From assembly GCA_005883415.1 (NCBI GenBank), contig VAWT01000158.1:1-33117 (forward strand): a stretch of 33,117 bases of DNA, read 5' to 3'. Source of the stretch: Actinomycetota bacterium. GTDB taxonomy: Bacteria; Actinomycetota; Thermoleophilia; Solirubrobacterales; Solirubrobacteraceae. The position numbers were made by a program, and so were the translations under genes. Within the stretch, counting starts at the first letter, position 1. The number at the start of each line of letters is the position of its first letter. Under the pieces are notes generated by a model. That model had not been told where the DNA came from, made no database searches, and saw nothing but the letters and a program-made list of their open reading frames with translations. Below are positions 1 through 33,117 of the stretch, piece after piece.

Positions 1-743
1 TCATCTCCTCCGGACTGGCCAAGTGGGGCCAGACCTCGCGGCTTACGCTGCTGCTTCCGCACGGCTACGAGGGCTCAGGTCCGGAGCACTCCTCGAGCCG
101 CGTCGAGCGGTTCCTACAGCTTGCAGCCGAGGGGAACATCCGAGTCGCGAACTGCACCACCCCGGCGCAGTACTTCCATCTGCTCCGCCGCCAAGCGCGG
201 ATCGCAAAGCAGCGTCCGCTGGTGATCATGACTCCCAAGAGCCTGCTGCGGCTGCCGCAGGCCACCTCGCCGATCGCGGATCTGGCCGAGGGGCGCTTCC
301 GCCCAGTCCTGGCAGAACCGGGGGTCGACAACGAGACGGTGACGCGGTTGATCCTGTGCACCGGCAAGATCTACTACGACCTGGTGGGCTCCTCCGTCCG
401 TAAGGAGAATCCGGGTGTGGCGGTGGGCCGGGTCGAGCTCCTGTACCCCTTCCCGCAGGCTGAGATCCTGGAGCTGGTGGCTTCGTATCCACGGCTCCAC
501 GAGGTCGTCTGGGTCCAGGAGGAGCCGCGCAACATGGGCGCCCGGGCGTTCATGTCTCCGCGCCTTTTGCAGATCCTCCCCGCGCACCTGCATTTCGGCT
601 ACGTCGGGAGGCCGGAGCGCGCCGCCTCCGGCGAGGGCTACCCCGTCGCCCACGCGCACGAGCAGAATCGGATCGTCACCACGGCGATGGACCTGCGCCA
701 GCCGGTGTCTCAGTATCCGCGCAAGCTGCCCGGCGAGCGCTAG
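1..743 (+). CDS. sucA: 2-oxoglutarate dehydrogenase E1 / Kgd, C-terminal end (partial)
   Basis: The reading frame is open from base 3 to the TAG at 741-743, giving about 246 residues; the 5' part lies outside the window. The opening segment contains LPHGYEGSGPEHSSSRVERF, the very conserved thiamine-diphosphate E1 signature of 2-oxoglutarate dehydrogenases (LPHGYEGQGPEHSSAR-like), followed by LVIMTPKSLLR, RLILCTGKIYYDL and VVWVQEEPRNMGA, all typical of the C-terminal domain. The enzyme decarboxylates 2-oxoglutarate in the TCA cycle; in actinobacteria the E1 is often part of the larger Kgd/SucA protein, which cannot be judged here because the N-terminus is missing. The next gene starts 6 bases downstream. 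Family assignment is very secure; E1-only versus Kgd fusion is open. Confidence 0.96.
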   Translation, partial: ISSGLAKWGQTSRLTLLLPHGYEGSGPEHSSSRVERFLQLAAEGNIRVANCTTPAQYFHLLRRQARIAKQRPLVIMTPKSLLRLPQATSPIADLAEGRFRPVLAEPGVDNETVTRLILCTGKIYYDLVGSSVRKENPGVAVGRVELLYPFPQAEILELVASYPRLHEVVWVQEEPRNMGARAFMSPRLLQILPAHLHFGYVGRPERAASGEGYPVAHAHEQNRIVTTAMDLRQPVSQYPRKLPGER

Positions 744-749
744 CGCGCG

Positions 750-1031
750 GTGGGTCGCGTCGAGCGCGAGGAGCGGATCCTCGAGCGCATCAGGGCAACC
801 CCGCCGGGCTTTGTCCGCACATACGGCGACGTCTCGCCCGGTGCTCCGCGGGTGGCGGGGGCGGTGCTGAGCGCGTGTCACGACGAATCCCTCCCCTGGC
901 ACAGGATCGTGCGCGCCGACGGGACGCTGGCCAAGGGAGGGCGCCAGCGGGCGCTGCTCGACGCCGAAGGAGTTCCCTTCCGGGGATCCCGGGTCGACAT
1001 GCGAATCGCGCGAGTACCCGATCAGCCATGA
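750..1031 (+). CDS. atl: Alkyltransferase-like protein (ATL), MGMT fold with Trp replacing the acceptor Cys
   Basis: A 93-residue protein with a GTG start. It matches the C-terminal DNA-binding domain of O6-methylguanine-DNA methyltransferase: TYGDVS near residue 24, the helix-turn-helix Arg finger region (APRVAGAVL, Arg34), and SLPWHRIVRADG at 48-59. In true MGMTs the active-site motif is PCHRV; here it is PWHRI, with Trp50 in place of the alkyl-acceptor Cys. Known ATL proteins (E. coli YbaZ, S. pombe Atl1) carry this substitution, bind O6-alkylguanine without repairing it, and flag it for nucleotide excision repair. The length (about 100 residues, no N-terminal MGMT domain) also fits ATL. 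The stop overlaps the next ATG (ATGA at 1028-1031), so it is translationally coupled to yjbQ. Role by homology. Confidence 0.88.
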   Translation: MGRVEREERILERIRATPPGFVRTYGDVSPGAPRVAGAVLSACHDESLPWHRIVRADGTLAKGGRQRALLDAEGVPFRGSRVDMRIARVPDQP

Positions 1032-1459
1032 ACGGAGCGTGGGTTCAGCGAGTGATCGAGCTCGCTCCCAGACCGCGCGGATTTCACCTGGTGACAAGCG
1101 AGGTCGTCGAGGCGCTGCCCGAGCTCTCAGATGTCCAGACCGGGCTGCTCCACCTGCTGATCCAGCACACGTCCGCGTCGCTGTCGTTGAACGAGAATGC
1201 CTCACCCGACGTGCGGCGCGACCTGGAGACGTGGTTCAACGAGGCCGTGCCGGAGCGCGCTTCGTACTGGACCCACACGCTGGAAGGTCCCGAGGACATG
1301 CCGGCCCACGTCAAGGCAGCGCTCCTTGGCCCCTCGCTCTCGCTCCCGGTGGCCGGAGGTCGCCTGGCGCTCGGCACCTGGCAGGGGATCTACCTGTGCG
1401 AGCATCGCGACCGCGGGGGCACCCGTACGGTGGTTGCAACGCTATGGGGAGCCGGATAG
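1028..1459 (+). CDS. yjbQ: YjbQ/UPF0047 family protein
   Basis: 143 residues, starting at the ATG that overlaps the ATL stop. The family signature is nearly complete: LIQHTSASLSLNENASPDV, HTLEGPEDMPAHVKAALLG and GRLALGTWQGIYLCEHRDRG. These hold the conserved His and Glu residues that line the trimer's putative metal or active site. Members are small, widespread proteins; E. coli YjbQ has reported weak thiamin phosphate synthase activity, but its physiological role is unsettled. Length matches the family (about 130-145). Coupling to an alkyl-DNA damage sensor is a context observation only. Start choice is firm because of the ATGA overlap. Confidence 0.93.
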   Translation: MNGAWVQRVIELAPRPRGFHLVTSEVVEALPELSDVQTGLLHLLIQHTSASLSLNENASPDVRRDLETWFNEAVPERASYWTHTLEGPEDMPAHVKAALLGPSLSLPVAGGRLALGTWQGIYLCEHRDRGGTRTVVATLWGAG

Positions 1460-1460
1460 G

Positions 1461-1499
1461 CTGAGCGCCGCTCAGCCCCGGGCGGCACGACTCGCCGCC
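1461..1499 (+). terminator. Two small hairpins after yjbQ (terminator-like, no U-tract)
   Basis: CTGAGC-gcc-GCTCAG (1461-1475) and GGCGGC-n7-GCCGCC (1481-1499) follow the yjbQ stop at once and precede the ribosome-binding site of the SGNH gene. There is no T-run, so intrinsic termination is only a possibility; they may instead be leader structures of the lipase mRNA. Confidence 0.3.
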
Positions 1500-1533
1500 C
1501 GCCAGGGCGGAACGTCTTAGGGAGGTTTCTCGG

Positions 1534-2391
1534 ATGCGCCACGTCTGTCGGGTGATTGGTCTTTGTTTGGCTGCCGCGGTGCTGGTTCCGGCCGCGGCCT
1601 GGGCCGCGACCGGGCCGTACGTGTCGCTGGGCGACTCGTACACGTCGGCTCCGCTGGTCCCGTTCCAGACGGGCAACCCGCCGGGCTGTGGCCGCTCCAC
1701 CAATAACTACCCCTCCGATGTGACGCGCGTGATCCAACCGCGCACGTTCACCGACGTCAGCTGCGGAAGCGCCACCACCGCCAACATGACCCAGCCGCAG
1801 TCGGTGCCGGGCGGCGGGACGAACCCGCCCCAGTTCAACGCGCTGGCGCCGGGCGAGAAACTGGTGACTGTGGGCATCGGCGGCAACGACGCCGGACTGA
1901 TCGGGGTGGCAGAGACGTGCGCCGAGCTGGATCTCTTCTCTCCCACGGGCACCAACTGCAAGGACCACTACACGGCGTCGGGCTCCGATCCGAACGTGGC
2001 GGCGATTAACGCCACCGGTCCGAAAGTGGCTGCGGTGATCCAGGGCATCCACCGGCGGGCACCCTCGTCGCGGGTGTTGGTCGTCGGCTACCCGGACGGG
2101 CTCCCGGTCGACGGCTCGAACTGCTGGCCGGTCGTGCCGCTTTCCTCCGGCGACATCGCGTACTTCAACTCGCTCGAGGAGCAACTCAACTCGGTCCTTT
2201 CCCAGGATGCCTCGAGCAACGGGGCGACGTACGTCGATACCTTCACCTCCAGCATCGGCCACGACGCATGTAAGGCGCCTGGAGTGGCATGGGTGAACGG
2301 AATCGTTCCCAATTCGGTGGCCTATCCGCTGCACCCCAACCAGGCAGGCGAGCAGAACATGGCAAACCAGGTGCTGTTGGCGGTCGGCTAG
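1534..2391 (+). CDS. Secreted SGNH/GDSL hydrolase (lipase/esterase-like)
   Basis: 285 residues. The ATG at 1534 has a clear GGAGG at 1521-1525, one of the few strong Shine-Dalgarno sequences here. Residues 1-25 form a Sec signal peptide (basic start, hydrophobic core, AWA-AT cleavage). The mature protein shows the four SGNH blocks: GDSY (nucleophile Ser35), SCGSATT, GGND, and the C-terminal LHPN with the catalytic His. Paired cysteines (GCGRS, SCGS, TCAE, NCKD, NCWP, DACK) suggest disulfides, as in the Streptomyces secreted SGNH lipases it resembles. It probably hydrolyses ester bonds of lipids or polysaccharides outside the cell; the substrate cannot be read from sequence. It is followed by about 200 non-coding bases. 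Confidence 0.9.
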   Translation: MRHVCRVIGLCLAAAVLVPAAAWAATGPYVSLGDSYTSAPLVPFQTGNPPGCGRSTNNYPSDVTRVIQPRTFTDVSCGSATTANMTQPQSVPGGGTNPPQFNALAPGEKLVTVGIGGNDAGLIGVAETCAELDLFSPTGTNCKDHYTASGSDPNVAAINATGPKVAAVIQGIHRRAPSSRVLVVGYPDGLPVDGSNCWPVVPLSSGDIAYFNSLEEQLNSVLSQDASSNGATYVDTFTSSIGHDACKAPGVAWVNGIVPNSVAYPLHPNQAGEQNMANQVLLAVG

Positions 2392-2495
2392 GCGTCCGTC
2401 CGCCTTGGACCGAGCCTGTCGACGACACCGCAGATACGTTGGGGCTATTTCGACAGCCTCTGCCCCGCCGTCTCGGCCACCCTCTCCGGGGCCGC

Positions 2496-2533
2496 CTTGA
2501 TGACGCGATTCTGGCAACCTGTGAGCCATCAAG
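2496..2533. promoter_or_regulatory. Inverted repeat upstream of mreB
   Basis: CTTGATG (2496-2502) and CATCAAG (2527-2533) form a perfect 7-bp inverted repeat separated by 24 bases, within the 202-base gap between the SGNH gene and mreB. It could be a protein-binding site for mreB control. No convincing -35/-10 pair is seen in this gap, and the arms are short enough to arise by chance. Confidence 0.25.
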
Positions 2534-2578
2534 ATTCGTAGAAATGGCCTGAAGCACCACACCGCCCGCCGTCACCTG

Positions 2579-2595
2579 ACCCCCAGTCTGGGGGT
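2579..2595. promoter_or_regulatory. 17-bp palindrome overlapping the mreB start
   Basis: ACCCCCAG-T-CTGGGGGT is a perfect 8+1+8 palindrome ending in the first two bases of the GTG at 2594. Its right half also provides a G-rich Shine-Dalgarno-like tract 8 bases before the alternative ATG at 2603. A one-base centre is too tight for an RNA hairpin, so it looks more like an operator or a symmetric DNA element; a regulator bound here would block mreB initiation. Function is inferred. Confidence 0.4.
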
Positions 2596-3625
2596 GCACG
2601 ACATGGCGATCGACCTCGGGACGGCGAACACGCTCGTCTACGTGGCCGGACGGGGGATCGTGGTATCTGAGCCGTCGGTCGTCGCCTCGGACGTCGAGAC
2701 AGGTCTCGTCCACGCCGTCGGCTCCGAGGCGGAGCGGATGATCGGCCGCACGCCGGCCACCATCTCCGCCACCCGGCCGCTGCGCCACGGCGTGATCGCT
2801 GACTTCGAGCCGACCGAGGAGATGCTGCGGTACTTCATCCGCAGGGTGCTCGACCGCCGCCACGCCCACCCGCGGCTGATCGTCTGCGCACCTTCGGGTG
2901 TGACCGAGGTGGAGAAGCGCGCCGTCGAGGAGGCGTCGCTCGCCGCCGGAGCCAGGAGGGTGCACCTGATCGAGGAGCCGATTGCAGCCGCGATCGGCGC
3001 CGGGATGCCGATCGAAGAGCCCGTCGGGCGGATGGTGGTCGACGTCGGCGGGGGGACCAGCGAGATGGCCGTCATCTCGCTCGGGGGAATCGTCGTCTAC
3101 CGCTCCATTCGGATCGGCGGCTACGAGATGGACGACGCGATCGCCCACTACCTGCGCGCCAGGTACCACCTGGCGATCGGGTCCCGGACCGCGGAGACGA
3201 TCAAGATCGCGATCGGCTCGGCGATCCCGCTGGCCCAGGAGGACTCCTTCCACGTCAAGGGACGTCACCTACTCACCGGACTGCCCACCAGCGTCGAGCT
3301 TCGCAGCGAGGAAGTGCGCGAGGCGATCGCCGGTCCCATCGGGGAGATCCTGCAGTCCATCCGTGACACGCTCGAGGAGACCCCGCCCGAGTTGGCCTCG
3401 GACCTGGCGCGCGACGGGATCCTGCTCGTCGGCGGCGGAACGCTCGTCAGGGGGTTCCCGGAGCGGGTGGCCGAGGAGACCGGAATGCCGGTGGTCCGCT
3501 CCGAGTCACCGTTGACCTGCGTCGCGTTCGGGTCGGGGGCCGCTCTGGACCACTTCGACCAGATCGTCACCACGGGGCGCGGCCCGCGGACCGACCTGGT
3601 GACGCCCGATTGGCGCGTGTCGTAG
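2594..3625 (+). CDS. mreB: Rod-shape-determining protein MreB (actin-like ATPase)
   Basis: 343 residues from GTG 2594, or 340 from ATG 2603, which has the better-spaced G-rich tract. Actin-fold ATPase blocks are intact: phosphate-1 AIDLGTANTLVYVAGRGIVV at the N-terminus, RPLRHGVIADFEPTEEMLRYF, CAPSGVTEVEKRAVEEAS, EEPIAAAIGAG, phosphate-2 VDVGGGTSEMAVISLGGIV, and the adenosine motif LVGGGTLVRGFPERV. MreB polymerises under the membrane and directs cell-wall synthesis in rods. Length equals the family norm. Unlike the usual mreBCD arrangement it stands alone: no mreC, mreD, pbp2 or rodA adjoins, and the next gene is convergent. It may be an additional paralogue or a detached copy. Confidence 0.95.
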   Translation: MHDMAIDLGTANTLVYVAGRGIVVSEPSVVASDVETGLVHAVGSEAERMIGRTPATISATRPLRHGVIADFEPTEEMLRYFIRRVLDRRHAHPRLIVCAPSGVTEVEKRAVEEASLAAGARRVHLIEEPIAAAIGAGMPIEEPVGRMVVDVGGGTSEMAVISLGGIVVYRSIRIGGYEMDDAIAHYLRARYHLAIGSRTAETIKIAIGSAIPLAQEDSFHVKGRHLLTGLPTSVELRSEEVREAIAGPIGEILQSIRDTLEETPPELASDLARDGILLVGGGTLVRGFPERVAEETGMPVVRSESPLTCVAFGSGAALDHFDQIVTTGRGPRTDLVTPDWRVS

Positions 3626-3669
3626 CACCGGCCACGCGCGGGGCGCGAGGCGGGTGACGGCGGCCATCA

Positions 3670-3683
3670 CTGCGCAAGCGCAG
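3670..3683. terminator. Short dyad between convergent mreB and ychF
   Basis: CTGCGC-aa-GCGCAG lies in the 99-base gap between the mreB stop and the ychF stop. The loop is only two bases and no T-run follows, so it is a weak candidate. The rest of the gap shows no gene. Confidence 0.22.
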
Positions 3684-3724
3684 GCAGGTTCTGTGTGGAG
3701 CGCCGCGATTGCGCAGCGCGATCG

Positions 3725-4807
3725 TCAGGGTGAGGTGAACCGAATCAACACCACGTCGCCGTCGGCGACCACGTAATCCCGTCCCTCGATCCGTAGCGTC
3801 CCACGCTCACGCGCGGCGGCGTACCCGCCCGCGTCGACCAGCTCATCCCAGGGGATCACCTCCGCCCGCACGAAGCCCCGCTGCATGTCGGTGTGAATCA
3901 GCCCCGCGGCGTCCCAAGCCGTGGCGCCGCGCCGGATGTGCCAGGACTGTGCCGGCTTGTCCCTGTCGGCGGTGAAGAACGCGATCAGCTCTAGGAGCGA
4001 AAAGGCGCCGCGCACGACCGCCTCCAGGCCCGAGCGCTCCAGGCCCAGGTCGGAGCGCATGGAGTCCGCCTCGGCGTCATCCAGCTCCGCCAGCTCGGCC
4101 TCAAGGCGCGCTGAGATCGCCACCGCCCGGGCCCCCGTCGAGCGCGCATGGTCCTCGAGCGGCTCAGGGACAGAATCAGCTCCCTCCTCAATGTTGGCGA
4201 CATACAGGACCGGCTTCGCGCTCAGCGGGGAGAGCAGCTTCACAACCTCTGGTGCGTCCGCCGGCGGTGGGACGGTGCGGGCCGGCCGACCCGCCTGCAG
4301 CGCTGCGATCAGATCCCGCAGCCAGCCCTCCTCGGCAATCGCATGGCGCTCGCCCCCCTTGGCGGCCTTCGAGACCCGTTCGAGCCTACGCTCGGCCTGC
4401 TCGAGGTCGGCGTACATCAGCTCGGTCTCGACCGTCTCGGCGTCCCTCAGAGGATCCACCCGGCCGTCCGGGTGAACCACGTTGGGGTCGTCGTGGACGC
4501 GAACCACGTGCACGATGGCGTCCGTTTCCCGAATGTTCGCCAGGAACTGGTTGCCAAGTCCTTCGCCCCGGTGGGCGCCCGCCACCAGCCCGGCAATGTC
4601 ACGGAACTCGATCGTGTCCGGCACCACCTTCGATGCCTTCGCCGCCGGCGCCACGGCCTCGAGCCGCTGGTCGGAGACGGGCACAACGGCGACGTTGGGT
4701 TCGATCGTGGTGAAGGGGTAGTTGGCGATGTCCGCGGCGGCGCCGGTCAGGGCCGTGAACAGCGAGGACTTGCCGGCGTTGGGAAGGCCCACGATTCCGA
4801 CCTTCAA
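3725..4807 (-). CDS. ychF: Ribosome-binding ATPase YchF (OLA1 family)
   Basis: 360 residues, the family length (about 363). It starts at TTG (4805-4807) with GGGAGG seven bases upstream inside the end of the PAP2 gene. G1/P-loop GLPNAGKSS at 7-15, YPFTTIEPNVAVVPVSD, the switch region DIAGLVAGAHRGEGLGNQFL, and the family-specific VANIEE in place of NKxD, which makes YchF prefer ATP over GTP. The C-terminal TGS domain is present (FFTADRDKPAQSWHIRRGATAWDAAGLIH...MQRGFVRAEVIPWDELV). YchF/OLA1 binds ribosomes and is linked to stress responses and to translation at non-standard starts. Last gene of a minus-strand operon (mce, DUF3107-like, PAP2, ychF). Confidence 0.97.
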   Translation of the reverse strand: MKVGIVGLPNAGKSSLFTALTGAAADIANYPFTTIEPNVAVVPVSDQRLEAVAPAAKASKVVPDTIEFRDIAGLVAGAHRGEGLGNQFLANIRETDAIVHVVRVHDDPNVVHPDGRVDPLRDAETVETELMYADLEQAERRLERVSKAAKGGERHAIAEEGWLRDLIAALQAGRPARTVPPPADAPEVVKLLSPLSAKPVLYVANIEEGADSVPEPLEDHARSTGARAVAISARLEAELAELDDAEADSMRSDLGLERSGLEAVVRGAFSLLELIAFFTADRDKPAQSWHIRRGATAWDAAGLIHTDMQRGFVRAEVIPWDELVDAGGYAAARERGTLRIEGRDYVVADGDVVLIRFTSP

Positions 4808-4809
4808 CG

Positions 4810-5307
4810 TCAGGCCTCCCTCCCGGCCTGCGAAGAAGGAGCGGGCCAGGCCTCTGCGATCGCCGTGCCTAGCAGCGCGCCGGCCAGCACGTCGCTCGGG
4901 TAGTGGACGCCGAGGTACGGCCGGCTGAGGGCGAACGCGACCGCGGCTGCATACAGCGGCCCGGTGGGCGCCAGGCCACGGAAGGCCCGGGTGGCGGCGA
5001 AGGATGTCGTGCAGTGGGCGCTCGGAAACGACAGACGCGAGACCGTCGAGGTCAGCGGCGGTAGGCCTTTGAGCTCTGGCCGGCGCCGCCGCACGGCGAG
5101 CTTGACAAGGAAGTTCAGGCCGTATGACGCGGCCACGATCCTCATGCCGCGCGACCAGCGCCGGCGGTGATCGGGGCCTCGGTCGAGCACGGCACCACCG
5201 CCTCCGATGAGCAACCAGCAGGCGCCGTGCTCGCCCAGGCGGGAGTAGGCGGCGACGAGCCGCTCCAGAGCCGGGGGATGCAAGCGCGTGCGGGCGCCGA
5301 GCAGCAA
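4810..5307 (-). CDS. PAP2-family membrane phosphatase
   Basis: 165 residues from TTG 5307. All three acid-phosphatase motifs are present: K69-x6-R76P77, PSAH at 95-98, and SRPYLGVHYPSD at 128-139 (SR-x5-H-x3-D), giving the catalytic His pair and Asp. Hydrophobic helices surround them, so it probably sits in the membrane and dephosphorylates lipid phosphates such as phosphatidic acid, phosphatidylglycerophosphate or undecaprenyl pyrophosphate. The frame continues upstream of the TTG to about 5400 with family-like residues (YKALRELDCALLLGARTR) but has no ATG or GTG there, so the true start may be upstream and non-standard, for example CTG at 5353-5355. Two bases separate its stop from the ychF start. 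Confidence 0.87.
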   Translation of the reverse strand: MLLGARTRLHPPALERLVAAYSRLGEHGACWLLIGGGGAVLDRGPDHRRRWSRGMRIVAASYGLNFLVKLAVRRRRPELKGLPPLTSTVSRLSFPSAHCTTSFAATRAFRGLAPTGPLYAAAVAFALSRPYLGVHYPSDVLAGALLGTAIAEAWPAPSSQAGREA

Positions 5308-5359
5308 CGCGCAGTCCAGCTCGCGGAGCGCCTTGTAGATGACCGGAGCGCTCAGTGAC

Positions 5360-5584
5360 TCAGGTCCCGAATCCGACCCGATGCTCTTCGTGGTCGACGA
5401 TCACGTACACGACCTTGGTCAAGTCGACAGCCACGGTCCCCGCCTCGGCGGTCAGGTCGTGCCATCCGTCGGAGCCGAGGGCGTTGCGAAGCTTCGTCAA
5501 CTCGGCGGGCTCCACACGCGCCGCGAGCGTCTGGCCCCCTAGGAACCCGATGCTGATCTTGTGTGGCTTCTCGTTGGCCGCCAT
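5360..5584 (-). CDS. Small DUF3107-like protein
   Basis: 74 residues. The pattern KISIGFLGGQTLAARVEPAELTKLRNAL, then a loop, then VAVDLTKVVYVIVDHEEHRVGFGT resembles actinobacterial DUF3107: an N-terminal beta strand, a helix, and a C-terminal strand of the type 'vpadkIaYVei'. Function unknown. The ATG overlaps the stop of the epimerase gene (bases 5582-5586), so the two are translationally coupled. No membrane or signal segment. The family call is by pattern only; the coding status is supported by the overlap and by GC-rich third codon positions. Confidence 0.72.
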   Translation of the reverse strand: MAANEKPHKISIGFLGGQTLAARVEPAELTKLRNALGSDGWHDLTAEAGTVAVDLTKVVYVIVDHEEHRVGFGT

Positions 5585-5994
5585 CAGTGACCGTTCGCCG
5601 GTTGCACGAGCTCTGTGAGCACGCCGCCGGTCGAGGTGGGGTGCAGGAATGCCACCCGCGAGCCGCGGATCCCTATCCGTGGCTGCTCATCGATCAGCCG
5701 CAGCCCGGCGCTGGCCAGCCTCTCGAGCGTCTGCTGCACGTCTCCGACGCGGTAGGCCACATGGTGAAGCCCCGTCCCCCGGCGCGAGATGAATTTCCCC
5801 ACGGCGGTCTCTGGTCCCAGCGGCTGGAGCAGTTCTACGTGCCCGGCTCCGACATCGAGCAGTGCCGCATCGACGCCCTGTTCGGTGACCTTCTCCCGGT
5901 GGATCAGCGGCATCCCGAACGTGTCACGGTACAGGGCCAGCGCGGCCTCGATGTCCTCGACGGCCACCCCAACGTGGTCGATTACCTCAAGCAT
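5584..5994 (-). CDS. mce: Methylmalonyl-CoA epimerase
   Basis: 136 residues from the ATG at 5992-5994. I chose it over an upstream in-frame ATG at 6099 because homology begins exactly at MLEVIDHVGVAVEDIE and the upstream extension is low-complexity. VOC/glyoxalase fold: metal ligands H7 (IDHVGVAV), E54 (HVELLQPLG), H78 (GTGLHHVAYRV) and E128 (GGVLTELVQP); the phrase HPTSTGGVLTELVQP is diagnostic of this subfamily. It interconverts (2R)- and (2S)-methylmalonyl-CoA between propionyl-CoA carboxylase and methylmalonyl-CoA mutase, feeding succinyl-CoA to the TCA cycle. First gene of the mce-DUF3107-PAP2-ychF operon, with a TATCCT box 9 bases upstream. Confidence 0.93.
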   Translation of the reverse strand: MLEVIDHVGVAVEDIEAALALYRDTFGMPLIHREKVTEQGVDAALLDVGAGHVELLQPLGPETAVGKFISRRGTGLHHVAYRVGDVQQTLERLASAGLRLIDEQPRIGIRGSRVAFLHPTSTGGVLTELVQPANGH

Positions 5995-6003
5995 GGGCGG
6001 CTG

Positions 6004-6009
6004 AGGATA
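6004..6009 (-). promoter_or_regulatory. -10-like TATCCT before mce (leaderless candidate)
   Basis: On the minus strand TATCCT (TAnnnT) lies 9 bases before the mce ATG, and no Shine-Dalgarno sequence is present. Transcription starting about 7-9 bases past the hexamer would give a leaderless mRNA. No clear -35 is seen. Confidence 0.42.
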
Positions 6010-6016
6010 CTGGCGA

Positions 6017-6956
6017 TCATTCCACCCGCTCCATCCTGGGGTTGGGCGAGTAGGTCCGTCCCACCTTGGCGCATGGGCGGCCCTCGAGCAGCACGACATC
6101 GGCGGTGAAGTCGTTCTGGCCCCGGATCAGCGAGGACCCGACCCCGTACGCATCGACCGGTACGGCGAGGGCCTCAAATTCATTGATGCGCGTTGCGTTG
6201 AAGCCTCCGCTGGCCACAATTCTCACATCCTGAAAGCCAGCCTGATCGAGGGCGCGTCGCACCTTCTCGACCAGCTGGGGGTTGACGCCGACGGGGGTGA
6301 AGCTGCCCATCTCATCGATCAGTGAGCGGTCGACGAGCTGCTCGGAGGTGTCCAGCCGCACCCCCCACAGCTTCGGACCGAGGGCCTCCGCCACCGCCAG
6401 CGCGGTCTTGATCGAGTCGTTCTCGAAGTCCACCAAGACGGTGATGTTCATCTCCCCGTGGAAGCGGTCGGCGAACAGGGCCGCCGCTTTGACCGTGTCG
6501 CCGCCGTAGGCCGCGATCAGTCCGTGGGGCACCGTGCCGATCCCTCGGCCGCCCCACCATGACGCCTGGGCGTCGGTTGAGACGCCGATCGCGCCGGCCA
6601 CGTGGGCGCTCCAGCCGTCGCCGGTCTGCACCAACCAGTGGTCGTGACGGGCGGGGAAGTAGAAGATCTGCTTGCCACGGGCTGCCTCCACCACCTCCGC
6701 CACGTTGCGCATGATCAGCGAGCGGCGGGCCATGCAGCCTAGGTAGACCGTCTCGAGATGGGCGAACAAGCTGTAGTCGCCCTCGATCGTCATCACGGTG
6801 AAAAACCTGCATCGTGACGGTGGGGTGATGGCCCTCCGCCTCGAGCAGGCTCTTGGTGTGGACGAAGTACGCGTCCGAGTAGTAGCCCTCGCGGATGCGC
6901 TCGACCGGAAGACGGAAGATCGCCGGATCCAGTCGGGTAGCAACCTGGGTAGACAT
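6017..6956 (-). pseudogene. pncB: Nicotinate phosphoribosyltransferase, frameshifted with an internal deletion
   Basis: Two frames together encode one protein. From ATG 6956 the first frame reads MSTQVATRLDPAIFRLPVER, REGYYSDAYFVHTKSLLEAEG and HPTVTMQVFH, then loses homology. From about 6800 to the stop at 6017 the second frame reads TVMTIEGDYSLFAHLETVYLG, FPARHDHWLVQTGDGWSAHVAGA, ASWWGGRGIGTVPHGLIAAYGGD, VLVDFENDS and RIVASGGFNATRI. These are strong signatures of NAD-salvage nicotinate phosphoribosyltransferases, which make nicotinate mononucleotide from nicotinate and PRPP. As I recall the family, MQVF and WETVMTIEGDY are separated by roughly 50-60 residues that are absent here; both joined ends can be written with the 12-mer ACCGTGATGACG (minus strand, 6788-6799) in different frames. 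The product is probably inactive unless the sequence is wrong. Confidence 0.82.
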
Positions 6957-6962
6957 GGAGCG

Positions 6963-6980
6963 AGTTTATTCGGGTAGGGT
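6963..6980. promoter_or_regulatory. Divergent -10-like boxes for pncB and the P450 gene
   Basis: In a 36-base gap between divergent starts, the minus strand has TAAACT (6963-6968) exactly 6 bases before the pncB ATG, and the plus strand has TAGGGT (6975-6980) 12 bases before the P450 GTG. Neither gene has a Shine-Dalgarno sequence. The gap is AT-richer than its surroundings. Both hexamers fit the actinobacterial TAnnnT consensus; -35 elements are not evident. Confidence 0.5.
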
Positions 6981-6992
6981 CGTCTCCGGTTC

Positions 6993-8315
6993 GTGGCTGA
7001 ACGCGATTTTCCACATGCGTCGGTGATCGAAGGCGTGCGCTTCACCGCCCAGGTCGCGCTGCCCAACCTGATCCAAGGGCTGTTCCGGCGACGGAAGCAA
7101 GCCTCGGCTATCGCCAGCCGAACCGGAGCCGATGGACTGGCGGTGGGCTTCCTTGCCGGCGTGAAGCGGAGCTACGGCGAGGGGCCGGTGTGGATCCGGG
7201 TGGCCAAGGACGAGACCCTGCTTCTGCTTGGCCGCACGCCGATCAGGCGCGCGCTCGAGGGGTCGCCGGAGCCATTCGCCGCGGATCCCGAGCCGAAAAA
7301 ATCGGCCATGTCGCACTTCCAGCCCCACGCGCTCACGATCTCTCGAGACGGCGACTGGGAGGATCGGCGCAAGTTCACAGAGGCCGTGCTGGACGCTGGC
7401 ATGTCCTCGCTTGCCGACCGGTTCGCCGCGGTCTGCGTCGAGGAGTCGGCTCGCTTGGAGGAGGAGCTTGACTGGGACACATGGAACCGCGCCGTTCGCC
7501 GCGTCACTCGGCGGATCATTCTCGGCGACGGGGCAGCCGACGACGATTCGATCTCCGAGATGCTCGGAGAGCTGATGGACAAGTCAAATCCCCCGGGCGG
7601 GGGAGACGAGGAGCTCTACGAGCGTTATGTCGCCGCGCTTCAGCGCTACGTGGACGAGGCGGAGCCAGGCAGCCTGGTGAGCCTGTTCGAACGCGCGCCA
7701 GTGACCGAGCGCACCGAGCCTGTCGGGCAGGTCACCCACTGGCTGTTCGCGCTCGGGGATACGTTGGCCATCAACGCGTTGCGCTGCCTGGCGTTGCTCG
7801 CCGCGTTCGACGAGCAGCACAAGCGCGTCTCGGAGGAGGTCGCGAACGCGGATCTCAACACCGAATCGGGCGTGGATTCGCTGAAGGTCCTCGAGGCCTG
7901 CCTTCAGGAAGCGATGCGGCTGTGGCCGACGACGGCGATGCTGTCGCGCGAGGCCGTGCGTGATGTCGACTGGGACGGGATCACGATTCCGGCCGGCAAG
8001 CAGGTCCTGATCGTCAACACCTTCAACCACCGTGATGACGACGCAGTGCCGTTCGCCGATCGCTTTGATCCCGACGCGTGGCTGTCGGGCGACGCCGCCG
8101 ATGACTGGATCTTCAACCACTTCAGTCATGGGCCGCAGGGCTGTCCCGGCACGGCGCTGGCGCTGTTCGTGGGCAAGGCGATGCTGGCATCTCTGCTGGG
8201 TCCGGGCTCCGAGGTCCGCCTGCTCTCGCCGCGGCTCGACCCGACCAAGCCACTTCCGCACACGCTCGATTTCTTCGGCCTGAAGCTCTCGCTCGGCGGC
8301 TCGTCGGCGGGCTAG
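6993..8315 (+). CDS. Cytochrome P450
   Basis: 440 residues from GTG 6993. Landmarks: helix C DWEDRRKF (121-128) for heme propionate contact, I-helix FALGDTLAI (252-260) with the oxygen-activating Thr257, K-helix ExxR at E306-R309 (EACLQEAMRLWP), meander DRFDPDAW (357-363), and heme loop FSHGPQGCPG (377-386) with the iron ligand Cys384. A soluble monooxygenase needing a separate ferredoxin and reductase, none of which lie nearby. The N-terminus has no membrane anchor. The substrate cannot be inferred; the neighbours (NAD salvage, peptidase) suggest no pathway, so it is an orphan P450. Its stop is 9 bases from the convergent M20 stop. Confidence 0.93.
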   Translation: MAERDFPHASVIEGVRFTAQVALPNLIQGLFRRRKQASAIASRTGADGLAVGFLAGVKRSYGEGPVWIRVAKDETLLLLGRTPIRRALEGSPEPFAADPEPKKSAMSHFQPHALTISRDGDWEDRRKFTEAVLDAGMSSLADRFAAVCVEESARLEEELDWDTWNRAVRRVTRRIILGDGAADDDSISEMLGELMDKSNPPGGGDEELYERYVAALQRYVDEAEPGSLVSLFERAPVTERTEPVGQVTHWLFALGDTLAINALRCLALLAAFDEQHKRVSEEVANADLNTESGVDSLKVLEACLQEAMRLWPTTAMLSREAVRDVDWDGITIPAGKQVLIVNTFNHRDDDAVPFADRFDPDAWLSGDAADDWIFNHFSHGPQGCPGTALALFVGKAMLASLLGPGSEVRLLSPRLDPTKPLPHTLDFFGLKLSLGGSSAG

Positions 8316-8324
8316 CCGCAGGCG

Positions 8325-9620
8325 CTACCCGAGCAGCTCGCGCGCCAGGTCCGCGTAGAAGCCGGCGGCGAACCCCAGGTCGCGGACGTCGATTCGCTCG
8401 TCGGCGTTATGAACGAGCGGCGCCACGTCCAGGATCGTCATGTGGCGCTGCGGAAAGAACCCGTAGGCCACGCAGTCGGGGAATGCCTCGCGAAACCAGC
8501 GGGAATCGGAGCCGCCCGGCAGTATCACCGGGACGGTGTCCGCGCCCGGATCGTTATCGCCTATCCAGCGGTCGATGGCATCCATGAGCGGAGAGGCGAC
8601 CGCCGAGGCGTTGCCCGTGGCCGTCTCGGTGAACTCGATCTCCAGCGGGCCGTCGGCGCCGAGCAGCTCCTGGAGGCGCCGTTCGGCCAGCTCCTGGCCC
8701 AGGCCAGGGGGGACGCGGCAGTCGACCTTCACGTACGCTCGGGAGGGGATCACGTTGATCTTCTCCGATGCCTGGGCCATGGTGGGGGTCATCGTCACGC
8801 CTAGCATCGGCTCGACCAGCGTCAGCAGCGCCGGCTCGACCTCCCGGATCCGGGCGACCGCCGCCTCGGGATCCGAAGGATCCTCCCCCAACCCCCGCAG
8901 TAGCGCCGCCGGGGCTTCGGTGACGTCGTATGGCGGCTGGCGCTCGGCCAGTGCCGTCAGCACCGGGGCCAGCTTCAGCAGTGCGTTGTCGCCCGTCCGG
9001 GGCAGCGATGCGTGGCCCGCGGCACCGCGCGCGGTGACCTTGAAGCGGAAGATCCCCTTCTCCGCGCAACAGACGCCGTAGCGGCGCCGGCCCCGGTACT
9101 CGAACACCTCGCCTCCGCCCTCGTTCAGGAGCATGTCGCAGCGCACCTTGTCCGGATGGTTCTCGGTCAGCCAGTGGGCACCCTTCGCGCCGCCGGTCTC
9201 CTCGTCGCACACGAACACCAGCTTGAGCTGCCCCCGAGGTCGCCATCCCTCGCTGGCCAGTGCCGCCGCGGCGACGGCTTCGGCAGCGACCTGGGACTTC
9301 ATGTCCAGCGCGCCGCGGCCCCACAGAAACCCGTCCGCCACGTCGCCCGACCAGGGATCGTGACTCCACTCCGACGCCTCGGCGAGCACCGTGTCGACAT
9401 GGCCGAGGAAGCAAAGCGACGGCCCATGATCCGTGCCTTCCAGCGTGGCCACCAAGTTCGGGCGGTCCTCGGTGGCGCTCAGAAGCTCGACCTCGAACCC
9501 GGCTTCTCGAAGATACTCGGCTAGGTATTCGATTGCGGGCCGTTCGTTGCCGGGGGGGTTGACGGTGTTGAAGCGGACAAGCCGCTTAAGGACGTCGGTC
9601 GTTTCGGCCTGCAGGTCCAT
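8325..9620 (-). CDS. M20-family metallopeptidase / amidohydrolase (ArgE/DapE-like)
   Basis: 431 residues from the ATG at 9618-9620. Di-zinc site: GHVDTV (H74, catalytic D76), GRGALDMKSQ (D106), CDEETGG (catalytic E140 and ligand E141), LNEGGGE (about 167) and a C-terminal VHNADE His. The lid domain between them holds GAAGHASLPRTGDNAL, the dimerisation/substrate His segment. Members cleave N-acyl or peptide bonds (carboxypeptidase G2, aminoacylase, succinyl-diaminopimelate desuccinylase); the long lid and the opening RLVRFNTVNPPGNE fit general M20 dipeptidase or acylase proteins rather than biosynthetic DapE. It follows ltrA by 13 bases and may have its own promoter overlapping the ltrA stop. 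Confidence 0.92.
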   Translation of the reverse strand: MDLQAETTDVLKRLVRFNTVNPPGNERPAIEYLAEYLREAGFEVELLSATEDRPNLVATLEGTDHGPSLCFLGHVDTVLAEASEWSHDPWSGDVADGFLWGRGALDMKSQVAAEAVAAAALASEGWRPRGQLKLVFVCDEETGGAKGAHWLTENHPDKVRCDMLLNEGGGEVFEYRGRRRYGVCCAEKGIFRFKVTARGAAGHASLPRTGDNALLKLAPVLTALAERQPPYDVTEAPAALLRGLGEDPSDPEAAVARIREVEPALLTLVEPMLGVTMTPTMAQASEKINVIPSRAYVKVDCRVPPGLGQELAERRLQELLGADGPLEIEFTETATGNASAVASPLMDAIDRWIGDNDPGADTVPVILPGGSDSRWFREAFPDCVAYGFFPQRHMTILDVAPLVHNADERIDVRDLGFAAGFYADLARELLG

Positions 9621-9630
9621 CGGTCGGTGG

Positions 9631-9636
9631 AGCCTA
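9631..9636 (-). promoter_or_regulatory. -10-like TAGGCT before the M20 gene, overlapping the ltrA stop
   Basis: TAGGCT on the minus strand ends 10 bases before the M20 ATG, and its TAG is the stop codon of ltrA. No Shine-Dalgarno sequence precedes the ATG. A leaderless internal promoter is possible. Confidence 0.33.
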
Positions 9637-10566
9637 ACGCGGTGCCGGGGAGCGCTTGACGCACAGGCCGCCGAGCGAGCCCTCGATCACCAGCTTGGCA
9701 CCAACGGCGAAGATGATGATCCCGGCCACGATCACCAGATGGATGTAGCTGTATGCGTCGGCCGCGGCCAGCACCGGATCGGTGTGGACCCGCAGTCGTT
9801 CCTGGGCGGTGCGGGCCAGCTCGTCGAAATACGTCCACCACAGGCCGACGGTGGCCACAAAGCACAGCGAGAACAGGACCAGAGTGTGCGCGGTCAATGC
9901 TGAGCTGGCCTGGGCGCCGATGGCCACAATCGACTCTCCGAGACAGATGATCACGAACAGGCCGTAGCGCTCCGCGAAGTGAGCGACGGCGACGCGCTGA
10001 AGGCTGCGCAGGCGCTGCCGGGAAAACCAGGCCGGTCCCGCGTAGTCGATCGCCGCGGCCACGAGCCACAGGGCGGTCCGAGGCCCGGACGCCAGGAACG
10101 AACCGGCGATCAGGAGGGCCATCCCGACCACGACCGTGATCGCGAACCCGGCGATCGCGCTCCACTGCGCCCTTCCGGCTCGCGACGCCTGGGCATAGAG
10201 GGCGAGGTGCAGGAACCGCACCACGGCATAGCTCACCGCGAACAGCGTCCCGCGCTGCTCGAACGCATGGGGCAGCGCCAGGCCTGCGACGAAGATGAAC
10301 CCCATCGCCACCAGCAACACCAGCCGTAGCTCGCGGGCCTCGTCGTCGAATGCGTTGGCGACCCAGACGAACGCTGACCACGCCCACCAGACGAGCGCCA
10401 GCGCGAGCATCGACCGTCCGAACCCGCCCCACGTCGGGTCCCGCGCCAGCAAGGTGACGACCTGCGTGACCGCGAATGCGAACACCAGATCCCACAGCAG
10501 CTCCACCGGGCTCGTCCGCCGCTCGCGCGGAGCGGCCTCGGCCACCTGGTCGGTAACTCCGGTCAC
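9634..10566 (-). CDS. ltrA: LtrA-family membrane protein, C-terminally short
   Basis: 310 residues from GTG 10566. Hallmarks of the low temperature requirement A family: SPVELLWDLVFAFAVTQVVTLL near the N-terminus, WWAWSAFVWVANAFDDEA, HFAERYGLFVIICLGESIVAIG and YSYIHLVIVAGIIIFAVGAKL. About seven hydrophobic segments are visible. LtrA proteins are usually near 370-400 residues, with further membrane helices after the YSYxHL...AxGxK segment; here the chain ends 17 residues after that segment in a polar tail (CVKRSPAPR), and the M20 gene begins 13 bases later. So the last two or three helices appear to be missing. The biochemical role of LtrA is unknown. Family secure; whether the product is functional is doubtful. 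Confidence 0.86.
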   Translation of the reverse strand: MTGVTDQVAEAAPRERRTSPVELLWDLVFAFAVTQVVTLLARDPTWGGFGRSMLALALVWWAWSAFVWVANAFDDEARELRLVLLVAMGFIFVAGLALPHAFEQRGTLFAVSYAVVRFLHLALYAQASRAGRAQWSAIAGFAITVVVGMALLIAGSFLASGPRTALWLVAAAIDYAGPAWFSRQRLRSLQRVAVAHFAERYGLFVIICLGESIVAIGAQASSALTAHTLVLFSLCFVATVGLWWTYFDELARTAQERLRVHTDPVLAAADAYSYIHLVIVAGIIIFAVGAKLVIEGSLGGLCVKRSPAPR

Positions 10567-10572
10567 GCCGAG

Positions 10573-10582
10573 AGCGTACGAT
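10573..10582. promoter_or_regulatory. Overlapping divergent -10-like boxes for ltrA and hisN
   Basis: The sequence AGCGTACGAT reads TACGCT on the minus strand (10573-10578), 6 bases before the ltrA GTG, and TACGAT on the plus strand (10577-10582), 8 bases before the hisN GTG. The two hexamers share two bases within a 24-base gap. Both starts lack a Shine-Dalgarno sequence, so both transcripts would be leaderless and the two polymerases would compete for one site. Confidence 0.5.
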
Positions 10583-10590
10583 CAGCCGCC

Positions 10591-11382
10591 GTGGGCAGCC
10601 GTGAAGACGACCTCGAGCTCGCACTCGAGTTGGCCGACGTCGCGGACTCGATGACCGTGGAGAGCTTTCGGGCCGAGGGCCTGGTCGTTGAAAACAAGCC
10701 GGACCAGACGCCCGTGACCGAGGCCGATCGCGCGGTGGAGCGGAAGGTTCGCGCGCTGCTGGCGCAAGCCAGACCCGGCGATGTGGTGGCCGGCGAGGAG
10801 TACGGGCCGGGCGAAGAGGCAGCGGACGGCGGGCGGCGGTGGATCGTGGATCCGATCGATGGAACCAAGAACTACGTGCGCGGGATCCCGGTTTGGGCCA
10901 CGCTGCTGGCCCTCGAAGAGGGAGAGCAAATCACGGTCGCTGTGGCCTCGGCGCCCGCGCTGCACCGGCGGTGGTGGGCGGCGCGCCACAACGGGGCGTT
11001 CATGACGGACGGGGTGGGCGATACAAAACGGCTCCGAGTCTCCGGGGTGAGCGAGCTCGCGGAAGCACAGCTGTCGTTCGCGGGATTCGAGGACTGGGAG
11101 GCGAAGGGACGGCTCGACGCGCTGCTCGAGCTCGGCCGGCGCTGCTGGCGGACGCGTGCCTTCGGCGATTTTTGGGGCTACATGCTGGTCGCCGAGGGCG
11201 CAGTGGAGATCTCGTGCGAGCCCGTCGTCGAGCTCTGGGACCTGGCGGCGCCGCAGCTGATCGTCGAGGAGGCCGGGGGTCGCTTCACCGACTTGAGCGG
11301 CGAGGCCCGCGCCGGCGGCGGCAGCGGGGTCGGCACGAACGGCCTGTTGCACGAGGCGGTGCTCGAAATCGTGGGGTTGTAG
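10591..11382 (+). CDS. hisN: Inositol-monophosphatase-family phosphatase, HisN-type histidinol-phosphatase
   Basis: 263 residues from GTG 10591. Lithium-sensitive phosphatase motifs: TEAD (43-46), GEE (68-70), WIVDPIDGTKNYVRG (84-98) and, near the end, WDLAAPQLIVEEAGGRF. These supply the Asp/Glu ligands for the catalytic Mg ions. The TKNYVRGIPVWATLLAL segment is typical of the actinobacterial HisN group, which dephosphorylates L-histidinol phosphate in histidine synthesis, rather than the TxNFxHG of SuhB/IMPase enzymes. No other his gene is nearby, so inositol phosphate, PAP or fructose-bisphosphate remain possible substrates. rarA follows after 77 bases. Confidence 0.87.
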   Translation: MGSREDDLELALELADVADSMTVESFRAEGLVVENKPDQTPVTEADRAVERKVRALLAQARPGDVVAGEEYGPGEEAADGGRRWIVDPIDGTKNYVRGIPVWATLLALEEGEQITVAVASAPALHRRWWAARHNGAFMTDGVGDTKRLRVSGVSELAEAQLSFAGFEDWEAKGRLDALLELGRRCWRTRAFGDFWGYMLVAEGAVEISCEPVVELWDLAAPQLIVEEAGGRFTDLSGEARAGGGSGVGTNGLLHEAVLEIVGL

Positions 11383-11459
11383 GGCCAGGAGCCGCCGGCC
11401 GCGGCCCGCGCGATGAATGCGCAACCGCGGCCTCCGCGCCACCTTCCATACTTCACAGC

Positions 11460-12767
11460 ATGCAGCGGCTGTTCGGTGACGACGCACCGTCGCGCGCTGA
11501 CGCGGTGGCACCCTCCGGTGCACCGCTTGCCACCCGCCTGCGGCCCCGAACGTTGGACGAGTTCGTTGGCCAGGATCGGCTGCTCCAACCGGGCTCGGCC
11601 CTTCGCACCGCGATCGAAGAGGGTCGGCCCCACTCGATGATCCTCCACGGCCCTCCAGGGAGCGGGAAAACCACACTGGCCCGACTGATAGCGGAGTCCT
11701 CGAGCGCAGCGTTCGAGGAGCAGAGCGCGGTGCAGGCGGGCCGGGCGGAGGTCAGGGCGGTGATCGAGCGCGCGCGCGAGCGCCTGAGCACGAGCGGCAC
11801 AAGGACCATCTTCTTCCTCGACGAGATTCACCGGTTCAACAAGGCGCAGCAGGACGCCCTGCTCCCGGCGGTCGAGGACGGGCTGATCACGCTCATCGGG
11901 GCGACCACCGAGAATCCGTACTTCGAGGTCAACTCCGCCCTGTTGTCCCGCACCCAGGTGTATGTGCTCGAGCAACTGAGCTCGGCCCAGATCCGCACGC
12001 TGCTCGACCGGGCCGTCCACCGAGGCGAGTGCGGGACGCGGACGGTCGAGCCCGAGGCGCTCGAGTTCCTCGCCGACCGTTCGGGTGGCGACGCTCGGAC
12101 GGCGCTCAACGCGCTGGAACTGGCCTGTCAGACGGCTGGGGAGGGGCCAGGGTCCGACTCTGTGACGCTGGCCTACGCCGAGGACGCGCTCCAGCGCCGC
12201 GCGCTGCTATACGACCGCCAGGCCGACTACCACTACGACACGATCTCGGCTTGGATCAAGGCCACCCGAGGCTCGGACCCCGACGCATCGCTCTACTACC
12301 TAGCGTTGATGCTCGAGGGCGGAGAGGACCCGCGCTTCATCGTCCGCCGGATGGTCGTCCTTGCCTCGGAGGACATCGGCAACGCCGACCCCCAGGCGTT
12401 GACGGTCGCGACCGCGGCGGCGCAGGCGGTCGAGCACGTGGGGTTGCCGGAGGCCCAGTTTGCGCTGGCGCAGGCAGCCATCTACTTGTCGCTGGCGCCC
12501 AAGTCCGATGCCACCAAGCGGGCGATAGTCGCGGCCAGGGAGCTGATCAGCGAGCGGGGGGCGGACCTGCCGCCGAGCTATCTGCGATCTTCCACGCGCA
12601 AGCGCGGGGATTACGACAATCCGCATAAGCGTCCCGGTCACGTCTCGCCGCAGGAGCTGATGCCCGAGTCCGCGATCGGGCGCCGGCTCTACGAACCTGA
12701 CGAAGCGGAGGCGCGGCTGCGGGAACACCTGGAGGAGATCCGCCGGGCGCGCGGAAGGGGCAGCTGA
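11460..12767 (+). CDS. rarA: Replication-associated recombination protein A (RarA/MgsA)
   Basis: 435 residues from ATG 11460. The frame is open further upstream, but that part lies antiparallel in codon sense over hisN and homology starts at [13 protein letters not shown]+ ATPase: [17 protein letters not shown] (26-42), Walker A GPPGSGKT (64-71), Walker [20 protein letters not shown] (118-136), sensor-1 [18 protein letters not shown], and the C-terminal [54 protein letters not shown] block that identifies RarA. Tetrameric, acts at stalled forks with SSB. The tail ([18 protein letters not shown]) is a variant of the family's YxNPHD end. Length is typical. Confidence 0.96.
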
Positions 12768-12773
12768 GCGGGC

Positions 12774-12779
12774 TACCCT
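12774..12779 (+). promoter_or_regulatory. -10-like TACCCT before the tetrapyrrole/Moco/ccm operon
   Basis: TACCCT lies 8 bases before the GTG at 12788, only 7 bases after the rarA stop, and the GTG has no Shine-Dalgarno sequence. It is the only promoter-like element I see before the twelve-gene block. A -35 is not evident, and read-through from rarA is equally possible. Confidence 0.38.
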
Positions 12780-12787
12780 TTGAATTC

Positions 12788-13525
12788 GTGCCCGCCCAGG
12801 CCTACAGAGGCAAAGAGTGTGTCTGCCAGCTGCGCAAGGGCATCTGCGACCAGTCGTGTGTCGAGGGGATGCTCGAGACCAGGTTCTACATCGCCTGCCT
12901 GCGCCTGACCGGGCGGCGGTGCGTGGTCATCGGTGGCGGCGACGTGGGACTCGAGAAGGTCGAGGGGCTGCTGGCCTGCGACGCCGAGGTGACGCTGGTC
13001 GCGCCAGACGCCCATCCCGAGCTCGTGCAGCTGGCGCTCGAGGGCGCGATCCGCTGGGAGCAGCGCGAGTACGAGTCCTCGGACCTCGATGGCTGCCTGA
13101 TCGCGATCGCCGCGACATCGGACACCGATGTCAACGTCCGCGTGTTCGAGGACGCAGAGCAGCGGGCGATGCTGGTCAACGTGGTTGACGTCCCGCCGCT
13201 GTGCAACTTCATCCTCCCGGCGATCGTGCGCACCGGCCCCATCGCCATCGCTATCTCCACGGCCGGAGCGTCGCCCGCGCTGGCCAAGCGGATGAAGCGG
13301 GAGATCGGCGAGCTTTTCGGCGAGCCGTACGCGATGCTGGCCGTGCTCCTGAACGAAGCCCGTGGGTGGGCAAAGGCCACGCTTCCGAGTTATAAAGACC
13401 GCAAGGAGTTCTTCGAGTCGATCGTGGAGGGCGAGCCGGATCCCGTCGAGTTGCTGCGCGAGGGGCGCTTCGATGAGGTGCGCGAGCTGGTCGAAGACGC
13501 GATGCGGGAGCACGCTCCTGCGTGA
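12788..13525 (+). CDS. Precorrin-2 dehydrogenase / sirohydrochlorin ferrochelatase (Met8/CysG N-terminal type)
   Basis: 245 residues from GTG 12788. From residue 29 it follows the family: [40 protein letters not shown] (NAD-binding Rossmann fold with GGGDVG), [64 protein letters not shown]. It oxidises precorrin-2 to sirohydrochlorin with NAD and inserts iron to give siroheme. Residues 1-28 are an extension with four cysteines ([14 protein letters not shown]); its GC-rich codon third positions suggest it is translated, but the alternative ATG at 12869 would remove it. The stop overlaps the moaC GTG (GTGA). Upstream gene of the operon whose cobA-hemD member supplies its substrate. Confidence 0.9.
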
Positions 13526-14028
13526 GCACTGAGCCGGGCGGCCGCCTGACGCACGTCGACGAGCGCGGCCGGGCCCGCATGGTCGACGTGTCCTCCAAGC
13601 CAGACACCGAACGCCGCGCTCTAGCCCAGGCGGTGGTGCGGGTATCAGCCGCGACGGCGCAGGCGGTTGAAGCTGGTGACGCTCCGAAAGGCGACGTGCT
13701 CGGCGTGGCCAGGATCGCCGGGATCCAGGCAGCCAAGCGGACCGCCGAGCTGATTCCCCTGTGCCACCCGCTGCCGCTGTCGTTCATCGGCGTGGATGGA
13801 GCGGTCGACCCGGAGGCAGGCACGATCACGCTGAGGGCCGAGGCCAGAACCACAGGCCCCACCGGCGTGGAGATGGAGGCCTTGACGGCGGCGAGCGTAG
13901 CGGCGCTGACCGTGTACGACATGATCAAGGGCATGGAGCGCGGGGCCAAGATCGAGGAAGTCATCCTGCTCGAGAAGGCCGGTGGGCGCTCGGGCCAGTG
14001 GCAGCGTGGAGAGGGGCCAGGGCGATGA
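13522..14028 (+). CDS. moaC: Cyclic pyranopterin monophosphate synthase MoaC
   Basis: 168 residues, GTG overlapping the preceding stop. MoaC signatures: [46 protein letters not shown] (active-site His of the LCHPL segment), [29 protein letters not shown] and the C-terminal I[14 protein letters not shown], which matches the family's LxxKxGGKSG end. It rearranges the 3',8-cyclo-GTP product of MoaA into cyclic pyranopterin monophosphate, the second step of molybdenum cofactor synthesis. moaA, moaD, moaE and moeA are not in the window. ATGA overlap with the next gene. Confidence 0.97.
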
Positions 14029-14747
14029 GCACCGAGCTGAGCGACGTTCTGGGGCGGGCGCGGGTGATCGACCTGAGCTATCCGCTGACCGCCGACTTCC
14101 CTCTGTTTCCCGCCTACGACCCGGTGCGGGTGGCGCAGAAGTTCTCCTGCGAGCGCGACGGTTTCTTCGTCAAATCGTGGGCGTTCGACGAGCACTCCGG
14201 CACGCACGTCGATGCCCCCGCCCATTTCGGCGCGGGTGCGCCGACCGTTGACCGCATCCCGCCCGAGGAGCTGATCCTCCCGGTTGTGGTGATCGACGTC
14301 CGCGAGCACGTCGAGCGCGATCACGATGCCACCGCCACACCGGATGACGTCCTGGCCTTCGAACAACGCCACGGCCCCCTCCCCGGGCGTTGCGCCGTGT
14401 TTGCGCTGACCGGGTGGGGGAGCCGCGTCCATGACCCGGCTGCCTACCTCAATGCCGATGACTCGGGCACTCTTCATGCTCCGGGCTTCAGCGAAGAGCT
14501 GACGGAGTTCCTCAAGGCCGAACGTCCCGGCGTCCGAGCGATCGGTCTCGACACCGCCAGCCTGGACATCGGCGCCAGCCGGGACTTCCCTGCCCACGTC
14601 AGCTGGCTGCCCAGCGGCCGCTATGGGATCGAGAATCTCGCCAACCTCGACCGGCTGCCCCCCACCGGAGCGGTGGCAGTCATCGGTGCACCGGCGCTGG
14701 CCGGAGGGAGCGGGGGACCTACTCGTGTCTTGGCGCTCCTGACATGA
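14025..14747 (+). CDS. Cyclase-family metal hydrolase (kynurenine formamidase-like)
   Basis: 240 residues, starting at the ATG that overlaps the moaC stop. The cyclase-family (PF04199) metal motif H-x-GTH-x-D-x-P-x-H is present as [14 protein letters not shown] (H57, H61, D63, H67), with the opening [21 protein letters not shown] and a later [10 protein letters not shown]. Members include kynurenine formamidase, isatin hydrolase and polyketide cyclase-like proteins that hydrolyse amides. [15 protein letters not shown] near the end is typical of the family. Why it sits between moaC and mogA is unclear; it is co-translated with moaC, so an amide-hydrolysis or detoxification role linked to cofactor synthesis is conceivable but unsupported. 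The substrate is unknown. Confidence 0.88.
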
Positions 14748-14781
14748 GCCGTCGCCCCGGCTGCGGCGGCCAAGACGTCGA

Positions 14782-15291
14782 ATGAGGGCCGCAATCATCA
14801 CGATCTCGACGTCGGTCGCCGCCGGCCGCACGGAGGACCGCTCCGGCGCGGCGCTGGCCGAGCTGGCGGCTGCGGCCGGCGTCGAGGTCGTGGCCAGGGA
14901 GACCGTGAGCGACGATCGCCGACAGATCGAGGACCTGCTCCGGCGTCACGCCGCGCGCGCGGCGGACACCCCACTCATCTTTACCACCGGGGGCACCGGC
15001 CTCACCCCCGATGACGTCACGCCCGAAGCGACCCGGGCCGTGATCGACCGGGACGCGCCGGGGTTCGCCGAGGCGATGCGGGCCGAGTCGCTCAGGCACA
15101 CCCCGATGGGGATTCTTACCCGCGGCGTGTCCGGCATCGCGGGCCGCACGCTGATCATCAACTTCCCGGGGAACCCAAAGGCGGTCCACGAGCTGTTCGG
15201 AATCGTCGCTCCGACGCTCGAGCACGCGGTCGCGACGCTTCAGCGTGAGCCCGGGAGGGCCAACAAGGGTGCCCGACACGCCGGCCATTGA
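14782..15291 (+). CDS. mogA: Molybdopterin adenylyltransferase MogA/MoaB-type
   Basis: 169 residues. MoCF-binding domain: AIITISTSVAAGRTEDRSG at the N-terminus, VSDDRRQIEDLL, IFTTGGTGLTPDDVTPEAT (66-84; TTGGTG phosphate loop and acidic substrate-binding residues), and GRTLIINFPGNPKAVHELF. It activates molybdopterin by adenylylation before metal insertion by MoeA. The hydrolase and mogA are separated by 34 bases with no clear regulatory signal. Its last 23 bases overlap the ccmA start, which carries its ribosome-binding site GGGAGG inside mogA. Confidence 0.94.
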   Translation: MRAAIITISTSVAAGRTEDRSGAALAELAAAAGVEVVARETVSDDRRQIEDLLRRHAARAADTPLIFTTGGTGLTPDDVTPEATRAVIDRDAPGFAEAMRAESLRHTPMGILTRGVSGIAGRTLIINFPGNPKAVHELFGIVAPTLEHAVATLQREPGRANKGARHAGH

Positions 15292-15955
15292 GCTGCGCGG
15301 CGTCGGACGCCGGTTCGGCGAGCGCACCGCGCTCAAGGAGGTCTCGGTACTCCTGCCGAGAGGCGCGACGCTGGCGGTGCTGGGGCGCAACGGAGCCGGG
15401 AAGTCGACGCTGCTGCGGATCCTGGCCACCCTGCTGAGACCACACGGAGGCGAGGTGGAGGTGCTCGGGGAGCCGCTACCGCGGCGGGCGTTCGCCGTTC
15501 GGCCGAAGATCGGTCTCCTGGGACACGAGCCGCTCCTCTACCGCGACCTGACCGGTCGCGAGAACTTGCAATACCACGCGCGCCTGTACAGGCTGCCCGA
15601 GGACAAGGTGGACCGGTTGCTGGAAGCCGTTGGCATGGAGCTCCGCGGGGACGATGCCGTCCGCTCTCTGTCGAGGGGGATGGTGCAGCGGCTCGCGGTT
15701 TGTCGGACGGTGCTCCACGAGCCGGAGCTGCTGCTGCTCGACGAGCCTCGAGCAAACCTCGATCCCGCCGCCAGCGACCTGGTCGAGCCCCTGATCGGCG
15801 GCAGCAACGGACGCACTCGGGTGCTCACCAGCCACGATCCGGAGGCGGCGATCAAGGAGGCAGACCTCGTCCTGGGGCTCAGAGACGGCCAGCCCGCATT
15901 TCTGGCGCAGCCCGGCGGGCTCGACGCCCGGCAGGTCAAGGAGCTCTACGCATGA
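15269..15955 (+). CDS. ccmA: Heme exporter ATP-binding protein CcmA
   Basis: 228 residues from GTG 15269, chosen because GGGAGG at 15253-15258 is well spaced; an in-frame GTG at 15245 would add 8 residues. ABC ATPase: Walker A GRNGAGKS (39-46), Q-loop region KIGLLGHEPLLYRDLTGRENL, signature LSRGMVQRL (134-142), Walker B LLLLDEP (154-160), D-loop region RANLDP and switch TSHDPE. The sequence YRDLTGRENLxYHARLY is typical of CcmA. With CcmB and CcmC it moves or remodels heme for attachment to apocytochrome c outside the membrane (system I). The signature LSRGM instead of LSxGQ is usual in this subgroup. ATGA overlap with ccmB. Confidence 0.93.
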   Translation: MPDTPAIELRGVGRRFGERTALKEVSVLLPRGATLAVLGRNGAGKSTLLRILATLLRPHGGEVEVLGEPLPRRAFAVRPKIGLLGHEPLLYRDLTGRENLQYHARLYRLPEDKVDRLLEAVGMELRGDDAVRSLSRGMVQRLAVCRTVLHEPELLLLDEPRANLDPAASDLVEPLIGGSNGRTRVLTSHDPEAAIKEADLVLGLRDGQPAFLAQPGGLDARQVKELYA

Positions 15956-16623
15956 GCACAGTGCTGGCCGTCCTGCGCAAGGACCTACGGCTCGAGCTGC
16001 GCACATTCGAGACGCTGCCGGCCATGGCGCTGTTCTCGCTCTCCACCTTTGTGATCTTCCACTTCGGGTTCAACCAGGCAGCGATCGCCGGTCAGCTGGC
16101 GGCCGGGGTGCTCACCGTCACGCTCCTGTTCGCGGCGCTCCTGGGCGCGGGTCGGCTGTTCGTCGCCGAACGAGAGCAGGGCGGCTTTGACGCCTTCCTG
16201 CTGGCCCCGGTGGACCGCAACGCGCTGCTGGTCGCGAAGGCCGTGGCGATGTTCATCTTCCTGGCGGTGCTCGAGGTGATCGCCGTGCCCGCGTTCGGGC
16301 TGTTATTGCTGGGGCCGCCCCTCGGCCCGCGGCTGCCTGGGCTGATCGCCGTGCTGGCGCTGGCCGACCTCGGGCTGGCCGTGATCGGGACCTTCGTCTC
16401 GGCGATCGCGATCCAGACGCGCGCGCGCGACCTGATCGCGCCCATCATCGGGTTGCCGCTGCTGATTCCCGCGCTAATCGCCACGGCCCGGGCGGCAGGC
16501 CCGTTGCTCGCCGCCCACGGCTCAGGTTCGCCTCCAACCAAATGGATCGCAATCCTCGCTCTTTATGATGTCGTATTCGCCCTGATCGCCTACGCGGTAT
16601 TCGACTACCTTCTGGAGGATTGA
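15952..16623 (+). CDS. ccmB: Heme exporter membrane protein CcmB
   Basis: 223 residues, starting at the ATG overlapping the ccmA stop. About six hydrophobic segments, with the CcmB-type opening VLAVLRKDLRLELRTFETLPAMALFSLSTFVIFHF and the conserved loop LFVAEREQGGFDAFLLAPVDRNALLVAKAVAMF (family form: ERExGxLExLLLSPxxRxAIFLGK). C-terminal region: LIAPIIGLPLLIPALIATARA. It forms the membrane part of the CcmAB transporter. A GGAGG at 16614-16618, inside its last codons, serves the next gene. Confidence 0.93.
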   Translation: MSTVLAVLRKDLRLELRTFETLPAMALFSLSTFVIFHFGFNQAAIAGQLAAGVLTVTLLFAALLGAGRLFVAEREQGGFDAFLLAPVDRNALLVAKAVAMFIFLAVLEVIAVPAFGLLLLGPPLGPRLPGLIAVLALADLGLAVIGTFVSAIAIQTRARDLIAPIIGLPLLIPALIATARAAGPLLAAHGSGSPPTKWIAILALYDVVFALIAYAVFDYLLED

Positions 16624-16627
16624 CTCC

Positions 16628-17356
16628 TTGACCACGTTCGGCCGCGGGCTTCGCACCCTCGTCCTCGCCACGGTCCTGACCATCATCGTCGCACTGGCGC
16701 TGGTCTTCTTCTACGCCCCGCTCGATGCCGACCAGGGCTTCATCCAGAAGATCTTCTACCTGCACGTGCCGCTGGCGATCGTCTCCCTGTGCGGATTCGT
16801 GTTCGGAGGCCTACTCGCGATCGGCCACCTGCGCACCCGGAATCGGGCCTGGGACATGCGCTCCTACGTGGCGATTCACATGGCATTGATCTTCGGCGTC
16901 GGCGGCCTGATCACGGGGTCGATCTGGGCCAAGGCCTCGTGGGGACACTGGTGGGACTGGAGCGACCCCACCCTGACCTCGTTCTTGATCGTGCTGCTTC
17001 TGTTCGCCACCTACCAGCCGCTTCGCTTCTCGATCGAGGATCCCGAGCGCCAGGCCAGGTACGCGAGCGTGTTCGCGGTGGTGGCGGCCGCCTTCGTGCC
17101 GCTCAACTTCATCGCCGTTCGGTTGGCGCAGCAGTTCGTCCACCCGCGGATCCTGACGTTGGGGGGCGGCAACCTGCCCGGCTCGATGCGGCTCACGTTC
17201 CTGGTCTCCCTGCTGGGGATGGCGCTCCTGTATGCCACGCTCTGGAAGTACGAGATGACCGCCAAGAACGCTCGCATCCAAGTCCGCCGGCTGCGGCGGT
17301 CCCTGCTCGGCGACGATTCTGTCCGCCCGCTCGGCAGGAGCGCGGCTCCGTCATGA
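16628..17356 (+). CDS. ccmC: Heme-handling protein CcmC
   Basis: 242 residues from TTG 16628, with GGAGG 9 bases upstream, which supports this non-ATG start. Six hydrophobic segments and the tryptophan-rich heme-binding motif WAKASWGHWWDWSDPTLTSFLIV (CcmC form WGxWWxWDxRLT). Here the last part reads DPTLTS rather than the usual DxRLTS, a small variation. Conserved His residues occur in IFYLHVP and AIHMALIF. CcmC presents heme to the chaperone CcmE. The Arg-rich tail is poorly conserved. ATGA overlap with ccmD. Confidence 0.95.
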   Translation: MTTFGRGLRTLVLATVLTIIVALALVFFYAPLDADQGFIQKIFYLHVPLAIVSLCGFVFGGLLAIGHLRTRNRAWDMRSYVAIHMALIFGVGGLITGSIWAKASWGHWWDWSDPTLTSFLIVLLLFATYQPLRFSIEDPERQARYASVFAVVAAAFVPLNFIAVRLAQQFVHPRILTLGGGNLPGSMRLTFLVSLLGMALLYATLWKYEMTAKNARIQVRRLRRSLLGDDSVRPLGRSAAPS

Positions 17357-17571
17357 GCGCGCTGGCAGTCTCACCGGCGCTCGCCCCCGGCAAGGCAGCT
17401 CCTTACGTGATCGCCGCCTACGCGGTATTTCTGGCGATCGTGCTGATCTACGTGGCGATCATGGCCCGGCGGCTGACCCGGACCGAAAAGGACGTCCAGC
17501 AGCTCAAGCGCGAGCTCGATCAGCGTGCGGCAGCGGCCGAGCACAAAGACGAGCGGGAGCCCGTTCTATGA
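17353..17571 (+). CDS. ccmD: CcmD-like small membrane protein
   Basis: 72 residues, ATG overlapping the ccmC stop. One transmembrane helix (AAPYVIAAYAVFLAIVLIYVAIM, residues 15-37), then a basic RRLTRTEKDVQQLKREL amphipathic/coiled-coil tail. This matches CcmD, which bridges CcmC and CcmE and assists release of holo-CcmE; the YxxxxYxxxxxxI helix pattern and post-helix arginines fit. The position (ccmABC-D) makes the call strong despite weak sequence conservation. Ends with an ATGA overlap with hemA, coupling heme delivery to heme synthesis. Confidence 0.87.
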   Translation: MSALAVSPALAPGKAAPYVIAAYAVFLAIVLIYVAIMARRLTRTEKDVQQLKRELDQRAAAAEHKDEREPVL

Positions 17572-18911
17572 GCGAGCTGCTGGCGATTGGGGTCTCGCAC
17601 AAGACGGCCCCGGTAGAGGTCCGTGAGCGCCTGGCGCTGACAGACCGACGGGCCGCGGAGTTCCTCCGCGAGTTGCGCGGAGCCGCCGACGTGCAGGAGG
17701 CGGTCGCGATCTCGACGTGCAACCGGACCGAGCTGTACCTGGTCGTGGGCGATCCGGTCGAGGCGGAGTCGACCGCCCTGACGATGCTCTCACGGCAAGC
17801 CGGCATCCGGCCTACGGCGCTTGCCTCCGCGATCTACGCCCATCGCAACTGCGAGGCGGCGCGACACCTGTACCGGGTAACCGCCGGACTGGAGTCGATG
17901 ATCGTGGGCGAGAACGAGATCCAGGGACAGGTCAAGCGGGCATACGACGCGGCGCTGGCCAAGGAGACCACGGGTCCGCTCACGAACCGCCTGTTCAAGG
18001 CGGCGATCGAGACCGGCAAGCGGGTGCGCACCCAGACTGCCATCGGCGAGCGTCAGCTCACCTTGCCCGCGGTGGCGGTTGCGCTCGCGCGGGAGCTGCT
18101 TGACGAATTGCGCAGCCGCGAAGTCGTGATCCTGGGCACCGGAGAGACCAGCGAGCTGACGGCCCGCGCCCTCGCCGACTCGGGCGTGCGCGCCGTGTTC
18201 GTCGCCACACGCAGGCGCGACCGGGCAATCGGGCTGGCGCGCCGCTACGGCGGCACCAGCGTCAACTTCGACGAGTTGCCGCAGGCGCTGGAGCGGGCCG
18301 ACATCGTGGTGGCGGCCACCGCGTCGCCGCACCTCCTGATCGAGGCGGCCGCGCTGGAGGAGGTCATGGCCCGCCGCGAGCAGCAGCCGATGCTCGTGAT
18401 CGACCTGGCCGTCCCGCGCGATGTCGACCCGGCGAGCACCGGGATCGCCGGCGTGTCCCTGTACGACATCGATGACCTCCAGGCGGTGATCGCGCGCAAC
18501 CGCAAGGTGCGCCAAGCGGAGGCCCGCAGGGCGGAGGGGATCATCGAGGAGGAGATCCAGCAGTTCGCCAGCTGGCTGGGATCGCTCGAGGTGCTCCCCA
18601 CGCTGGCGGCGCTGCGGTCACGGGCCAACGAGATCGCGGCCCAGGTGGTGCGGGAGAACGCGGGCAAATGGGAGTCCGCGTCGCCGCGCGATCTCGAGCG
18701 GGTCGGAGCCCTCGCCGCCGCCGTGGTCAACCGACTGCTACACGACCCGACGGTAAGGATGAAGGAGCTTCGCGACGATCGTGTCCACGCCCGGATGGCG
18801 ATCGTGCGCGAGCTGTTTGGGCTCGAGGCCGCTCGAGCGGTGCCGGAGGCGGTCGACGAGCATCCCGAGCCACTAGCCGAGGTGCGCGAGCTCCGATCGC
18901 GTCGCCGTTGA
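17568..18911 (+). CDS. hemA: Glutamyl-tRNA reductase HemA
   Basis: 447 residues, ATG overlapping the ccmD stop. Catalytic domain: GVSHKTAPVEVRERL (8-22), AISTCNRTELYLV with nucleophile Cys51, GLESMIVGENEIQGQVKRAY. NADPH domain: VVILGTGETSELTARALADSGV, FVATRRRDRAIGLARRYGG. C-terminal helical dimerisation domain. It reduces glutamyl-tRNA(Glu) to glutamate-1-semialdehyde, the first committed step of C5-pathway tetrapyrrole synthesis. hemL, which acts next, is not adjacent. The TTGA at 18908-18911 overlaps hemC. Length is typical for actinobacteria. Confidence 0.97.
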   Translation: MSELLAIGVSHKTAPVEVRERLALTDRRAAEFLRELRGAADVQEAVAISTCNRTELYLVVGDPVEAESTALTMLSRQAGIRPTALASAIYAHRNCEAARHLYRVTAGLESMIVGENEIQGQVKRAYDAALAKETTGPLTNRLFKAAIETGKRVRTQTAIGERQLTLPAVAVALARELLDELRSREVVILGTGETSELTARALADSGVRAVFVATRRRDRAIGLARRYGGTSVNFDELPQALERADIVVAATASPHLLIEAAALEEVMARREQQPMLVIDLAVPRDVDPASTGIAGVSLYDIDDLQAVIARNRKVRQAEARRAEGIIEEEIQQFASWLGSLEVLPTLAALRSRANEIAAQVVRENAGKWESASPRDLERVGALAAAVVNRLLHDPTVRMKELRDDRVHARMAIVRELFGLEAARAVPEAVDEHPEPLAEVRELRSRRR

Positions 18912-19756
18912 TCCGGATCGGGACCCGCGGTTCGGCGCTCGCGCTCGCGCAGTCGCGGTGGGTCGCCGAGCGGATTGCGGACGACACCGCGCTGGTGACG
19001 ATCACCACCGCGGGCGATCGCGGCGCCAGCCTGGCCGACAAGTCCCAGTGGGTTGCGGAGCTGGAGCAGGCCCTGCTTCAGCAACGCATCGACCTGGCGG
19101 TCCACTCCGCCAAGGACGTGCCTGCGGAGCTGGCGGAGGGGCTGGAGCTCGTCGCCATCCCCGACCGCGCCGATCCTCGCGACGCGATCTGCGGCGCGCC
19201 GTCTCTGCAAGCCCTGCCTGCCGGGGCGCGGGTTGGGACGAGCAGCCTCCGCCGCAAGGCTCAGCTGCGGGCGGTTCGCGAGGACATCGACGTGATCGAC
19301 ATGCGCGGCAACGTCGACACCAGGCTTCGCAAGCTGGCGGCTGGCGAGTGCGACGCACTGGTGCTCGCGGTGGCGGGACTTCGGCGCCTGGGACACGAGC
19401 CCGACGGGACCTTGGATGAGCTGGTGCCCGCCGCCGGTCAGGGCGCGCTGGCATTACAGGCACGCACCTGCGACGAACATGTACGTACATGTACACGGAG
19501 TGTCCGGGATGAACAGACCACGACCTGCGTTCTCGCCGAGCGCGAGCTCACGCGGCGACTAGAAGCCTCGTGCAACAGCGCTGTTGGCGCCAATGCTCGA
19601 CCGGCCGGCACCGGACACCTCGAGCTCCGGGCTTGGGTGGGCCTCTCCGACGGATCGGCGTGGATCAGCGACCGGCTGAACGGACGGCCCGGCGGACTGG
19701 GATCCGCGGTCGCAGAGCGCATGCTGTCGGTCGGCGCGGCGGGGATGCTCAGGTGA
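18908..19756 (+). CDS. hemC: Porphobilinogen deaminase HemC
   Basis: 282 residues from TTG 18908, which overlaps the hemA stop (TTGA); homology begins immediately (IRIGTRGSALALAQS), so the upstream open frame is excluded. Catalytic Asp70 in LAVHSAKDVP (usually HSxKDxP), substrate-binding GTSSLRRKAQL, DMRGNVDTRLRKL and PAAGQGALALQAR. The dipyrromethane cofactor Cys is Cys222 in LEASCNSAVGANA; the usual surround is EGGCxxPxGA, so this is an unusual variant. Residues 188-207 (CDEHVRTC...TTTC) have three extra cysteines and AT-richer codons containing a 16-bp palindrome. Product hydroxymethylbilane goes to the HemD part of the next gene. Confidence 0.95.
   Translation: MIRIGTRGSALALAQSRWVAERIADDTALVTITTAGDRGASLADKSQWVAELEQALLQQRIDLAVHSAKDVPAELAEGLELVAIPDRADPRDAICGAPSLQALPAGARVGTSSLRRKAQLRAVREDIDVIDMRGNVDTRLRKLAAGECDALVLAVAGLRRLGHEPDGTLDELVPAAGQGALALQARTCDEHVRTCTRSVRDEQTTTCVLAERELTRRLEASCNSAVGANARPAGTGHLELRAWVGLSDGSAWISDRLNGRPGGLGSAVAERMLSVGAAGMLR
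19477..19492. repeat. 16-bp perfect palindrome inside hemC
   Basis: ACATGTACGTACATGT, followed by another TGTACA-like stretch, in a locally AT-rich patch of an otherwise GC-rich gene. About one such palindrome might arise by chance in a sequence this long if composition were even, so it may be incidental. Confidence 0.6.
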
Positions 19757-21240
19757 CGGTCTACCTCGTCGGTGCCGGACCCGGCGATCCCGTCCTGCTC
19801 ACGACCAGGGCGCTTCAGCTGATCGCTGCCGCGGACGTGATCGTGTACGACCGCCTGATCCCAGCTGAGGCCCTGGCGGGGGCGAGGGCCGGCGCCGAGC
19901 TCATCTACGCCGGCAAGCAGGGCGGCGGGGTATCGGCCGACCAGGACGAGATCGAGCGGCTGCTGGTGGATTTTGGTTCTGCCGGGGGCACTGTCGTTCG
20001 CCTGAAGGGCGGTGACCCGTTCGTGTTCGGCCGCGGCGGCGAGGAGGCCGAAGCGCTAGCCGAGGCCGGGGTCCCGTTCGAGATCGTGCCGGGCGTGACG
20101 GCTGGCGTGGCCGCTCCCGCCTACGCCGGGATACCCGTTACCCATCGGGACGCGGCCAGCGCGGTCGCGTTTGTGACCGGTCACGAGGATCCGTCGAAGC
20201 CCGAGCCCGCCGTCGATTGGGAGGCGCTGGCGGTGTTCCCCGGCACGTTGGTGGTCTACATGGGGATTCGGCGGCTGGACGCGATCACCGAAAGGCTGAT
20301 CGAGGCCGGGCGCTCGCCACGGGAGCCGGCTGCGGTGATCGAGCGTGGGACGCTGCCTGACCAGCGCGTCATCGAGGGGACGCTAGAGACGATCGCCGCC
20401 ACCGCGGCATCTGAGGGAGTCAGGGCGCCGGCGGTCGCCGTGTTCGGGCAGGTCTCGGCCTCCCGGGAACGGCTGAGATGGTTTGAGAACCGGCCGTTGG
20501 CCGGCATCCGGGTGGCCGTCACCCGAGCACGGGCCCAGGCCAGTGAGCTTGCAGCGCGGCTTCGAGCGCTTGGTGGCGCCGTTGTGGAGGTTCCGGCGAT
20601 CAGGGTCGTGCCTCTGGCGGGTCCAGCGCCTAGGCTTGCGGGCTACGACTTGATCTGTCTGACCAGCCCCAACGGGGCCCGGGTGCTCTTCGACCGTCTG
20701 CGGGATGCCGGGCTCGACGCCCGCGCACTGGCCGGCGCCAGGGTGGCGGCGATCGGGCCCGGTACAGCCGCCGCGCTCGAGCGTCACGGGATAACGGCCG
20801 ACATCGTGCCCGACCGGTTTGTCGCCGAGGGACTGATCGAAGCGCTGGCGGACGTACCAGTGAGGCGGGCCCTCATCGCGCGCGCGGCGGACGCGCGTGA
20901 CGTGCTCCCTGCGGCCCTTCGCCAGAGGGGGGCGGAGGTCGACGTCATGCCTCTCTATGAGACGGTTCCCGAACCGCTCGATCAGACCCATCTGGAGCAG
21001 GCCGAGCGCGCTGACTACGTGACCTTCACGTCCTCCTCCACGGTTCGGTTCTTCCTGTCCGCCGCCGGCGAAAGGCTCGGTTCGGGGGCGCGGCTGATCA
21101 GCATCGGTCCGGTCACGAGCGCCGCGCTCAGAGAGCGGGGGCTAGAGCCCCACGTCGAGGCAGGGAGGCACGACATCGAGGGGCTGGTTGAGGCGCTCGT
21201 GCGCGACGCGGAAGAGCGGCGAGGTGCGCTGTGGGCGTGA
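19753..21240 (+). CDS. cobA-hemD: Fused uroporphyrinogen-III C-methyltransferase / uroporphyrinogen-III synthase (CobA-HemD)
   Basis: 495 residues from the GTG overlapping the hemC stop. Residues 1 to about 243 are the SAM uroporphyrinogen methyltransferase: VYLVGAGPGDPVLLTTRAL, IVYDRLI, VRLKGGDPFVFGRGGEEAE (82-100), EIVPGVTAGVAAPAYAGIPVTHR, ATLPDQ-type RGTLPDQRVIEGTL. From about 247 (NRPLAGIRVAVTRARAQASELAARLRALG) to the end is uroporphyrinogen-III synthase, with LICLTSPNGARVLFDRL and VTFTSSSTVRFFL. The first domain makes precorrin-2 for siroheme and B12; the second closes hydroxymethylbilane to uroporphyrinogen III. Fusion of these two is common in Gram-positive bacteria. It produces the substrate of the Met8-type enzyme at the operon's start. 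Confidence 0.96.
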   Translation: MTVYLVGAGPGDPVLLTTRALQLIAAADVIVYDRLIPAEALAGARAGAELIYAGKQGGGVSADQDEIERLLVDFGSAGGTVVRLKGGDPFVFGRGGEEAEALAEAGVPFEIVPGVTAGVAAPAYAGIPVTHRDAASAVAFVTGHEDPSKPEPAVDWEALAVFPGTLVVYMGIRRLDAITERLIEAGRSPREPAAVIERGTLPDQRVIEGTLETIAATAASEGVRAPAVAVFGQVSASRERLRWFENRPLAGIRVAVTRARAQASELAARLRALGGAVVEVPAIRVVPLAGPAPRLAGYDLICLTSPNGARVLFDRLRDAGLDARALAGARVAAIGPGTAAALERHGITADIVPDRFVAEGLIEALADVPVRRALIARAADARDVLPAALRQRGAEVDVMPLYETVPEPLDQTHLEQAERADYVTFTSSSTVRFFLSAAGERLGSGARLISIGPVTSAALRERGLEPHVEAGRHDIEGLVEALVRDAEERRGALWA

Positions 21241-21926
21241 GCGAGGCCATCCCGACCCAGCCCGCATTTCTGTTCGACCTGGACGGGACGCTGGTGGACA
21301 GCGTCTACCAGCACGTCGTGGCCTGGCGGGAGGCGCTCGAGGCCGTCGGCATCAACCTCCCGGTCTGGAAGATTCACCGCCGGATCGGTATGAGCGGGGG
21401 ACTATTTGTCAACGCCCTGGCGCGGGAGCTCGATACGGAGCTCGACCGCGAGATCCTGGACAGGCTCCCGACGCTTCATACCGACGCCTACATCCGCCAC
21501 TTCCACAGCGTGCGACCGCTGCCGGGAGCCGTTGAGCTTCTGGAGACTCTGACCGAGCACCGTGTGCCCTGGGCAATTGCCACCAGTGGTGTCGAGCGGT
21601 CCGCCAAGCTCGCACTGGAGTTACTGGAGCTGGACCCCCAGACGCCGGTCGTGACGCGCGACCAGGTGCGCTATGCCAAGCCGGACCCCGACCTGTTCCT
21701 GACGGCCGCCGAGCGCCTCGGGGTCGGCATCCGCGAGAGCCTCGTCGTCGGCGACAGCGTGTGGGACCTGCTGGCGGCCAGGAGGGCGAGCGCCCTGGGG
21801 ATCGGCGTGCTCTCGGGGGGCTACGGCCGCGAGGAGCTCATCTACTCTGGCGCCTTCCGCGTCTACGAGGATCCCCACGACCTTCTCGCCCACATCGATG
21901 AGGTAGGAGTACGGCGTCCTCTCTGA
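21231..21926 (+). CDS. HAD-superfamily hydrolase (phosphoglycolate phosphatase/beta-PGM-like)
   Basis: 231 residues from GTG 21231 (GAGG 6 bases upstream); GTG 21237 would form a GTGA overlap like the other junctions of this operon and is equally possible. HAD motifs: I FLFDLDGTLVDS with nucleophile D16 and D18, II AIATSG (Thr/Ser118-119), III K150 in YAKPDPDLF, IV VVGDSVWDLLAARRA with D175 and D179. Cap-domain position (type C1, helical) fits small-phosphometabolite phosphatases. The substrate is unknown. It occupies the place where hemB is often found in such clusters, but has no relation to it. Convergent with the response regulator. Confidence 0.91.
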   Translation: MGVSEAIPTQPAFLFDLDGTLVDSVYQHVVAWREALEAVGINLPVWKIHRRIGMSGGLFVNALARELDTELDREILDRLPTLHTDAYIRHFHSVRPLPGAVELLETLTEHRVPWAIATSGVERSAKLALELLELDPQTPVVTRDQVRYAKPDPDLFLTAAERLGVGIRESLVVGDSVWDLLAARRASALGIGVLSGGYGREELIYSGAFRVYEDPHDLLAHIDEVGVRRPL

Positions 21927-21949
21927 CGCCCCTGGCACGGCGTCCTCTC
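21911..21949. repeat. 13-bp direct repeat across the HAD gene stop
   Basis: ACGGCGTCCTCTC occurs at 21911-21923 (last codons and stop region of the HAD gene) and again at 21937-21949 in the short gap before the convergent response-regulator stop. The 26-base period suggests a small tandem duplication. No function is apparent. Confidence 0.6.
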
Positions 21950-21971
21950 CGCCCCCCGGCGGCGCCCCGCG

Positions 21972-22613
21972 CTACTCCATCAGCCCTCGCCGCATCGCCT
22001 CGGCGACGGCGGCCGCCCGGTCGTGGACCCCGAGCTTATCGAGCAGGCTCTTGACGTAGGTCTTGACCGTCGAGGAGCTGATGAACAGGCGCTCTCCGAT
22101 CTCGGGATTCGACAGCCCCTCGGCGATCAGCAAGAGCACCTGGGACTCGCGCTCCGAGAGCAGCGATACCGCTGATCGATCGCGTTCGCGCAACTCTCGC
22201 ACCAAGCCGGAGTGGACCTCGGGGGCGAGCACCGTCTCCCCGCGCGCTACTGCGACGATCGCATCACAGATCTGATCGAGCGTCGAGGCCTTCGTCAAGA
22301 AGGCGGCCGCGCCCAGCTGCACCGCGTCGTACACGAGCTCCCGCGAGCTGTCCGCAGAGAGCATCACCACGGAGGTCTCGATTCGGTCGCGCTGGATAGC
22401 GCGGACGACGTCCAGACCTTCGAGCTGCGGCAACCGCATGTCTAGGACCGCGACCCCCGGCGACAGCGACCGGATGTCGTCCAGCGCGCGCCGCCCGTCG
22501 CCGCCCATACCGACCAGCTCGAGCTCCGGCCGCGAGGACGCTGCGCGCGCGACAGCTTCCCGAAAGACCGGATGGTCATCGGCGACGTAGACCGTGATTT
22601 TCTGTCCTGCCAT
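21972..22613 (-). CDS. NarL/FixJ-family response regulator (orphan)
   Basis: 213 residues from ATG 22613. Receiver domain: acidic D12-D13 (YVADDHPVFREAVA), phospho-acceptor D58 (VAVLDMRLPQLEGLDVV), Ser86 and K108 (FLTKAS). After a linker, a LuxR-type helix-turn-helix at 150-210: LSERESQVLLLIAEGLSNPEIGERLFISSSTVKTYVKSLLDKLGVHDRAAAV. A DNA-binding transcription factor activated by phosphorylation. No histidine kinase is adjacent; the divergent neighbour beyond a 456-base structured gap is a small Hpt-like protein, which could feed it. It may bind the dyads in that gap. Targets unknown. The whole reading frame looks intact and of normal length. Confidence 0.94.
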   Translation of the reverse strand: MAGQKITVYVADDHPVFREAVARAASSRPELELVGMGGDGRRALDDIRSLSPGVAVLDMRLPQLEGLDVVRAIQRDRIETSVVMLSADSSRELVYDAVQLGAAAFLTKASTLDQICDAIVAVARGETVLAPEVHSGLVRELRERDRSAVSLLSERESQVLLLIAEGLSNPEIGERLFISSSTVKTYVKSLLDKLGVHDRAAAVAEAMRRGLME

Positions 22614-22695
22614 TCGGGGCTAGCCGAAGAGTCTAATCCTGACTCCCCCAGATGGGTAGTAAGCCCCTCCCCCGATCGGGTTAGCCCCACTACGG

Positions 22696-22737
22696 CCGGC
22701 CGGTCGGGCGACTTTGACCTTTCAACTGACCGGCCGG
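22696..22737. promoter_or_regulatory. 10-bp inverted repeat upstream of the response regulator
   Basis: CCGGCCGGTC (22696-22705) and GACCGGCCGG (22728-22737) match perfectly across a 22-base AT-richer loop containing TTTGACCTTTCAA. It lies 83-124 bases upstream of the regulator start. It could be an autoregulatory site for a NarL-type dimer or a cruciform/hairpin. Confidence 0.42.
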
Positions 22738-22744
22738 GGGATGG

Positions 22745-22762
22745 TCAGGATGCCGCTCCTGA
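22745..22762. repeat. Hairpin TCAGGA-n6-TCCTGA
   Basis: Perfect 6-bp stem with a six-base loop (tgccgc), immediately after the 10-bp inverted repeat and before the 31-bp repeats. A small RNA or DNA hairpin in the structured gap; no known family recognised. Confidence 0.45.
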
Positions 22763-22821
22763 GGGAGAATTCCTGCCAAGTCATTTCCTGCAGGCCTGAC
22801 CGACAATGGGGGCCAGGACAG

Positions 22822-22898
22822 CGAGCAGGCGGCCGCCCGGGGCAGCGGCCGCCCCTCGACAGAACTTCGAGCAGGCGGCCGCCCGGGGCAGCGGCCGC
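22822..22898. repeat. Two 31-bp direct repeats, each containing a hairpin made of GCGGCCGC arms
   Basis: Identical 31-bp copies at 22822-22852 and 22868-22898 (46-base period, 15-base spacer). Each begins CGAGCAGG and contains GCGGCCGC-ccggggca-GCGGCCGC, so each copy folds into an 8-bp stem with an eight-base loop; the arms are themselves palindromic. TCGA follows both copies a few bases on. Perfect identity in non-coding DNA suggests recent duplication or selection. Two copies with a short spacer do not make a CRISPR array. Confidence 0.8.
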
Positions 22899-22906
22899 TC
22901 TCGAGG

Positions 22907-22923
22907 AACAGCGACCAGCTGTT
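22907..22923. repeat. Hairpin AACAGC-n5-GCTGTT
   Basis: Perfect 6-bp stem with a five-base loop (gacca), 8 bases after the second 31-bp repeat. A related ACAGCTGT dyad occurs about 50 bases downstream (around 22973-22980), so AACAGC/GCTGTT may be a recurring half-site. Confidence 0.45.
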
Positions 22924-23033
22924 AGCGGTGGCGCTGCGAGATCCGGGGCATACCTCTCGCCGCACCACCGCGACAGCTGTCTGCGGCAACGTCAGACGGA
23001 CGGCCGGACCCCGCGGAGCCCGCCGTCAAGGCC

Positions 23034-23062
23034 TTGCCGCCCTCGCTGGAATCGGGTAGAAC
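23034..23062 (+). promoter_or_regulatory. Possible promoter for the Hpt-like gene
   Basis: TTGCCG (23034-23039) and TAGAAC (23057-23062) are separated by 17 bases, the best -35/-10 spacing in the window; TAGAAC ends 7 bases before the GTG at 23070. The -10 lacks the final T of the consensus. It would give a nearly leaderless transcript. Confidence 0.4.
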
Positions 23063-23069
23063 AGGACAT

Positions 23070-23417
23070 GTGCACGGGTTCGTGCTCGATGCCGACCGGC
23101 TAGCCCAGCTGCGCGTCTTCAGCGACGCCGAGCGCCACGAGATCGCGAAAGGGGCCGCGACCGCCATCACCGCTCAGCTCGACCGACTGGAGCGTGCGCT
23201 CTCAGCTTCCGACCTGGGCACGGCCGCCGATGCTGCACATCGGGCACGCAACGAGACGCTCTTGGTTGGGGCCCGTCAGCTCACAACCGCATTCGCCGAT
23301 TTCGAGCGGGCGGCTCGCGGCGGCGAGCACGAGCTGGCGCGCGAGGCCGCACAGCAGGTGAAGGCCATCTGGCCCGCGGCACAAGCCGCCATCGACCAGA
23401 TTGCAGCCGGAGGCTGA
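23070..23417 (+). CDS. Small Hpt-like protein with a degenerate phosphotransfer motif
   Basis: 115 residues from GTG 23070 (AGGA nearby; TTG 23034 and GTG 23082 are alternatives). All-helical composition, with VLDADRLAQLRVFSD, then LDRLERALSASDLGTAADAAHRARNETLLVGARQLTTAFADFERAAR. This follows the Hpt pattern (long helix, AHxLKGxxxxxGAxxLxxxxxxLExAxR): His57 aligns with the phosphorylated His and VGARQL with the conserved GAxxL. The usual LKG after the His is replaced by ARNE, so phosphotransfer ability is uncertain. Divergent from an orphan response regulator across the structured gap; a phosphorelay partnership is inferred. A 10-bp hairpin follows the stop. Could also be an unrelated helical protein. 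Confidence 0.6.
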   Translation: MHGFVLDADRLAQLRVFSDAERHEIAKGAATAITAQLDRLERALSASDLGTAADAAHRARNETLLVGARQLTTAFADFERAARGGEHELAREAAQQVKAIWPAAQAAIDQIAAGG

Positions 23418-23436
23418 TCACAGTTCGAGGCGCTTA

Positions 23437-23467
23437 GCCGTCGACGAGCTCGAGCAGCGTCGACGGC
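23437..23467. terminator. 10-bp hairpin after the Hpt-like gene
   Basis: GCCGTCGACG (23437-23446) and CGTCGACGGC (23458-23467) pair perfectly over an 11-base loop, 20 bases past the stop at 23417. No T-run follows. It may terminate the Hpt-like transcript or be an operator for the following gene, whose start is 27 bases further on. Confidence 0.5.
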
Positions 23468-23478
23468 GGTGATCGTAA

Positions 23479-23484
23479 TAGCCT
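23479..23484 (+). promoter_or_regulatory. -10-like TAGCCT before the SAM hydrolase gene
   Basis: TAGCCT, within GTAATAGCCT, lies 9 bases before the TTG at 23494, and no Shine-Dalgarno sequence is present. A leaderless start is possible; TTG is a less common leaderless codon, which lowers confidence. Confidence 0.35.
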
Positions 23485-23493
23485 GGCGGCCCG

Positions 23494-24297
23494 TTGAGCG
23501 ACGCGCCGGTGATCACGTTCCTGTCCGACTACGGCCTCGCCGACGGCTTCGCCGGCGTCTGCCACGGCGTGATAGCCACCATTTGCCCGCGGGCGCGGGT
23601 GATCGACATCACGCACGGCGTGCCGCGCCACGACATCCGTGCCGGGGCGCTGATCCTCCGTACCGCGCTTCCCTACGCCCCGGTCGGTGTGCACCTGGCG
23701 GTGGTGGACCCGGACGTCGGCGCCGAACGTCGCGCGGTCGCCCTGCGGCTTACCGACGGGCGCCTACTGGTCGGCCCCGACAACGGCCTGCTGTGGCTCG
23801 CCGCCCAGGACGGGGGCGGCGTCAGCGAGGCGGTCGAGGTCGGAAGCTCCCCTTGGCGACTCGAGCCGGTTTCGGCGACCTTCCACGGCCGCGACATCTT
23901 CGCTCCGGTGGCGGCGCGGCTTGCGGCGGGCGAGGAACTGGCCGACGCGGGACCGCCGTACGACGCGGCTGGGCTGGCCCGTCTCGATCTGCCGACCTCG
24001 CGCCTCGAGGACGGGGTGCTGGTCGCGCACGCCGTGTATGTGGACAGATTCGGCAACATCCAGCTGGACGCCACTCACGACGACCTGTACAACGCCGGGC
24101 TAAGGCTCGGCCACGGGGTGCTGGTCGGCGCGCACGCCGCCCGCTACCTGCGCACGTTCGCGGACGCTCGAGCCGGTGAGCTGCTCGTCTACGAGGACTC
24201 TTCCCAGATGCTCGCGGTGGCCATAAGTCAGGGGAACGCGGCGGAGCGCCTCGTCGTCGTGGCGGGCGACGAGGTGTGGATCAGAGCGCAGCGGTGA
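23494..24297 (+). CDS. S-adenosyl-L-methionine hydrolase / hydroxide adenosyltransferase (DUF62, SalL/duf62 family)
   Basis: 267 residues from TTG 23494 (GTG 23509 is an alternative that begins at MITFLSDYG). Family landmarks: ITFLSDYGLADGFAG (7-21), VIDITHGVPRHDIRAGALIL, HLAVVDPDVGAERRAVAL (68-84), LVGPDNGLLW (92-101), ATFHGRDIFAPVAARL (129-143) and a C-terminal VYVDRFGNIQLDAT. These proteins split SAM into adenosine and methionine using a D-R-H relay that activates water; the catalytic residues correspond to D72, R80 and H131 by my alignment. VDPDVG replaces the usual VDPGVG. Related chlorinases use halide instead of water, but nothing here suggests that. The stop overlaps the birA GTG. Confidence 0.93.
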   Translation: MSDAPVITFLSDYGLADGFAGVCHGVIATICPRARVIDITHGVPRHDIRAGALILRTALPYAPVGVHLAVVDPDVGAERRAVALRLTDGRLLVGPDNGLLWLAAQDGGGVSEAVEVGSSPWRLEPVSATFHGRDIFAPVAARLAAGEELADAGPPYDAAGLARLDLPTSRLEDGVLVAHAVYVDRFGNIQLDATHDDLYNAGLRLGHGVLVGAHAARYLRTFADARAGELLVYEDSSQMLAVAISQGNAAERLVVVAGDEVWIRAQR

Positions 24298-24983
24298 GCG
24301 GTCTCGGAAGTCCGAGGCTGCATCTCCGCCGCACGGACTCAACCAACGAGCGCGCCCGCGAGCTGGCGGCGCTGGGAGCGCCCCATGGCACGCTCGTCAC
24401 CGCGAGCCGACAGACCGCCGGGCGCGGCCGGCAGGGACGGAGCTGGGTGGCGCCGGATGGCCGGGGGCTGCTCTGCTCGCTTCTGTTGCGCGACCCGCCC
24501 CGGCTGCTGCCGCTGGCGGCAGGCGTGGCGGTGGCCTCGGTGGTCGGCGTCCCGGCCCTCGTCAAGTGGCCAAACGATGTCTTGGTCGATGGCCGCAAGG
24601 TCGCGGGGATCCTCGTCGAGGGCCGCCCGCAGGAGCGCTGGGCAGTGGTGGGGATAGGGCTGAACGTCGCGCTGCAGCCCGAGGACTTCCCGCCGGAGCT
24701 GCGAGAGACGGCGGGCACGCTGGGCCAGGGGCCGGAAGCGATCGAACCCACGCTCGAGCGGCTGCTCGAGGCACTCGAGCATTGGATCACGGCGTCGCCG
24801 GAGGATGTGCTGGAGGCGTTCCGGACCCGGGACGCCCTGCTCGGGCGGGCCATTCGGTGGGCGGGCGGCGAGGGCCGCGCGGCGGGAGTCGACCCCGAGG
24901 GCCGGCTAATGGTGCAAACGCGTCAAGGAAGGATGACGCTGGAGGCCGGCGAGGTGCATCTGGTCCCGAGCACTGGGACATAG
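24294..24983 (+). CDS. birA: Biotin-[acetyl-CoA-carboxylase] ligase BirA (no DNA-binding domain)
   Basis: 229 residues from the GTG that overlaps the previous stop (GTGA). Motifs: DSTN (15-18), biotinyl-AMP loop GRGRQGRSW (43-51), LLLRDPP, KWPNDVLVDGRKVAGILVE (91-109), VGIGLNV, and the small C-terminal SH3-like domain (GRAAGVDPEGRLMVQTRQGRMTLEAGEVHLV). It attaches biotin to carboxylases such as propionyl- or acetyl-CoA carboxylase, which connects functionally with the methylmalonyl-CoA epimerase elsewhere in the window. The N-terminal winged helix of E. coli BirA is absent, so it is a group I ligase without repressor function. Its stop lies in a shared hairpin with the convergent helicase stop. 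Confidence 0.94.
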   Translation: MSGLGSPRLHLRRTDSTNERARELAALGAPHGTLVTASRQTAGRGRQGRSWVAPDGRGLLCSLLLRDPPRLLPLAAGVAVASVVGVPALVKWPNDVLVDGRKVAGILVEGRPQERWAVVGIGLNVALQPEDFPPELRETAGTLGQGPEAIEPTLERLLEALEHWITASPEDVLEAFRTRDALLGRAIRWAGGEGRAAGVDPEGRLMVQTRQGRMTLEAGEVHLVPSTGT

Positions 24984-25012
24984 GTCCCCATCTTGGGAAC
25001 TAATCTCCCAGT
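24972..25012. terminator. Bidirectional hairpin holding both the birA and helicase stop codons
   Basis: Outer stem ACTGGGA (24972-24978) with TCCCAGT (25006-25012); inner stem TAGGTCCC (24981-24988) with GGGAACTA (24995-25002), one mismatch; loop CATCTT. The birA TAG (24981-24983) and the helicase stop (25000-25002) sit symmetrically in the two arms. The 41-base structure lies at a convergent junction with a 16-base gap, so it is a good candidate for a two-way terminator despite lacking a long T-run. Confidence 0.65.
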
Positions 25013-27540
25013 AGCTTGGGGTGCTCCGGAGCCCCCTCCCCCGGGGCGTCGCCATCGGTGGTGGCCTCTCGCTCGGGGGCGTCGACGTCGCCGGCGCCTG
25101 CCCCATTGCTCTGGGTGCTCGCCTGCAGCTCGACCGGCGCCGCGCCGTCGCCGGCTGCGCCCTTCCGGCGTCGGCGCCCCTTGCCGCCGCTGCGCCGACC
25201 CTTGGGGAAGTTGCGCAAGAGCTCCCGGGCCAGCGCCGCCGGCTTGCGGGCCAGCCGCGTCCGGGCCCCGCGCAGCGCCTCCTCAGCCTCCGGGGTGTGA
25301 GCCAGCGCCGCCGCCAGCAGCGCCGCCGACAGGCGCCGGTCCTCTTTGCGCGCCGCGTGCACGAGTCGCCGGGCGTTGCGAGCGTGGGCGGGTCCGCTCG
25401 AGTTGACCAGCAGGCCTAGCAGGCGCTTGGTCTCCGGCCACCGCTGAACCGCATATTCCTCGTGCACCTCGCGCGTGTACTCGGCCATCCGCCAGATCCA
25501 TGCGTTGGCCTGATCGCGACGTCCGATCCTACGCTCGGCCAGCGCCTGGAGCATGATCTTGACCCCCTCGCGGCGCTCGTCGCGCGGCCAGGCGGCCATG
25601 ATGTCGATCGCCGTGTCGAACGCCTCGGGGTCCTTGCTGGCTGCGATCTCCTGAAGCGCTCGCAGCCGCAGCTGGGTGTGGCGGTTTCGCTGGACGGCGG
25701 TCAGCAAGAACCGGCGCTTGAGCTCCCCGCCGCGGTCGAAGTGGAGCATGGCCTTCGCCCGGCGCCAGCCGTTGGGAGCCACACGGGCGCCCGCCAGCGC
25801 TGCCCAGACGTGCTGCTCGCCATAGTCGAGGTGTTCGACCGCGATCCGCCACAGCTCGCGCTCGAATACCTCGGCACGGCGCTCAGGGTCGGGCGTAACC
25901 GGTAGGACGCGCCGCTCGACCCGGACCCGGCGGCCGCGGCCACGGCGGACGGGGCCGACCACGATCGCCCCGCCGCGATAGACGTCGCGGTCGAGCAGCG
26001 AGTGCAGCGTGACCACCGGGTCATCGTGCTTGGTCGCGGGGTGGACGAAGTCCACCACGATCCCGGCCTCCTTGCCCGGCGCGCGGCGGGTGACCCGGCC
26101 GACCCGCTGCTGGTAGACGCGCCTGGATGCCGTCGGAGCAAGGTGCATGCAGATCGTCGCCCGTGGGCTGTTCCACCCCTCCGCCAGGAGCATGGCATTT
26201 ACCAGCACGTCGATCTTTCCGGACTCGTAGTCGGCAAGAATCCGCGCCAGCTGGCGCTTGGGAGTCTCGCCGGACACGGCCTGGGCCTTGAGCCCCAGTT
26301 CACGGAAGGCTTTGGCCACGTTGTTGGCGTGGCGTACGCCTGCCGCGTACACCACCCCTGGCACACCGTTGAAGCGCGTCTTGTACAGATCGGCGACGGC
26401 CATGTTGAAGGGCGTTTGATCCAGCAGCTCGGCCAGCATCTCCTGGTCGAACTCGGTGTCAACTTCTCCTCTGCGCAACGGCACCTTGGCGATCGTCCGC
26501 ACCCCCGGACCCGGTGGGATGCGGATGCACCGAAGCGGAGCGATCACCCCGCGCCGGGCCGCCTGGGCCAGGTCAAAGCGGGAGGTCTGGGTGGGAAACA
26601 GATCCGTGACGTGGCGGGCGATCAGCGCCCCGGTGGCCGTCATGCCGATGAAGATCGGGTCGGACCAGCGGCGGATGGCGCCGGAGGTCTTCTCTCCCAG
26701 CGCCGTGTGGGCCTCGTCGCAGATCACGATCGTGTAGGCCTCGGAGATCTTGCCCGCGTTGCGGACGAACCACTGGTAGGTCTCCACGGTCACCGGACCG
26801 ACCACGTTCTCCGGATTGCCGGCGCCGTTGAGCAGCGGCGCGTGGATCCGCTCGCGATAGCCACGGTCGCGTAGCTCGCCGTTGAACTGGTCGACGAGGT
26901 TGCGGCGGTGGGTAAGGATCAGGATTCCCCCCGTGCGCGACGCCTCGACGAACCCCAGCGCGGCGACGGTCTTGCCCGCCCCGGTCGCGTGCTCGAACCA
27001 GAACCGGCGAGCGGCGTTCGGGTCCTCGGGCGCGTCAACAAGCTGGACGTCTTCGTCCAGCTCGGAGTCGTCCTGCCAGTCGAGTGGCTCCTCGTCCTCG
27101 TCGCCGTTCTCTTCGAGCTCCGAGTCCTCCTCACCAGGGATGGCGGCCGAGGCCAGCTGCGCGGGCTCGAGCGCAGGCCCCGCTCCGTTGCCACCTGAGG
27201 TTCCGTTTCGCTGGGCCTCGGCCAGAAGCGCAGTCAGCGTGCCCGACAGCGCATCGACCTGATGGGCCGACAGCACCGTTCCGTCGGCCAGATGTGGCTC
27301 GTCTTCAGAGAGCAGCCGCTCGAGGCCGAGCAGCAACGAGAATCGGCGGCGCCACTCGATCGAGGGCTGTCTGGCGCCGCCGTCCAGCTCCGCCAGCGCA
27401 GCGTCGAAGGCCGTGCGGCGAGGGCCGCCAGGGGCTAGTGCGTCCTCGAGGCTTTCGCCCTCGTAGACGAAGTTCTCACGCGTGAACAATTCCGCGCGCG
27501 CGATCGCGGCAGGAGTTGGAAACGGGGCGGAAACACCCAT
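25000..27540 (-). CDS. Large SF2 DEAH-type helicase with an acidic insertion and a charged C-terminal tail
   Basis: 846 residues from ATG 27540. Helicase core: VLSAHQVDAL (89-97, Q-motif-like), Walker A HATGAGKT (184-191), ILTHRRNLVDQF (Ia), VETYQWF, ICDEAH (273-278), GMTATG (299-304), RecA2 motifs GVVYAAGVRHANNVA, VNAMLLAEGWNSPRA and QQRVGRVTRR (477-486). Residues 112-175 between the Q-like motif and Walker A are a very acidic low-complexity stretch. After the core come helical repeat-like regions and a tail that is first strongly basic (KGRRSGGKGRRRRKG) and then acidic. An ATP-dependent DNA or RNA remodeller; no restriction or defence partner adjoins, so it is a solitary helicase of unknown job. 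Confidence 0.88.
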   Translation of the reverse strand: MGVSAPFPTPAAIARAELFTRENFVYEGESLEDALAPGGPRRTAFDAALAELDGGARQPSIEWRRRFSLLLGLERLLSEDEPHLADGTVLSAHQVDALSGTLTALLAEAQRNGTSGGNGAGPALEPAQLASAAIPGEEDSELEENGDEDEEPLDWQDDSELDEDVQLVDAPEDPNAARRFWFEHATGAGKTVAALGFVEASRTGGILILTHRRNLVDQFNGELRDRGYRERIHAPLLNGAGNPENVVGPVTVETYQWFVRNAGKISEAYTIVICDEAHTALGEKTSGAIRRWSDPIFIGMTATGALIARHVTDLFPTQTSRFDLAQAARRGVIAPLRCIRIPPGPGVRTIAKVPLRRGEVDTEFDQEMLAELLDQTPFNMAVADLYKTRFNGVPGVVYAAGVRHANNVAKAFRELGLKAQAVSGETPKRQLARILADYESGKIDVLVNAMLLAEGWNSPRATICMHLAPTASRRVYQQRVGRVTRRAPGKEAGIVVDFVHPATKHDDPVVTLHSLLDRDVYRGGAIVVGPVRRGRGRRVRVERRVLPVTPDPERRAEVFERELWRIAVEHLDYGEQHVWAALAGARVAPNGWRRAKAMLHFDRGGELKRRFLLTAVQRNRHTQLRLRALQEIAASKDPEAFDTAIDIMAAWPRDERREGVKIMLQALAERRIGRRDQANAWIWRMAEYTREVHEEYAVQRWPETKRLLGLLVNSSGPAHARNARRLVHAARKEDRRLSAALLAAALAHTPEAEEALRGARTRLARKPAALARELLRNFPKGRRSGGKGRRRRKGAAGDGAAPVELQASTQSNGAGAGDVDAPEREATTDGDAPGEGAPEHPKLLGD

Positions 27541-27661
27541 GGAATCAAGAAAGTGCGTCTGGATGACGAGCCGGCGCAGAACGGCGAGGCGGCTCAGGGG
27601 CGCCCGGCTAAGCCGAGCGGGCGAGGGGTCCTCAGAAGCGGTTTCCCCCTCGGCCCTCAGG

Positions 27662-27706
27662 CTTGAGGATAGCGGTTATTTAAGCAAAACAAAGGAAATG
27701 CAAACC
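27662..27706. promoter_or_regulatory. AT-rich island between the divergent helicase and GNAT genes
   Basis: The 203-base gap contains a patch (GGTTATTTAAGCAAAACAAA and flanks) that is the most AT-rich stretch in the window, about 40-80 bases before the GNAT start and 120-165 before the helicase start. No well-spaced -35/-10 pair stands out. It probably contains the promoters of one or both genes; the rest of the gap is GC-rich and unremarkable. Confidence 0.35.
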
Positions 27707-27743
27707 GGCGGCCTCTGGGCGCCTTCTGTCAAGCTGTCTCCAG

Positions 27744-28181
27744 ATGTCGGTGGTCTCCTATCAGGTCCGCCGCGCCCGCGGAAACGACGAGATGCAAGAG
27801 GCGCTCGCGCTCAGGCGCGAGGTCTTCTGCAGGGAGCAAGGCGTCCCCGAATTCGAGGAGCTCGACGGTCGGGACCCCGAAGGCATTCATCTAGTGGCGG
27901 TCACCGACGGGGAACTCGTCGGGACTTGCCGGCTACTGCACGTGGGCCATACCGTCCAGTTCAGCCGGCTGGCGGTACGAACCGATGCGCGACGTCGGGG
28001 AATCGCGACCAAGCTGCTCGAGCTCGCAGACGCCGAGAGCCGGGCTCTGGGGGCCAAGCGTTTGGTCCTCCACGCCCAGACGTACGCGCAGGGGCTGTAC
28101 GAGGGGGTCGGCTATCGGCCCCGCGGCAAGGTGTTCGTCGAAGCCGGGATCGAGCACGTGGCGATGGAGAAAGTGCTCTAA
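27744..28181 (+). CDS. GNAT-family N-acetyltransferase (YjcF/ElaA-like)
   Basis: 145 residues from ATG 27744. GNAT fold: VFCREQGVPEFEELDGRDPEGIHLVAV (28-54, typical of the YjcF/ElaA group), VGTCRLL, then motif A FSRLAVRTDARRRGIATKLLELAD (73-96) with the acetyl-CoA pyrophosphate loop RRRGIA, and motif B KRLVLHAQTYAQGLYEGVGYRPRGKVFVEAGIEHVAMEKVL. It transfers an acetyl group from acetyl-CoA to an unknown amine. There are no clear operon partners, but galT follows after 17 bases and is likely co-transcribed. Family sure, substrate unknown. Confidence 0.93.
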   Translation: MSVVSYQVRRARGNDEMQEALALRREVFCREQGVPEFEELDGRDPEGIHLVAVTDGELVGTCRLLHVGHTVQFSRLAVRTDARRRGIATKLLELADAESRALGAKRLVLHAQTYAQGLYEGVGYRPRGKVFVEAGIEHVAMEKVL

Positions 28182-28198
28182 GTGGCCACCAGGGAGCT

Positions 28199-29221
28199 CT
28201 GATCGAGGACGCGTCGCCCGAGCTGCGGATTGACCCGCTCAGCGGCCACCGAGCGATCATCGCCGGCGCGCGGGCAGGCCGCCCTGGGGGGGAGCTGAGC
28301 GCGGAACCACCGCAGCCGCTTGATCGAGAGACCGATCCGTTCGCCGAAGGACACGAGGACCGCACCCCACCCGAGCTGTATGCGGTGCGCCCGGACGGAG
28401 GTGCGCCCAATTCACCGGGATGGAGGGTGCGGGTGGTGCCAAACCTCTACCCGGCGCTGAAGCCGGCGGCGGACGGCGATGCGGCGCAGGAACCGCAGCC
28501 CCGCCCCGGCGCCAACGCGGCCCGCGACCTGTTCTGGGCCGCTCCTGCCCTGGGCGCGCACGAGGTGATCGTCAACGCCCCCCACCCGGTGATGTCGCTT
28601 GCTGAACTCGAGGTCGAGCAGGTCGAGTGCGCGGTCGATGTGTGGCGCGAGCGTATGCGCGCTCACCAGGACGCCGCCTACGTCCATCTGATCGTCAACG
28701 AGCGGCCCGAGGCTGGGGCGTCGCTTCCGCACAGTCACGCCCAGCTCTACGCACTCGACTTCGTGCCCGCTGCCGTGGCCCGTGAGCGTGAGCGGTTCGC
28801 CGCCTATGCCACCCGCACGATGGGCGGAAACCTGCTCGCCGACCTCGTCCAAGAGGAGGTTCGAGCCCGCGCGCGGATCATCGCGATCGACGAGGAAACG
28901 GTGTTGATGGCTCCATTTGGCGCCCGCGTCCCCTACCAGCTGATGATCGCCCCGCGGGTCTCGAGGATGCGCTTCGAGGATCCGGGCCCCAGCGGCGCGG
29001 CGATGATTCGCGAGGCGCTCCGTCGGCTAGCGCTCCGACTCGGCTCGAGCCCTCCGCTGAACCTCTGGATCCGGACGGCGCCCCGCGGCAGCGAGCAGTA
29101 CTGCTGGCGGATCGACATCCTTCCGCGTCTGACCTATCTGGCGGGACTCGAGCTGGGCGCCGGAGTCGACCTCAATGTCGTCGCGCCCGAGCGGGTGGCC
29201 GCTGAGCTGCGGGACCAGTGA
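28199..29221 (+). CDS. galT: Galactose-1-phosphate uridylyltransferase-like (GalT/HIT superfamily), apparent CTG start
   Basis: About 340 residues. Homology starts at ASPELRIDPLSGHRAIIAGARAGRP, but the frame has no ATG, GTG or TTG close to this point. The best start is CTG 28199, overlapping the TGA of a six-codon mini-frame (GTG 28182 to TGA 28202), with AGGGAG just upstream; ATC 28202 is the other option. Key residues: HEDRTPPELYAVRP, VRVVPNLYPAL, HEVIVNAPHP, and the nucleotidyl-transfer triad LPHSHAQLYALD (H178-S-H180-A-Q182). The family's metal-binding CPFCPG before xEDRTPPE is here DPFAEGHEDRTPPE, so the Cys pair is lost. It probably interconverts sugar-1-phosphate and NDP-sugar; a related adenylyltransferase is possible. 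GTGA overlap with dtd. Confidence 0.85.
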   Translation: MIEDASPELRIDPLSGHRAIIAGARAGRPGGELSAEPPQPLDRETDPFAEGHEDRTPPELYAVRPDGGAPNSPGWRVRVVPNLYPALKPAADGDAAQEPQPRPGANAARDLFWAAPALGAHEVIVNAPHPVMSLAELEVEQVECAVDVWRERMRAHQDAAYVHLIVNERPEAGASLPHSHAQLYALDFVPAAVARERERFAAYATRTMGGNLLADLVQEEVRARARIIAIDEETVLMAPFGARVPYQLMIAPRVSRMRFEDPGPSGAAMIREALRRLALRLGSSPPLNLWIRTAPRGSEQYCWRIDILPRLTYLAGLELGAGVDLNVVAPERVAAELRDQ

Positions 29222-29634
29222 GGGCGCTCGTCCAGCGGGTCAGCCGCGCGTCGGTGAGAGTCCAGGGCCAGACCGTGGCCGAGATCGGTGCCGGGCTGCT
29301 GGTGTTGCTGGGGGTGGCGCGCGAGGATACGGTCGCCGATGCCCAATGGCTCGCGAAGAAGGTGAGCGCGCTGCGGATCTTCCCCGACTTCGCCGGCCGT
29401 ATGAACGAGCCCCTGGGAGACCGCGAGGTGCTGTGCGTCAGCCAGTTCACGCTCTACGGCGACCCTCGTCGTGGGAACCGTCCGAGCTACGTCGAGGCCG
29501 CGCCGCCCGAGCTGGCCGAGGCTCTATACCGGCATTTCTGCGAGTTGCTGGGCGCGCGGCGCGGTGTGTTCGGAGCGATGATGGCGGTCGAGCTCGTCAA
29601 CGACGGGCCGGTGACGCTGCTGATTGAACGTTGA
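29218..29634 (+). CDS. dtd: D-aminoacyl-tRNA deacylase Dtd
   Basis: 138 residues from the GTG overlapping the galT stop. Complete family pattern: MRALVQRVSRASVRV, IGAGLLVLLGVAREDT, LAKKVSALRIFPDFAGRMNEPLGD, the catalytic SQFTLYGDPRRGNRPSY (75-91) and the chirality-proofreading Gly-Pro near the end, NDGPVTLLIE. It removes D-amino acids (and glycine) mischarged on tRNA, keeping proteins L-only. Length slightly below the usual 145. The stop TGA overlaps the TTG of the following methyltransferase (TTGA). Confidence 0.97.
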   Translation: MRALVQRVSRASVRVQGQTVAEIGAGLLVLLGVAREDTVADAQWLAKKVSALRIFPDFAGRMNEPLGDREVLCVSQFTLYGDPRRGNRPSYVEAAPPELAEALYRHFCELLGARRGVFGAMMAVELVNDGPVTLLIER

Positions 29635-31235
29635 TCGAGCTCAGCCGCCAGTACGCGAAGCTGTGCGACGCGCGGGACTTCGAGGATCCCGAGCTGATCA
29701 AGACGATCCGCGCGCTGGTACCCGAGCGCGACCCGCATGAGCACATCGAGCGCAAGGTGTGGGAGTACGCGATGGTGATGCTGTTTCTCGCCGACACCGG
29801 GCATCTGGACGGCGGCTCGCGGGTGCTGTCGGTCGGCGCGGGCAATGAACGGGTGCTGTTCTGGTTGACCAACCACGTTGAAAAAGTGGTGGCCACCGAC
29901 ATCTACGGCGAGGGGGCGTTTGCAGCGCGCGAGGCGCAGTCGTCGATGCTCACCGACCCCGCCAGCCACGCCCCCGCCTATCAGTGGCGAGAGGAGGCGC
30001 TCGAGGTTCACCACATGGACGGTCGCCGGCTGGCCTTCCCCGACGCGAGCTTCGACGCCGTGTTCACGGTCTCCTCCATCGAGCACTTCGGCGCCCCGGG
30101 GGATGTCGCCCGGGCGGCCGCCGAGATCGGCCGCGTGCTGCGGCCCGGCGGCCACGCCCTGATCATCACGGAGTGCCTGGTCCACTACCACCTGCTGGAC
30201 CGTGCGGCCGGACTCCTCGCCCGGCTACGGGCGCGAATCCACACCGCAAAAGCGAACCTCCGCCGAGGCCAGCCCAAGGATCCTCCCGCACGCCGCGAAC
30301 TCCACCTACACCTCGGTTTGCCTGCCCCTGATGAAGCCCGAGTGATCGGGCCAAGGGGATCACGCCGCGGAACAGGTGGGGTGCTCATCCGCGGTAACGA
30401 TAAGCCTATTCCCGCTAGTCTCGCCAGCCCCAGTCCTGCGGCTCTCGCCCGACGCTCGATGATTCGGTACCGCTACCTGTTCAGCCAGCTCGTCCGCCGC
30501 GAACTGCGGCAGAAGTACCAGGGATCGGTCCTCGGGGTGGTGTGGTACCTGGTCAATCCGCTCGTGCTGATGGCGGTCTATGGCGTGATGCTCGGTCCGG
30601 TGCTGAAGGCTGTCAACTACGCCGACTACCCAATCTTCATCCTGGCCGGGCTGTCGGTGTGGCTGTTCTTTTCGCAGGGGCTGCTCGCCGCCGCCACGTC
30701 GTTCGTCGACCAGGCTGGTCTTGTGTCCAAGGTCAGATTCCCCAGGGAGATGATTCCGGCCGCCGCGGTCACCGTTCAGCTGATCCCGATGCTCGCGATG
30801 CTCGTCGTGCTGGTCCCGGTGGCGCTGGCCGTACGGGGCAGCGCCAGCGCAGCCGTGCTGCTGCTCGTGCCGCTGATCGCATGTCTGTTCGCGTTGACGC
30901 TGGGGCTGGCGATGATCGCCTCGGTGCTGCACGCCCACTTCCGTGACGTCCAGCCGGTCCTCACGGCCGCGCTTCTGCCCTGGTTCTTCATATCGGGGGT
31001 GCTGTTCAGCCTTCAGCACCTCCCCGGACTGCAGACCCACCACTGGGTGGAGCCTCTGTTGCGCTGGGCGAACCCGATCGCGCCGTTCATCGACACGGCG
31101 CGTAGCGTTCTGTACAGCGGGCACGCACCGTCGCTGGTGACGTTGGCATACGTGGTTGCTGCCGGCGCGGTGTCGCTGGTCATCGGGATGGCGGTGTTCC
31201 GAAGCCTGGAGGGCGAGCTGGCGGTGGTGCTGTGA
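29631..31235 (+). CDS. Class I SAM methyltransferase, its frame staying open into the Wzm permease (534 codons)
   Basis: From TTG 29631 one frame runs without a stop for 534 codons. Residues 1-180 are a clear methyltransferase: VLSVGAGNERVLFWL (65-79, SAM loop), ATDIYGEG (88-95), FDAVFTVSSIEHFG (141-154), RVLRPGGHALIITE (168-181). Residues about 195-276 look non-coding (mixed codon use, no homology), and M277 starts a full Wzm permease. In the +1 frame the end of this stretch reads NSTYTSVCLPLMKPE and stops at 30345, which resembles a methyltransferase C-terminus. So the methyltransferase probably lost part of its tail and shifted frame, and the 534-codon frame is a read-through rather than a true fusion. 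In such loci the enzyme may methylate the polysaccharide or its sugars. Confidence 0.62.
   Translation: MIELSRQYAKLCDARDFEDPELIKTIRALVPERDPHEHIERKVWEYAMVMLFLADTGHLDGGSRVLSVGAGNERVLFWLTNHVEKVVATDIYGEGAFAAREAQSSMLTDPASHAPAYQWREEALEVHHMDGRRLAFPDASFDAVFTVSSIEHFGAPGDVARAAAEIGRVLRPGGHALIITECLVHYHLLDRAAGLLARLRARIHTAKANLRRGQPKDPPARRELHLHLGLPAPDEARVIGPRGSRRGTGGVLIRGNDKPIPASLASPSPAALARRSMIRYRYLFSQLVRRELRQKYQGSVLGVVWYLVNPLVLMAVYGVMLGPVLKAVNYADYPIFILAGLSVWLFFSQGLLAAATSFVDQAGLVSKVRFPREMIPAAAVTVQLIPMLAMLVVLVPVALAVRGSASAAVLLLVPLIACLFALTLGLAMIASVLHAHFRDVQPVLTAALLPWFFISGVLFSLQHLPGLQTHHWVEPLLRWANPIAPFIDTARSVLYSGHAPSLVTLAYVVAAGAVSLVIGMAVFRSLEGELAVVL
30459..31235 (+). CDS. wzm: ABC-2 polysaccharide export permease (Wzm/TagG type)
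   Basis: 258 residues from ATG 30459, the usual Wzm length. It opens with YRYLFSQLVRRELRQKYQGSVLGVVWYLVNPLVLMAVYGVML, the amphipathic and first membrane helix typical of Wzm/TagG, then SKVRFPREMIPAAAV (the conserved VRFPRxxxP coupling region) and LHAHFRDVQPVLTAALLPWFFISGVLFSLQHLP. Six membrane helices. It forms the channel through which lipid-linked glycans cross the inner membrane, working with Wzt. It lies in the same open frame as the upstream methyltransferase (see that entry), but a separate start here explains the family boundary. GTGA overlap with wzt. Confidence 0.9.
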   Translation: MIRYRYLFSQLVRRELRQKYQGSVLGVVWYLVNPLVLMAVYGVMLGPVLKAVNYADYPIFILAGLSVWLFFSQGLLAAATSFVDQAGLVSKVRFPREMIPAAAVTVQLIPMLAMLVVLVPVALAVRGSASAAVLLLVPLIACLFALTLGLAMIASVLHAHFRDVQPVLTAALLPWFFISGVLFSLQHLPGLQTHHWVEPLLRWANPIAPFIDTARSVLYSGHAPSLVTLAYVVAAGAVSLVIGMAVFRSLEGELAVVL

Positions 31236-32437
31236 CCCGGGGACTGGCGGCGGGGGAGATCGTGCTGGAGGACGCGTGGCGGCTGTTCTCGGCTCGCGGG
31301 GACCGGGGTCGCACCCTGAAGGAGCTCGTCGCATCGCTAACCCGGCGACGCGTGCCCGAGCTTCCGCCGACTCAGGCGCTGGCGGGCGTCTCGCTGCGGA
31401 TCGCGCCGGGAGAGACGGTCGGGATCGTGGGCCGAAACGGCGCTGGCAAGACCTCGATGCTGCGGGTGCTGGCCGGGATCATCCCGTTGCAACGCGGCTA
31501 CGCCGCGTGCGGCGGCCAGGTGGCCACGCTGATCGAGCTCGGGGCCGGTTTCGGCCGCGAGTTCACGGGGCGGGAGAACATCCACGTGAGCGCGGCGCTG
31601 CACGGCATGAGCCGGACCGAGACTGAAGAGCGGATCGACGACATCATCGCGTTCTCGGAGCTAGGCCACTTCATCGATGCCCCGATTAAGACCTACTCCT
31701 CCGGAATGCTGGTCCGGCTTGGGTTCTCGATTGCCGCCCACCTGCGCGCCGACGTCCTGCTGGTGGACGAGGTTCTGGCCGTCGGCGACGAGGCGTTTCA
31801 GCGCAAATGCCTTCGGCACATCATCGCCCAGATTGAGCAGGGCCTTACGGTGGTGCTCGTATCGCACGCGCCCGCAACGATCGAGCGCGTGTGCCGGAGG
31901 GCAGTGGTCCTCGACGCTGGCCGCGTCGCGTTCGATGGGCCGGCCGCTGAGGCGCTGCTCTTCTACCACCGGCTGCTGGGTATCGAGAGCCTGGAGCAGG
32001 TGGCCGCGCGCCAGGCCAGCGACAAAGCCGTGGCCCTCAGTCGGGCCACGCTCGAAGACGCCGGTGGTCGGCCCCGGCAGGTATTCGAGCCGGGCGAGGC
32101 GATGCGGCTCGTTCTCGATCTGGATGCCCCGCTGAATGCGCCCGAGGTGACCGTGGCGATCGAAGTCCGCCACGTCGACGGCCGCGCCGTGTTCCGGACG
32201 CAGAGTCCGGCCACGGCCCCCGGTGGGAGCGGTCAGCTGGTGTTCGACGTGCCGCGGCTGACCCTGCTGGGAGGTGACTACGACCTCGCGATTGCGATCC
32301 ACGAGCCGTCCGATACGCCGCCCGGTATCGACCGTCTGCTGACGTTCAGCGTCGTAAGCGCGGCGGACGCGGAGGGCATCGCGGACCTGCGCGGCACATG
32401 GACGGTCACCGGCCACCATGTGGAGACGGCTCCGTGA
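31232..32437 (+). CDS. wzt: Polysaccharide export ATP-binding protein Wzt with C-terminal glycan-recognition domain
   Basis: 401 residues from the GTG overlapping the wzm stop. ABC ATPase: Walker A GRNGAGKT (67-74), LIELGAGFGREFTGRENIHVSAAL (Q-loop/Wzt-type insertion), signature YSSGML (155-160), Walker B VLLVDEVLAVGD (175-186), VLVSHAP switch His. After about residue 265 a beta-rich domain (FEPGEAMRLVLDLDA, VTVAIEVRHVDGRAVFRT, GGDYDLAIAIHEP) matches the Wzt C-terminal carbohydrate-binding fold, which in O9a-type systems recognises the modified glycan end before export. A methyltransferase just upstream could add such an end cap; this link is inferred. GTGA overlap with the next gene. Confidence 0.94.
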   Translation: MTRGLAAGEIVLEDAWRLFSARGDRGRTLKELVASLTRRRVPELPPTQALAGVSLRIAPGETVGIVGRNGAGKTSMLRVLAGIIPLQRGYAACGGQVATLIELGAGFGREFTGRENIHVSAALHGMSRTETEERIDDIIAFSELGHFIDAPIKTYSSGMLVRLGFSIAAHLRADVLLVDEVLAVGDEAFQRKCLRHIIAQIEQGLTVVLVSHAPATIERVCRRAVVLDAGRVAFDGPAAEALLFYHRLLGIESLEQVAARQASDKAVALSRATLEDAGGRPRQVFEPGEAMRLVLDLDAPLNAPEVTVAIEVRHVDGRAVFRTQSPATAPGGSGQLVFDVPRLTLLGGDYDLAIAIHEPSDTPPGIDRLLTFSVVSAADAEGIADLRGTWTVTGHHVETAP

Positions 32438-32823
32438 GAGACCCGCGCGAGGCGCTCGAGGCAGCGCGAAGGGCGGCGGCCCAGGCAGGTGACGACGGCG
32501 TCGACCAGGCGCCATGGAGCCTGGAGCACACGCCGATCACGATGAGGCAACTCGTCGAGTGGGCGATCATCGAGCCGGACGAGTCCCTGGTCTACTCGAC
32601 TCGCCGGTTCGGTCGGCCGATCACGGCGCTCAAACGCCTGCTGATCCACATTCTCTACCAGTATCTGGGTCAGATCAGCGCCCAGCAGAGCCGGTTCAAC
32701 GCCCACCTCATAGCGCGAGTGCTCCAACTCGAGGATCGCGTGCGCGCGCTGGAGGACGCGGTCTCCGCTTCATCCGAGCCCGCGGCGAGCTCGACGTCGC
32801 GGCCGGGCGATCGGTCCACGTGA
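32434..32823 (+). CDS. Small hypothetical protein with amphipathic and coiled-coil segments, in the export operon
   Basis: 129 residues from the GTG overlapping the wzt stop. Central region RFGRPITALKRLLIHILYQYLGQISAQQSRFNAHLIARVLQLEDRVRALEDAV: an amphipathic helix, then QQxxFN and a short coiled coil. A similar 'lk.ll...y...qq..fN..v' segment precedes the catalytic domains of many methyltransferases and glycosyltransferases of actinobacterial polysaccharide loci, so this may be a free-standing membrane-association or docking module. The first 40 residues contain LVEWAIIEPDESLVYS. No enzymatic motif. The function is not known; the operon position suggests a role with Wzt or the next glycosyltransferase. 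Confidence 0.72.
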   Translation: MRDPREALEAARRAAAQAGDDGVDQAPWSLEHTPITMRQLVEWAIIEPDESLVYSTRRFGRPITALKRLLIHILYQYLGQISAQQSRFNAHLIARVLQLEDRVRALEDAVSASSEPAASSTSRPGDRST

Positions 32824-33117
32824 AGGTCTCACAAGTCCTATGTGCGGCCGGCCCCGTGGACGCGGTCACCAACCAAGCGCTCGCGTGCCGGGCGCTGTTT
32901 GAGCAGTGGGGATGGGGCGGCAAGGACTACGCGGCTCTGTCCGCGTCAGGAGTCGATCGACGCGCAATCAGGCCGCTTCAGGCGCTTAACGCAGCTCCAG
33001 ACGAGGTCATGCTTCTGCACTATTCGGGATATGCACGCGGGCTCGAGCGCCTGTTCGATTCTCGCCGGCAGAGCGTGCTGATCTCCCACAACATCACGCC
33101 CGCACACTTCTTCTGGG
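32820..33117 (+). CDS. Glycosyltransferase, N-terminal fragment (cut by the window end)
   Basis: The frame starts at the GTG overlapping the previous stop (GTGA) and is open to the last base, giving 99 complete codons. It reads KVSQVLCAAGPVDAVTNQALACRALFEQWGWGGKDYAA, then VMLLHYSGYARGLERLFDSRRQSVLISHNITPAHFFW. The pattern (N-terminal strand, 'DAVTNQAL' helix, LLHYSGYA, SHNITPAHFF) is typical of GT-B glycosyltransferases of family GT4 in export clusters, where the N-terminal Rossmann domain binds the acceptor. The donor-binding domain is outside the window, so the sugar cannot be predicted. Completes a chain of 4-base overlaps: wzm, wzt, small protein, glycosyltransferase. Confidence 0.85.
   Translation, partial: MKVSQVLCAAGPVDAVTNQALACRALFEQWGWGGKDYAALSASGVDRRAIRPLQALNAAPDEVMLLHYSGYARGLERLFDSRRQSVLISHNITPAHFFW

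What the first reader, a model, noticed from the sequence alone, without database searches (positions are those of the whole stretch)
6788..6799. pncB broken by a deletion apparently between two out-of-frame copies of a 12-mer
At the frame switch the minus strand reads ACCGTGATGACG. In one frame it encodes the end of MQVFHRDD (the form expected just after MQVF in this family); in the other it encodes TVMT of the later WETVMTIEGDY block. This is what recombination between two short direct repeats would leave, removing the intervening roughly 50-60 codons and shifting the frame. It predicts loss of nicotinate salvage by this enzyme.
Basis: partly seen in the sequence, partly recalled or inferred. 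Interest (0 to 1): 0.55.

Follow-up and report, generated by a model that had tools for sequence, protein, structure and literature searches.

The report
Recently deleted vitamin-B3 salvage gene
In this uncultured soil actinobacterium, the assembled gene for an enzyme that recycles vitamin B3 into NAD lacks about 150 bases and is frame-shifted; it is probably a recent, ordinary gene loss, and the deletion did not arise from a 12-base repeat as first proposed.

Summary
The break is real in the assembly. A PRK07188-type nicotinate phosphoribosyltransferase gene (pncB, minus strand, 6956-6017) changes frame at 6799/6800 and lacks 152 or 155 nt (about 51 codons, not a multiple of 3) relative to intact relatives. 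The repeat mechanism is not supported: all 12 bases at 6799-6788 are the normal right flank (TVMT of ETVMTIEGDY). The supposed left copy is absent from relatives (0 of 71 match at 9 or more of 12 positions in register; the residue after MQVF is Q, G or A, never H). In 13 same-genus genomes the two flank alignments share exactly one base (A6799): a near-blunt, end-joining-like deletion; the genome has three Ku matches. The 258 downstream codons show no decay, so the break is recent, or an assembly or strain-level artefact. No second NAPRTase and no copy of the missing segment was found in this 75.9%-complete MAG; nadA, a nadB-like gene and nadC are present, so NAD synthesis need not depend on pncB. 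An odd T5 run at the junction (GTT TTT in 0 of 80 relatives) may be filler, an error, or a sign of an originally in-frame loss. Ordinary gene loss; low interest.

The parts
6801..6956 (-). 5' fragment of pncB: first 52 codons (MSTQVATRL...TMQVF), in the native frame
   Evidence: 82% identical to the L002 protein over residues 1-57; NCBIfam PRK08662/PRK07188 N-terminal match
6800..6805 (-). TTTTTC at the junction: T5 run; GTT TTT at this site in 0 of 80 relatives (GTC TTC in 50, GTG TTC in 16)
6788..6799 (-).
6017..6799 (-). 3' fragment of pncB: TVMTIEGDY... to the stop, open and without signs of decay
   Evidence: 86% identity over 258 aa; pN/pS; NF005529 nicotinate phosphoribosyltransferase match over profile 94-355
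6312..6956 (-). Predicted product of the native start: 52 native residues followed by 162 out-of-frame residues (214 aa)
5584..6000 (-). Downstream neighbour: methylmalonyl-CoA epimerase (TIGR03081), intact and syntenic in relatives
6993..8315 (+). Upstream divergent cytochrome P450; in the sampled relatives the M20-pncB interval holds an MFS-like ORF or almost nothing, and no P450 homologue was found

Best explanation
The gene is a nicotinate phosphoribosyltransferase (PRK07188-like PncB) of a Solirubrobacterales MAG, inactivated by a recent deletion of 152 (or 155) nt. Shown: everything between the MQVF codons and the ACC of ETVMTIEGDY is gone, which removes residues 53-103 (numbering of the intact relative L002), most of the middle of the QRPTase_N domain, and leaves the two halves in different frames. 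Inferred: a double-strand break was rejoined with at most 1 bp of homology, perhaps with a few T as filler, most simply by Ku-dependent or other end joining. The cell tolerates the loss because it can make nicotinate mononucleotide from aspartate through NadB, NadA and NadC.
For: The own genome holds only this pncB and no other copy of the missing segment. Relatives are intact, and in 13 same-genus genomes the DNA alignments of left and right flank end and begin at the same base, query 162 = 6799. The residue after MQVF is never H and the left 12-mer is absent in 71 relatives, while the right copy is 12/12 in 10 and at least 10/12 in 43. Deletion lengths 152/155 follow from relatives' spacing of 171/174 nt against 19 nt here. 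Pfam QRPTase_N spans residues 28-130 of the intact protein and is not found in the remaining 3' part. Three Ku matches in this genome. nadA and nadC adjacent on C383; a gene on C467 whose best NCBIfam matches are L-aspartate oxidases. Downstream fragment undecayed, so recent. Compared genes elsewhere in the window are not frame-broken, so the sequence is not generally indel-prone.
Against: Single metagenome-assembled sequence, 75.9% complete, 469 contigs; reads not available. The undecayed downstream half would also be expected if the gene were intact in the population and the junction an artefact or minority allele. The left flank of the direct ancestor is unknown. End joining by Ku is inferred from gene presence only; LigD was not searched.
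Confidence: 0.66

Rival explanations
1. Slippage or recombination between two short out-of-frame direct repeats of ~9-12 bp.
For: The 12-mer can be read in both frames. An ancestral left flank reading Q-R-D-D with codons CGT GAT GAC would give a 9-bp repeat; R occurs at the second position after MQVF in 12 of 71 relatives and D at the fourth in 16 of 71.
Against: D never occurs at the third position in 71 relatives and no relative has 9 or more of 12 bases in register. The base before CGTGATGAC in the junction (C) fits only the right flank: 73 of 80 relatives have CAG or CAA there, the rest Gly or Ala codons (the Gly codon GGC would fit but is found only in distant relatives). Flank alignments overlap by 1 base in 13 genomes.
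Confidence: 0.07
2. Assembly or chimeric-read artefact, or a minority allele: the population carries intact pncB and the junction is a mis-join.
For: Metagenome assembly; no decay in the downstream half; the junction carries an unusual T5 run, one of four A/T runs of 5 or more in 33 kb.
Against: There is no repeat at the junction long enough to collapse a de Bruijn graph, so junction k-mers must occur in reads (inference). Other compared genes of the window are unbroken.
Confidence: 0.17
3. The true deletion is in frame (153 or 156 nt, MQVF joined to TVMTIEGDY) and the extra T in the T5 run is a one-base error, a later mutation, or is bypassed by +1 slippage at GTT TTT C or by transcriptional slippage, so that a protein short of 51 residues is or was made.
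For: One T fewer joins MQVF and TVMT in one frame; GTT TTT is absent in 80 relatives; TTT C is a shift-prone setting (general knowledge).
Against: The loss removes a helix and three strands of the N-terminal domain (moderate-confidence model), present in every relative examined; no other short version was found. Two events are needed instead of one.
Confidence: 0.1

Closest known systems
Nicotinate phosphoribosyltransferase, NCBIfam NF005529 (PRK07188) / NF006415 (PRK08662); solved relatives 2I14 and 1YTD
   Same: Both halves of the broken gene match it; the intact relative aligns over residues 19-352 with 2I14
   Different: The window copy lacks residues 53-103 and is frame-shifted; even the intact relative scores a little below the curated cut-off (345 vs 378 bits)
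Gene inactivation by a small non-homologous (Ku/LigD-type end-joining) deletion
   Same: Near-blunt, 1-bp junction, possible filler T's, Ku genes present
   Different: Mechanism inferred from a single junction; no experimental link
Replication slippage or recombination between short direct repeats
   Same: A small internal deletion
   Different: No repeat flanks the segment in intact relatives

Membership tests
Nicotinate phosphoribosyltransferase (PRK07188-like) | Full-length match to the family profile with the N-terminal (QRPTase_N) and barrel parts in one frame | tested here: not met
   Halves match separately, profile 16-54 and 94-355; QRPTase_N not found in the 3' part. It is a broken member, not a working one.
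Nicotinate phosphoribosyltransferase (PRK07188-like) | Orthology: conserved place beside M20 peptidase and methylmalonyl-CoA epimerase | tested here: met
   Same order in most same-genus genomes compared
Nicotinate phosphoribosyltransferase (PRK07188-like) | Enzymatic activity on nicotinate and PRPP | not testable with these tools
   Needs a complementation or enzyme assay
Direct-repeat-mediated deletion | Two copies of the repeat flanking the segment in the intact form, one left at the junction | tested here: not met
   Left copy absent in 71 relatives; right copy present
Non-homologous end-joining deletion | 0 to a few bp of homology at the junction | tested here: met
   1 bp shared by the flanks
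Non-homologous end-joining deletion | Ku and LigD in the genome | tested here: inconclusive
   Three Ku matches; LigD not searched
Pseudogene | Relaxed selection on the remaining sequence | tested here: not met
   Median pN/pS 0.296 against a median of 0.369 among relatives; one private change at an otherwise invariant site. Compatible with a break only if recent.

The most novel reading that the evidence does not exclude
An in-frame-shortened PncB (MQVF joined to TVMTIEGDY) is made through +1 or transcriptional slippage on the T5 run and has kept some function, which would explain the undecayed downstream half.
Probability: 0.02. Interest if true: 0.45.

Novelty: new member of a known kind. 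Interest (0 to 1): 0.1.

Why it matters
It is one more instance of apparently recent loss of a dispensable vitamin-salvage gene in an uncultured soil actinobacterium. It also shows that a motif readable in two frames is no evidence for a repeat-mediated deletion unless both copies are found in intact relatives. It has no wider consequence unless the junction proves to be expressed.

Tried and rejected
Second NAPRTase in the genome: none with PF04095 or TIGR01513 apart from the broken gene (PF04095 does not reach this gene either, so it tests only for the other type). Missing segment elsewhere in the assembly: not found. Shared deletion in other genus members: none; 24 of 27 have hits to the flanking DNA, and the 3 without any match are 73-77% complete. 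Age of the break from decay: no decay. General indel-proneness of the sequence: no other broken frame among compared genes. Promoter pattern scan near pncB: none found, uninformative for a GC-rich actinobacterium. The AlphaFold model of the intact relative has moderate confidence only (mean pLDDT 60.6), so it was not searched against fold libraries; the single-sequence fold of the 3' fragment was not collected. Literature search gave nothing specific.

Full report
What is there. On the minus strand, pncB starts at 6956 (MSTQVATRLDPAIFRLPVERIREGYYSDAYF...) and runs in one frame to MQVF (codon 52 ends at 6801). The homologous frame then resumes one base out of register...TVMTIEGDYSLFAHLETVYLG..., and stays open to the stop at 6017. 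The start codon's own frame continues as nonsense to 6312 (214 aa). The protein belongs to the nicotinate phosphoribosyltransferase type PRK07188 (NF005529); the two halves match profile positions 16-54 and 94-355. The window lies in a MAG of 2.93 Mb in 469 contigs, 75.9% complete, of the Solirubrobacterales by its nearest named records (inference).

Comparison with intact relatives. One scan of genome contigs gave 80 loci at up to 86% identity, and 60 relatives' genomes were searched. Every locus with sequence upstream of the match has the segment (L068 is cut off by the contig end). The distance from the ATG of MQVF to the first codon of MTIEGDY is 171 or 174 nt in same-genus relatives and 19 nt here, so 152 or 155 nt are missing, which is 2 modulo 3. 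A BLASTN search of 6960-6740 in the genus gives, in 13 genomes, a left piece ending at query base 162 and a right piece starting at query base 162, i.e. at 6799, with 152 or 155 nt between them in the relative (for example G014: 152; G003: 155).

The repeat claim. The stated left copy requires MQVF followed by H-R-D-D. In 71 distinct relatives the residue after MQVF is Q in 65, G in 5 and A in 1, and the third residue after MQVF is never D. In register, the left flank matches ACCGTGATGACG at 1-8 of 12 positions (mean 4.4; shuffled 3.2, sd 1.5), while the right flank matches completely in 10 and at 10 or more positions in 43. So the 12 bases are simply the right flank, and only A6799 is common to both flanks. 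A lineage-specific left repeat cannot be excluded outright because that DNA no longer exists, but nothing supports it.

The junction. The window has GTT TTT where 0 of 80 relatives do (GTC TTC 50, GTG TTC 16), and the T5 run is one of four A/T runs of 5 or more in the window. By window codon usage GTT is 8% of Val codons and TTT 16% of Phe codons. The run may be filler from end joining, an error, or chance. With one T fewer the gene would be continuous as MQVF-TVMTIEGDY, a 153/156-nt in-frame loss; this variant is kept as a rival.

Consequence. In the intact relative L002 the lost residues are 53-103; Pfam QRPTase_N covers 28-130. A predicted structure of L002 (mean pLDDT 60.6) places one helix and three strands there. 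I infer that neither fragment is a working enzyme. Reinitiation at 6793 would give only the 258-residue C-terminal part, without the N-terminal domain.

Age and reality. The downstream 258 codons show no relaxation: median pN/pS 0.296 against 0.369 between relatives, and one private change at an otherwise invariant column. The break is therefore very recent, or is an assembly or strain-level artefact. The compared neighbouring genes are not broken, and the junction lacks a long repeat that could collapse an assembly; reads are needed to decide.

Dispensability. No second NAPRTase was found, but nadA and nadC lie adjacent on contig C383, and a gene on C467 matches L-aspartate oxidase models best, slightly below the nadB cut-off (429 vs 453 bits). 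Among relatives (mostly of the same order) at least 90% complete, 13 of 39 have no match to this pncB, so the gene is often absent; whether those have another type of NAPRTase was not tested. Three Ku matches make end joining plausible.

Verdict.

Noticed in passing
6993-8315 (+): A cytochrome P450 ORF (heme-binding motif FSHGPQGCPG) starts divergently 36 bp from the pncB start, between pncB and an M20 peptidase. Sampled relatives have an MFS-like ORF there or almost no space, and none had a P450 homologue, so this is a variable insertion point.
   Followed up: partly
29631-31235 and 31232-32437 (+): One ORF joins a methyltransferase domain (residues 66-178) to an ABC-2 (Wzm-like) permease domain (283-476), followed by an ABC ATPase with a Wzt_C domain: perhaps a polysaccharide exporter with a fused modifying methyltransferase.
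   Followed up: no
G000 contigs C348 and C203 (outside the window): Three Ku-domain matches, two of them neighbours on C203.
   Followed up: no
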